NCBI RefSeq assembly: GCF_033115175.1
Contig: NC_084829.1
Location: 133,210,996-133,274,995, forward strand
Direction: 5' to 3'
Origin: Lepus europaeus
Lineage: Eukaryota; Chordata; Mammalia; Lagomorpha; Leporidae
DNA length: 64,000 bases
In this document: positions 1 to 64,000 of the stretch, piece after piece
How positions within the stretch are numbered: position 1 is the stretch's first letter
How the letters are laid out: each line of letters starts with the position of its first letter
Made by a program: the position numbers and the translations under genes
The notes under the pieces: model-generated
The model's input: only the letters and a program-made list of their open reading frames with translations
What the model was told of the DNA's origin: nothing
The model's database searches: none

Positions 1-2830
1 AGGTTGGCAAACAACGTGGTCAGGATTCATTCTGAGCTTCTCCAGTGGAGAAATATAAGCTAGTGTTCAAGTCTTCAGTTTCCATGCTGAGGGTGGAGAG
101 TTGAGATCCCAACATCGTTAATCCTCTTTCTCTACACTAGATTTTTTAAGTGTTTGTGTTTCATTACTTTATGCTAACTCAATGAGTACTGAAGGGAAAG
201 AAGAGTAAGACAGCTTTTGTCATTTCCTTTTTGCTAGCAGCTTGATTGAGATATAATTCTCTACCATCCTTTTAAAATCATTACTAAAAGCATGACTTAC
301 TCTCAGTGTGAGAATCCTTTATGCTCAGCCGGTGATCTACTGGCTAGTAGACATGGCTCTCTTCTTTGGGGACCTTGCTTATATTGAACTAAATTCTGTA
401 TGGAGCAAGGGGCCATCACATGATTGACCCTTAAGTGAAGGCAGTAGTCACATCCTACTGAAGTCCACTCTTGAGCTCAAAAAATCTTCAATTGTTTTTA
501 AGTTTTCCAGAAAACTTAATTTAAACACTTTTCCTATTCTTAATTGCACTCCTCCTCCTCCTCATGTCAATCTCTGACAGCATGGCTCCCAGAAATGTGT
601 CCACTGGAGGAAAGTGTGGTTGGATTCAGAGCAGAGCAACAAAAAATTGCATCTCCCTCATTCAGCAGCTCTAATTCTGTGAATGGTCAGGCACTCCTTT
701 TGGAGAGCACTGAGCTCATCAACTGCTTAACTCAATTAAAACCCTAGAGAGTTTTAATTGAGTTATGGTTTTTCTGTAAACCATATTTCTTCTCTGCCAA
801 GAATACCTTATTCTATACAGCTTGACTGCTTTGTGGCAATTGAAACTTTGTTATTTTCATGCCCTCATCCTTTGATCAAAATGTGATAAATGACAACCTG
901 AACACAGAGATCTATGAAGTTTTCCTGGGCCTTCCTCCATGAAGCTATTGGTTACCAGTGATTTTTCATCTGATTACTCATCCACCTAAGTGTGAAGAAT
1001 TCCAGTCAGTTTCATCCATCTTGTTTATAACTAATTTCCTTTGTCCATAAGTTACCTCCTTAAGTAAAAATGGACCTAGCAGCTGTGATTTGGTCCCAGT
1101 AAACATATTCTGCTTTCTGGGCATTACTCCTGCAAAGAATTCATATGCTCATTGCTGCTCAACTATTCCCATTGACTGGTATGCAAAATCCTTTGCTTGT
1201 CTTCATCATGCATCACCAGGATCTCAAGCTCATGCGGGACCACTTGATGGTGTTTCTGTCATGTTGGACTTCAGTTCTTTTTTGGATTTTTCCATTCCCT
1301 CTCTCAACTCTAAGATCATTCTTGTTCTCAGAATGACAAGAGTTCCACTCTGAAGTCTTTCATTAATATTCAACGATGATCTTAAACAGAGAAATGGATT
1401 TCTTTGATATTTTTTTCTGACAATAATGAAATTACTCTTGAAGTATGGAGATTTTTAATATGAGTCTTCACAAGTCTTCAAAGTAAGGTTTTGCAAGATT
1501 ATTGTTTGCCACTGCTATTGTCTGTGTCTGTGCATGTGTGTGTGTTCATAATTATGGGGAATTTGTGGGAAAACTCCCTGATTTGGATTCTTCTTAAACA
1601 CATATTCTTAACTGTAACTTCTGGAGACTCATGTTAGGATGATGACGATCTAATTCCTGAGCAGTTTAAAGTCTTTCTTTCTGAATTGCCTCTAGATGCA
1701 GCTACTCCAGGTTTTTATAGTGTCTAGGTCTATTATTGCCACTTTACCTGTTGGTCACTCCTGTTGGGTACTGAGGGTTGCTGCTCCTGGCTGTTGCTGT
1801 CATCTGAGAGCTGGGGGATCAGGCTCACAATTTAAATTGTGCTCCTGAAATATACAAACTGTGAAGTACTTTATTTTCTTTTCAGTAACTTATGTTCCAC
1901 TCTTTATATTTCCAACTTGTCTTTAAATGGTGTGCTTGAAGGGGAAAAAAAATCTCAAACAAGGAGTCAAGCACTTGTGTTATGGACATAGTTCAACCAT
2001 AATCCAGCAGTATAACCTAGGATAAACACTTGGTCTTCCTGGGATTCCATTTTTTTCCATTAAAAATGAGGCAACTGGACAAGCTCAATCAGCTTGCAGA
2101 AGATGCTTTGATTCTAGAACCTTTCCTTTAGGAACCTGGGCCATTTTGGCACTAGCAATACTTCTAATAGCTGTCTTGTTATTGGAACCTTAAGTTTCTA
2201 AGACTCTGAAAGCTTTGCCTCCAATAGATTTAGCAGAGAAAAAATATGATCAAGGAGAAAATTGGAAAAAAGAGACTACTGATGAACTAAATTTGAATGC
2301 AACATAGATAACAAATTAATATATGTTCACATTACCTTTTCAGAAATTTTGGAGGCCAGGCATGTTTTAAGTTTAGAATTGTAAATTGTATGACATCCCA
2401 GGGGAGCTTCACAAACAAACATTTCTGTAGTGAGCCAACATTCACACAGAATGAGATCAATAAAGACAATATATTTATGTAGCAAACATGAATATTCATA
2501 TAAAGTGGTATGAAGATTATAACATCATGGCACTTAAGATATGGTTTCTTACCTATAATTATGGTAAACTGTCTCTTTTCAGGTTCCCTTATGGATTTTA
2601 GAATTGTGGATAAAGGCTTGTGAGTTAACATTAAGTGGAACCTAGACAGTGGAGGTCCACACTAGTATTTTTATCAGAACAGCAAAATAGGAAACTGGTC
2701 ATAGCATGTAGCCACTTGATTTTATGAAATTCAACCCAAACCTTCAAATTAATTATACCCAGGTGACACTTAAGTCATACTCCCCAAGTAAAATTGATTT
2801 CTCTTTCATTTGTGCTCCTGTTATATCCTG
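1..2830. other. Mostly unassigned non-coding DNA
   Basis: No open frame here resembles a known protein; the longest, about 87 codons near 1090-1353, has no recognisable motif. The stretch around 1985-2110 has the look of a decayed antisense MIR (a reversed version of the MIR core, including an AAAATGAGGCAACTG-like segment), but it is too degraded to call firmly. A perfect hairpin at 728-765 is listed separately. The rest is AT-rich sequence in which I recognise no repeat family. Confidence 0.5.
728..765. repeat. Perfect 15-bp inverted repeat (hairpin)
   Basis: The left arm (728-742, TAACTCAATTAAAAC) is the exact reverse complement of the right arm (751-765), with an 8-base loop CCTAGAGA between them. 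The sequence shows the symmetry directly. There is no sign of a flanking TA duplication or a larger transposon, so its origin is open. Confidence 0.9.
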
Positions 2831-2970
2831 GACAAATTCTTTCGTTCATTAAATGTTTATTTAATTCCTACTAAATGCCACATCCTGAACCAGGTAAATG
2901 GGAATAGAGGAGGGAACAAATTAGTTACTGATCACCATCCTTGTTGAACTCACCAGCAAAGAAATGAAAA
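2830..2970 (+). repeat. Possible L2-like ancient repeat, left part
   Basis: The segment resembles the common mammalian motif in which a CATTAAATGTTTATTTA-type block is followed by TACTAAATGCCA and a GGTAAATGGGAATAGAGG-like run. It appears to resume after the L1 insertion, at about 4782-5060, where a GGTGCCAGGTAAATAAGGAGG-like sequence follows. The match is by memory of pattern only. L2 is the best guess. Confidence 0.35.
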
Positions 2971-3047
2971 GGTGTTATCATGGACTTACCCCCAATGGTA
3001 GAGCTAGGTAGCCCATCAAGGTGGCATGTACCAATGCCATCTTACTA

Positions 3048-3131
3048 GTCAAAGTGAACAGTTCATAATTGATCATAATGATAGGATTCAATGTCAAAGG
3101 GATCACATAAAGAAGACTATTGTCTGCTAAC

Positions 3132-3162
<31 letters not shown>

Positions 3163-3659
3163 GAATTAAAAAGGAGAGAACAATCCAACATGGGAAGCGG
3201 GATACACAGCAGACTCATAGAATGGCAGATGTCCTTTACAGCACTCTGGCCTCAGAATCAGCCCTTAAGGAATTCATATCCAGCTAAAAAGCCCATGAGA
3301 GTTTCTAAGGCATGGAAAGCCAAGACACTGTGGCAAAAAACAAAATGGCCTAAATTAAAGATCTCTGTGAGTTCACAATTGATTACACTGATAGGTCTAA
3401 GAGTCAAAGGGATCACATAAACAAGACTAGTGTCTGCTAATACTAACTGATAGAATAAAAAAGGGAGAGAATGATCCATCATGGGAAGCGGGATACACAG
3501 CAGACTCATAGAATGGCAGATGTCCTAAAGAGCACTCTGGCCTCAGAATCAGCCCTTAAGGCATTTGGATATGGCTGAAGAGCCCATGAGAGTATTTTAG
3601 GAATGGAAAGCCAAGACACTCTGGAAAAAAAAAAAGAAGAAGAAAAAGACCTAAATGAA
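3048..3659 (+). repeat. Tandem ~305-bp units inside the L1 3' UTR
   Basis: Two consecutive units (about 3048-3357 and 3358-3659) share long near-identical stretches: the GTCAAAGGGATCACATAAA block at about 3092 and 3402, the GGGAAGCGGGATACACAGCA block at about 3192 and 3483, and CTCAGAATCAGCCCTTAAGG at about 3251 and 3541. The start of a third unit, TCTCTGTGAGTGAGATCCC, appears at about 3662 and again near 4208-4241. The array is part of the L1 3' UTR and encodes nothing. Confidence 0.85.
3132..3163 (+). repeat. (AAT)n microsatellite
   Basis: About ten uninterrupted AAT units lie within the first 3'-UTR tandem unit; the second unit has only a short TAATACTAACTGATAG-like sequence at the same place. 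The expansion therefore occurred in one unit after the duplication. Confidence 0.95.
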
Positions 3660-4781
3660 AGGTCTCTGTGAGTGAGATCCCAGTGGAAAGAACTGGGCCA
3701 TCAAAGAAGGAGGTACCTTTCTCTGAAGGGAGGAAAGAACTTCCACTTTGACTATGACCCTGTCAGAATAGGATCGAAGTCGGCAAACTCAAAAGGCTTC
3801 TATAGCCTTGGCAACTCATGACTAGAGCCTAGGGAGATTACTGACACCATAAACAAGAGTGTCAAATTGTTAAGTCAACAACAGGAGTCACTGTGTACTT
3901 ACTCCTCATGTGGGATCTGTCCTTAATGTGTTATCCAATGTGAAGTAATGCTATAACTAGTACTGAAAGAGTATTTTACACTTTGTGTTTCTGTGTGGGT
4001 ACAAACTGATGCAATCTTTACTTAATATATGCTAAATTGATCTTCTGTATATAAAGAGAATTGAAAATGAATCTTGATGTGAATGGAATGGGAGAGGGAG
4101 TGGGAGACAGGGGGGTGCGAGTGGGAGGGAAATTATGGGGGGGAAGCCATTGTAATCCATAAGCTGTACTTTGGAAATTTATATTTACTAAATAAAACAA
4201 AACAAAAGATCTCTGTGAGTGAGATCTCTGTGAGTGAGATCCCAGCAGAAAGAACAGGCCATCAAAGAAGGAGGTACCTTTCTCTGAAGGGAGGAGAGAA
4301 CTTCTACTTTGATTATGGCCTTGTCTAAATAAGATTGGAGTTTGTGAATTCAAGAAGCTTCCATAGCCTTGGCAGCTCATTACAAAAGCCTCAGGTGATT
4401 ACTGACGCCATAAACAAGAGTGTCAAATTGTTAAATCAACAACAGGAGTCACTGTGCACCTACTCCCCATGTAGGATCTCTGTCCTTAATGCGTTGTACT
4501 ATGCAAATTAATGGTAAAACTACTACTCAAACAGTACTTTATACTTTGTGTATCTGTATGGGTGCAAACTGTTGAAATCTTTACTTAGTATATACTAAGT
4601 TGATCTTCAGTATATAAATGAGTCTTGATGAAGAATGGGATGGGAGAGGGAGTGGAAGATGGGATGGTTGAGGGTGGGAGGGAGGTTATGGGAGGGAAAA
4701 GCTGCTATAATCCAAAAGTTGTACTTTGGAAATTTATATTTATTAAATAAAAGTTGAAAAAAAAGAAAAGAGGTGTTATCA

Positions 4782-5245
4782 AAGATGTGCAAATTAGCAG
4801 AGAATTAACCTGGTCTTGTGGTTCAAGGAACTCCCTGAGATAGGCATTGAGATTGAAAACTGAATGAATACATGGTGCCAGGTAAATAAGGAGGATAGAG
4901 GAGAGGCAGTGTTTCAGGAAGTGGGGAAAACGATGACTCAGCTGGGAAGAAGCCCTTCAGTGGATACAGAAAACCTCATAAGGTTGGAGCAGAGACAGTA
5001 AGAATGAGAGTAGATAGAGAGGCAGGCTGAGGATCTGCAAGCCCTATTAGAGTTGAGATCTGTTGGTTCCTGTGGCAGCTTTCCATAAAAATGAGTAATT
5101 ATTTCAGACATGAACCATATTATATTCTTTGTATTCCAGAGCTAATCACAGTGATTCACTCATGGCAAATGACAATTTATTCAAGGATGAAATTAAAGAG
5201 ATGGAAGAAAGGAAGGAGGGAGCTTGGGCAGAATGGAGGGAGGGA

Positions 5246-5289
<44 letters not shown>

Positions 5290-6750
5290 AGCAACAGCAA
5301 CTTAAAAATGAACAATTGAATATGAACACTGAAAATAATTTGAGTTTGAGAGATGGCTAGTGTTTACCATTTTGAATGCTTGGAGATGTGTATTCTCAAC
5401 ATGGTTTGGAGTCTAGATCTTTAAGTAAAGCATTAATTTATGCTATAACTTCAGGAAAATAACATTGTTCTCAGAACCTAGGTTTCTTCTCCTACAAAAT
5501 GAGATATTTGCATAATCATCTCTAGCTTTGACATTCAATAATTCTATAAAAGGGGCTTTCAAATGAGTGTGGGGGCAGATTCCTATCATCCAGAGCACAG
5601 TTGGCCGCACACTGTACTTTGATTCCTGTGGATGCTGGGTCATGAACAAATCCTGAAAAGGATCTGTTTTCAGGAAGGAACCTGGGGCATACAGGGTCTA
5701 AACTTTTGGATCCATCTTTGATTAAATGTTCATCCTACTTCTAACAATATAGTTTGAAGAGCTATTTTTCTTCAAATTTATATTCAGTAACACCCTCAAA
5801 ATTTCTCAAATTGCTAGTGTCAGTTAAGACATGAACAAAACAAGGATGTTAAAAATACATTATGTCTCTATGCCATTGCCACAAAAACTCAACAGTCAAC
5901 TTGCCAGCGAAGGCCTCTTTCTTTTCATGGAAGATAATTTGCTGTGGAACTTCATTCAAGTACTTTGAAAATGTGTCCCAGGAAACAAAGCACTTGAAGT
6001 GATTGACAGAAACTGGTTGTGTTTCATTCTAAATCACACTTACTTTCAAGAAAATTATTTTAGCTAGAAGAAGGAGAAGAGAGAACAGTTGGAGTATACT
6101 CTGAGTCCCCAAACATACAGGAAACTTGTGATATATTTTCTTGTTTGGTTTGTGGCAACTTGAGCTGTTTTTCTGTTTTATTCTTCCAATGTTTACAGGT
6201 AAAATGTACATTATAAGGTTTAGAACCTTGAAAAAGATAATTTTAGATTGAGTAGAATTAATTGTAGCCTGCAGTTTGGGGAATTAAATTGGGAGTCCAT
6301 ACAAAGAGTGGACTCGATCATAATTGTCTTGAATTGGATTTTCTACAAGGAAGATGTAAGAGAAGAGGCCACATAGGAATTACACAGGGGCAGACAAATC
6401 CAATTCACTTAGTGTTCATGATGCTGTTGAAACAGTGAGCTGCTGGGGCAAGAGTCAAAAGGATGAAATTCACCATTACCTATAGGGTCTTGGCTCTAGT
6501 GTCATCACTTAGGAGAGGGCTCTTGGTCTTTTGGGGCTTCCCTGTCCTTTTCTCTAAGAAGAATCAGACCATCTGAATCCCAGGACTCCTCCACTCTAAA
6601 GTTCTAAAACTCAGGAAGACAGGTTGCTTTCCATACAGAATTTACAATTACATGTTTGCTTCTGAGCTAAAATATCAGATATTCAAATCTGTTCTTATAC
6701 AAAATTTCATGTTTGTTTTTTAATTTCAGGATAGATTGTCAATTGTATTT
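4782..6750. other. Unassigned non-coding DNA
   Basis: The left end (to about 5060) may be the right half of an L2-like repeat interrupted by the L1 insertion. A GA microsatellite lies at 5249-5289. Around 5447-5550 there is a MIR-like AAAATGAGATATTTG segment. No coding region is recognisable in the remainder. Confidence 0.45.
5249..5289 (+). repeat. (GA)n microsatellite
   Basis: A run of about 16 GA dinucleotides ends in GAGGGAGAG. The purine-rich flanks (GGAGGGAGGGAGGAAG) suggest it grew from a longer GA-rich tract. It is not attached to a CSINE body. Confidence 0.95.
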
Positions 6751-7075
6751 AAAGGCAGTGGACATTGTGGCACAGCAGCTTTAACTCCAACTTGGGATGT
6801 CCACATCCCATAATGGGGTGCTGCTTCAAGCCCCAGCTACTCCTCTTCTGATGCAGTTTCCTACAACCTGGGAATCAGTGGATAATAGCAAAGTAATTGC
6901 ATTCCTGCCACCCATCTAGGAGACCCAGATGAAGTTCAGGTAGCCTTTCTTTAGCCTGGGCCAGCCCTGGCTGTTAAGGGTATTTGGACAGTGAACCAGA
7001 AGATGGAAGATCTCTCTCCCTCTATCCCTCCAGCCTCTCTCTTTCAACTAAAGTGGAAATAAATAAATAACATAA
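6751..7075 (+). mobile_element. CSINE, plus orientation, older copy
   Basis: The head GGACATTGTGGCACAGCAG begins the element. The body has the GATGGAAGATCTCTC block, a CT-rich stretch, and a tail of AAATAAATAAATAAC. Many substitutions relative to the younger copies at 13.5 and 44.1 kb mark it as an older subfamily. It sits just left of an antisense L1. Confidence 0.85.
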
Positions 7076-7734
7076 AAAGAGGTACAATATTTCCAAATCA
7101 TTTATATGTTACTTTCTCTATTGAGTGTGGTTTAGATCTTAGAGACCATATATATACCACAATCTCTTTATTCAGTCATCAGTTGATGGACCTCTGGGTT
7201 GATTCCATAGTTTAGCTGTAGTGAGTTGAGCTGCTATAAGCATGGGGGTACAGATAACTCTTTCATAAGCTGGTTTCATTTCATTTGGATAAATTCCCGG
7301 GAGTGGAATAGCTGGGTCATATGATAGATATATTTTTAGACATCTGAGGAATCTCCATAGTGTTTTCCATAATGGTTGTACTAGTTTACCTTCCCACCAA
7401 CAGTGTACTGGGGTACCTTTTTCCTCACATCCTTGCCAGTATTTTTATTTTTTGATTTTTGTATGTAAATCATTATCACTGAGGTGAGGAGAAACATTAT
7501 TGTGGTTTTTATTTGCATTTCCCTGATGGCTAGTGATCCTGAGCATCTTTTCACATGTCTGTTGACTATTTGTATTTTATCCTTTGAAAAATGTCTGTTC
7601 ATATCCTTAACTAATTTCTTTTTTTTTTTTCTTCTAACTGACAAACAGCTTGAAACTTTGTATTCTCTTCATACCTAGAGTTCACTATTTTTTTAAACTG
7701 GTGGCTTCTCTCTCTCTCTCTCTTTTTTTTTTTT

Positions 7735-8075
7735 GCTTTTAAATATTTACTTATTTTATTTGGAAGAGTTATATATAGAGAGAAAGGCAGAGACAGAGAG
7801 AGAGATCTTCCATTTGCTGGTTCACTCCCAAGATGACTGCAACAGTCAGAGCTGGACCAATCCAAAACCAGGAGCCAGAATCTTCTTCCAGGCCTCCCAT
7901 GTGGGTGCAGGGACCCAAGCACTTAGGCCGTCTTCTGCTACTTTCCCAATGCATTAGCAGGGAGCTGGGTAGGAAGTGAAGCAGCCATCACTCAAGCTGG
8001 TGACCATATGGGATGCCAGAGCTGCAGGTGGAGGCTTCGTTTGCTATGTCACAGCACTGGCACCTAACTCACTTC
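7735..8075 (-). mobile_element. CSINE, minus orientation, nested in L1
   Basis: The reversed tail (TTTAAATATTTACTTATTTTATTT), the GAGAGAGAGATCTTCCAT block, the GGGACCCAAGCACTTAGGCC core and the reversed head GCTATGTCACAGCACTGGC follow in the expected order. A CT-rich run precedes it at 7709-7727. It interrupts the antisense L1 and lies 30 bp from a second CSINE in the same orientation. Confidence 0.88.
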
Positions 8076-8107
8076 ATTTCTTCCTCCTCCTCTTCCTCTT
8101 CTTCTTC

Positions 8108-8396
8108 TTAAGATTTATTTATTTATTTGAAAGGGAGGGAAGGAGGGAGGGAGAGAAAGAGAGAGAGCGATCTTCCATCCACGGGTTTACTCCCCAAATG
8201 GCTGAAGTGGCTGGAGCTGGGCCGATCCAAAGCCCGGAGCCAGGAGCTTCCTCTGGGTCTCTCATGTGGGTGCAGGGGCAGTAGTACTTGGGCCATCTTT
8301 CACTGCTTTCCTCGGCTCCTTAGCAGGGAGCTGGATTGGAAATGAAACAGACAGGGCACCCATGGCTTTACCTGCTACATCACAGCATCGGCCCTC
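8108..8396 (-). mobile_element. CSINE, minus orientation, second nested copy
   Basis: It starts with AAGATTTATTTATTTATTTG and a GGGAGGGAAGGAGGGAGGG purine run, continues with the reversed body (GGGCCATCTTTCACTGCTTT) and ends at the reversed head CATCACAGCATCGGCCC. L1 sequence resumes at about 8400. Between the two CSINEs is a TTCTTCCTCCTCC pyrimidine run. Confidence 0.9.
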
Positions 8397-9195
8397 CTAA
8401 TTCATTTTTTAACGGGACTTCTTATTTTGTTGTTGAGTTTCTTGAGCTCCTTATATATCCTAGATATTAATCTCTTATCAATCTCTTATCAGATGTACAG
8501 TTCACAAATATTTTTTTTTCCATTCTGTCAGTTGCCTCTTTGAGTACTTCCTTTGCTATGCAGAAACTTCTTAGCTTGATATAATCCCATTTGTCTATTT
8601 TTGCCTTTATTGTTTGTGATTCTGGGGTTTTATCCAAGAAGTCTTTGCTTATGTTAATGTCTTGCAGTGTTTTCCCATACTAACTTAATGGTTTCAGGTC
8701 TTTGATCTAGTTCCCTGATCTATTGTGCATTGATATTTATATAGGGTGTAAGGTAAGGGTCTTGTTTCATACTTCTGCATGCAAAGATCTAATATTCCCA
8801 ACACCATTTGTAGAAGAGACTGTCCTTTTTGCAGGGTGATTTGCCAAGGATCAGTTGGTTGTAGAGGCATGGATTTATTTTTGGGTCTCTAATCTGTTGA
8901 ATTGTTTCATTTATCTATTCTTGTGCCAGTATCAGGCTGTTTTGATTATAGCTGCCCTATAAAACATCTTAAAATCTGGTATTGTGATGCCTCCAGTTTT
9001 ATTTTTATTGTTTAGGATTGCTTTAGCTGTTCAGGGGCTCTTGTGATCCCATATGAGTTTTAGTGTCATTTTTTCCTGATCTGAGAAGAGCATACTTGGT
9101 ATTTTGATTGGGATTGTATTGAATCTGTAAATTGCTCTTTCAATCCAAGAATGTGGAAGATTTTGCTACTTTATTATGTTTGAAATAAGTATCTT

Positions 9196-9238
9196 TTAAT
9201 TCCATTTTCCATGAACTTTTGAAGTGGCCTTTGCATTT
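9196..9238. mobile_element. Half copy of a palindromic MITE-like repeat
   Basis: The piece TTTTAATTCCATTTTCCATG followed by AACTTTTGAAGTGGCC matches one arm of the short palindromic family seen at 9745-9885, 24.0-24.2 kb, 55.0 kb and 55.9 kb. Only one arm is present. Confidence 0.55.
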
Positions 9239-9239
9239 G

Positions 9240-9520
9240 GAAAAAACCATCTGTACTGTACATATACAAGCTTTTTTCTTGACATTGTTCCCTCAACAAT
9301 TACAGTCTATTAGCTATTTATATAGCATTTACACTGCACTAAATATTATAAATAATCTAGAAATGATTTAAAGTATGTGGAAAATTGTGTGTAGGTTTTA
9401 TGCAAATCATACACCATTTTTTATACAAGGCACTTGAGCATCTGTAGATTTTGGTGTCTGAGGAGGTCCTGAAAATACTCCCCTGCAAATACTGTGTAAT
9501 GATTGTATACACACACACAC
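9240..9520 (-). mobile_element. Tigger/MER2-type DNA transposon fragment
   Basis: The blocks AATCTAGAAATGATTTAAAG, TGTGTGTAGGTTTTATGCAAAT and CACTTGAGCATCTGTAGATTTTG are the reverse orientation of the MER2/Tigger non-autonomous element. The copy at 54.25 kb shows the same blocks in the opposite direction. It is non-coding and old. Confidence 0.75.
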
Positions 9521-9550
9521 ATACACACACATGCATACATACACACACAC
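9509..9550 (+). repeat. (CA)n-rich microsatellite
   Basis: Interrupted CA repeats with CATACATA units lie immediately right of the Tigger fragment. Pure CA runs of five or six units alternate with ATGCATACATA. Confidence 0.9.
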
Positions 9551-9554
9551 TCAA

Positions 9555-9690
9555 GGGTACCTCAAAAAATTCAGTAAGAAAATGAAATTAAAAGATCAAT
9601 TTATCTGGATGTAAAATAGTTTTGAAACCTATGCATGGTTTTGTAATATTGCGCAATTTCTACAAATCTTCTAAAATACCCATGTATGTA
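9555..9690. mobile_element. Palindromic MITE-like repeat, degraded copy
   Basis: The left arm GGGTACCTCAAAAAATTCAG and the internal blocks AATTAAAAGATCAATTTAT and TTTTGAAACCTATGCATGG match the family described at 9745-9885, but in reverse order. The right arm is poorly preserved. Confidence 0.55.
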
Positions 9691-9744
9691 TGTGTGTGTA
9701 CTTGACTGTTTTTCTTCACACATACATGTAATTATATTGTAAAT

Positions 9745-9885
9745 AAGAGCACTTCAAAAAATTAAAGGAAAATGCATATTATAAAAAACTATACATGGAT
9801 TTCAATTTTTTCACCAAAATAGTTATTTTTAAATTCCATTTTCCCAAAATTTCAGATATCCTTTTATTATATTTGATTCCTTTTT
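9745..9885. mobile_element. Palindromic MITE-like repeat, clearest copy
   Basis: Left arm GCACTTCAAAAAATTAAAGG pairs imperfectly with right arm TTCCCAAAATTTCAGATATC. The centre holds AACTATACATGGATTTCAA and CACCAAAATAG. About 140 bp long, no coding capacity. The layout (short, inverted terminal repeats, several copies) suits a mariner-derived MITE. I do not recall its database name. Confidence 0.6.
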
Positions 9886-10005
9886 GCATTTTTAGTTTAT
9901 TGTAAGGAGAACAGATTTCAAGTATTTCATTGATATGATTATAAGATTATAATTTTCCTCTATCCCCCCTTTTCTTTCCTTCCTTTTTCTTAAATTTTTT
10001 GTCAT
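9886..10005 (-). mobile_element. L1 3'-end fragment, antisense
   Basis: The sequence TTGTAAGGAGAACAGATTTC followed by AAGTATTTCATTGATATG and a CCCCCCTTTTCTTTCC pyrimidine run is the reverse of the older L1 3' end that is attached to ORF2 at 48.9-49.06 kb. It shows only the last ~120 bp. Confidence 0.6.
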
Positions 10006-10450
10006 ATTGGTTCATTATTTAAAACATTTCCACTACTAAGAGATTAAGCCAGTTTGTTTTAACAAATAATGTTTTTCAGGTACTAGCATACATGACGATG
10101 TTACTCATTTATAGGAACTGAAACAGAAATTGGTACAATCTGGGCTTTCTAGGAAATTTGGTCCAGAAAATGAGCATTACCTAGAGTAAACTTCTGTCTG
10201 TTCATGTTAACACTTAGCCTGAAACACACTGTCCAAGACTACTGGACTCAACTCAAAAACAGCGGCCTCCCCGAGCCGTGAGAGGCCGAGTAGCTGTGAA
10301 TTCTGTTTTGTTTTGTTTGCTTGCTTGTTTCTATCCTTTACAACTGGTGTGACCGTCTGCTTAGCATTGTGCTACTCCAGGACAGGCATTCAGTTTTCTC
10401 TTCTATAAAAAGAGAAGCAAATGGGGCTGCTGGCCTCACAAGAGGCTCTT

Positions 10451-10614
10451 AGAAAAGCACACCCATGAATGGAAGGGGAGAGAGAGCGGGAAAGGGGAGG
10501 GTTGCGGGTGGGAGGGAAGTTATGGAGGGGGGGAGCCATTGTAATCTATAAGCTGTACTTTGGAAATTTATATTCATTAAATAAAAGCTTTAAAAAAAAA
10601 GAAAAGCGCATCCA
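10451..10614 (+). mobile_element. Very short L1 3'-end insertion with TSD
   Basis: Only about 134 bp of L1 3' UTR (10466-10599) is present: GGGAGAGAGAGCGGGAAAGG, GGGAGGGAAGTTATGGAGG, GCTGTACTTTGGAAATTTAT, then ATTAAATAAAAG and an A-run. It lies between AGAAAAGCACACCCA (10451-10465) and AGAAAAGCGCATCCA (10600-10614), 13/15 identical, the expected target-site duplication. It is a heavily 5'-truncated retrotransposition. Confidence 0.85.
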
Positions 10615-10619
10615 AAGAA

Positions 10620-12130
10620 CTCTTAGCTCTGAGGCAAGAAATATGTAAATAGAACTCATAATTAAAACATTTATTCCCCGCTGATGACCAAAAGAGTGCA
10701 AGGTGGCATACAATAAAACACATCAAGTACAATAAAACAGAATCTTCAACATAAGGAAAGAATGAAGCCATTTGGAAAAAAAAAAGAGCACAGTTTTTTG
10801 TTGCTGTTGGGTTTGCTTTAATTTTTCAAAGCCTTGAAACTAAATATGGAACCCTCCCCCCACCCTGGGAATTTTGATATACTGATGAAATTTGCTTCAT
10901 TGGGGGAATTAATATGGGATGGGAAAGTCTTTCACTGGGAGGTTGCCGAGCCTGGCGAGTAGCAACCATGAGCACTTCCCATCAACAGTTATTCTGCGGC
11001 TTAGGGAAAATGGCCTGTGGTTACAGTCCAATCCCTGCTGGACAGGTATCCACAGCATAAGAAACCACCACTAAATTTGGCACCTGGATGAACTATTATT
11101 GGCAGCAAACAGAGAAGGCCTGAATCAGCATTTAGATTTGTGTGTTATGAACATGGAACCTGGTCACTCCAGGTCAGGGCTGAGAGAGGCATGTTTGAAT
11201 AAGATGACTATTCACATACCTAGGGCTTCCCACTGGACACATTTTTGTGTGCTTAATTTCTAAAGAAAAGGAAAACCTCTCCTTTATGTTGAATATGATC
11301 TTTTACCGGCCTATTAAAATATGTAAGCAGATACCACAGGTACCATTGCTATGTAATAGTCTCTCAAAGTATTTAAAACAATTACTATGCTGAGAGAACT
11401 CTCATTTATACAGAAAGATAAAGTGAGGAGGGAGAAAAGCCGAGGAGCCCATGACAAAGGGTCACTCCGCAGAGAGTTGCAAAGGTCACTGGCAGTTCAC
11501 AGCAAGAGAAGCAGAGGGACAATGGTGCTTCTCTCCAGAGGGAATTCTCAAGGCCTACTGCTTTAAAGTGATGTGCTAACAGGCCTGGTATCTACTACAG
11601 AGTAGTATACTACAGGTATAAATGGCTTATTCTTCCAGTAGGAGTTCACTAGTTTCCATCACTTCTCCAAACCTGGTTACTTTTATTCAACACACAGTAA
11701 AATGCACCCATGAATGGAGAGAGCATACTAATGGATCAAAGGTGTTCCAAGGCCATTGCCACCAATATGTCAACAGTAGGATTTACCTGACCCAGGGGGC
11801 CCACCAGCCATTAAACAGGGTAGCAGTCTGGGACGCCAAGGAGCTCCACAGCGTTGTAGTTTGGGCTGACCTCCGTGGGGTGGGTGCACCTCCTGCTGGC
11901 CAATAAATGAGGTAAATTTAATGGCTGCCTTTGAGGGGAATCAATATTTTATTCCTTGGCCAAATCTGAAAGCACGGCTGGCCATAAGGAGCAGAGGGGG
12001 ATCCTTAGGGGTGTGGAGAGGCAGGCCTAGCGCTCATAAACAGCTTGGAAAATGCTTAGAAACGTGGTTGAAAAGAGACAAGGCATTGGAACACAAAAGC
12101 AGATTTTCCAAATCAAATAGCTGAGATGCA
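10620..12130. other. Repeat-poor unassigned DNA
   Basis: I recognise no interspersed repeat here. Two adjacent open stretches (about 94 codons at 11622-11906 and 67 codons at 11921-12124) have no motif, no recognisable homology and no clear splice or promoter context. Somewhat higher GC near 11.75-12.05 kb and lack of repeats would fit a regulatory or ancient unique segment, which is an inference only. Confidence 0.4.
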
Positions 12131-12134
12131 ATTA

Positions 12135-12189
12135 CACACACACACACACACGAACACACACATAACTTTTTTTTTTTTTTTTTTTTTTC
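12135..12189 (+). repeat. (AC)n followed by a long T-run
   Basis: An ACACAC run of about eight units, then ACGAACACACACATAAC, then about 20 T residues. The T-run could be the reversed A-tail of a retroelement, but no element body is recognisable on either side. Confidence 0.85.
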
Positions 12190-12960
12190 AGGAGACAATC
12201 TGTGGTTAAACTGTGTGGTACAACTGTTAACAGCCTTTTGCCGGAAGGAGTCAAAGAAATCTTTTTCTCCTTTAGGGAATATTGACGTTTCTCTTTCCTG
12301 TGATTTTTTTTTTCATATGCTACCTGGAAACAGTTATAGTTGTTATAACCATATCAAAGTAAATGCATGGAAATGAATTGGTCTTGAAAGTACTTAGCAT
12401 CAGCACATGGCACAGTCTCTGTAAGTCAGTGTATCTTAGAATAATCAGTATTGTGGGCCTTTCCCCTTTCCTTTGTTCTGTGTTTGCTTAGTTTCTTTGC
12501 ATAGTCATAGCTCTTGGCACTTGAAATCATTTGAATTAAAAATGCTGTATCTCCTTCTACACTAAGTCAAAGACAATTTATTTTTACTAAGTGTTAGCAT
12601 GATTCAAAGTGAAAGGAACAGAATGTTATTATAAACAAAAGAACGACTGATGTGATTAGAACAAATATAATCTAATTAATAACTTCCATGAAAATTTAAT
12701 GAAAGTAAATTTCATTTATAATTATTCAATACTTAAAATATATTTATCTGTAATTTCATAACAAAAATACTTCCCTATTTAACTCCCGACTTTAAATTGA
12801 ACAAAAGGTGTCAGAAAATGCTCAATAAACTTTTAATTCTTTCTTATCTCCTCAATGTATTCTTAGGAAATGTCAGGCTACATGTTGTTCTGTATTTCTG
12901 AGAATTTTTAATTAGTTACATGTAAAGGAAGCATTTGGCTTATGGTAAAAACCTAAAGAC
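12190..12960. other. AT-rich unassigned DNA
   Basis: No open frame or repeat family is recognisable. It is notably AT-rich (for example the ATTAATAACTTCCATGAAAA and TATTTATCTGTAATTTCATA stretches) and stops at the reversed L1 end near 12975. Confidence 0.45.
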
Positions 12961-12974
12961 TTTCTACTTTGTTT

Positions 12975-13340
12975 TAAAAGAAATTTATTAATGTAAAGAG
13001 AACAGATTTCATGTATTTCATAGTCCAGTTCTCTGCTGTGGCCTAGGAAGGCAGTGGAGGATGGCCCAAGTGCTTGGGTACCTGCACCTGCATGGGAGAC
13101 CAGGAGGAAGCACCTGGCTCCGGGCTTTGGATCAGTGCAGCGCGCTGGCCATAGCGGCCATTTGGGGGGTGAACCAATGGAAGGAAGACCTTTCTCTCTG
13201 TCTCTCTCTCTCTCACTGTCTAACTCTGCCTGTCAAAAAAAAATAGATACAATTCTAAGATGATAAGCATACTTCCCTTCCTCTTCCTCCCCTTCCCTCA
13301 ATACCCCTCCTTCCTCCCTTCCCTTTTTTAATTTTTGCAG
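12975..13340 (-). mobile_element. L1 3' end, antisense, split by a CSINE
   Basis: The left part (12975-13022: AATGTAAAGAGAACAGATTT, CATGTATTTCAT) and right part (13250-13335: AATTCTAAGATGATAAGC and a CCTTCCTCTTCCTCCCC pyrimidine run) together make one reversed L1 3' end. A CSINE fragment separates them. Confidence 0.65.
13025..13249 (+). mobile_element. CSINE, plus, 5'-truncated
   Basis: It begins inside the body at TCTCTGCTGTGGCCTAGGAA and runs through GATGGCCCAAGTGCTTGGG, the CT-rich tract and CTGCCTGTCAAAAAAAAA. The CTGCCTGTCA(A)n tail, rather than AAATAAATAAATC, places it in the same younger subfamily as the copies at 13518 and 44137. Confidence 0.88.
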
Positions 13341-13517
13341 AGACAAATTGTCTTAATACAGTGAAACTCAAAGCCCTCGTTTAGAAAATCCTTCAAATTG
13401 AAGCAGTCTAGGTTTTTATCCCATTAGTGTGAATAAAGCATCTGATGAATAGTTTCTTTTTAAAATCACCATGCTCACTTAAGACTCTAAGAAGCAATGA
13501 ATTAAAAACGATAGTGC

Positions 13518-13850
13518 AGCCGGCGCCGTGGCTCAACAGGCTAATCCTCCGCCTTGCGGCACCGGCACACCGGGTTCTAGTCCTGGTCGGGGCGCCGGAT
13601 TCTGTCCCGGTTGCCCCTCTTCCAGGCCAGCTCTCTGCTATGGCCCGGGAAGGCAGTGGAGGATGGCCCAAGTGCTTGGGCCCTGCACCCGCATGGGAGA
13701 CCAGGAGAAGCACCTGGCTCCTGGCTTCGGATCAGCGTGGCGTGCTGGGCACGGCAGCCATTGGAGGGTGAACCAACGGCAAAAAGGAAGACCTTTCTCT
13801 CTGTCTCTCTCTCTCTCACTGTCCACTCTGCCTGTCAAAAAAAAAATATA
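13518..13850 (+). mobile_element. CSINE, young subfamily, full length
   Basis: Complete from the head GCCGGCGCCGTGGCTCAACA through CGCCTTGCGGCACCGGCACA, the GATGGCCCAAGTGCTTGGG core and the CT-rich tract to CTGCCTGTCAAAAAAAAAA. It keeps many CpGs in the head, which decay quickly in older copies, so it is probably one of the two most recent CSINEs in the window. I could not define a clean TSD. Confidence 0.93.
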
Positions 13851-13854
13851 ATCC

Positions 13855-16260
13855 AATGACAGTGAAATTTTGGATTGTTTCCCTCACTTATATATTGCAG
13901 GCTGGACCCCACGCCCCACCAATTCCCATAGTCAGCATCATGGTAAAGGCAGTTGTAACAGCTGTAGACACCACCAGGGGGTGCCAGAGGACAGCACCTG
14001 TATGCATAATAGGCTACAGGGCACACTGAAAGGGTAGAAGATAACTACCCCAAAGCTAGAAAATCAGTAGGTAGATCCACCTGATGCCATGGTCAAGCAC
14101 TTCTTATGGTAATGGAATTGTGTAGCTTCTTCCATCACCATAAATGGACAGGACCATTGTAATCACCTAATAAACTTCCTTATTCATAAATGACAGTGCT
14201 AAAATTCTGAGGGGTGAAGAACTTGTCCTAAGCACCCACTGGTGGGCTGTGATAGAACAGGGGTCAGCACTGAGCTCCCTAGATTTTAAGGTCAGAACAG
14301 CTTCTGCCCCACAGACTTCCCTCGCAGTGAAAATGCAGAGGGGAAGTTCACATGTTGCATATGGTTCAGTCCGCTTGTCCTTTTCATCACAGTGCTGGAT
14401 AGAAAACCATCTTCTGTGAAACTCCAGGTTTTATTGAGTAGATATTGAGAATTTTCCCTCTACACTTTCTCCTTCCAGATTCTTATAGAAAAGAACAAGA
14501 TTCACTCCAAGGAGTTTTTGTTCTATTTAGGAAACTACATTCCTATTGGAGTATTTTCTAACACTTTCCTCACTTTTTATCTCTGCTTTTCCTTTTCAGT
14601 GTGCACCAGCTGCAGGATCTTTCTCCTTTCTATATAGTCAGGACACTGTTGGCCCCTTTTCAAAACTAACAAAATCTCTCATGCCAAAAAATACATTAAG
14701 AGCTAATATTTTAAAATATATTAAAATGTCTATGTTCTAATGCATGCTAAGAACCCTTTTCCAACTGATGCTGATCCAATGTCTTTCAGGTAAAACACCT
14801 CTTCCCGTTTGGTGATAGAGCCCATGCTTTCTCCATGGACAACTGATCACAGGCCCATATCATGGATCTAGGTGAAAAGCCCATAACACAACATAAATTA
14901 GAATTAGACTCATAACTGAAATGTTTCAGAATGCCTATTGATTCTAACATGCCTGGCCCATAGAGGCAACTTCAGTGACTCTACTTCCTCCTGATTTGAC
15001 AGCTGTTCTGCTATGGCCAGAGCTTGGACTAATGAGGTTACAGCTGTCAGGGTTAATCAACAGATCCAAATATGAACAAGGAGTTGGGTAGCTGGTTTCA
15101 GTTAATTTGTACAAACGTGCAGATTGGGTGGGCAATATTTACACTGGTGACTCAAAACAAACTTTCAGGAATTGAGCCAAGTATGATCTCACCATGCCTC
15201 AATTCTACTCCAGGGAGATAAGACATAAATTACAGGAACAGGAGATGGAATACAAAGGAGTTTATAGCTTCAAAATACCCATGTAAAGTTTGCTTATTTC
15301 CAATGTATTTTCCTCTGCATTAAGTATCTAATTTAATTTCCAATACTGAGTCTGGTCATTGAGAAGTTCTCAAACCTTCCTGATGATTCAGCTTGGGATT
15401 TGTGGATCTTTCACCCTTGCCACGAGTCTTTATGTAAGAGCTACTCCTCCCCCTGATCTGAGCACTTACGAGAGCATCCAAAGTGAGGGCCATGCTTGCT
15501 GCACATCCATTTTGTTATGAAAACATCATTCTATTAATATAAATACAGACTGCACTTGCCAGGGCTAACTAGAACAGGTGCAAAGTCTTTAGATGCTTGC
15601 TTGTACTGAGAAATGAAAAGAGTGTACAAACAGTTTTCTCTTGTGGCGGCACTGTTGGTGTCGATGTAACATCCATCTCTGTTGCATTCCTTGTTCATGG
15701 AAGGTAGCCCAAGAAACTCGATATGACTGGCTTGTAGGGTAGAGAGGGAAGAAGGAGGAAGAGAAAGATAGTGATGACATGGTCTCTAGGATTCTGTTTA
15801 TGCAAATATTCTCCTCCTGATCTGGGGCTTGCATGGGTTATGTATAGAGTACGCTCTGTCAGATCTCCTGCTGTGAGTGAAGGGAGGCTGCCAACATAAA
15901 TATTCTGTCGATTCTGAATTTAGAAAACAGTTTAAAGGCTCCTGATGTTTCTGTTCTTCCTCTTTTTTTTTAAACCTTATCCATGTGACTGCCACTGTGT
16001 TGCTCGTGGTTTCAAATTCACTTTGTAGTTTTCCAGGCAAGAGAAAGTCATTGCCTGAAAGGCACATTGGGGTTCCTGTCCACATCATCAGCATTATCTC
16101 AGGATTTCACTTTATTTCACAAAGTGAAAGCATTTTATGTATGTGCCATGCAGTGGAGTATTCTAGATAAATAAATTGTAAATATTCTATGTGACAGTTG
16201 TGGATCTTAAGTCCTTGGCTTTAAAATTTTGGGGAAATGCATCTTCTGAAGTGCATTCCT
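13855..16260. other. Unassigned non-coding DNA
   Basis: Scattered open frames of 60-100 codons have no recognisable product. The piece at 14170-14290 (gene-free, with AATGACAGTGCTAAAATTCTG and a CAGGGGTCAGCACTGAGCTC run) may be a decayed MIR. Otherwise no repeat family is identified. Confidence 0.4.
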
Positions 16261-16263
16261 AAG

Positions 16264-16330
16264 TGTGTGTGTGTGTGTGCGTATGTGTGTGTGATTGTGT
16301 GTAGTAGTAGTAGTAGTAGTAGTAGTAGTA
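16264..16330 (+). repeat. (GT)n-(TAG)n compound microsatellite
   Basis: A GT-rich run with GCGTATG and GATTG interruptions (16264-16302) passes directly into nine or so GTA/TAG units (16301-16329), ending at the start of an MLT-type LTR. Confidence 0.95.
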
Positions 16331-16334
16331 CTAG

Positions 16335-17000
16335 TTTAGGAGAAATTGTTGCCATGTCATCAGTAGACTCTTCCACTCTAGTAGGCAGAATTATAAGAAA
16401 GATCCTAGAAATTCTCCTTGTGGTGCACACATCCTATACACTCTCTTCTTCTTAAGTGTGGGTGCAACTTGTGAATATATAATAGAAGAACATCCCCAGG
16501 ATTATGTTGTTATATGGCAAAGGTGAAGAAAGCACATTGAGGATAGAATCAAGGTCCTTAATCAGTTGGTTTTGAGTTCATCGAAAGGGAGATTATTCTA
16601 ATTAAGGGAGCCCTAAAAAAGAAAAGCGGGGCTTTCCCTGAGGCCAAAGGGATTTCCCTGCTGGCATTGAAGAAATCAGTTGCTGTATATGAGAAAGCCC
16701 ATGAGAGAACCAGATGGCAAAAGTTGTAGCTGCTCCAGGGACCTGAGAGAGACCCTTCTATCCCAGAAAGAAAGTGAGGACCTCAGTCTTATTGTAGCAA
16801 GGAACGATCTCATGAGCTTGGAAGAGGATTGGGAAGCTCTGTATTGAATGATAGCCATGCACCTTGATTTCAGGTTGTTAAGACCATAAGCAGAAACTTA
16901 GCTAAGTTGTGAGACAATAACTGGGTGTTGTTTGAAGCTGCTGTGTGTGTGTGTGTGATAATTTTTTATGCAGCAACAGAAAACTCATACACCCTCGCTC
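16335..17000 (+). mobile_element. MLT/MaLR-type solo LTR, old
   Basis: The left part (GTAGGCAGAATTATAAGA, AAGTGTGGGTGCAACTTGTG, TATGGCAAAGGTGAAG) and right part (AGAGAACCAGATGGCAAAAG, CACCTTGATTTCAGG, TAGCTAAGTTGTGAGACAAT, GCAGCAACAGAAAACTCATA) follow the layout of a mammalian MaLR (MLT) LTR. A (TG)n run at about 16942-16959 sits near its 3' end. It has no coding potential. The family call is by pattern memory, and the exact subfamily is uncertain. Confidence 0.65.
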
Positions 17001-17534
17001 AGTACAAATGCTGTCTAGGTGGTATCTAGGTTTTAAACATCACCAGGACTGGCATTCTCAAGAAAGGAAAAAGTGTGCCCACATTGTGCATGCCACAAAT
17101 TACCTGTTATAAAGAACATCAAATTATAAATGGTGGCAGTGGTTGTTACATTCTTGTTCTTGTCAAACATCTCATTTTCTTCTCTGCCTTAGGGTTAGTA
17201 GCTACTCTTTCATTTCTCAGAAGGAATAGAAGTTTGTTTGGATTCTGATTTAAGGCTTCAAAACACAATCTCACACATCAAGATGCTGCATGTGTTTGTG
17301 TGGGATTAAGTAATTATTCGTAAGGGCTCCCATCATTTGTCTGCACTGTCCCCTGAAGAGGAGGCTGGCTGATCACCAGACTAATTTTTTGGATTTATAA
17401 TGAAGATTTAGAAGGAAAAGGAAGGGAAAGAACAGAGGTGCAAGTGTGAGGGTTGGAGATTTTGAGTCAGTCGTGGGAGAAGCAAAGACTTTCCTTCTTT
17501 TATAATTTTCATTTTTAAGTTTTTTAATTGTTTT

Positions 17535-17880
17535 AAAGATTTATTTTATTTATCTGAAAGAGAAAGAGATAGAGATAGAGATAGAGATAGAGAGAGAGAG
17601 AGAGAGTATATATCTCCTCCATTGCTGGTTCAAGTTTCACTCCCCTAAGTGCCTCAACAGCCAGGACTGGGCCAGGCCAAAGCCAAGAGCCAGGGACCTC
17701 ATCTGGGTCTCCTATGTGGGTACAGGGGCCCAAAGATTTGGGCCATCCACCACTGCCTTCCCAGGAGCATTAACAGGGAGCTGGATTGGAAGTGGAGCAG
17801 CCAAGTCTCAAACTGGTGTCCACATGAAATGCTGGCATTGCAAGCAATTGCTTTACCTGCTATGCCACAATGTCTGTCCC
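17535..17880 (-). mobile_element. CSINE, minus
   Basis: Begins AAAGATTTATTTTATTTATC, has a GATAGAGATAGAGA plus GA microsatellite where the CT-rich tract should be, and ends with the reversed head CTATGCCACAATGTCTGTCC. The GATAGA expansion (17566-17595) is particular to this copy. It is followed within 10 bp by another CSINE in the same orientation. Confidence 0.9.
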
Positions 17881-17888
17881 TCATTTTT

Positions 17889-17925
17889 TAAAAGATTTAT
17901 TTATTTATTATTTATTTTGAAAAAT

Positions 17926-17964
<39 letters not shown>

Positions 17965-18190
17965 CTTCCATCTGCTGATTCATATCCCCAGCCAGGACGA
18001 AACTAGGAACCAGGAGCCAGGATCTTCTTTCAGGTCTCCCACATGGGTGCAGGGTTCCAAGCACTTGGAACATCTTTCACTGATTTTTCCAGTTGCATTA
18101 TTAGGGTGCTGGATTAGAAATGGAGCAGCCAGGACAGGAACCACCCCACATATGGGATGCCAGTGCCATTGGCATAGGCTTAACCTACCT
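17889..18190 (-). mobile_element. CSINE, minus, adjacent second copy
   Basis: Starts TAAAAGATTTATTTATTTATTA, has a long GA run (17931-17961), then GATCTTCTTTCAGGTCTCCC, and ends near AGGCTTAACCTACC. The head is divergent. Together with the preceding copy it makes a head-to-tail pair on the minus strand. Confidence 0.85.
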
Positions 18191-18227
18191 CAAAGAACTT
18201 CTGACAGAGTTTCATATCCCAGGTGTT

Positions 18228-18577
18228 AGGAATGTTGCAGAGCTGGTGCTGTGGTATAGAGGGTAAAATGCCACCTACAGCACCAGCATACCACAGGGAA
18301 GCTGGTTCAAGTCCCAGCTGCTCCACTTCCAATCCAGTCCCTGCTAATGCACTGGGAAAGCAGCAGAGGATGGCCCAAATCCTTGGGCCCCTAAACCCAT
18401 GTGTGAGATGCAGAAGAAGCTCCTGGTCTGACCCAATTCTGGTCATTGTGGCCATTCTGGGAGTGAAACAGCAGATGGAAGCACTCTCTCTTTTTCTCTC
18501 TGTCTCTCCCTCTCTCTCTCTGAAACTCTGCCTTTCAAATAAATAAACCTTTATAAAAAGAGAGAAAGGAATGTTGC
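18228..18577 (+). mobile_element. CSINE, plus, with 11-bp TSD
   Basis: The element (18239-18560) runs from GAGCTGGTGCTGTGGTATAG to CTTTCAAATAAATAAACC plus a short A-rich tail. AGGAATGTTGC occurs at 18228-18238 and again at 18567-18577, a clear target-site duplication. It lies opposite in direction to the two CSINEs just upstream. Confidence 0.93.
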
Positions 18578-19638
18578 TTAGCATGGAATTGGTGTTCATA
18601 AATATTTTTCAAACAAATTAAATCGAGTGAAGATATGGATGGCAGCAAAGAGGACATCTAAAGTGGCTTTCTGGGACATGCAAATCTTCCTTATGGAGTT
18701 GACCATTGAAATAAATAACAGGTTATTTTGAAATTATTTTTGTGTCCTGGGCCCCATTCTTTGATGTTGTTTTGGAATCACATTTGTGATACAACTCAAA
18801 GTCTGACCATGAGGATCAAATGTTTGTTAACATGGATTGAGCACAATTTCTTGAGTTGTTGTGACATTCCTGCCCTAGAGAAACAGTGATAAACATGATG
18901 CAGGCCTGGCACTGAGAGCCTCGGACACTGCGGGGAAGGCGGGCTGGGAAATCAGTCTTCACGTATTGTGAGTGAGGTCAGCAGAAGAAGAGCCAATCAC
19001 ACGTCCTGGGCTGCAGCAGAGGGGGTCCTGCAGCCCTCTGTGGGTCAGATGGTACAGCAGGCCTGCAGCCCAGGCGTGCCCAGCTTATTCCACTGAGCAG
19101 AGAGAAACCTAAAGACCCAACAGCTTTCTCTTGACTTCATGAATTCTTACCCTCAGCCTTGATTTTGTCCAAGATTTACAAATCTTATTATTACTATTTC
19201 AGTTGCATACAGGAATGTAAAGATTTAATGAAAAAAGGGTAAGCCTAGTCTGTGTCTGAAAGAGACTTTACAATCAAGTCCAAACACGCAAAGCTGGACA
19301 GTGACCTGCAGAAAGGGAGAGCTGCTCGTTCCTTTTAGAAGTTAGTTAGCACATTAGAGTCTGTTGGACAAAACCCAGTGGTGCTTCTGTTTTATGAATA
19401 AAGTTTTCTTGGAACAGTCAGGTTCACTTGATAAGCTAGTGTTTATAACTTCTTATACAATGGCAGAAGAGAGTGACTGCAACAGAGATTAGTCTATAAA
19501 GCATAAAACTAGCTGTTCTTTATAGAAAAATGTTGCTGATTTATGTTTTAAAAATATCACCTCTATTTGTTATTACAGACAGTCATGAAAACAAATTTCT
19601 GCAAAAGAAGAGCTTGGTCATTTAAGAATATTTAGGGT
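18578..19638. other. Unassigned, partly GC-richer DNA
   Basis: The middle (18880-19090) is GC-richer, with GCGGGGAAGGCGGGCTGGG and GGTCCTGCAGCCCTCTGTGG runs, and looks like a decayed L2 or MER element, though I cannot place it. No gene is visible. Confidence 0.4.
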
Positions 19639-19951
19639 AAGAAAACATTTAAGGGTCAGTGTTATGGCTTAACCATTAAAACTACTGCTTCCGATGCCAA
19701 CATCCAATATGGGCACTGGTTTGTGTCCCAGCTACTACACTTCTGATCTAGCTTCCTGCTAATGGCCTGGGAAAAGCAGCAGAAGATGGCCCACGTGGAA
19801 GACCTGGATGAAGCTCCTGGCTCCTAGCTTTAGCCTGTCCATTGCAACCATCTGGAGAGTGAACCAGCAGGTGAAAAATCTCTCTCTCTCTCTCTTCCTT
19901 TCTCTATACTTCTTTCAAATAAGTAAGTAAATTTTTTTTAAAGAAAACATT
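19639..19951 (+). mobile_element. CSINE, plus, with 11-bp TSD
   Basis: Runs from AAGGGTCAGTGTTATGGC to CTTTCAAATAAGTAAGTAA plus T/A tail. AAGAAAACATT lies at 19639-19649 and again at 19941-19951. A block around 19800 is shortened compared with a typical copy (the segment between GGCCC and CACGTGGAAGACCTGG). Confidence 0.9.
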
Positions 19952-19952
19952 G

Positions 19953-20270
19953 GGTTGGCGCTATGGCACAGTGGGTAAGGCCGCCACCTGCAGTGCCGGC
20001 ATCGCATTTGGGTGCCGGTTTGAGAACCAGCTGCCCTGCTTCCAATCCAGGTCTCTGCTATGGTCTAGGAATGCAGTAGAAGATGGCCCAAGTGCTTGGG
20101 CCCCGAACCCACATGGGGGACCTGGAAGAAGTTCCTGGCTCCTGGCTTCTGATGGGTGCAGCTCCCGCCATTGCAGCCAACTGGGGGGTGAAGACCTCTC
20201 TCCCCATCTCTCTCTCTCTCTCTCTCTGTAATTTTGACTTTCAAATAAATAAATCTTTAAAGAACATTTA
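19953..20270 (+). mobile_element. CSINE, plus, inserted at the same site
   Basis: Runs from TGGGTTGGCGCTATGGCACA to TTTCAAATAAATAAATC. A third near-copy of the target (AAAGAACATTT, about 20259-20269) follows its tail, so this CSINE appears to have used the same short target as the preceding one. Confidence 0.9.
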
Positions 20271-20304
20271 TATGAATCTATTTAGGAAATGACTAGTACC
20301 AAAA

Positions 20305-20830
20305 ACAAATAACTATTACTATGTCCTTACTAAGGTGAGTGCTTTACAAATATTGCCTTATTCAATCTCCATAATAACTATCACATATTCTCCTTTTGTA
20401 GATAAAAAACAAGCTGAAGCTGGTCGGGCACTGTGGCACAACAGAATGAGCGACTTTCTGGAACACCTGCATCCCTTTTCAGAGTGTCTGGCTTGAGTTC
20501 TGGATATTCTGCTCTTAATCCATCTTCCTGCTAATGCATCTGCAAGGCAATGGAGATACCTCAAGTGCTTAGTCCCTGCCACCATGGAGGAGACCTGGAT
20601 GGAGTTCTTGGCTCCTTACATTAGCCCAGTCCTGTCCTAGTTGTTGCAAGCATTTGAAGAGTGAACCAAAGAACAGAAGTTCTCTGTTCTCTCTCTCTAT
20701 CTCTTTCTCTCTTCATTTCAAATAAATAAATATTTTAAAAGACAGCTGAAGATGAGTTAGGACAATAACTGGAAAAAGACTGCTCCCTGTTATATCTGGG
20801 ATTCAAATCCATGAATTCACGTTTGAACCC
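20305..20830 (+). mobile_element. MIR SINE interrupted by a CSINE
   Basis: The left part (20305-20415) carries GTGCTTTACAAATATTGCC, TTATTCAATCTCCATAATAA and TTGTAGATAAAAAACAAGCTGA, matching the MIR core in plus orientation. The right part (20743-20830) resumes with ACAGCTGAAGATGAG and GGGATTCAAATCCATG. The CSINE at 20416-20742 sits in the middle, flanked by ACAAGCTGAAGCTG and ACAGCTGAAGATG, a decayed TSD. Confidence 0.75.
20416..20742 (+). mobile_element. CSINE, plus, nested in MIR
   Basis: From GTCGGGCACTGTGGCACAAC to CATTTCAAATAAATAAAT. It is divergent (AGAATGAGCGACTTTCTGG in the head region), suggesting an old copy. Confidence 0.88.
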
Positions 20831-21845
20831 ATAGCCTGCACTGTAAATACCACATTAGAGCCGTGTATCAGGATGATAAACACTGGTACTTTCTGCACAA
20901 AGTAACCAAAATAGAAGAAAACAGTTGTGTATTTTAATATCAAAAATGTGTAGTACAAAAATGGTATCCAATAGAAAGAAGGGTATATTCCATGCAGGAG
21001 ACCTGCTCTCAGCAATATGGGAAGTTTTCATTATGCTGTGACTGAAAGTTCTTATTTTTAGTTCCTGTCTTTGAGGAACAAGAGGCATGTATTGATCAAC
21101 ATAGGTTTACTGACTGTTTTCTGTGTCCAGGCATCTTGGCGCCATAAAGACTCTCTTCTAATGCAATAAGGTTTTCTATTCACCCTCAGATCAAGAGGAA
21201 GGTGGAGCTCACCAAGATGATGAACTTTTTTTAGGCCAGAACTGTTAGTTATAAAGGGAGATGCCTGTCTGAGAAGGCTTTTATAAGATTTGTGTGTCAA
21301 GGAGTCTGTATCCCAACCTAAAGATGTCAATGAGGATTGACATAGTAGAATTGAATAGAACTGTATGGCAACTTATGTTATTAAGACTTGTCAAAAGTCT
21401 TTGACAGCCATGAAAGGTTAAGATTAAGAAATATCAATTATAATTCATTTCTTCATTAAAGGATTATAATTGTTCCTTGAAAATATCTCAGCAGTAATTC
21501 TTGCATGGATGCAATCTTGCTTTTCAGGGGACAGTTGAAAGTATCTACAGATACTATCATGGTCAAGAGGAGAGTGATGCTGGTATCAAGTGACTTAGAG
21601 GTCAATACTGCTAAGCACCCTGCAACACACTGGACAGAAAGTGTGAGCAGTGTGGAAGTCGAGATTCTATCTTATAGGCTTTAGTGATTTTCAGGGGGGC
21701 CACAGGGGTACTTACCTGGGGTAGATGGTTGTGTGAGTAGGAGTGAGCACATCTAATTAGCTTAAGAAACTGCTTATGAAATGATAGAATCTAACCCATT
21801 ACTTATTTGTCATCAAAGAATGAATTTTCAGGCGTATTTATACAT
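20831..21845. other. Unassigned non-coding DNA
   Basis: No recognisable gene or repeat. Open frames of 70-90 codons on the minus strand (20803-21330) are unsupported by any motif. Confidence 0.4.
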
Positions 21846-21847
21846 TT

Positions 21848-21896
21848 TCAAAGATTTATTTACTTATTTACTTGAAAAGCAGAGTGACACACACAG

Positions 21897-21934
<38 letters not shown>

Positions 21935-22192
21935 AGGGGGAGAGAGAGAGACCTTCCATTTGCTGGTTCACTCCACGAATGGCTGCAATGGCTGGGGCTG
22001 GGCCAGGTCAAAGCCAGGCTCCCAGAACTCCATCCAGGGCCCAAACACTTGGGCCATCTTCTGCTGCTTTCCCAGGTGCTTTAGCATAAAACTGAATCAG
22101 AAGAAGAGCAGTTAAGGACTCCAACAAGCAATCTGATATCAGATGGTGGCTTTGCAAGTGCCACTTTAACCCACTGTGCTAATAGCTTGGAA
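21848..22192 (-). mobile_element. CSINE, minus
   Basis: Begins CAAAGATTTATTTACTTATT, has a long purine run (21905-21950), the CCTTCCATTTGCTGGTTCAC block, and ends near ACCCACTGTGCTAATAGC. A deletion removes part of the body around 22035. Confidence 0.88.
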
Positions 22193-22204
22193 CTTATCAC
22201 TAAC

Positions 22205-22640
22205 ATTTATGCTGGTTTCTTAGGGCTACCACAACAATACTACACAGTAGTTGCCTAAAAAACAGGAGTTTTTTATCTCACATTTCTTGGGGCTACATGT
22301 GCAGGGTCAAGGCATGGACAAGGTTCATTCCTCCTGAGGGCTGTGAGAAAATGTGTCAAGGCCGTCTCCTAGTACCTGGTGATTTGTTGGCAATCTCTGC
22401 TGCATCACCCCAGTTTTGTCTTCATCGTCACCTGGCATTCTCTCTATGCATGTGTCTCTGTGTCCAATTTCTCCTTTTTAATCATGACACCCGTCATGTT
22501 GGATTAGAGCCCACCCTGATGACCTCACTTTAACTCGATTACCTCTATAAAAACTCTGTCTCCAAAAAGGTCACATTCTGAGGTAGGGGTTAGGAATCCA
22601 GCATATCTCTTTGAGGGGATACAGTTCAACTCGTGCAGCA
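22205..22640 (-). mobile_element. MLT1 (MaLR) LTR, antisense
   Basis: Reversed MLT1 landmarks occur in order: CTTAGGGCTACCACAACAAT, AGGAGTTTTTTATCTCACA, GGATTAGAGCCCACCCTGA, TGACCTCACTTTAACTCGAT, TCACATTCTGAGGTAGGGGT and a terminal GGGGATACAGTTCAACTC. The copy at 49.2 kb shows the same family in plus orientation. It is a solo LTR with no viral genes. Confidence 0.8.
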
Positions 22641-23955
22641 CCAGAGGCCAAGACCAGTTTGAAAGGATAAGGATTACTCAGTTTCTCAACTTACTGGGGA
22701 TGTCCTTCCCCTGAAAGTACCTAGAAAGGCAAGCATTTCAAGGAGATTCAGTGGGAAAGATTGAAATGATACAAAATTATGATACAAAAAAGAACGAGTT
22801 TTAAGTCATTTCATGGCACAATTCTCTATCACAAAATGTGGCCTTCAAACTCTCTATAAACGTTCAGCAAAGCATAAGAGGCAAGCAAGAAAGAAGATAG
22901 TCTTGCTTGCAGAAAAGCTTCATTTGCTCTGAAACAGAATATTTTAGAAGAGAGTTTGTGCTTCACAGGAGGACTGAAGTGGGCAGACTTGCTTACAGTA
23001 CTGCCCATTCACTTTTCCAAAGGATCTCACCGCAGCTTGGGGTCCTCTTTGGTGGTCTCTGGGACAATTCAACAAAAGAGCCCAATGTGCTTGCAGCGGT
23101 CCTGCCACCCAAAAGTGACCAGCCAAAATTACCTGTGACCTTTCCCAGGAGTGTGAGCTCCTCTTGGACCAGGGAGCAATAAAGAAATTTGGACTTCATT
23201 CTTTCATGGGTTTGCTCGTAGGAATGTTTATTGGCGAGACACTAAGAATAAACCCAGTTATTGAAGAGGGAGCTGGGAAGTTGACAAGCATGGCTAAACC
23301 CAGCAGAGAAATTTGATGAGGAAATTAGATGCTGTGTAGATGGTGTGCAGCGATTACTCCTCTGAAAGCCAGGATTATTATATAAGTAAGTGGGGGCAGG
23401 GTGGCTTATTGTGACCGACAGATTCCATTTATACAGGTATTCTTCCAGCTAATTAGACCCATAAAGCTGCATTTGTTTATACATTTCCCACAAGCCCTTT
23501 CCAAGGAGTGCTCTAGTGAGATGAAAAACCAAGGCAGCAGCCCTTTTCCTTTAAAACTCAATTGCAGCAAAGGGAATTAAGATTAATACAAATGCACAGC
23601 CAAAGCCTGTCCCTGTGACAGGTTCCTTTGAATTGAAGAAATACACTTTAGACTTCATATATTCAATATTTGGATCTGAATCTAGCTGTAAGCAATGCGA
23701 ATCCTTGCTGCTTCAAGCAGCAGGATACTATCACATAGGAGCAAACTTCAAGAAGTTTGTGGAAGATGCAATGCAAAGCTAAATTTAATGCACTATAAAC
23801 TGGTCTTTAAAAAACCTAACAAATTAGGATATAGTATTTTGGCTGTTTTCACAATAAAGAAGTCTTAAATATTTGAAGAGATACATATGTTTGTCCTGAT
23901 TGAACATGAAACAATGTATACATGTAATGAAACATCATGTAGAACCTACCCTGTA
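22641..23955. other. Repeat-poor segment, candidate conserved non-coding DNA
   Basis: No interspersed repeat is recognisable from about 22660 to 23900. The part at 23400-23660 is rich in TAATTA/ATTAAG-type homeodomain-like cores (CAGCTAATTAGACCC near 23447, GGGAATTAAGATTAAT near 23571). An isolated AATAAA at about 23179 is without a gene. This suits conserved regulatory DNA but is inference from composition only. Confidence 0.35.
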
Positions 23956-23959
23956 AGTA

Positions 23960-24190
23960 CATGCAATTTTTATGTCCATTAAAATCTTTTCAAAAAGAAA
24001 AAGAAAAGCTTCCAAAGGATGAATTTCCTTTGGTGCAAAAATATTTTGCAGTCCATGTATTTTTTTTTTCCAAATATTCTCCACGAACATTGTGAAGCCC
24101 CCTTGTATGCAGAGATTTCATCATTTTTGCACCAAAATAAACTGACCTTTTAATTCCATCTTTGCAAACTCATTGAAATAACCTCATGAT
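23960..24190. mobile_element. Palindromic MITE-like repeats, one or two decayed copies
   Basis: TTGGTGCAAAAATATTTTGC with CAGTCCATGTATTTTTTTT, then TTGCACCAAAATAAACTGAC with CTTTTAATTCCATCTTTGC, are the internal blocks of the same short palindromic family found at 9.7 and 55 kb. Confidence 0.55.
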
Positions 24191-25305
24191 ACAGGAAAAA
24201 AGGGGAGACATGCAAAACCCTCCCCAAGCGCGCGTTCTGAATTCTTATTTGGTTATACCTGTCAAACAGACCAAAACAGCTTACCTTTACTATCAGCAAT
24301 TTTTTGTTTTGAAAAGCTTTTCTAATTTTGCTTTCATCCAGTTGGTAGAATGAGATCATCTGTAGGGAACTTAGCACAGTAGCTGGCACATAGTAAGTGT
24401 TCTCTTAAAAAAAGTACTCTCTTCATTGTGTCTTCTCTCACAATTCCTCGTCACAATTCCTACACACAGGCACAGAGAGCAAAGATGCCATGTGTTGGCA
24501 AAAATTCAGAAAATACATGAATCTCTGCTGTGAACTTGAAGTCCTGCTAGAGCTTCACTCAACATCCTCAAATGAAGCCAGACCAGTCGCAGATTAAATG
24601 GCTTGTTAAAGCTGCAGTAAATGAGATTTATATGTGGATTCTTTTGACAGCCATTATGAGTCTTTTGTGGGAAAAATCCAATATTAGGGAGTTAAAAATT
24701 CAAATGACACCAAATGTGGTCAGTGTTTCAGACTGTACAGTCCAATTTTTCTGTCTGAAGTTGTAAAATGTAGGGAGAAAATATTTGCCTGTTTAATGTC
24801 AAGCATGAAACTAGCAAAGCCACATCTTGAGACACCTAAAACCATTTTATTCTTGATTTTTAAAAAATTATACATTTCTCTGGTCTTACAGTCACTGCTC
24901 TTAATGAACTATTTGGTTTTGTAAATTGTTGTTGGTTTAAACAATATATGTTCTAGGTCACTCATAAGAGTGAACTGATTTCTGGAGTTTCATTAACTTA
25001 TAAAGATTCTTCAATCAATTCTTGTCACAAACAAGACATGTCTTCAAGTTCCTCTGGGTTGAAATTTCATATGATTGGCTTGGAGACCTCCATTGAGGGA
25101 TAGATATGATCAACATCTTAAATGAATTTCCTTACTCTTTTGAAAATAAAATCCAATACTTGGTTTTACACCAATAAATGAGGCACAAAGGAAGAAAAAA
25201 CCAAAAATTATTTCTGAATGCTGGTGTGTTATTTAAATGAATCTAGCTGATCTGATAATAGCTTATAATTAATGAGCATTCTAATTTTATGAGCATGTGC
25301 TGCTT
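24191..25305. other. AT-rich unassigned DNA with a MIR fragment
   Basis: A short reversed MIR-like segment (GAACTTAGCACAGTAGCTGG then CACATAGTAAGTGTTCTC, 24366-24404) is present. The rest shows no repeat or coding signature. Confidence 0.45.
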
Positions 25306-25309
25306 GCAG

Positions 25310-25520
25310 TACACACATTTTGCAAAGAACTTCTAAGTTCTTTACATGTATTTATTCATTTATTCTTTCAGGCAATTTAATAGCCAAAAGGATTTTAAGC
25401 TCCACTCAATAGATTAAGAAACTGAGGCCCAAACAGGTTAAATAACTGTTGCAAGATCACATAGGTATAGGTTGCTGAGGTGCAAAACAAATTCAGGCAA
25501 TTTGGCTCCAAGTTATGTGC
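25310..25520 (+). mobile_element. MIR SINE, plus
   Basis: Core blocks are well preserved: GAACTTCTAAGTTCTTTACA, TTAAGAAACTGAGGCCCAAA, CAGGTTAAATAACTGTTGCA, AGATCACATAGGTATAGG and AATTTGGCTCCAAG. A GA-rich microsatellite (25540-25615) follows. Confidence 0.85.
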
Positions 25521-25539
25521 TCCTAAATACCTTACTATC

Positions 25540-25616
25540 TCTGAGAGAGAGAGAGAGACAGAGAGAGAGAGAGATAGAGGGAGATGTGGAGAGGGAGGGA
25601 GGGAGGGAGAGAGAAA
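25540..25616 (+). repeat. GA-rich microsatellite
   Basis: Interrupted GAGA runs with CAGAGAG, GATAGAGG and GGGAGGGAGGGAGGG segments. Confidence 0.9.
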
Positions 25617-25619
25617 AAC

Positions 25620-28072
25620 TCATAACTCATAATGGAAAGAAGATTCAAAAGAAGAAAAGGTATCAGATTAACTATCTTACCTTCACCATAAGAAACTACA
25701 TTTTCGATATAATAATTCCTTAAAGAAGAAAATAATAAAGAAAATAGCAGAAATAAATGAAATTGAAGACAAATAGAGAAAATCCATAGCCTAGTTTAGA
25801 CATATGAGAGTGTTTTCGTCTACTTATGCATTGCATACAGACAATTAATTTTAATTTAGATTCATATGGTAGACAATTTGTGCTTCCAAGCTTAGTAAGA
25901 TATTTGGCCATATACTAGATCATTATATCTAGTCACTGTTTTATAAATTATTTAGAAGTTCATAGGATAAGCTTGACAGTGCTACTTTTGTAGCCCAAAA
26001 ATGTAACATTTAAATGAAATGCATGTGCTTTAAATTTGTATTAATATTTTGTGCATACCCGTCTTCATTTCACAGTGGTTTCGCGTATTGCTGAATTAAT
26101 TGTTTTAGGCATGAAAACCATCAGAATTTTCTGAAGTGAACATCCTGCCTTACAAAGATGAAGAAGTACAGTGCCATTGAATTAGTCACGAATGCTTACT
26201 TTGTTATTTTTGCAAGCTTTGCCAAACCAAAACTCTTTCAGGGGTTTATTTTACCTCTAAATGGAAGGACCAATTCCTAGGAGGGAAATTACATTTTGCG
26301 CATTACAGTTAAAAATTATGTTTACTTTATTTTATTTTTGCAACAGAAGAATTGTGACAAAACAATTTTCTCGTTGCAGCCACTATTTGCCAAGACAACC
26401 TTTAAAAATGTCTCTCATTTTCCTTTCTGAGAACTCTGTTATTTCAGGTATGTTTGCTCTCTCTGTTTTTCTGCCAGCTGTGCAAATTTTTGTAAAACAG
26501 CTTCAATATGAATCTTTTATGACTGTTCTTCAGTCATCTGAGTTATACCGAGCATGCAAGGCATAAGAGATATCCACTTTGGATACTGGTGCAGAGTGAG
26601 AGCAGCATGCAATCCACACAAAGGAAATTTGATCCTCTAACAGCTAATTAAAAAAGCATTACTTTCCACCAAGGCTGACCTCCAGCCCAAGAAAGGATAA
26701 AGATGGCTATCTGTCAATCATGTTTACCTAACAAATTCTGGCACGGGATCATGATGAATGGACAGATCTAAAAAGGGACGATATTGCTCAGAACTCTGAG
26801 GTACTCTTAATACCGCCTTTAAAGAGGCAGAAGACCTCATCAGTAATTTGAAACCCCTGCCTCAGTACCAGGGATACACCAGGGCTAAATTTGCCTGTCA
26901 GACACCAGATACAAGAAGGGCAGTAGAAACGTATTTTCACATCCTCCAGGATTTCGATGTCGGGGTATTTAAGAGATCACCATGAGTTTGTGGAGTCAAA
27001 TATTTGTATTCAGATCTTTTATAATCTTCTCAGTTGCTTGGTAATAAGAGAAAGACCCAGTAGTAGACGATGTTTGTCCTTTCCTGAAGTTACCCCCAAA
27101 CCACCTAGCACAAAGAATCTTTGAAGTCATTTAGTCCATGCCCCTATTTCCAGGCAGGCAAGTAATTTTGTTTTCTTCTTCAGCAGTAAGAATGCTAAGA
27201 GATGAGTCTATACTTGAAGTCACAATGCTATTTTAGAGATAGAAAGCTTTAAAGCTAGACATTTCTCTTAAATCTAAACCAAATTCTACTCTTTTTAAAG
27301 CAACATCTCAATCTGCCTTTCACTTAAATTCAAATAATTATGTCTTTGCTATCAGCACAAAATATTGCTATATCCTTTCCCCATGGGTACCACATTGAAG
27401 AGCACTCCTCTAGGGAGCAGGTGCCAGCTCTGATACTCTCTGATTCACTCAGAGTATCATTGTCTCTGCAGACTTCCGCACTTGGAGGAATTGGAACCTT
27501 TGCCAACACTGTCTTGACTACATGATCCATTCCTGTATGGCTTGCTTTTATCTATTTTAATACTTATTTTGGATTACACTAGGGGGGAATTGATCTTTTA
27601 AAGGAAAAATAAAAATAATGCTACTAACAAAACAGTACTAGGGGTATAGAAAATAGAAAGTCAGTGATTATTTGGATTCTTTCGACCAACATTTTGAGCT
27701 TCAGAAACTGCATCCAGAGAGCACAGGGAAGCAAAAACTAATCTGACCAGGCATGTTAATAGGGTGGCTTCAGGGTTCTTACCTCTTGGGATCCCATTTA
27801 TGAATTTTGGATTTATTTTATTTCATTTTGCTTACTCAGGGTGAGGGCATGATCTTTAATATCTCTCTCTGTATCATCTTTGTTCAGATTGTTTTTATTT
27901 CTTTCTGGAATCACATGATAGATGTGAAAGTGTTTTATTTTTTCAATGTATCCAATTAAATATTGTGAAGCTTTCTCACCCATTGACCAAGCAGCTTCTC
28001 TAATGCGGTCATATCCATTCTTGGCATTTTCCTGGTGACCACATACAGCTTTTATAATCCACTAATAATTTT
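25620..28072. other. Largely repeat-free DNA, candidate conserved elements
   Basis: I recognise no interspersed repeats over about 2.4 kb, which is unusual in this window. 26712-26727 reads TGTCAATCATGTTTAC, a PBX/TALE-like TGTCAATCA directly next to a forkhead-type TGTTTAC. A short hairpin lies at 27431-27459. The longest open frame (101 codons, 26261-26566) has no known motif. Regulatory function is only an inference from repeat depletion and motif content. Confidence 0.35.
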
Positions 28073-28097
28073 TCTCTAGTTACTTATTTATTTTTTT

Positions 28098-29903
28098 ACA
28101 TCACAACATTGTTTATTATGTGAATTTTTTACAATACAAACAAAAAATACAGAAATGCAATATATGAATACAGCTAAATGCAGAATGGTGGCTTTTTTTT
28201 TTCTCTTCAAGAGGCCATTTTTCCCCCATTTCTAGTCAAATAAAGAGGCTGCATATAGGTAGAAACAGGTTGGTCGTTAACTTCACAATTTGGCTTAGAA
28301 ATGATCTATAAATGCATTTTTCCCCTGCTACTTACCATAAATTGTAAGAAGGGAGTAAAAGGAAAGTTTCCCTGTTGGTTCCTACCTTATGAAAGATGCT
28401 ACTTTCTATTTTAGCAGGGCCAATAAATGGAAAATATCTAAATTAAATGTTATTTCAGAAATGAAGCAGTAATGAGATTCTGGCTAAAGAGGGCACTAAA
28501 TGAGAATAATATATATTTAAAGAATCCAAAACAAACAAAAAAAGGTTGTTATAAAAAAGCTCTAGGTGCACTGAAAGCATATAGGTTTACTTTTTTCCAT
28601 GTGTATTTTAAACAATGGAAGTGTCAAAAAATAGGGTCAACTGTGTTAGACTAAATTACATTTTTGTATATGCTGCACTAAATGGAACCTCTGTACTATA
28701 ATTATCATAGAGAAGCAAAGTTTGCATCATATTATGGCAATTTATCCTCAATGAAAACTTTCCAGAGTCCTTTTATTTTGGAATATCCTGTAAACAATCA
28801 AACCACCAGAACATGATTGTACAACAGTAAAATGTTCTCTTGCATTAAATTGAAGACATCTGTTTAATTAAAAAAAAAGAAAGAAAAAACAAAAGAAAGG
28901 TACTTAGAGCTGTTACTTTCCAAGTACGTAACACCCTAGTCAATTCAAGGTGTCTTAATCTCCATCAAGAACAACAGAAAAATAATTTTTGTCATGTTGT
29001 TAAATCCATCATTATGGATAAAATTGGTGCAAATTGGTCAAACAGATCTAACAAACACTGATGTCCAAGCTGGCATATTGGCAACTAATATGTAGCTGGT
29101 GGTCAATAGAGAATTTAAAAGATCTTCCCTTTTTTCTTGTTCTTTTCCAAGGTTCTTGAAGAGTTCTGTTGTTCTAATATATGTTGCTGAGCTTCCCAGT
29201 TTGCTTTCTCCTCCTCAAACTGACGACATTTTTCCTCTAATTCTTTGTGCTGTGCTTCCAAATTCTTTTTCATTTGCTCATGGCGCTGCTGGAGCTCAGC
29301 TTCAGAGTCCTTCAGTTTCTGAACTTTTTCTTTGACCTTCATTTCAAACACCTGCTCCATCTCCATCTCCATCTTCTTCATCTTAGCTACATGCTCCCTT
29401 CATTTCTCTTCCATTTGTGCCAGAGGGCTCTTAGTAAGCTGCCCTTTATTCTTGTTGTTATCAACTCCATTGTAAGTTACAGCTGCCAGTTTTCTGCTTC
29501 TGTAGTTCTCATAGTGAACATTATTAGTAACATCTTTCAAGTCCTGCATGTGCGTTCTTATCAACATATTTCTTAGAATAGTAAAATCACAATGTTCACC
29601 ATTTTCAACTTCAGCAACACCCCAAGGATACTGCCTTCCTCTGACCCTCTTGCCGTTAACTTCAATGATAGCATTACTACCTACCACAGCAAGTGGCAAA
29701 CGGTCCTTTATCTTTTTAACAAGTTTATTTTCTTCTTCATCATCCGTTTCAGGAAATTCATATATTTTAATTTTATGTTCTTGGATTTTTTTCATTATCT
29801 GTTTTTTAAACTGTTGGCATTCCTCTGGTGTGAGTGTGTCTGCTTTGGCAATAAGTAGAATGATATTCACTTTTTGTGCAAATGTTTCATAAACTCAATA
29901 TCC
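28098..29903 (-). pseudogene. SEPTIN7: SEPTIN7 retropseudogene, 5'-truncated, 3' part of chimera
   Basis: The intact protein is a filament-forming GTPase of the septin cytoskeleton. The copy retains roughly the last 262 of about 437 residues, from a DIEFMK segment just before the AKAD (G4) motif, through the septin unique element and the C-terminal coiled coil, to the native ending KNKKKGKIF and stop (29115-29117). It has no introns. It is broken by a one-base loss near 29870-29874 and an in-frame TGA at 29400-29402 (after QMEEK; the frame then resumes with [10 protein letters not shown]). The P-loop and everything upstream are absent. About 1 kb of 3' UTR (29114-28098) follows, with AATAAA at 28112-28117 and the A-tail 14 bp beyond. 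It is inert as a protein gene. Confidence 0.95.
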
Positions 29904-29905
29904 AA

Positions 29906-30012
29906 AAAAATATGGAACGCTTCACGAATTTGCGTGTTATCCTTGTGCAGGGGCCATGCTAATCTTCTCTGTATCGTTCCGATTTTAGTATATGTGCTGC
30001 CGAAGCGAGCAC
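29906..30012 (-). ncRNA. U6 snRNA pseudogene, full length, 5' part of chimera
   Basis: The minus strand reads a complete 107-nt U6, from GTGCTCGCTTCGGCAGCACA to TTCCATATTTTT. Compared with the mammalian U6 I know it has three transitions: T to C in the TAAAAYTGG stretch, and two G to A changes in the CTGCRCAAGGATRACAC stretch. The conserved ACAGAGA box (ATACAGAGAAG) is intact. No gap is needed. Upstream on the minus strand there is no TATA box near -30 and no proximal sequence element visible, so it probably has no Pol III promoter of its own. Two extra T residues lie between U6 and SEPTIN7 (29904-29905) and could belong to either. Confidence 0.95.
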
Positions 30013-30025
30013 TCTCTAGTTATTT

Positions 30026-30235
30026 AATCTAAGTATTTGCAAAGGCATGTGGCAATGAAGAGGGAAAAGTTGTATAAACTCTCCATGCCTCAGTTTATTA
30101 CAAATAATACCATGCATGGTAACAGTGCCTTCTCATGATTTGTTGTAGAGATTACAAGAATAGTATAGTGCTCAGAACAATTTCTAACATATAAGGAGCA
30201 CTACAAATATAGTAATTATCAAGAGCTAGACATTC
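30026..30235 (-). mobile_element. MIR SINE, antisense, decayed
   Basis: Reversed MIR blocks follow in order: CTCCATGCCTCAGTTTATTA, then GTTGTAGAGATTACAAGAAT and GTGCTCAGAACAATTTCTAA and CATATAAGGAGCACTACAAA. It lies right beside the insertion site of the U6-SEPTIN7 chimera. Confidence 0.65.
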
Positions 30236-32120
30236 ATTTAATGTTATAATGATGTCATTCAGAAGTCCAACCAATCCATAAAAATACAAAATTCATTGAA
30301 GACAATTTCTTATGCTTTGGTCAATTGCATTTGTACATGTGCTTTTGTTCTCTTCTGGCTGTTATTCCTGCATAAGCAGTTATTCCTTGCTCTGGCACCC
30401 TTATCTGTGGTTGCTTGCTTCTTCATAATTTGCAAAACTATAAAATTTCAGTGAGTTCCATGTATTTATAGGACATACTCAGATACTTGCTTTTTCAGAG
30501 TCTGCTGATCATATCTATTTTCTGCTTCTAATTTGTAAAATTTGCAATTCTATGAAAAATACTACCAGGCTAACTTGGTTTATTGTTCTCACACATCACA
30601 ATAAAATGTTATATAAACCAATGAACTTTCTCCTCATAAATGGATTTTGGGTGGTGAGTTTTAATATGTTTCCAACCTTTTGTCTATAATTTTGATGGCC
30701 ATGCTCTGTTCTGTGTCTGTCCTCTTGATACTGGAAAATATATCAGTGCCAACCTTTAGTGTTTTCCCTAAGTGCTAATAAGAGATTAAGCTGTAACTAT
30801 CCAAATATTCTGATCAACAAGATTGTATCTCCTTGTCTATTCTTACAGGTCTACAAACACATTATTTTAGAGTACAAAGAAAAGAAATGAGGATATTGGG
30901 AAAATCTACCTTAAGGATACGAATTCAGTGTCATTCTAGGTCTCTGTGTGTGTGTTTGTGTGTATGTGTGTGTTTCCTTGCCATTCGTAAGAAGTGAGGC
31001 TTAGGCAATTTATGACATACTAACAATTCCTATTTCAAATATATCTGTTACTTGTAATGTTTACTAGTGGTGAGAAAGTTTAATTTGCCCTCTCTTTTAC
31101 CCACATTCTAAAAAGAAGAATATTTGAGTTTAGAAAAAGTGAAACACTCTGCAGGGAATATTATGTGGCTCCTTCATTTTATTTGCTTTCCATGAGCTTT
31201 ACCCCTAAAATTCTTCTAAATGTCTGTCTTCATAATGGCTTTTGGCACTGTTACTTTTGGGTGACCTAATAAAGAATGCAACACAAGAAAGAAGTGTAAG
31301 GGCTTTGGGCCTGCAGACAAATATCTGCAATCAATCAAAAAATTTACAGCAGATACTAAAAAAAGAGAAGCACTTTTACAGGGAAAGAATCTAGAATGGC
31401 ATAATGTCATCCTAGGAAAAGACTCTAAATGGCATTTAATTCCAGCATACTCCAGAAATGCAACTGATATTTCATAAATCATATACATTAAAATAGTATG
31501 TTAAGGGGTTATAAAAATGGAGGCATCAATGCATGTGATTAAAGCTCTTGGCCTCAAAACCAAATTGCTCCCTTGAGACTGATAAGCACAGCTGTCTCCT
31601 GCACAAAACTTTGTGATAGAACTTGTTTAACTTCAGAATTGTCATGGCAGCAGAAAGTGACTTCTAGAGTAAAAAACAGGGAGTTGCTTTCCATATCATG
31701 TAGCTCCCGTGTAGTATGACTACCACCATTCTGAAGGGGTGGGGAAAGATTGGACCAGTTGCAGAAATTGAATGTCCAAGGAAAAGAAGTGAACAGGGTT
31801 TTAAATAGCCCATAAATTGGCCATGTAGGCACCTGGGACACGTTGTTTTAAAAATATTAAATAAATGTTCCAATTGAAGCATCAAGAGAATTGATGCTCC
31901 AATTCAGAGGAAGCTATGAGTCAAGGAAGCAGCATTTCATTCTTTATTTTTGGACACAATTTATTTTGGGGCTACTTCCAAGTACTTATAGAAGTTTAGG
32001 TTAGCAGCAGAAGGTACAGAAGAATTATAATTATATTGTATCATGAATCCCCATGTACTCCTCACTTTGCTAATACAAGACCAGTCTTGCTTCATTTCTA
32101 TCTCTTCTCCTTCCACTACT
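30236..32120. other. Unassigned non-coding DNA
   Basis: A short TG-rich run (30940-30973) is the only simple repeat. A hairpin with 14-bp arms (13/14 paired) lies at 31872-31904. No coding evidence is visible, and open frames of up to 95 codons lack motifs. Confidence 0.4.
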
Positions 32121-32124
32121 ACAT

Positions 32125-32240
32125 TCTTTTTTTCAATTTACATAAGGTGAACAAATTTCATGTATTTCATATATACAGACTTAGAGGCATAGTGATATTT
32201 CCCACCCTACTCTGCCTGCCACCCATGCACTAGTGCAGTC
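32125..32240 (-). mobile_element. L1 3'-end fragment, antisense
   Basis: CAATTTACATAAGGTGAACA, TTTCATGTATTTCATATATAC and CCCACCCTACTCTGCCTGCC form the reverse of the L1 3' end seen intact at 48.9-49.06 kb. Confidence 0.6.
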
Positions 32241-32679
32241 TTATAAAATGACTTTCAGACATCCTATCACTTCATCAACAGATATCTAAGGATGTATCAT
32301 TAACAAACCAGGAACTGTCAATGTTTAATATGGCCACAATATTATTATCCCTCGAAATATTTCAATTGCCTCCATAATTTCCTTAATATCATCAAATATC
32401 CAGCCAGAGTTTGCACTTTCCTGTCTGATAATTTTAAAAATATAGATAGCATGCTAAATTAGGATGCAAATTAAGTTTGGTTGGTATGTCTCTTTAGTCT
32501 CCTTTGTAGACTTTTTACCGATCCTCATTGTTCTCCCTTACAATTTATTTGCTGAAGAAACTGGGTTTGTACTGTAGTTTCCTCTATTCTATATTTCATT
32601 GGTCACATCCTTGTTCAATATGTTCCTCCATGTTTTCCAATATATTGATATTATTTCCAATATACAACATGATTTAGAA
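32241..32679. other. Unassigned AT-rich DNA
   Basis: The stretch around 32275-32560 (CATCAACAGATATCTAAGGA, AATTTCCTTAATATCATC, TTTAGTCTCCTTTGTAGAC) resembles the 'ATCAGTTTCCCAGTGTCC'-type tail of an ancient L1 or L2 in part, but the resemblance is weak. No gene. Confidence 0.3.
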
Positions 32680-32882
32680 GCTTGAATAAAGCCACATTTG
32701 AAAGAATATGGTAAAGAATGAGATCATTTTACCTCTTCATCCATATAGAGGGTAGATAGAGGGGGGGGAAGTATTTGGGAAAGTGGTTAAGATGCTCCTT
32801 GACCTAAATTTATATATATGAAGAGTATGAAACTTGTATAACTTAAATAAAATGAAAAAATAAATAAAATGAAAAAATAAGA
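32680..32882 (+). mobile_element. L1 3' end, plus, with doubled A-rich tail unit
   Basis: GTATGAAACTTGTATAACTT, then AAATAAAATGAAAAAATAAA repeated twice, matches the terminal segment of the older L1 (ATGAAACTTGAATAACTT then AAATAAAATTT at 49.02 kb). A G-run (32760-32768) lies inside it. Confidence 0.65.
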
Positions 32883-32939
32883 TTTACTTGTAGGGTTTCA
32901 GGATTGAATACATTTTGGAATACTAAATTAAAAAAAATA

Positions 32940-33235
32940 CTGCTTGAGACAGCCACATTTCATATTGGAGTGCCTGGGTTTTAGTCCTGGCTCTGTATCT
33001 GGTTCTAGCTTCCTGCTTATGTGCACCCTAGAAGGCAGCACATGATGGTGCAAATACTTGGGTCCATACCACCCATGTGGGAAACCCTGGATTGCGTCCC
33101 AGGCTTCTTTCCTTCAACCTAGCCCAGCCTCAGCTATTGCAGTTATTTAAGAAATGACCCAGCAGATAGAAGACCAATTTCTTTCTCTGTCTCTGTCTCT
33201 CTGTCTTTCAAATAAACAAAAATTTCAGAATAAAA
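32940..33235 (+). mobile_element. CSINE, plus, old copy
   Basis: The head (CTGCTTGAGACAGCCACATT) is poorly preserved. The TTCCTGCTTATGTGCACCCT, GGTCCATACCACCCATGTGG and CTGTCTTTCAAATAAACAAA blocks identify it. Confidence 0.75.
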
Positions 33236-33690
33236 ATGGAAAAAATAACAGGGAGAAGAGATTTGGAGAGAGGTGTTGGAATACTATGAGTCCTCCTTCT
33301 CCCTAAACCAAGGTAAAAAGGCTTCAAAGAGACCACTCTGGATACTGCCTTTGCTCAATTTCTGGATCCTGCTTTGAAAAAGTCTGACAGGACAGGGATG
33401 GATGGGATTGATTCATTGCTTGTGGAGCCAAGGTGAGGTAGAGTCATTGAGATTTTCTTTCCTGGAGCTTGGCAGACCAAAGGATATGGATGATCATCTT
33501 GTAGCTTATTTGGTGTGAAAGAATGACACAGAGCAATTTTAGTTTCTAATAAGCAGGGTATCAAAAAGGAGGCATTAGAAGCCTATGGGCAGAAAAAGTC
33601 AATGTACAGATAGATTTACCCTTGATAAAGGAACTTCAAGGAGAACTCAGAAAGCATTGATAGTGCTGTGGTTTTTGGTGAATAGTTCTA
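33236..33690. other. Unassigned non-coding DNA
   Basis: Moderate GC, no recognisable repeat. A 69-codon minus frame at 33355-33564 lacks motifs. Confidence 0.4.
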
Positions 33691-34830
33691 AAACTTCTTC
33701 TTTTTTTTTTTAGTTTTTGAGATTTAATTTTTATTTTCATTTTAGTTAATTTTTAACAGATTCAATATGATTTGTAGATACAAGTCCAAGAACATAATGA
33801 TATTCTCTTTCTCTCTCTTTTCTTCCTTCCCTCCCATCCTGCTTCCTTCTACCTTGTTTTCTTTTTTTTTTCTTTTTGAAATAACACAATTTGAAATTAC
33901 ATTGTAGTAAAAAGGCTTTATACTTCACTGAATAAGAAGTTTAGCAAGTTAAAAGCAAAGACAACCTAGTTTAGTGGGAATACAGACAATGGCTACAAAC
34001 AATAATTGAATGGGGAAGTGATGATTTCATCCACATACACTTTTTTTTTCAATTATTCATTCATAGTTTCTTTCAATGAAATAGAACCAATGACATTGTA
34101 ACATCTAAGTATTTCCTGTGTGGTTACAAGATAATAATTAAGTTCATTTAAACATTAAGCCATTTCCTCTGAATAGTTTATACACAGGAATAATTTTTTG
34201 CAGATTGCAATGCAAATAATTATATACTGCATTTTTTGTACTCGATTAATTATCACAGATCAGGGAAAACATATGGCATTTGTCTTTTTGTGATTAGCTT
34301 ATTTCACTAAGTATAATGGTTTTCAATTGCAGGGTTTCATTCTTTTTTACCTTTGAATAATATTCCATACTGTATATATGCCACATTTTCTTTATTCAGT
34401 CATCAGTTGAAGGACATCTGGGTTAATTCCATATCTTAGCTATTGTGAGTTGAGCTGCAATAAACAAGGGGGTACAGATAATGCTTTCATATATTGATTA
34501 CATTTTGTTTGGATAAATTCCCAGAAGTGGGATGGCTGGATCATATGGTAGATCTATTTTCAGCTTTCTGAGGAATCGCCATACCATCTTCCACAATAGC
34601 TATACTAGATTGCATTCCCATGAACAGTGAATTAGAAAACTTTTTCCCCCACATCCTCACCAGCATTTATTGTTTTTTGATTTCTGTATGAAAGCTATTC
34701 TAACTGGAGTGAGGTGAAACTTCTCTGTGGTTTTTATTTACATTTTTATGAAGGTTAGTGATCCTGATAATTTTTTAATGTGTCTGTTGGCTATTTGAAT
34801 TTCATTTTTTAGAAAATGCTTGTTCAAGTC

Positions 34831-35282
34831 CTTTGCCCATTTCTTTTTTTAACTTTTATTTAATAAATATAAATTTCCAAAATACAGCTTATGGATTACA
34901 ATGGCTCCTCCCCAATAACTTCCCTCCCACCAGCAATCCTCCCCTCTCCCTCTCCTTTTCTATTCCCATCAAGATTCATTTTCAATTATCTTTATATACA
35001 GAAGATCAATTTAGCATATATTAAGTAAAGCTTTCAATAGTTTGCACCCACACAGAAACACAAAGTGAAAAATACTGTTTGAGTACTAGTTATAGCATTA
35101 AATCATGATGTACAGCATATTAAGGACAGAGATCCTACATGAGGAGTAAGTGCACAGTGACTCCTGTTGTTGACTTAACAAATTGACACTCTTGTTTATG
35201 GCATCAGTAATCACCCTAGGCTCTTGTCATGAGTTGCCAAGGCTATGGAGGCCTTTTGAGTTCGCCGCTTTGCCCATTTCTT
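34831..35282 (-). mobile_element. Young L1 3' fragment nested in older L1, 15-bp TSD
   Basis: CTTTGCCCATTTCTT is present at 34831-34845 and again, identical, at 35268-35282. It belongs to the host L1 and was duplicated by the insertion. The insert (34846-35267) is the reverse of the 3' UTR described at 3.7-4.2 kb: reversed TTTATTTAATAAATATAAAT, CCAAAATACAGCTTATGG and GTGACTCCTGTTGTTGAC. It contains no ORF2. Confidence 0.93.
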
Positions 35283-35603
35283 AACTGGAGCTGTTTTGTT
35301 ATTGTTGAATTTCTTGAGCTCTTTATAGATTCTGGAAGTTAACCCCTAATCAGTTTTACAGCTTGCAAATAATTTCTCCCATTCTGTCATTTGCCTCTTC
35401 ACTTTGTTAAGTTTCTTTTGAGTGTAGAAATTTCTTAGCCTGATGTAATCCCATTTATCAATTTGGCTTTGATTGCCTATGCTTCTGGAGTTTTCTCCAG
35501 GAAGTCTTTGCCTGTGCCAATGTTTTGCACACTTTTCTCCAATGTTCTCCTCTAGTAATTTGATAGTATCAGGTCATAGATTTAAATCCTTGATCCATTT
35601 TGG

Positions 35604-35951
35604 GTTGATTCTTTTTTTTTTTTTTTTAAAGATGTACTTATTTATTTGAGAGGCAGAGCTACAGAGAAAGAAAGAGAGAAGTAGACAGAGGGGGAAATCT
35701 TCCATGCTCTGGTTCATTCCCCAAGGGGCCACAACAGCTGGAGCTGGGCTGATACAAAGACAGGAGCCAGGAGTCCCTGAATGCAGGGGCCCAAGTACTT
35801 GGGCCATCTTCCACTTCTTCCCCAGGTGCATTAGCAGGGAGCTGGATTGAAAGTGGAACAGCCAGGATTTGAACCTAAGCTTATATGGGATACTGGCACT
35901 GCAGATGGTGACTTAACCTTCTATGCCACAATGCCCCTCAAGTTGATTTTT
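35604..35951 (-). mobile_element. CSINE, minus, nested in L1, with TSD
   Basis: Starts with a T-run and AAAGATGTACTTATTTATTT, then CATGCTCTGGTTCATTCCC, GGGCCCAAGTACTTGGGCC, and the reversed head TATGCCACAATGCCCC. GTTGATTCTT (35604-35613) and GTTGATTTTT (35942-35951) flank it. Confidence 0.92.
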
Positions 35952-36522
35952 GTGTGAGGTATAAAGTAGTGGTCTTGTTTCATAGTTCTGCATGTGGAAA
36001 TCCAACTTCCGAGCACCGTTTGTTGAAGAGACCGTCCTTGCTCCAGGGACTGATTTAAAGATTAGTTCGTTGTAGATGAGTGATTGATTTCTTGGGATTT
36101 TATTGTGGTCCCTTGATATTCATGTTTCTTTTTATGCCAGTATCGGTCTGGTTTGATTATAACTGCCTTGTAATATGTCTTGAAATCTGATATTGTGATG
36201 CCTCTGGCTTTGTTTTTGTTGTTTAAGATAGTTTTTTTCTATTTGGGGTCTCTGTGTTTCCATGTGAATTTTAGCCCTGTTTTTTCTAGATCTGAGAAGA
36301 ATGCCATTGGTCTTTGGACTGGGTATCTCATTGAATCTGTAAATTGCTTTCAGCAGTATGGACATTTTGAAAATATTAATTATTCCAATTCATGAGCATT
36401 TTTCCTATCTTCTATTTCTTTCTTTAATATTTTATAACTTTCATCATAGAGATCTCTCTTTTCATTGGTTAAATTTATTCCAAGGCATTTACATTTTTTG
36501 GTATCTATTGTGAATGAGACTG

Positions 36523-37074
36523 ATCTTGCAAAAACCCAACATTCGGGTTCTAGAAGTTCCTGAAGGCATGGAGAGGGAGAAAGGATTAGAAGGCCTTTTT
36601 AGTGAGATACTAGCAGAAAATTTCCTAGGTTTAGAGAAGGATAGAGACATCCTAGTACAGGAAGCTCATAGAACCCCTAATAAACATGACCAAAAGAGAT
36701 CCTCACCACGACACGTTGTAATTAAACTCACCACAGCAAAACATAAAGAAAAGATCCTAAAATGTGCAAGAGGGAAACGTCAGATAACTCTCAGAGGATC
36801 TCCAATTAGACTCACAGCTGACTTCTCATCAGAAACCCTACAAGCTAGGAGAGAATGGCGAGACATAGCCCAGGTACTAAGAGAGAAGAACTGCCAGCCC
36901 AGAATATTATATCCTGCAAAGCTCTCATTTGTGAATGAAGGTGAAAGAAAGACCTTTCACAGCAAACAGAAATTGAAAGAATTTGTTGCCACTTGTCCAG
37001 CCCTGCAAAAGATGCTTAAAGATGTGTTACACACAGAAACACAGAAACACGGTCATCAATATGAAAGAAGGTAA
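36523..37074 (+). pseudogene. L1 ORF1 C-terminal part
   Basis: The L1 ORF1 protein is the RNA-binding chaperone of the LINE-1 particle. The open frame (from about 36526) starts within the protein at a KPNIRVLEVPEG segment. It includes the RRM-like part (LFSEILAENFLG through HVVIKLTTAKHKEKIL) and the C-terminal domain (ITLRGSPIRLTADFS, LQARREWRDIAQVL, LYPAKLSFV). The coiled-coil N-terminus is missing. It is open to its natural stop (37072-37074). ORF2 starts 68 bp downstream, the usual L1 spacing. Confidence 0.9.
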
Positions 37075-37142
37075 AGGAAGGAAACCTCACAGCAAAAGAT
37101 ATCAAGAAGTTCAAAACATATATTAGAAAATATCTTTGGCAA

Positions 37143-39482
37143 ATGGCAGGGCAAAGTTACTCCTTATCAATAGTCACATTGAACGTTAATGGCCTGAACT
37201 GTCCAGTTAAAAGACACAGATTGGCTGATTGTGTTAAGGAACAAAACCCATCTATTTGCTGCTTACAAGAAACACATCTTTCCAACAAAGATGCATACAG
37301 ACTGAAAGTGAAAGACTGGAAAAAGATATACCATGCCAACAGAAATGAAAAAAGAGCGGGCGTAGCCATCTTAATATCGGACAACATAAACTTTAACACA
37401 AAATCTATTAAGAGAGACAAAGAGGGGCACTATATAATGATTAAGGGATCAATCTTCAACAGGAAGATATAACGATTAACAATGTATATGCACCTAATTA
37501 CAGGGCACCAGTTTATTTAAAAGATTTGTTAAGGGACTTAAAGGGAGACTTAGACCCCAATACAATAGTACTGGGGGACTTCAATACTCCACTCTCAGAA
37601 ATAGATCAACAGGACAGAAGATCAACAAGGAGACAGTAGATTTAAATGACACTATAGCCCAAATGGATCTAACAGATATCTACAGAATATTTCATCCTAC
37701 ATCTAAAGACTTTACATTCTTCTCAGCAGTACATGGAACCTTCTCTAGGATTGACCACATACTAGGCCATAAAGCAAGTCTCAGCAAATTCAAAAGAATT
37801 AGAATCATACCATGCAGCTTTTCAGACCATAAAGGAATGAAGTTGGAAATTAGCAACTCAGGAATCCCTAGAGCATATGCAAACACATGGAGACTGAACA
37901 ACATGCTCCTGAATGAACAATGGGTCATAAAAGAAAGTAAAAGAGAAATCAAAAATTTTCTGGAAGTAAATGAGGATAACAGCACAACATACCAAAAACC
38001 TATGGGATACAACAAAAGCAGTGTTAAGAGGAAAGTTTATATCAATAGGTGCCTACATCAAGAAATTGGAAAGGCACCAAATAGATGAGCTTTCAATTCA
38101 CCTCAAGGATCTAGAAAATCAGCAGCAAACCAGACCCAAAGCTAGTAGGAGAAGATAAATAATTAAAATCAGAGAAGAAATCAACAGGATTGAATCCAAA
38201 AAAACATTACAAAAAATCAGCCAAGCGAGGAGCTGGTTTTTTGAAAAAATAAACAAAATTGACACCCCATTGGCCCAACTAACTAAAAAAAGAAGAGAAA
38301 AGACCCAAATCAATAGGATCAGAGATGAAAAAGGAAACATAACAACAGACACCACAGAAATAAAAAGAATCATCAGAAATTACTACAAGGATTTGTATGC
38401 CAACAAACAGGGAAATCTATCAGAAATGGATAGATTCCTGGACACATGCAACCTACCTAAATTGAACCAGGAAGACATAGAAAACCTAACCAGACCCATA
38501 ACTGAGACAGAAATTGAAACAGTAATAAAGGCCCTCCCAACAAAGAAAAGCCCAGGACCAAATGGATTCACTGCTGAATTCTACCAGACATTTAGAGAAG
38601 AACTAACTCCAATTCTTCTCAAACTATTCAGAACAATCGAAAAAGAGGGAATCCTCCCAAATTCTTTCTATGAAGCCAGCATCACCTTAATTCCTAAGCC
38701 GGAAAAAGATGCAGCATTGAAAGAGAATTACAGACCAATATCACTGATGAACATAGATGCAAAAATCCTCAATAAAATTCTGGCCAATAGAATGCAACAA
38801 CACATCAGAAAGATCATCCACCCAGACCAAGTGGGATTTATCCCTGGTATGCAAGGATGGTTCAATGTCCGCAAAACAATCAACGTAATACACTACATTA
38901 ACAGACTGCAGAAGAAAAACCATATGATTCTCTCAATAGATGCAGAGAAAGCATTTGATAAAATACAACACCCTTTCATGATGAAAACTCCAAGCAAACT
39001 GGGTGTGGAAGGAACATTCCTCAATACAATCAAAGCAATATATGAAAAACCCACGGCCAACATCCTATTGAATGGGGAAAAGTTGGAAGCATTTCCACTG
39101 AAATCTGGTACCAGACAGGGATGCCCACTCTCACCGCTGCTATTCAATATAGTTCTGGAAGTTTTAGCCCCAGCTATTAAACAAGAAAAAGAAATTAAAG
39201 GGATACAAATTGGAATGAAGAACTCAAACTATCCCTCTTTGCAGATGATGTGATTCTTTATTTAGGGGACCCAAAGAACTCTACTAAGAGATTATTGGAA
39301 CTCATAGAAGAGTTTGGCAAAGTAGCAGGATATAAAATCAATGCATAAAAATCAACAGCCTTTGTATACACAGGCAATGCCACGGCTGAGGAAGAACTTC
39401 TAAGATCAATCCCATTCACAATAGCTACAAAAACAATCAAATACCTTGGAATAAACTTAACCAAGGACGTTAAAGATCTCTA
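37143..39482 (+). pseudogene. L1 ORF2 (EN-RT), frameshifted and 3'-truncated
   Basis: ORF2 encodes the endonuclease/reverse transcriptase. The EN domain is recognisable: LNVNGLN (N), LQETHL (E), GDFNTPLS near 37577, RIDHILGHK and FSDHKGMKLE. The RT domain covers about 38270-39253 with [30 protein letters not shown] and [13 protein letters not shown]. The catalytic FADD motif is intact in DNA at about 39236-39253, but just after a shift. Lesions: frame changes near 37470, 37625, 37970-38000 and 39235, TAA at 38156-38158 and TAA at 39346-39348. The reading ends at KDLY (39482); the remaining ORF2 and the 3' UTR with A-tail are absent. Confidence 0.9.
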
Positions 39483-41383
39483 TGTGGTTTTTTAAAATTT
39501 AATTCTCTCTAGTTTGGATACAGATATTAGAATATCATAAATTGAAGAGTACAAATAATCAATCCTCTTATAAATGAACGAATTCTGAAATAAGTGTCTC
39601 ACTCAAAGGTATAGAAAAATTTAACGGAAAGCATATCAGGCCAGAGACTCCTAGACGTATTTCATCATGAACTAGCCTTGTGGTGTGGGTTTAAGGCAAC
39701 CTCCTTATCCCTACCATTTCTATGCAGAGTTCCATGAGTAAAATAAGATAATCAAAGGGAAGACACTTTGAATGAGGAAAGTCTTCAGAGAGAAGCTTCA
39801 GTATTACTGTATGGACTCCTCTGTGCTGATCAGTAAAAAAGAAAGAAGTGGAACCTCAACAACCAGCGACTATTTGGGATCACAGGGCCCTGAGGAATAG
39901 GAATATTAAAGACATCTTTTTAGGGTCAATATCTTTTATAAGAAACAGGTTTCTTGAAGCTGAATGTATGCCCCTGGCAATATATTAGGTGACTTTAGAT
40001 GGTACATAAGTGTTCAGTTATGTGTTTATCTTAAAGAATTTGAAAGCAAAGACATCAAACCTTAAATATGAGTGGTATTGTCAACTTTGTTAATCTATCT
40101 AAGCAAAAAAATATACTAATTTAAGGTAAAAAAAATTAAGATGTGCCACACCGATATGAGTAAGTCATTTTGCAAGTTTTAAGTGGATGAATCTTGAGAA
40201 ATACTTTACAATCATGTTGACAAGTTGGGAGATGAAAAATTCACTACTGTACTAGAGTGCTTGCTCTATTTTTGGAAACTTCGTACATCTCACAATTTCT
40301 GTCACCTGTGTGAAATTCGTTTCCTGGTCACCTCTAGTGATTTATCCTAATTTGGCAAGTCTAATTGTTTTTCCTCACACAATTTTCACCCATTGTGTGT
40401 GAAATGATGCTAAGAATCAACAGTAGTCTTGGTTCTCTACCCCCCTGCCCACTCAGCAATATAATATCAGTAACAGCTCAAACAACAATTTTGGGCTGTA
40501 ATTGTGCAGATTGGTAAAACTGACATTCTTTCTCTCTCCAGATATTATTATATATTTTTGTTTTGGTCAATTCTGTGTGAACTGGTAATTCAGTTCTGAA
40601 CTTAAAAGATTTATTGTAAGCTGGCAGAAACTTATCCATAAGTTTTGAACTTGCCTGCACTTAGGTAATCATGAATTTGCTAGTATATCTAAAGAAGGCT
40701 CATTTCAATTTTTAAAATGATTTTTCTGAGACATTGTACCCTTCCCAAAATTATAGTTTGGTGCTTACTGAAGGCAAACTAACTTGAGTATTCCACTCTC
40801 TCATTGTCTTATAAACTTGGTTTATATTGGGACATTTGTTTTCAAGCTATGTCTCTGCTGTCACATCAATTATATTAGGCAGAAGAACAGAGTTGGCTCA
40901 AATTGTTTAAAAATGTTTATATCAGCATATTTTATTCCAAGTCTCCTCCTTGGCCTGGGACTTCTGAGATCTCACGGGCATACCAGTTCTTCATTTCCTT
41001 CTATGTATGCAAAGGAACTAAAGTGAAATAATGCCAAGGAACAAGACCACAGCATAAGATTCCCAATACATGCTGTTCTCTGTCTATTTCACCATTCACC
41101 TGAGAGGAACAGCCTGATTGGAGAGGCACAGTTGATGCTGTAGGAGCAGAGTACAAGGGAATGAAGACAGAAGTTATTAGAACTGGGATTAAGTAGTTTC
41201 TTTATGTCTAATTCACTTAGATCCCCAATGTCATTATCATGCTGCCAAACCCATGGTGGTCCTGATGGAAGGTGAGCTGATGGACTTCCAGAAGTGAGTT
41301 CACAGGACAAGAGGGACCCCGGGAAATATCAGTCTCTTGTGAGCTTTTCCAGTGGAAGTTAGTTTCTCCTCTGAAACATTATT
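39483..41383. other. Unassigned non-coding DNA
   Basis: L1 homology stops abruptly at 39482. Beyond it I see AT-rich sequence without a recognisable repeat or gene. Confidence 0.4.
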
Positions 41384-41712
41384 TGAAAAAGCAATTATTT
41401 TAAAAATTATTTATTTATTTGAAAGGTAGAGTTACAGAGAGAGAAGAGAGTGAAGAACTTCTATCTATTGATTAACTCTCCAAATGGCATCAGTGGTAGT
41501 GGATGAGCCAGGCTGAAGCCAGGAGCCTAGAACTCCAGGCATAGTCTCCTATAGGGGCCCAAGTGTTTGGGCCATCTTTGCAGATCACTTGTAACAGGGA
41601 GCTGGATTGGAAGTGGAGCAGATGGGACTTGAACCAGTGTCCATACAGGATGATGGTATTGCAAGTGGCATTTTAACCCACTGGGTCACAAGGTCTGCCC
41701 CTGAAAAAGAAA
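41384..41712 (-). mobile_element. CSINE, minus, with TSD
   Basis: AAATTATTTATTTATTTGAA begins the reversed element, which ends at GGTCACAAGGTCTGCCCC. TGAAAAAGCAA (41384-41394) and TGAAAAAGAAA (41702-41712) flank it, 10/11 identical. Confidence 0.9.
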
Positions 41713-42400
41713 ATCTTCCCTCTGCCATAGGGATTTCTATGAAACTTAGGACCACTAGAATAAGAAAGTCTGCTATATTATTGTTTCATGCCAGAACCCC
41801 CACCATAGATTCTGGCAGGGATGAATGGAAGAAGAATTGAGACTTCAGGGGCAGGTACAAGAAGGGATCTGGGAAACTGACTTGGCTAGAGGGACTGAAT
41901 TCTGAAGGTGAGTCACAGGCACTTTCAGATACATCATATGGAAAAGGGGATTGAGCTTGGACCTCACTCTGGCAGACACTAATGTCTTAGGTCAAGGGAA
42001 TGTGTGATGGACTTAATTATAGAAACATGACACCATATATCTGGGAGTTATTAATCCATTTGTGGTGTACCCTCAATGTGCCTTCAGGGGAAAACAGGAA
42101 GGAGCCCGATGAAGGTGGGAGAGCTGTCAAGACTGAGCTGTATGTCTGTTCTCAGGTGAAGGAGAGAGGAACAGAAAAAGGGTTGGGTAAGAGCATCTCA
42201 GCTGTAGTGCAGGGCCATCTGGGGGTCCTTCACCCAGAGTCACCCATCAGAGGAGCCTCACATTGCTCCGGAATGAGCCTCCCGTATTTCTGCTGCCCTC
42301 AGTTGTTTGCTGGGAGCAGTCTGTGGAAAAGGTGACCTTGGGATGAACACAGTGATGGATTTCAGGGTGTAGCAACTGGAGGCATCAGTCATTTACCTCC
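41713..42400. other. Unassigned non-coding DNA
   Basis: Moderate GC and no recognisable repeat. The 111-codon frame at 42000-42335 shows no motif and no splice context that I trust. Confidence 0.4.
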
Positions 42401-42990
42401 CCAAAGATAGAGAACCGAGGGGTGCATTTTCATGGCCTCCCTTCCGGCTGACTTCTCTTCCTCCTACACTCTCCTTAGCTTAATCCTTCCTAGCCTGATA
42501 GTCCTTAGTGTTCCCTGGACATGCCAAATGTGTTCCTAACTTAGAGCTTTGACACTGGCTATCCCCAGGATCACCATTAAACTTTGCCTGAACTGGGGAA
42601 CTTAGTCATTCTTAGGGTATACCCTCTATGGCTTCCCTGGGCCTCTTTTTTATCGTCTAGCACATTCTTCTGTCCTATACATGTACTGTTGGTTCTGTTG
42701 CCTCCTTCCGGTCTTCAGACGTGCTGTCATTTCAGTGATGTTTCTCTTGACCACCCTATTTTAAAATTGTACTCTCCCTTTAGCATCCAGCAGTTTTCTT
42801 TTCTGCTTTACTTTTCTCCAGAACATTTATCACCTGCTCATAATAGAGTGATAAGCTTATTGTGCTGTATTATTTCACATCAGATTATAATTCGTCCATG
42901 AAGGCAGATACTTCCTAGAATCTAGAAAAAGGATGTGGAACAATAGTTCTCAGATTGCTGAACCTTCACTTAAATATTCCTGGCTACCCA
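42400..42990 (+). mobile_element. L2-like LINE 3' end
   Basis: The order TTGACCACCCTATTTTAAAA, ACTTTTCTCCAGAACATTTA, TCACCTGCTCATAATAGAG and CCATGAAGGCAGATACTTCC matches the L2 3' end in plus orientation (the characteristic CATGAGGGCAGGGACTT-type ending). It is ancient and non-coding. Confidence 0.6.
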
Positions 42991-43017
42991 TCTTTCTTTA
43001 TCTCTAGATAATTTCTT

Positions 43018-43387
43018 CCCCTTTAGTTTTTTTTTTTTTTTTAAGATTTATTTATTTATTTATTTGAAAGTTAGAGTTACACAGAGAGAGGAGAGGCACA
43101 GAAAGAGAGAGAGGTCTTTCATCCCATGGTTCACTCCCCAGATGGCCACAACAGTCAGAGCTGTGCCGATCCGAAGCCAGGAGCCAGGATCTTCTTCCAG
43201 GTCTCCCATGCGGGTTCAGGGGCCCAAGGACTTGGGCCATCTTCCACTGATTTCCCAGGCCATAGCAGAAAGCTGGATCAGAATGAAGCAGCCGGGTCTC
43301 GAACGGGCACCCATATGGGCTGCCAGTGCTTCAGGCCAGGGTGTTAACCTGCTGCGTCACAGAGCCACCCCCCCCCCCTTTAGTTTT
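43018..43387 (-). mobile_element. CSINE, minus, with 13-bp TSD
   Basis: CCCCTTTAGTTTT is found at 43018-43030 and 43375-43387. The element (about 43031-43372) begins TTAAGATTTATTTATTTATT and ends GCGTCACAGAGCCACC. It is among the better preserved copies, and a C-run lies at the 3' junction. Confidence 0.93.
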
Positions 43388-44090
43388 CTGTTACCTTGAC
43401 ACTTGTTAATTCAACACTACAGCTTCTTCATGGCGTCCACTTTTCTGTATGATGTTACAGCTTCTTCCTACAACTAAAAATCTCTTCACACTTCACAGTT
43501 TTAATGACTAAAACAGACTGTCCAAAATCATTCCTGTTTGTCCCCCCCCCCTTTTTTAAATACACCAGGCCCCAATCAGCCTCTAAATCAGCTTTCTCTG
43601 GATTCTACCCTTAGTGTCCTCAGCTATGGCTGAGGATTCAAGCCATGGTTACCCAGTACTCTCTGTCACCTTCTCTCCCTTCTTCAGTGAGGGAGATATT
43701 TTATCTAGATCTTAAAAGTATTGGTTGGTGTAGCTTTTTTAAGATCTAGGGATTTGATCTCAGTAGACTATCAAAGGTTTCCAAAGATGTGCTCATCTTC
43801 ATTACTGTCTCTCAAACTATTTCTAATTAATTCTATTTCTTTCTAAACATCTCCTATCTCATGTAAGGCCAGCCACACTGACCAAAGACCTCAGTCTCTG
43901 TCAATGGTTGCCATTACTTGTCTATTCTATTTCTGAAAAGTCTCCTTAAATATGTCTTATTCTTCATTCCCACATATATATCCTTACTTTTATTTCCCTA
44001 GGTTAAATTCTCACATCAATAAATATTACATGCCTTAACAAGAATCTTTTTAAAATACCAGTGTAATTAGCTCATTTTTATCTTAAAAAT
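43388..44090. other. Unassigned non-coding DNA
   Basis: Pyrimidine-rich, possibly another decayed L2 (GGCCAGCCACACTGACCAAA near 43867), but not convincing. No gene. Confidence 0.35.
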
Positions 44091-44122
44091 CCTCTCTAAT
44101 CCTAGCTAATATTCAGTAAGAC

Positions 44123-44498
44123 AAGAAAAAGAAATAGCCGGCGCCGCGGCTCTCTAGGCTAATCCTCCGCCTTGCGGCGCCGGCACACCGGGTTCTAGTC
44201 CCGGTCAGGGCACCGATCCTGTCCCGGTTGCCCCTCTTCCAGGCCAGCTATCTGCTGTGGCCAGGGAGTGCAGTGGAGGATGGCCCAAGTCCTTGGGCCC
44301 TGCACCCCATGGGAGACCAGGATAAACACCTGGCTCCTGCCATCGGATCAGCGCGGTGCGCCGGCCGCAGCACGCCTACCGTGGCGGCCATTGGAGGGTG
44401 AACCAACGGCAAAAGGAAGACCTTTCTCTCTGTCTCTCTCTCTCACTGTCCACTCTGCCTGTCAAAAATTAAAAAAAAAAAAGAAAGAAAAAGAAATA
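44123..44498 (+). mobile_element. CSINE, young subfamily, 14-bp perfect TSD
   Basis: AAGAAAAAGAAATA occurs identically at 44123-44136 and 44485-44498, inside ancient L1 codons. The element (about 44137-44484) has the CpG-rich head GCCGGCGCCGCGGCTCTCTA, CGCCTTGCGGCGCCGGCACA and the CTGCCTGTCAAAAATTAAA tail. A perfect TSD and high CpG content mark it as the youngest-looking insertion in the window. Confidence 0.96.
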
Positions 44499-44788
44499 AA
44501 TTATTCAAATACTTAGGAAAAGAAAACATAGTTCACGTGATTATGAAGTAGAATCCAAAAGCAGTTGCAAATGACCTAATAAGTTTAATAACGGTGTTAG
44601 ATATATTATAAATATATGAAATCAATTATTATATTAATAAAAATGAAAAAATTATAAAATTAATAAATTGCATTAATACTAGCATCACAAAATCAAATTT
44701 AAAAAAAGAACAGATTTAGTGAAAGTTGTAGGTGCCTTTTTTATTTTAAAGACAACTCTCTGGAGACCGATCCATCTTTTTTTTTTTT

Positions 44789-44840
44789 TTTTAAGATTTA
44801 TGTACTTTAAAGGCAAAGTTTCAGAGAGGCAGAGGCAAAA

Positions 44841-44872
<32 letters not shown>

Positions 44873-45125
44873 GTCTTCCATCCACTGATTCACTATCCAA
44901 ATGGTTGCAATGGCTGGAGCTGGGCCAAAGCCAGGAGCTGAGAAGGTCTTCTAGGTCTACTACACGGGTTCAGGGACCCAAGGGCTTGGTCCATCTTCTA
45001 CCACTTCCCCAGGCCATAGCAGAGAACTGGATCGGAAGTGGAGCAGCCAGGACTTGAACTGGTGCTTATATGGGATGCTGGTACTGCAGGCAGCAGCTTT
45101 ACCCACTATGCCACAGCACCAGCCA
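44789..45125 (-). mobile_element. CSINE, minus
   Basis: A T-run then TTAAGATTTATGTACTTTAA begins the reversed element. A GA microsatellite (44840-44870) replaces the CT tract, and the reversed head is CTATGCCACAGCACCAGCC. It is the only minus copy among those in the ancient L1. Confidence 0.9.
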
Positions 45126-45374
45126 CTGTATGTGACTTCTACATTGAAAACTATAAAACATTTCTGAGTGATGAAAGGAGTCCTAAATAAAATTATTAGA
45201 TATACTATTTTCAAGTATTATGAATTATTACCATGAATAATTAAATTCTCTCCAAACTGCTTTATATATTTAATGCAATATACAAGGAAATCTGAATTAT
45301 GTGAGTATGTGTTGTGTGTATGTGGAAATTCAGAGTTGGACTCTAGATTTTTACAGAAGTGCGAAAATCCTAAA

Positions 45375-45597
45375 AAAAAAGGCCAGGCAGGCCCTTGCAC
45401 CCATGTGGGAAACTCAGATGAAGCTCTTGGTTCCTGGCTCCTGGATCCTGGCTTCAGCCTGGCCCAGACTTAGCCACTATGGCCATTTGGAGGTAAACCA
45501 GTGGATGAAGAAACAATCTCTCTCTGTCTCTGTCTCTCTCTCTCTCTGTAACTCAACCTTTCAAATAAAATAAATAAATCCTTAAAACAAAAAGAAA
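45375..45597 (+). mobile_element. CSINE, plus, 5'-truncated
   Basis: Enters the body at GGCAGGCCCTTGCACCCATG and ends CAACCTTTCAAATAAAATAAATAAATC. The tRNA-related head is missing. Confidence 0.85.
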
Positions 45598-45659
45598 AAG
45601 AAAATATAAGACAATGTTTAAAAAGACAAACATAGTTGGCTTAAAATACCACCATATTT

Positions 45660-45978
45660 GGGGCTGGCCTGTGCCACAACATGTTAGTCTGCTGCCTATG
45701 ACACCAGCATCCCATATGAGCACTGGTTCATGTCCCAGTTGTTTCACTTCAAATCCAGCTAATGTGTCTGGGAAAGCAGCTGAAGATAGCCCCCAGTGCA
45801 TAGGCCCCTGAACCAACATGGGACACTTGGAAGAAGTTCCTGGCTCCTGGCTTTGGCTTGGCCCAGCCCCAGACTTGGCCATTTGGGGTGTGAACCAGTG
45901 GATGGAAGATCTTTCTTTTTCTGAAATCTCCCCCACCTCTGTAACTCTGCTTTTCAAATAAATAAATCTTTAAAAAAC
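45660..45978 (+). mobile_element. CSINE, plus
   Basis: Head GGGGCTGGCCTGTGCCACAA, tail CTTTTCAAATAAATAAATC. Nearby CACCATATTT (left) and CACAGTATTT (right) may be a decayed TSD. The CT-rich tract is partly lost (TCTTTTTCTGAAATCTCCCC). Confidence 0.88.
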
Positions 45979-46189
45979 ACAGTATTTCAATATTCATTAT
46001 CACTCATTAAAATACTGTGTATTAACTTAGCAATAAACTAATTAACTGAAGATCTAATAAAAGAGAATGAAAGATCTAGAAGTGGGTCCATATATATATA
46101 TGATCAGTTTAGAGAAAGATACCCATCATCACCATAAAAAAGGATGTTCTTTCCAGTAGATGATGCTAGAACAGCCTAATATATATCAG

Positions 46190-46549
46190 AATAAATGACT
46201 CTTGGGACTGGCGTTATGGCACAGTAGGCTAATCCTCTGCCTGTAGCGCTGGCTTCCCATTTGGACATTGGTTCTAATCCTGACTACTTCTCTTCCTATT
46301 CAGCTCTCCTCTATGGCCTAGGAAAGCAGTGGAAGATGGTCCAAGTCCTTGGACCCCTGCACCCACACGGGACACCCAGAGGAAGCTCCTGGCTCCTGTC
46401 TTCAAATCTGCCCAGCTCTGGCTATTGAGGCCATCTGGGGAGTAAACCAGTAGATGGAAGACCTTTCTCTCTGTCTCTCCCTCTGACTGCCTGTAACTCT
46501 ACCTCTCAAATAAATAAATAAGATCTTAGAAAAAGATAAGTGTCTCTTG
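46190..46549 (+). mobile_element. CSINE, plus, with decayed TSD
   Basis: GACTGGCGTTATGGCACAGT to CTCAAATAAATAAATAAG. AAATGACTCTTG to the left and AAGTGTCTCTTG to the right mark its target within the ancient L1. Confidence 0.9.
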
Positions 46550-47245
46550 ATCCCAATCCCATACAATACACAAAAACTAACTTGAGATGAGTTATAGACC
46601 TAAATATGGATTATAAATATAAATATATGAAAGGCAGAACAACTAAGTTTATAAAATAAATTTTATAGGAAAATAAATTGTTCATGTTCTTTGGATAGAG
46701 GAATAATTGCTTACACAGAACATGCAAAGCATTAGCAGACAAACAAAAATGGAAAATGGATATATCTGACTTCGTAATAACTTATCTTAACTAACATACA
46801 CTATTAGGATAATGGAAAGATAAGTCACAGACTATAAGAAGGTGTTTGTGATGCTTATAGTCATCAAAAGACTCATACTAGAATAAATAAACTAACTCAT
46901 TAATTAGTAAGGAAAAGGCAGAAAACATATTGAAAAATAGGCATAGACTTGAGCAGATTGCCACAAAAGGATATCCAAATGGCCAATCAGTATTTGCAAA
47001 GGTATTTGATGTTATTGCCTATCAGGAAGACATAAATTAGAATCACAAGAAATATCATTTTACACCCACCAGTTTGATTAAAGTTATGATAATCTAAATT
47101 ACCACAATAATAAATTTTGACTAAACTTTAAAAGGCTGTCAATACCAAATGGTAGAACAAATGCAGATCAGCTGACAATGTTACACATTTTTGTGGCAAT
47201 TTAGATTATTACAATCACTTTAGAAAACTTTATAGACCTCACATA

Positions 47246-49062
47246 AAAATCAACTCAAAATAGGTAAAGATCTAAATCTATGACCTGAAACCATGAAATT
47301 ACTAGAGAACATTAAGGAAATTCTGCAAGACATTGGTATAGGCAAAGATTTCTTGGAAAAGATCCCAGAAGCACAGGCAATCAAATCCCAAATTTCCAAA
47401 CGGGATTATGTCAAGCTGAGAAGCTTCTGCACTGCAAAAGCAACACTCAACAAAGTAAGGAGGCAACTGACAGAATGGGAGAAAATATTTGCAAAGTACA
47501 TACCTGAAAAAGGGTTAACATCCAGAATCTATAAAGAGCTCAAGAAATCCAACAACATCAAAATAAACAATCCAGTTAAGAAATGGGCAAAGGACTTGAA
47601 CTGACATTTTTCAAGAGAGGAAATTCAAATGGCCAAAAGACTCTTGAAAAAATGTTCTGGATCACTAGCCATCAGGGAAATACAAATACAAACCATAATG
47701 AGATTTCACCTCACTCCAGTTACAATGGTTCTCATATAGAAATCAACAAACAATAAATGCTGGCAAGGATGTGGGGAATAATGTACCTTGGTACACTCTG
47801 GTAGGAGTGTAAACTGGTGCAACCACTGTGGAAGATAGCATGGAGATACCTTAGAAATTTGAATATAAATCTACCATATGATCCAGATATTCCACTCTGG
47901 GAACTTACCCAAACGAAAAAAAAATCAGCATGTGAAAGAGTTATCTGTACCCCAATATTCATTGTGGAACAATTCACATTAGCTAAGATATGGAATCAAC
48001 CCAAATGTCCATCAACTGAAGAGTAGTTAAAGAAAAAAAATGAAATCCTGTCTTTTGCAACAAAATGAATTCAACTGGAAACCATTATACTTAATGAGAT
48101 AAGCCAGTCCCATATGAGATAAGACAGATATCACATGTTTTCCTTGATCTGAGGTAACTAATATAATACCTGAAAGTTAATGTATTGGAATTAAATGGAC
48201 ATTTTGAGATTCAATGATTGTTTAAAGCCCTCATCTCTTCTGTTGAGGAACAGTGTTTTTTCTTCATATTATTTGCCAAATTTTTTTACTCAGTGTTCGA
48301 TTAAAAGGGTACCCTGGTGCACTGCTGATGGGAATGTAAACTGGTGCAGCCACTGTGGAACACAGTATGGAGATACCTCAGAAATCTGAATTTAGATCTG
48401 TAATATGATCCAGCCATCCTACTCCTTGATACTTACCCAAATGAAATGAAATCAGCATATCAAAGAGTTATCTGTACTCCTATGTTCACTGTAGTTCAAT
48501 TCACAATAGCTAAGATATGGAATCAATCCAGATGTCCATCAACTGAACACTGAATAAAGAAATTGTGGTATAGGTACACTGTGGAGTATTACTCAATGGT
48601 AAAAAAAAAAGAAATCCTGTCCATTGCAATAAAATGGATGCAACTGGAAACCATATATTTAGTGAAATAAGACAGTCCCAAAAAGACAGATATCAGGTTT
48701 TCCATGATCAGGAGTAACTAGTAGAGTACCTAAAATGTAATGTATTGGAGTGAAATGATCATTTTGAGATTTTATGATTGTTTATAAACCTTGTCCATTC
48801 TGTTGAAGAACATTTTTTTCTTCATGCTATTTAATATTTGTTATTTAGTGTTGGGTTAACCTTACAATAATTAAATAAATTAAAAGTAGATCTTTGTAAA
48901 TATTAAGAGTGGGGATGGGAGAGGGAGGGGAAAAGAAAGGTTGCAGTGTAGGCAGGAGGGATGGTAAGGTGAGAAGCAGTTCTATATTCTGTATATAAAG
49001 AATCTGTACATATGAAATACATGAAACTTGAATAACTTAAATAAAATTTAAAAAAAAAAAGG
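47246..49062 (+). pseudogene. L1 ORF2 C-terminus and 3' end, plus
   Basis: An open stretch of 103 codons (47293-47604) gives the typical ORF2 C-terminal sequence: MKLLENIKEIL, DFLEKIPEAQAIK, KLRSFCTAKATL, EKIFAKYIPEKGL and NPVKKWAKDLN. Downstream, the L1 3' segment appears twice in tandem (see separate entry), followed by GAGTGGGGATGGGAGAGGG, the CATGAAACTTGAATAACTT block and a TTAAATAAAATTTAAAAAAA tail. RT and EN are absent, so it is 5'-truncated. This element fixes the identity of the other isolated copies of this 3' end. Confidence 0.88.
47787..48845 (+). repeat. 527-bp tandem duplication in the L1 3' part
   Basis: Unit 1 (about 47787-48306) and unit 2 (about 48314-48845) run in parallel: AAACTGGTGC at 47811 and 48338, TGGAATCAA at 47992 and 48519, GGAAACCAT at 48077 and 48646, GACATTTTGAGATT / ATCATTTTGAGATT at 48199 and 48760. 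They differ at many positions (roughly a fifth by eye), so the duplication is old. Confidence 0.85.
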
Positions 49063-49234
49063 AAACGATGTTCATAGTATCTTTTCAAACTAGACACAGT
49101 GACCAGAGAATTTCACTTTTGAATGTACACATATAAGACATAATGGCCTGTTCCATACAATGATTCATATAGGAGATTTATAACAGTTGTCCACCCTAGC
49201 TGAAAACTGGAAATGAAGTGTTTAAAAACAGGAA

Positions 49235-49955
49235 CTTGGTACTATGGACTGAACCGTATTCTCTCAAAAATTATGTTGAAATCTTTAACCCCAATGTGCT
49301 ATTTGGAGATAATTACTTTTAAATAAGCTCATTAGGGTGCAGCCTTCATGATGGGATTAGCGTGTTCTTACAAGAAAAATCAGAGATGGGGCCAGCACTG
49401 TGGCATAGCAGGTAAAGCCGGCACCTGCAGTGCCGGCATCCCATGTGGGTGTCGGTTCGAGTCTAGACTGCTCCACTTCCGATCCAGCTCTGTGTTGTGG
49501 CCTGGGAAAGCAGTAGAAGATGGCCCAATTCCTTGAGCTCCTGCATCCACATGGGAGATCTGGAAGGGCCTCCTGGTTCTTGGCTTTGGATCAGCGCAGC
49601 TCCGGCCAGTGCAGCTGATTGGGAAGTAAACCAGCAGTTAGAAGACCTCTCTCTCTGCCTCTCCTTCTCTTTCTGTGTAACTCTGACTTTCAAATAAATA
49701 AATAAATCTTTAAAAAATAAGGTCCTTCTTAAAAAAAAAAAGGAAAAGAGATAGGTATGGAGAGGTCATATGAAGACACAGTGAGAACTTGGTCACAAGC
49801 AACCCAGGAAAACATCCCCACCAGACACCAGACACAACACTGTTGGCACCTGGATTTTGGACTTTACAGACTCTGTAACTGTGAGAAAATAAATTTCTGT
49901 TATTTAAGCGATTGTTCATGGTATTTTGCCATGGCAACCTACAGTGACTAAGACA
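49235..49955 (+). mobile_element. MLT1 (MaLR) solo LTR, plus, split by a CSINE
   Basis: Left part (49235-49387): AAAAATTATGTTGAAATC, CCCAATGTGCTATTTGGAGA, TTCATGATGGGATTAGCGTG. Right part (49722-49955): ATGAAGACACAGTGAGAACT, TTGGCACCTGGATTTTGGAC, CTGTAACTGTGAGAAAATAA, ATTTCTGTTATTTAAGCGA, ATGGTATTTTGCCATGGCA. The layout is that of MLT1. It contains the LTR polyadenylation-type AATAAA at about 49889. Confidence 0.85.
49388..49721 (+). mobile_element. CSINE, plus, nested in MLT1
   Basis: Head GGGGCCAGCACTGTGGCATA, body GATGGCCCAATTCCTTGAG, tail CTTTCAAATAAATAAATAAATC. It is relatively well preserved. I could not define an unambiguous TSD. Confidence 0.93.
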
Positions 49956-50624
49956 AATGACAAATACATAGTGATATATTCTACAAACCACACACCATAT
50001 GGCAATAAAATGAATAAATCCTTGATTCACACTACAGTGGTGGGTAAAAAAGATATACTTGATGGAAAGAAGCTAGAGTGGAAAGAATACATACTGTGTG
50101 ATGCCATTTATGCAAAGGTTAAGAATAAGCAAAACTAATTGTTGGTTATCTTTTGAAGTGGAGAGAGCCTCACTTGGAAAGGGCTTTAGAGAACATTATA
50201 GGGTACTTCAAATATTTTCTCTTGATTGCAATGTTGGTTGTATATTAAATGTGTGGGCTGTACACTGAAGATCAGAGTATTCTCACACAAAATTGTTTAC
50301 GAGAATCCCCACCGGTTTCCTCCTTTTTTTGCACACAGCGAATGCCCGTGATTATTTTTGCTTTAATTATTTTTATTTCTCAAGTTCATTGTGTTTCACT
50401 CAATGCCTGTGTCTTGTGTCCCAATTTTATAAGCTTTGCACATTTTCAATTCCATATCATCATTCAAGTTTATGAACTGTCCCATTTTACTATTCCCTTA
50501 CCATTTTCTGTGTGATGAAATCCAATATGCATTTTGATGTTCGGTTGAATTGGTGAATTCTTTTCTGATATTCCTAAGCAGAAAACTTCCTCTGTTAGCA
50601 CATAATTTATGTTTCTATTAAGAT
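49956..50624. other. Unassigned non-coding DNA
   Basis: No repeat or gene recognised, apart from a short stretch near 50000-50140 of unknown origin. Confidence 0.4.
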
Positions 50625-50972
50625 TTACTATTTATTTTTTAAATGATTTATTTGAGAGGCGGAGTTACAGAGAGGGAAGGAGGGAGGGAGAGAGAGAGAG
50701 AGGGAGAGAGCTTCCACTCACTAGTTCACTCTCCAAATGGCTGCATTGGTTGGGGCTTGGCCAGGACAAAACCAGGAGCCAGGAACTTCATCTGAGTCTC
50801 CTATGTGGGTGCAGGGCCCCAATACTGGGATCGTTTTCTGCTGCTTTCCAAGGCCATTAACAGGGAGCTGAATTGGAAGTGGAGCAGCCAGTACTCAAAC
50901 CGATGCCCATACTGGATACTGGCATCTTAGAATGGTGGCTTTACCTGCTGCAGCACAACGTGGCACCCAGAT
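50625..50972 (-). mobile_element. CSINE, minus
   Basis: TTTTTAAATGATTTATTTGA then a purine run, GAGAGCTTCCACTCACTAGT, and a reversed head CTGCAGCACAACGTGGCACC. An MIR/L2-like tail (GGTACACAGTATAGTGCCTA near 51070) follows downstream. Confidence 0.88.
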
Positions 50973-53900
50973 TTATTATTTTGTTTTGCAATTATTTGCA
51001 CTTGAATTTTCCCATTACATTGTTCATTACTCAAAAGCAAGTGCTATGTTTAATTCGTCTTTATATTTTAGGTACACAGTATAGTGCCTAGAGAAATTAA
51101 CAGAATTCATCTTAACTGCTCTCTAGCTCCTTTGGCCAGGAAGAGTAGTGTCAAGTGTCACACCAGAAGTACTGTAGAGTCCATATTTTCTCAATTGGGC
51201 TGTCTGTTTTTCCACTAGGGCACCGAAAAAGAAAGAGACTTTTAGTGCCAATAGGACTTTAATTTTTCCCTTCAATCATTAGAGCAGGACGTGGCTGACC
51301 ATGCAGAGAACACCTAATTATCAGAGAAACTGCAGGCCCAGTATTCTTGGGGAGACAGATACTGAGTTAAGTAACTACGCTCAAGAGCAACAGTCATACA
51401 CTATGTCTTAGTTGGAATCTTCATTGTTATTATTAGGGAAAAAAAAACCTGAAGCCATCTGCCAAACAATCTAATAGAATAAAGAGGACTTTAAGAAAGG
51501 ATATGTACAAAATTAGAGCAGGGACCAAGAATATCTAGGAACTGGTTACTTTATCTCATTTCTTTAACATTTTTTTCCTGCTCTGGCTTCCTTGTACTTC
51601 ATGCACTATGGTTTCCCTGTCGACTTCTATCTTGAATTTTCTATTTTGGCTCTACCATGTACTGCCTCACTCAGCCTATATCCTCAATTCAAATTTCCAA
51701 GGGTAACTTTCACAGACACAACATATTTTTTCTTTACATAGGTGGATTAGCACTCCCGGAGGGCAGCCAATTAAAGAATTTTTCAATTTTATCATTATTT
51801 GTTGATGTTTGGATCAAGTATTCATCAGTAGTATCAGTAGTTATTCAAGATGCTAGTACACAAAACAGGTAAGCCAACACTCCCTACTTAAAAAGTCATA
51901 ACAAGGCTTATTTTGCTTAGACATTACAACCAAACTAGTGAATATTAGACAAATTTTTATTTGATTAACACCAAATACTTGTTTATAGAAAATATTTTCC
52001 AGTCACCTGTGAAGATATTACAAACAAACCAAAATAGAAATGCAACAGTATTACCAGTTTCCTTAAAAGTTCAAATGTGCTTTGTTCATCCTTAGTAAAA
52101 TAGATTATTTTTCTCTTGTGGGTATTGCAAATAGCTTTATAAATATCTTAGCAGCAATATATACATGAAATTTTCTTCTAGTTTGTCTCCACAAATATTA
52201 AATGTATAGCAAACATTACAGGTGTTTGTTTTAGAAAAACCAAACACTAGATTTAAAGATTCTGGTAGCTTGCTTATTTCCTCAGTAGCTGTGATCTGGA
52301 CACCTAAATGCAGGACTTCATGTAATTTTGTCGTTTTTGCTAAACTGGATAAAATTTTCAAAATCACACATAATTTTTAAAAGTATATTTTAAAAATGAT
52401 TCATTTCCATTTTCCTTTTCTTTGAATGGGGACTCGTCAAGCCCATGTTCGGGTTCAGCATTGCTGTAAGTCTGCCCTTGGCTCCATGTGTCCTCCACAA
52501 ATATAAGAGAGCATCCAGTTTCAACACATGATTCACGGGGTTCATTTGGGGTTTTGATGGCTGAGTACAAAGACATACATATTTGTTGTGGCAAAGAATC
52601 TAAATTGGTAGTTTTCTAGATGTTGTCTGACTACACAAATTATATCTGGATACTAAATCATTGGCACAAGAATTTCCTATTTTGAAGAAACTGATTCAGT
52701 CTAAATGACTAACTCCCAGTTGCCGCGTCATGAACACAAAATATGATTCATGGAAGTAGGCATCACTTCATATCCAGGACATGGTAACGCTTTATTTGTG
52801 TGCATTTAAGGAAGACAGTGGCAGAAGTTCATGTGCTGCACCTGTTACACAGAGTTGTGAAGGCAAGTAAGAGTCTGGAATGGTCTGCAGATCATGCCCA
52901 GTGGCACTTCAAGAATGATTGCTTTTTGCCAGCCACACTCTGGCAACACTGCTTCTTCAGAGTCTTAGAATGACTGTCACCCACACCGAGTACAGAGAAT
53001 GAACAAATTGAGAGGAGGGCCTAAAATCCTCCCGTGGAATCAGGGCTCAACAAAGGAAGCTATTGCCGTGGAAGTAAAGAACTTATTTTCTGTTCAGTTT
53101 TATGACAACTGGTAGGTGTGCATTTGTTGATCTAAGAATGTTTATGAGGCATATAAATTATTCTTATTAATTGTGCTTCTGAATTTGGATTGGGGTTTGT
53201 CCACATTCCGCACATAATCATTTTTAAAGCATTGACATTTTCTAAGAAATTTGATGCGTAGGGTTTTATACAAATCCTTGATTCCAGTGGTTTATAATTC
53301 TCCGTCTGTTTTCCCAGTGAGAAAGAAAACGTAGGGCAGACAAGCATTGCTTACTGAAAACTGTTATATATGCAGTAGTGTTTTATTTTATTTCACTGCC
53401 CAGCATTCATTTTCCTTTTTTAAACAGAATCCTTATTGCTATAATCAAAAGCCTGCTGTTTTTCTAACCAAGGACAAATCTAGACCAATCAGATGCTCTG
53501 GTTTTGAATTTTAATCTTGAGTAAAAAAACAAACAGACCATTAATGGTCAGATTTCTTCCCTGTTCACTGGTTTTTCCACCCATGTGACTGCCATGGGGG
53601 TTCCTGCTTCCCACCTTTGTGAGCTTTCTTTCTATGTATTCTGAAACTTTGTTCTTCATCCCCCACCCAGTCTCCACAAATTATAGCTTCTAACCAAAGA
53701 TATTTAGCTGATATATTGCTTATAATAACCATTTTAAAAATTGCACTCAGCATGCAAATTATCACAAACCAAGTTATATGAAATTAGATGCAAATCACTC
53801 ATAAATACTCTGCATTTGTTACAATGAGCAAAGTATTTATAATTATTTCACAATGGTTGAAATAAACATGTCAAAACAGTGTGGCAAAAAATGCTGGTAT

Positions 53901-54250
53901 CTGACCTTAGAATGATAGCTACACCAAAGAGCAACCTGATTCGAATTTCACATAGAATTATTCTCTAATATGTTTCCAGCTCTGGGGATCTGAGAATCTC
54001 TGACAACATCATCATGCCATTTATAAGAACCTACTGAACTTGTAGAAAATTCTATTCAGGGGAAGGCCTTGGCCAAGTTCAAATGTGAATGAGAGAGGGA
54101 GACTAAGGAGTGTGAGGGAAAGTCAGGTAGAACCTCAGGGAGCAGTTTAGGGTAGGTTGAAACAGGACAAACATCTTTACCTAACTGGTTTTGGGTCTTC
54201 TTCAGCGCGTAGGTCAAACTTTGCTTTTCTGGTGCCATATAGGTCATTCA
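50973..54250. other. Long repeat-poor stretch, unassigned
   Basis: About 3.2 kb in which I recognise no CSINE, L1 or LTR after the small L2/MIR-like bit near 51000-51090. Open frames (up to 76 codons) are without motifs. It could include conserved non-coding DNA. Confidence 0.35.
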
Positions 54251-54252
54251 CA

Positions 54253-54617
54253 ATTATGGTTGACCCTTGGTGTCTACAGGGGACTGAGCCCCACAGCTTC
54301 TGCTCCCCCTGTGGTTATCAATATCTGTGGATGCTTATATCCTTTATATAAATGATGTAACATTTGCATATAACTTACACCTATTCGTCATATACTTTAA
54401 ATCATCTTTAGACCCACTTACAGTACCTAATACAATATAAATACTATATAAATAATTGTTATATTAAATAGGTGTGTTATTTAGAAAACAATGACAAGGA
54501 AAACATGTCTGTACATGTTTAATGCAGACAGAATTTTTTCCGGGACATTTTTTATTTATCCTTGGTTGCATTCATGGATACAGCTCTCATAGAGACAGAG
54601 GGTCTGCTGTATTTTCA
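54253..54617 (+). mobile_element. Tigger/MER2-type DNA transposon
   Basis: Left end GTTGACCCTTGGTGTCTACA, then TCTGTGGATGCTTATATCC, TTTGCATATAACTTACACC, ATACTTTAAATCATCTTTAG and ACCTAATACAATATAAATAC, and right end ATGGATACAGCTCTCATAGA followed by GGGTCTGCTGTA. This is the MER2 order from end to end; terminal inverted repeats are degraded. No transposase is encoded. Confidence 0.85.
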
Positions 54618-54984
54618 TAGTTGCACAATGTCACTGTACAAATAGCCTCACTGGTAGAGCCTGCTGAGAACCCTCGTTTCTCTTGGAGACATAATACAGT
54701 CTGTGGAGCATGATATTCAGGTTGTAAAAAGGATGTTGTTGTTAGCAGGACAACAAAAACTCAAAGCTTTGAACAAGCTGAAATTAGAAGTACAGAGAAT
54801 CTATAAAGTAAAAAAAAGGTAATGAAGACTTCTCATCCTAGCACCATGGTAGATTAGCAATCTAAAAACTTGTCTGTATTGCCTGGAAATGCTGTCTACA
54901 ATTCTACAGATATCTTTTGAGATGCCTGAGGTTTCAAGTATTTATACATACACACACATACATGTGTAAATGCTAGCATGTTGA

Positions 54985-55135
54985 GTACGTGAGGGGTCCT
55001 TGGAAAGTTCACAGAAAACATGTATGACATGTATTATGTAAAAGTTGTGCATGGATTTTAAAAAAATTTCTGCACAAAATAAACTTCTCTTTTGTTAAAT
55101 TTTTCATGAACTTCTTCAAGTACCGAGGTACTTCA
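54985..55135. mobile_element. Palindromic MITE-like repeat
   Basis: Left arm GGGGTCCTTGGAAAGTTCAC, centre AGTTGTGCATGGATTTTAA and CTGCACAAAATAAACTTC, right arm ATTTTTCATGAACTTCTTC then AAGTACCGAGGTACTTC. It is one of the more complete copies. Confidence 0.65.
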
Positions 55136-55469
55136 TGAACTTCATGTACATAAAAGAAATCTTTGGAAGCTAGAACCCAGGAGGAAAATAAAAGAGCAAT
55201 AACAGCAAGTGTAGGTAGGCATTGCCTGGGTTATTTTTCAATCGTAGTAGTCAAGAATCTGGCTTTAGAAATAGGATACTAAGCTCTGAGAGAACATGAG
55301 ATATAAGTTTTAAGTTTTCTGCTTAAGGCCAAAGCTGCAACTTCAATGAAATAATGGACCAGAAAGCAACGGCTTGGCAGGCAAGGAGATGATAGGGGTT
55401 GCCTATCTCACCCAGGGGTCTTGATGGGAAAAGAATCTCCCTGATTACTTGTTTTCATTTGTTTGTTTG

Positions 55470-55725
55470 CTTGTTTTCCAAAGAAACCTTTTATTTAAGG
55501 AATACAAACTCCATGCATTTCATAAATACAAGTTTGGGAATACAGTGATTCCTCCCACTGTACCCACCCACACTACAACCTCTCTTCCTCCTCTCTCTCT
55601 TATTTCAAGTTTTATATTTTACTAAGATCTATTTTCAATTAACTTTATACACAGAAGATTAACTTTATACTAAGCAAAGAGTTCAACAAATTGTATGAAA
55701 AAAAAAAAAAAAACTATTCCTCAAC
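55470..55725 (-). mobile_element. L1 3'-end fragment, antisense
   Basis: CCTTTTATTTAAGGAATACA, CCATGCATTTCATAAATAC and TTTTCAATTAACTTTATACAC are the reverse of L1 3' UTR sequence. A 16-base A-run lies inside at about 55698-55713. Confidence 0.6.
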
Positions 55726-55904
55726 AGTCAAGGCAAGGGCTGTTATCCCTGATTATTTGTATCTAGGATCTTTCTGTTTTGTGATTTTGAGATTTGAATA
55801 CATTGTCTCTGAAGGAATGGGAAGCCAACATCAGTGAAACAATATTTAAAAAATTAAAATAGCCACTTTTTCTAATAATCTTATGATAACTTTACAACAA
55901 TGAA

Positions 55905-56035
55905 ACCATGATCCAACATGTATTACTTTTATTATGTAAATGTTGTGCATGGGTTTTAAAAAATTGCTGCACAAAATATACTTTGCTTTTAATTTTTTAT
56001 GAACTTCTTCAAGTACTCAGGTACACATGTATACA
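55905..56035. mobile_element. Palindromic MITE-like repeat
   Basis: The parts AAATGTTGTGCATGGGTTTT, CTGCACAAAATATACTTTGC and TTTATGAACTTCTTCAAGT repeat the 54985-55135 copy in the same order, about 900 bp away. Confidence 0.65.
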
Positions 56036-56039
56036 AAGT

Positions 56040-56590
56040 TCATTTCGGAGAAAGGCATATTCTGAGTATTCTCTGAGAATGAGGTTGCAATCCAGTTCAC
56101 AAACATGTGCAAGGAAACAACCCAGTATGAATACAAATAAGGAGGTTACAACAAATGTCAGGATTATGCCAGTTAAATCTTACACTAAGACTACATAGAT
56201 TTTTGAAAGAAAAAAAGATATGATCTAAAAATTGCAGAAAGATCAGACTCTATTTAAAAAGACTGTTGTGAGACAATGTCAGAAACTTGAAAGAGTTTTT
56301 GTTGTTGTTGTTGTTTTCTTGTTTGCTTTTCATCAATGTAGTCAAGCCTTGATCTACATGTAGCCACAGGAAAGGGGGGAGGTTTGAGGGCAAACATTGT
56401 CTTTGTGATGTTTTGATAAACAGGCCATGGGAAAATGCACAGCCTTCATTTCAAAAGGCTTCAGGGCACGAGCAAGATTTCAGTGCATGACATGATTGTA
56501 GCATGAGTGTTTTCTGGAGTATAGAAATGTGGAATTTGTTTTAATGGGAGAATATTTTCAAAGGACATATTGAAAAAAATATGATGGAGA
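56040..56590. other. Unassigned non-coding DNA
   Basis: Short GTT repeat at about 56299-56316. No gene or repeat recognised otherwise. Confidence 0.4.
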
Positions 56591-56686
56591 TTAATAGAGG
56601 ACAAGAATTAATAGAGGACAAGAAGATGGAACTCATAACACTTAACTCATAACACTTAACTCATAACTCATAACACTTGAGAATCA
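56589..56686 (+). repeat. Short minisatellite-like tandem repeats
   Basis: AATAGAGGACAAGAATT is followed by a second copy (ATTAATAGAGGACAAGAAG), then ACTCATAACACTTA occurs two to three times in tandem to 56686. Two different repeat units sit side by side. Confidence 0.85.
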
Positions 56687-56869
56687 AGCTCACAGTGACC
56701 AGTCATGAGAATGATTCTGCATCCTGCATTTGTATTTGCGGCCTTGAGTGACGTCTTCGAACATTAGCATGTTGCTTCTCTTCAAGCAAGGTTGCAGTGT
56801 TCTGTGAAAACATAAAAACGATGCCATGAATATAATGATCAATTTTTTCATAGCCTAATTTATTGATTC

Positions 56870-56995
56870 CTCACTTCAAGCCTAGGACATACACATTTCT
56901 ATGATTTCCAATTACATACAAGAAAACAGAGGCTCAGAGATTTAAAGTAATTGGACAAACATCACACACTCATAGTTAGGGAGATTACTACAGGT
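56870..56995 (+). mobile_element. MIR-like SINE fragment
   Basis: GAAAACAGAGGCTCAGAGAT then TTAAAGTAATTGGACAAACAT and CACACACTCATAGTTAGGGAG match the MIR core in plus orientation. Confidence 0.6.
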
Positions 56996-56999
56996 TTTA

Positions 57000-57401
57000 T
57001 TGCTTCAAAATATGAGAAGGAATTACCCGGTTAGAAAGAAAAAAAACAATTATACACTTTATATGTCATATGTACAAAAATATAGTAAAAAATATTGTGT
57101 GTCTTGTCATCTGATGTGATCAGAGGAAAGGATAAACTTGAGAAGGTTATAAAGTCTGGAATCAAAGTATGGCAAGGTAAGACCGCTGTGCTAAGTTTTC
57201 TCCTAAAAACCAATGAAGTTCTTCACAAAGACAGAGTTTTATCTTGATTTTCATTTTAGGGTTATCACTTTTATACTAACATGAAGAATGTCCTGTCAGT
57301 AATAGATTCGAAATAATCTAGGGAAGAAGCATTTCACTGAGATAATGAATGGAAGTAGAGTGACATTAAGAGTGCACAATCTATGATACCATGTAGCTAA
57401 T
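57000..57401. other. Unassigned non-coding DNA
   Basis: AT-rich; no repeat family or coding region recognised. Confidence 0.4.
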
Positions 57402-57414
57402 TGTGTGTATGTGT

Positions 57415-57486
<72 letters not shown>
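57402..57486 (+). repeat. (GT)n-(GA)n compound microsatellite
   Basis: About 24 GT units with two TATG interruptions pass directly into about 18 GA units. Its length suggests it is polymorphic. Confidence 0.95.
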
Positions 57487-57491
<5 letters not shown>

Positions 57492-60029
57492 GGCACTGAG
57501 AGGAAGGCTGGAGAAGGGACTAAGTGGTGACCAAGGACAATGGATAGTGACTCCATTCATTGAGACAATGAGACTATAGTTTGAATTCAGTTGGATTTGT
57601 GTCTTTTTGGGGGACTGTTAACGTTGCAGATGTGAATTATCAGACCTCAAGTTTAGATGTGCAAAACAACAACAAAAATAACCCAATTTCTACCATATAA
57701 CATAGTAGTGTTGTGTGTGGGGCTCTTGGGTGGTCCTTGTTAATCAGCTTCCCCGGGGCAATTTTTCCCCATCTGTTCAATTCTCATCAAAGACAAGACT
57801 TAGACAAGGTCTGATGTTCAACCACTTTGTCTGGTAAGACTCTCATGAGACAGTAGAAACCAAACAGTGGCATGGGATGGATGCAGTCACAGGTCTAAAG
57901 ATTGCCTGACTAGGGGCTTCCTTGGCATTTGGGGGGTATTTGCTTTCTTATACCAGCGTCAGTAGGAAGATTTCTTTAACAATGAAAGTTTAAGCTCTTG
58001 TAACAATGAGCTTTGTTTTAAGGTTTATGAGAGCTGACCTGTGATCTTGTATTGGGCAAAGGCCCAGGTCTAGTTGAAGCATGCTACTTAGAGACACGTA
58101 GTGTTAGCTCTGTGAGAGTCTGAGTAGGTCATAACACCATCACTAATATTATAGCCACAATATGTAGATTATACCACACTACAATCTATTGCTGACAATG
58201 TTACTCTCAAATGTGTTGATTGGTTGAAGTTCATCTCATTAAATAAAAGTTGTATCTGAGATAAAAGCTTATATCTGAGGTTCCAAGTAATGTACTTAAT
58301 TAATTGTACATTTTCACATTATTACAGGTAGCAGAGTTGCTGAACTTTCTGTTTCCATATAATAAGGACCCCTTTCCTTCAGCTTCTAAAAGTGTTCTCC
58401 CCACATTCTTTTGAAAGATACATAAAGCCTTCAAGTTCAGGGTTGTAAAAACTTAGTATGACTATTACTGGCTTTCTCACCTTCTACAAGTTGCATATGA
58501 GGGAAAACAACTTAAGGCTGACTGCTTTTCATGCTCTATTACTTAGGATACTGGCAGGAAATATTTGAGATACTAAAAATATTCATTTCGTGCTACAAAT
58601 GCAGAGGATATTTATAATGATGTGGGAAAATTTGGGGAAAGCAATAAGGGATATGCAAGAATCTGGGACTAAAGGCAGTGTAAGCTATTACCAGCTCTAG
58701 GTCTTAGACACAGGCAAGAGAACAATACAGGAGGTTGGTGGCGGTGGCGTGGAGGAGGGGGTGCAGGGCTTGTGACATCACAGCACCAGTTTCTGTCTTT
58801 ACAGAAATAATCTGCAATGTCGGGGCATAGGTGTACTACATGGACAGTATTCACCATACCAGGTTACACCCAAGAAATAAGAGAGAAGTCGTCTCTATCA
58901 GTGATTTCAAAATGTGTTCGCTAACCAGAAGCATCAAGTCACTGGGACTCATTAGAAATGCAAGTTGTCATGCCAAATCCTAGACCTATCTAGTCAGAAT
59001 CACCGCTGTGCATCCAAAAATTTGAAGCTCAGTAAGCCCTCTAGGTGACCCCCATGTATGCTAAAGTATGTGAGCATCTTCTTATCCTCTAAAACACACA
59101 CTATCTGTATGAGGCGTTTGATTCCAACTCAAGAGCCCGTCACCCCTCCTTCTCATGCCCTCCCTCGCTCTGGGTTGAGGGCAACACACAATTCCTATTC
59201 AAGGTCACTGGTTAAAGCCAACTTTTTACTTCCTCTTCAACTCTCATTCTCCCAGTTTTATTCTAAGAATACTCTAAATGTTCACTTTATTACCAAGTCA
59301 TTCAAGGCCTTCCTTTTTGATTTTCAAAATGGTTTGAATTGCAATGTTTTTTGGTTTTTATTTTTGCACTTGTCGCTGCCATAAATTACAACAATTTAAC
59401 ACTTATAATAAGAACCAAACTGATGTGATTCAGTGAGCTGGAATGAGACTCGAAATAAAATATAAGAGGGGAAGATTTATCTTTTGTTTTATTCCACTGT
59501 ATAATCTTTTTCCAGAGGTAAAAAACAGAACAAAACTCCCTATTTCTTGAGGAGAATTAAAGCTCAAAGATGAAGAGAACTAGTTGGGCCAAAAAGCACA
59601 ATAGTAAATTATTGAATGCAATCCTATAAGCAATTGCAGGCATGACTAATGGTCACATGAATGTATTATGCACCCCACCCTGGGAAGGAGTTTCGTTTAC
59701 TGACTTAAAGAAGGTCTTTACTTCTTGCAGGTACATTATCTTTAAAAAGAAGACAAAGCTTTTCAAAATTAATTTTCCTATTTAAATAAGGTGATATTCA
59801 GATTGTAACTAGCAAAGCACAGAATATAAAGCAATTCATTCCATTTGCCTAGCTGAAACATAATGATACGAATAAAAATTAAGGCCCTTTGCTCTAATCT
59901 TCAGTGAAACCCGAAGAAGGCCACTGCTTTAAAACAGAGTCTACAGAAAACGTCTGTTCAAGGAAATGACTTTGAAATTAATCAAGAAGGGCACTTAAGT
60001 CTATACAAATCTCCCCTCCAGTTGGATTT
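57487..60029. other. Unassigned non-coding DNA
   Basis: No interspersed repeat or gene recognised in about 2.5 kb. The block at 59790-59960 is a possible conserved element on appearance only. A 108-codon frame (59058-59384) has no motif. Confidence 0.35.
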
Positions 60030-63000
60030 GTAGATTTCTTTGGGTAATGTGGTCATTTTAACAGCAATCAATGAACATTAAGTATCTTTCCATTTCTTAT
60101 ATCCCCTTGAATTTCCTTGATCAATTTTTAAATTTTTTTAATTATAGAGAATCTTCATTTCCTTGGTCAAGTTTATCCCTTTAGCTATCATTTCTTTCTC
60201 TCTCTCACATCTATCATTCATTATCTATCACTTATTTATCACTATTATTAATTGTTTTTTTAAAATTTACATATCAGAAAGTTTGCTATTGGTGCATAAA
60301 ATGCTACAATATTTTGTATATTGATTTTGTATCCTGCAACTATTTAACTCACTTATCAATTCTAACAATTTTTGATGGGGTCTTTTGGTGTTTCTAAGTA
60401 AAAAATCAGGTCAACAGAGAGCAGAAAGAATTTGACTTCCTCTTTTCCAATTTGGATGTCTTTTATTTTTTCTTTTACATATTTACTCTTGTTAAGACTT
60501 CACTCAAATGTGAGTGGTAGAAATGGATTTTCTTATCTTGCTCTAGATTTTAGAAGAAACACGTTCAATTTTCTCTTGTTCAGTATGATATTGGCTGAGG
60601 GTTTGTCATATGCAGACTTTATTGTGTTGACATATATTCCTTCATTCATACCTAGTCTATTAGTAGTTTTTATCATGAAGGGCTGGTATATACTTTTTGA
60701 GATTCTTTTATTTTTTATCTTTTGAAAATTTTGATTAACATGTGGTGATCCATACTTTTATGGAGCAAGAATGTTAAATCTTAGCAAATGCTTTCTCTGC
60801 ATCTACGGAGATGATCATAAGGCTTTTAGTCTTCATTCTATTGATATGATGTGTTACATTTATTGATCTACAAATGTGGTTGAATTATCATTGCATCCCT
60901 GGGTTAAATCTCACTCAGTCATGGTGTGTGATCTTTTTGATGTGCTGTTGGATACAGTTTGCTGGTATTTGTTTAGAAAGTTTTGCATCTGTCTTCTTAA
61001 GTGATATTGGTCTGTAGTTTTCTTTTTTGTTGTGTCTTGTCTGGTTTTGGTTTCAGAGTAATGCTAGCCTTGTTGCAGGAGTTTGGCAAGGCTACTTTTC
61101 AACTTTTTAAGGACGGCTTGAGGATAACTGGCATTAGTTTCTTAAATGTTTCGTAGAATTCAGCTGTAAAGTAATCAGATCCTAGACTTTTCTTTGATGG
61201 AAGATTTTAATTACTACTTAAATCTCATTACTTGTTATTGGTCCATTAAGATTTCTGTATTTCTTTTTGCCTCTATCTTGGTGCATTGTATGTGTTCAGG
61301 AATCTATCCATTTCTTCTTGGTTTTCCAATTTATTGGTATATCATTGTTTATGGGGATTTTTATTATACCATATATTGGTTTTTTTTTTTTTTGATTTAT
61401 TTATTTGAAAGGCAGAGTTACAGAGAGGCAGAGGCAGAGAGAGAAAGAGAGAGAGAGAGGTCTTCCATTCACTGGTTCACTCCCCAGATGGCCGCAACAG
61501 CCGGAGCCTTGCTGATCTGAAGCCAGGAGCCAGGAGCTTCCTCCGGGTCTCCCACACAAGTTCTGGGGCCCAAGCACTTGGGCCATCTTCCACGGATTTC
61601 CCAGGCCATAGCAGAGAGCTGGATCAGAAGTGGAGCAGCCTGGTCTGGAGCTGGCACCCAAATGGGATGCCAGCACTGCAGGCAGCGGCTTTACCCTCTA
61701 TGCCACAGCTGTAGCCCCTTACATTCTGTTATATACATTATAATGTCTCCTTTTTAGCTTTAATTTTATTTATGTTTTCTCATTTTTTCTTTTTTAGTTT
61801 GACTAATCTCCATTTTGTTTATCTTTTAAAAAAACTATTTTCTTGAGCTTTCTTTATTTCTTATATTATCTATTTTCTTCTTTTTCATTTATCTATTTTC
61901 TTTCTTCTTTTCATCTGGATTTGGTTTATACTTGCTTTACTAAGTTCTTCAGATGCATTGTTAGATTTTTTCCTTGAAAACTTTGTGCTTAAAATATATG
62001 CATTTACTGCTACAAACATCCTGGTTAGTAATGCATTTAGTGTATCCTACAGATTTTTGATACGTTGTGTTTTCATTTTCATTCGTTTTAAATTTTTTTA
62101 AATTTTTTTAATTATTTCAATTTACTGATTGCTCAAGAGGGTGTTGCTCCATTTCCAGGTATTTGTATTTTTTCCATGTGGTCAGAGATTTGTGTTATAA
62201 TTTCAATTTTCAAAACTTTATTGAGACTTGATTTTTGGCCTAACATATGGTATAGCCTGGAAAATATTCTATATGCTTATGAGAATAATGTGTATTTTGT
62301 AACCTTTGAAAACATTTTCTATAAATGTTTGCTAGGTCCATTTACTCTATAGTTCAGTTCAACTATGACATGTTTTTGCTGACATTTTGTTTGGATGATC
62401 TGTCTATTGAGAAAATGGTTGAAGTCCTCAACTATTACAGTATTGAAGTCTATCAATCCTTTTAAATCTAACAATGTTTCATTTACATATGTAGGTCATC
62501 CAGTGTTGAGTGCATATATATTTACAATTCTTATAATTTCATACTGAATTAAAACTTCTATGAAAACCCAATCACCTTATTTTTCTTTGCAGTTTTTGAC
62601 TTAAAATCTGTTTTATTATTTGTATAAACATAGCTACCCCTGCTCACTTTTGATTTGTATGGGAGATCTTCATGAAAACTCACTTTCAGTCTATGTGTGA
62701 AGTAAGTTTCTTGTAGATAGCATGTAGCTGAATCTTATTTTTTATTCATAAATACAATTTAATTCATTTACACTCAAAGTTAACATTAGTATGTAAGAAC
62801 TTAATCCTGCAATTTTGTCTCCTGATTGTTTTCATTTATTCTTTGCTTTTAACCTCTTTTATTGTTTGTGTTTGTGTTTTGACAGATTTCTGTCATCATA
62901 AGTTTGATTCTGTTTCCTTTTTCATTTGTGTATCTGCATTACCAATGAATTTTATTCTTTCATTTACTTTTATGATCGTTTTTATTGTCCATTTGCTCCC

Positions 63001-63960
63001 AGTTTTAGAAATTCCTTAAGGATTTCTTGTAAGGCTAGTATAAAGTGGTAAATTTCCTTAGTTTTGGTTTGTCTGGAAAGACTTTATTTTTCCTTCATTT
63101 CTGAAGGATTGCTTTGCTGGATGTAGTATTTGGGTTGGTAGTTAGCTTTTCTTTCAGAAATCATTCCATTCTTTTCTGGCCTGTATGGTTTCTGCTGGAA
63201 AACCTGCTATTATTCTGATGGAGATTCCATTATATGTGATCTGATAATTTTCTTTCACTGTTCCTAGAATTATTTCTTTATTTTGACTTTTGAGTTTGTC
63301 TACAATATGTTTTAAAGATCTTTTTTGGTTGTGCCACTTGGGGTCCATGTAGTTCCCTGAGTCTGATTATTCATATCACTTTGAAGAATTTTGGAATTTT
63401 CAGCTATCATTTCACTAAATAGATCTTCAGTGAGGGATGTCTTCTCTTTTTCTTCTAGTATTCCCATAGAGCAATTTTTTTTTCACGTAATGATGTCTTA
63501 TATATTTCATAGGCCTTTTTCATTTTTTTAGTTCCCTTTTTTTTGTTGTTGTTCTGATTGCTTTATTAAAAAAATGCCTTCAAGTTCGGATATTCCTCTG
63601 CTTGGTCTAGTTCTCAACTGTATGTTTTATTTCATTGCCTGTGGTTTTCAACTCCAAGATTCCTGGTTTTTTAAAAACGATTCCTATCTTGTTAAATTTC
63701 TCACAACTTTTTTCATTTTGTTGAATTTTTTATTTATATTCTCTTGCATTTGAGTTTCCTTATCATTATTTTGAATTCTTTTTCAAGTATTTCAAATTCT
63801 CTTCACATTGGAATCTCTTTCTGTGGAATTATTCTGATCCTTTGGAGCTGTTACTCTTCCTTGCTTCTTGATATTTCTTGCATCCCTATATTGCTGTCTG
63901 CATATCTGGTGCAACAGCTATCACTTCCATTTTTTTAGATTAGTTTTTATTGGAAAATAC
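60030..63960 (-). pseudogene. Old L1 (ORF1 to mid ORF2), antisense
   Basis: Reversed ORF2 begins on the left with ATGTGGTCATTTTAACAGC (60049) and CATTTCCTTGGTCAAGTTTA (60157), then TTTTGTATCCTGCAACTATT (60325) and TTTGACTTCCTCTTTTCC (60431), which lies next to the RT active site. The RT N-terminal and EN regions follow to about 62900. ORF1 is visible on the minus strand at 63154-63348: LKHIVDKLKSQNKEI, then ITYNGISIRIIAGFPAETIQ and ARKEWNDF, the L1 ORF1 C-terminal domain. It is dead throughout, and the 3' UTR end is missing on the left. A CSINE (61388-61722) interrupts it. Confidence 0.78.
61388..61722 (-). mobile_element. CSINE, minus, nested in antisense L1
   Basis: T-run and TTTGATTTATTTATTTGAAA, then GGTCTTCCATTCACTGGTTC, GGCCCAAGCACTTGGGCC, and reversed head CTCTATGCCACAGCTGTAGCC. 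It is well preserved and sits in ORF2 RT sequence. Confidence 0.92.
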
Positions 63961-63983
63961 CTTTTCATTTAAATGAGATGCGG

Positions 63984-64000
63984 CCTGGAGGCCAGCACTG
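63984..64000 (+). mobile_element. Probable CSINE start at window edge
   Basis: The last bases, CTGGAGGCCAGCACTG, match the CSINE head (GGGGCCAGCACTGTGGC at 49388). The element would continue past the window. Confidence 0.45.

Follow-up and report, generated by a model that had tools for sequence, protein, structure and literature searches.

Downstream of a complete U6 small nuclear RNA (snRNA) copy, the window (the whole 64-kb stretch of DNA analyzed here) carries a copy of a SEPTIN7 messenger RNA. The locus raises the question of whether both entered the genome together and, if so, how two such different RNAs came to be copied as one. It is almost certainly a chimeric processed pseudogene that results from a single insertion event. 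The way in which the two RNAs were joined admits more than one explanation, and these are weighed below.

Organization of the U6–SEPTIN7 insertion

The features of the insertion, in their order along the minus strand, are the following:

30013 to 30026, minus strand: 5' copy of the target-site duplication, on the U6 side, TAAATAACTAGAGA, with an ATT/AAAT motif resembling an L1 endonuclease site at its outer edge
29906 to 30012, minus strand: full-length 107-nt U6 snRNA copy (Rfam RF00026, 110.9 bits), with three differences from the likely U6 gene L003
29904 to 29905, minus strand: two T of ambiguous origin at the junction (U6 tail or SEPTIN7); the insertion has seven T, L003 five, and the parent gene an A and then TTGG
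28098 to 29905, minus strand: 5'-truncated SEPTIN7 cDNA without introns, comprising the coding sequence from LDIEF onward and about 1 kb of 3' UTR
28112 to 28117, minus strand: AATAAA polyadenylation signal, by direct reading, 14 bases before the A-rich tail
28087 to 28097, minus strand: 11-base A-rich tail AAAAAAATAAA, of which at most the first three A are possibly templated; the parent matches through GATGTAAA and then differs
28073 to 28086, minus strand: 3' copy of the target-site duplication, on the tail side, TAAGTAACTAGAGA, matching the other copy at 13 of 14 bases

The U6 copy is complete, lies at the 5' end of the insertion in the same sense as the cDNA, and is joined directly to the copy of a spliced SEPTIN7 mRNA. 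The polyadenylation signal and the A-rich tail close the 3' end, as a preliminary description of this DNA had noticed. The Rfam model RF00026 aligns over its whole length (model positions 1-105 of 105; E 4.3e-28), and no other Rfam match at or above the gathering score was found within the window. The three differences from L003 fall at U6 positions 32, 67 and 75. L003 is itself the likely true U6 gene, and stretches upstream of it were read by eye as what we take to be TATA-like and PSE-like motifs. No separate A tail follows the U6 half.

The name SEPTIN7 rests on protein matches: the open stretch 29894-29400 (minus strand) matches Septin-7 chains in the PDB (E 7.7e-100) and the Pfam family Septin (PF00735, E 8.6e-56). 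A search of the 2.93 Gb genome to which the window belongs identified the parent as an intron-split SEPTIN7 gene (G000:C24:38397825-38418250), whose exons are 94-100% identical to the copy. Seven exon segments of this parent align in order with the insertion, from which the introns are absent. Three parent exon parts (273 bases) read as N and were excluded from the comparison; elsewhere, the copy differs at 29 of 1555 bases (1.9%, or 98.1% identity), including 23 transitions, with 6 differences at CpG. It also has three indels, namely a 1-base deletion and two small ones in the UTR. The RF00026 match, the Septin-7 matches and the parent exons thus bear out the preliminary reading of a complete U6 joined end-on to SEPTIN7 cDNA. 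That reading set the junction just before the AKAD segment, which proved wrong: the SEPTIN7 part opens with TTGGATATTGAG (LDIEF), about 18 codons earlier. This start had been masked by the 1-base deletion, which lies 30 bases into the cDNA (position 31) and breaks the frame before VNII. Because the lost base shifts the frame, the first ten or so SEPTIN7 codons are missing from the translation. The copy also carries an in-frame stop, and nothing in its sequence suggests a present function for the insertion.

The exon search gave 29 SEPTIN7 matches in this genome, which include further SEPTIN7-like places. Two of these are rather young partial copies (G000:C6:119706124-119706743, 97%; C14:48288977-48289474, 94%), and there are several older ones. 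In a scan of four further SEPTIN7 loci (L018-L021), no U6 match appeared (E up to 0.01).

Evidence for a single insertion

The two copies of the duplication TCTCTAGTTAYTTA, at 28073-28086 and 30013-30026, match at 13 of 14 bases. Among 1000 pairs of stretches (20 and 40 bases) drawn at random from the window, none reached this score, the best being 11, and these two are the only places in the 64 kb within one mismatch of the duplication. The repeat had been described as 13 bp with 12 matches; it is real, and that description was one base short. A duplication private to either half was not found. The best 10-mer matches were 6/10 and 7/10, whereas controls averaged 6.65 and 7.28; 473 of 500 controls for the one and 257 of 300 for the other scored at least as high. 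Furthermore, no difference in divergence was detected between the U6 half (3/107) and the SEPTIN7 half (29/1555; Fisher p 0.46), although a U6 of 107 bases gives such a test little power. The proposal of a single retro-insertion therefore holds, with a duplication at the outer ends only and no detected difference between the halves. A divergence of about 2% corresponds to several million years if neutral rates are 2-3 per 10^9 per year.

The target site, TT/AAAT, is close to the consensus TT/AAAA and not identical to it. Fragments of L1 ORF1 and reverse transcriptase are present in the window itself, and the chimera fits one insertion by the LINE-1 machinery acting in trans. The left flank (27500-28072) finds only itself in the genome, in a search that leaves aside simple repeats and words of very high frequency. 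Just outside the insertion lies an open stretch of 75 codons (27830-28055, minus strand). It was considered as a coding exon and rejected, since it has no Pfam family, a single PDB match at E 0.68 and no genomic match other than itself.

The junction and the joining of the two RNAs

At the junction, the insertion reads CCATA, seven T and then GGATATTGAG. The corresponding region of the parent reads GCCA TTGG and the U6 of L003 ends with five T; therefore, up to two T may be shared by the two sides. The parent exon starts with ACTGAAGCCA immediately before the break, and these ten bases are absent from the insertion. The break therefore lies 10-12 bases inside the exon, and a junction at the splice site is ruled out.

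These features suggest the following course of events. The LINE-1 endonuclease would nick the target at an ATT/AAAT-like site, and a polyadenylated SEPTIN7 mRNA would undergo target-primed reverse transcription in trans, starting at its tail. Once copying had come to a point in the coding sequence that lies 10-12 bases downstream of a splice junction, it would continue on the U6 snRNA, from the 3' end of that RNA as far as its first base. Sealing of the product into the target would then duplicate 14 bp. LINE-1 as the enzyme, like the origin of the single template, is what we infer from this structure. The preliminary description spoke of direct evidence for joint reverse transcription of the two RNAs. 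This is fair as far as it goes, and the structure does not tell joining as RNA from a jump of the reverse transcriptase.

The base composition of comparable junctions bears on this choice. For 31 of the 33 U6 junctions considered, those of U6/L1-like chimeras, a usable relative of the partner was available (69-100% identical, with the alignment extended gapless to the break); other positions drawn from the first ~150 bases or so of the same relatives served as controls. A T adjoins the partner break in 25 of the 31 junctions, whereas the controls give a mean of 16.4 (p 0.0018). The T belongs to the lost side in 15 junctions and to the kept side in 15, and 6 have it on neither side. This excess, which is no more than suggestive, would fit a nascent cDNA that pairs with the U6 tail or an RNA that is cleaved near U before ligation.

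There is an even chance that the two molecules were joined as RNA: a ligase such as RTCB would have linked the 3' end of U6 to a fragment of SEPTIN7 mRNA, at the 5' end of the latter, before the chimera was copied. The junction can be read in this way with no base lost or added, as a U6 with exactly five T, like L003, followed by TTGG. Moreover, ligation of U6 to L1 RNA is described in a 2026 review (PMC13247085, citing Moldovan et al. 2019). However, the T excess at the breaks of L1-like partners is not predicted by plain random breakage, although cleavage at U would predict it.

A slightly less than even chance goes to a template switch: on reaching the 5' region of the SEPTIN7 RNA, or a point within it, the L1 reverse transcriptase would have moved over to the oligo-U end of U6, assisted by one or two A:U pairs. 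The two T that can be common to both sides of the SEPTIN7 junction agree with such a jump, as does the T enrichment at the 31 other junctions (mean T-run 1.45 versus 0.95, p 0.016), and template switching is the model given in section 6 of PMC4476161. However, the T enrichment equally fits U-specific cleavage of the RNA before ligation, and in one of the sets of U6 copies collected in this genome (that of 32 places) the start of the U6 part at its very 3' end was forced by the search pattern. The SEPTIN7 junction thus fits both ligation and a template switch.

Since U6 and SEPTIN7 copies are both common in this genome, two independent insertions might have come to abut by chance. This is very improbable: the 13/14 duplication stands at the outer ends with none at the inner ends, the halves have no detectable difference in divergence, and the U6 lacks its own A tail. 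For two successive insertions, it is the shared duplication and the similar divergence, and these two alone, that make them appear disfavoured. Finally, a splicing accident, by which the spliceosome attached U6 to a SEPTIN7 exon before retrotransposition, would agree with a junction so near the start of an exon, but it is just as improbable because the junction is off the splice site and ACTGAAGCCA is missing from the insertion.

Other U6 chimeras and the place of this insertion among them

In this genome, 134 places lie within two mismatches of a 29-base stretch of the U6 end, the window's own copy being absent among the 100 matches listed. Sixty-one U6 copies were classed by hand, namely that of the window and 60 other places (the union of sets of 48 and 32, 20 of them common), a sample that is neither random nor complete. 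One is the likely gene L003. Fifteen have an A-rich or short tail followed by flanking sequence, and 13 of these have an exact repeat of 8-18 bases. Thirty-one run straight into repeated L1-like sequence that is shared from the junction on with other loci or with the window, a class of which only part is tied to L1 by domains. Within the 260-1500 bases covered downstream, eleven of the 31 have an exact repeat of at least 10 bases, some of these repeats being A-rich. Three copies (L010, L046 and L060) are of unclear class. Five adjoin a SINE that we take to be of C type, and in two of these (L067 and L068) U6 is joined in sense to the 3' end of the SINE, with 14/14 duplications. In human, snRNA/Alu chimeras are rare (PMC4476161, section 6).

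The remaining six copies are joined to other A-tailed sequences. Their best 14-mer match to the 5' flank, at the A-tail end, is 13 of 14 bases for the window, 11 for L011, 14 for L044, 13 for L045, 14 for L062 and 13 for L083. The partner of L011 is SMARCA5-like, from a PDB match whose name is cut to 'subfamily A membe', the number 5 being presumably right. Its parent exons (C10:34174564-34176103) are 97-100% identical, and another intron-free copy (97%) lies at C43:94279320. With 5/107 differences in U6, a weak duplication and 132 bases read as N, L011 is only a candidate U6/mRNA chimera. The partner of L045 belongs to a family with 56 matches, including itself and fragments, from which no intron-split parent stood out, and that of L062 occurs at seven genomic places, itself included. 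In L083, the ~120 bases after U6 contain TATA-like and AATAAA motifs and look, by eye, like the end of an LTR transcript; the locus also has an A tail and a 13/14 duplication. At L086 (G000:C20:40403200-40406390), the partner of a U6 chimera other than that of the window has tens of retrocopied relatives, for the most part 90-96% identical. Many of these lack their 5' end and some contain inverted pieces (56 listed matches, counting itself). It is an mRNA-like sequence of which this genome has produced copies in large numbers.

The partner and the junction had been thought possibly unique. The type of event does not seem to be so, given these other chimeras of U6 with polyadenylated RNAs in the same genome, one with the SMARCA5-like partner. 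In mammals, chimeras of U6 and processed pseudogenes carry a full-length U6 in sense at their 5' end. Such chimeras were reportedly described by Buzdin (2003) and Garcia-Perez (2007), whom a 2015 survey of U6 cites. That survey (PMC4476161) names both U6/L1 and U6/pseudogene chimeras and covers 39 placental species. As in the U6/processed-pseudogene chimeras that it presents, the window combines U6 with a trans-mobilised mRNA copy, a target-site duplication and an L1-type cut site; the partner gene and the host species are the only differences found. With the U6/LINE-1 chimeras (PMC4476161; PMC13174262), it shares a full-length sense U6 at the 5' end, a 5'-truncated partner and one duplication, whereas its partner is the cellular SEPTIN7 mRNA and not L1. 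In human, 180 U6/LINE-1 loci appear in figure 3 of PMC13174262, which leaves both mechanisms open. No U6/SEPTIN7 chimera was found in the titles and abstract openings of the papers listed, and the portions of PMC5408686 covered contain nothing on U6 chimeras.

It had also been proposed that a rabbit example would show that the mechanism acts in lagomorphs. Such chimeras are already known in this order: table 2 of PMC4476161 lists 133 U6 copies analysed in rabbit, 30 of them associated with retrotransposons, and 78 and 41 in pika, with mRNA partners not separated out in the table. Moreover, the host is probably another leporid than European rabbit, and a hare would agree with the data. The one IgG-type Fc found in this genome is identical to chain 2vuo_A, which we take to be rabbit IgG Fc, at 106/111 and 94/107 residues (200/218), and thus differs at 18, which we judge to be too many for one and the same species. 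On the same contig there are many further constant-region-like matches; leporids have many IgA genes.

The insertion adds SEPTIN7 to the list of U6 partners and changes no concept. Nevertheless, with its known parent, clear duplication and clear prediction of an empty site, it is a clean and fairly young (~2% diverged) example that is well suited to dating and junction analysis. We suggest, tentatively and as a possibility that is rather doubtful, that in this leporid lineage U6 joins many polyadenylated RNAs (mRNAs, a high-copy retrosequence and C-type SINE) in addition to L1, and that the partner breaks favour U. If this is true, such a natural set of junctions would allow the ligation and template-switch models to be tested.
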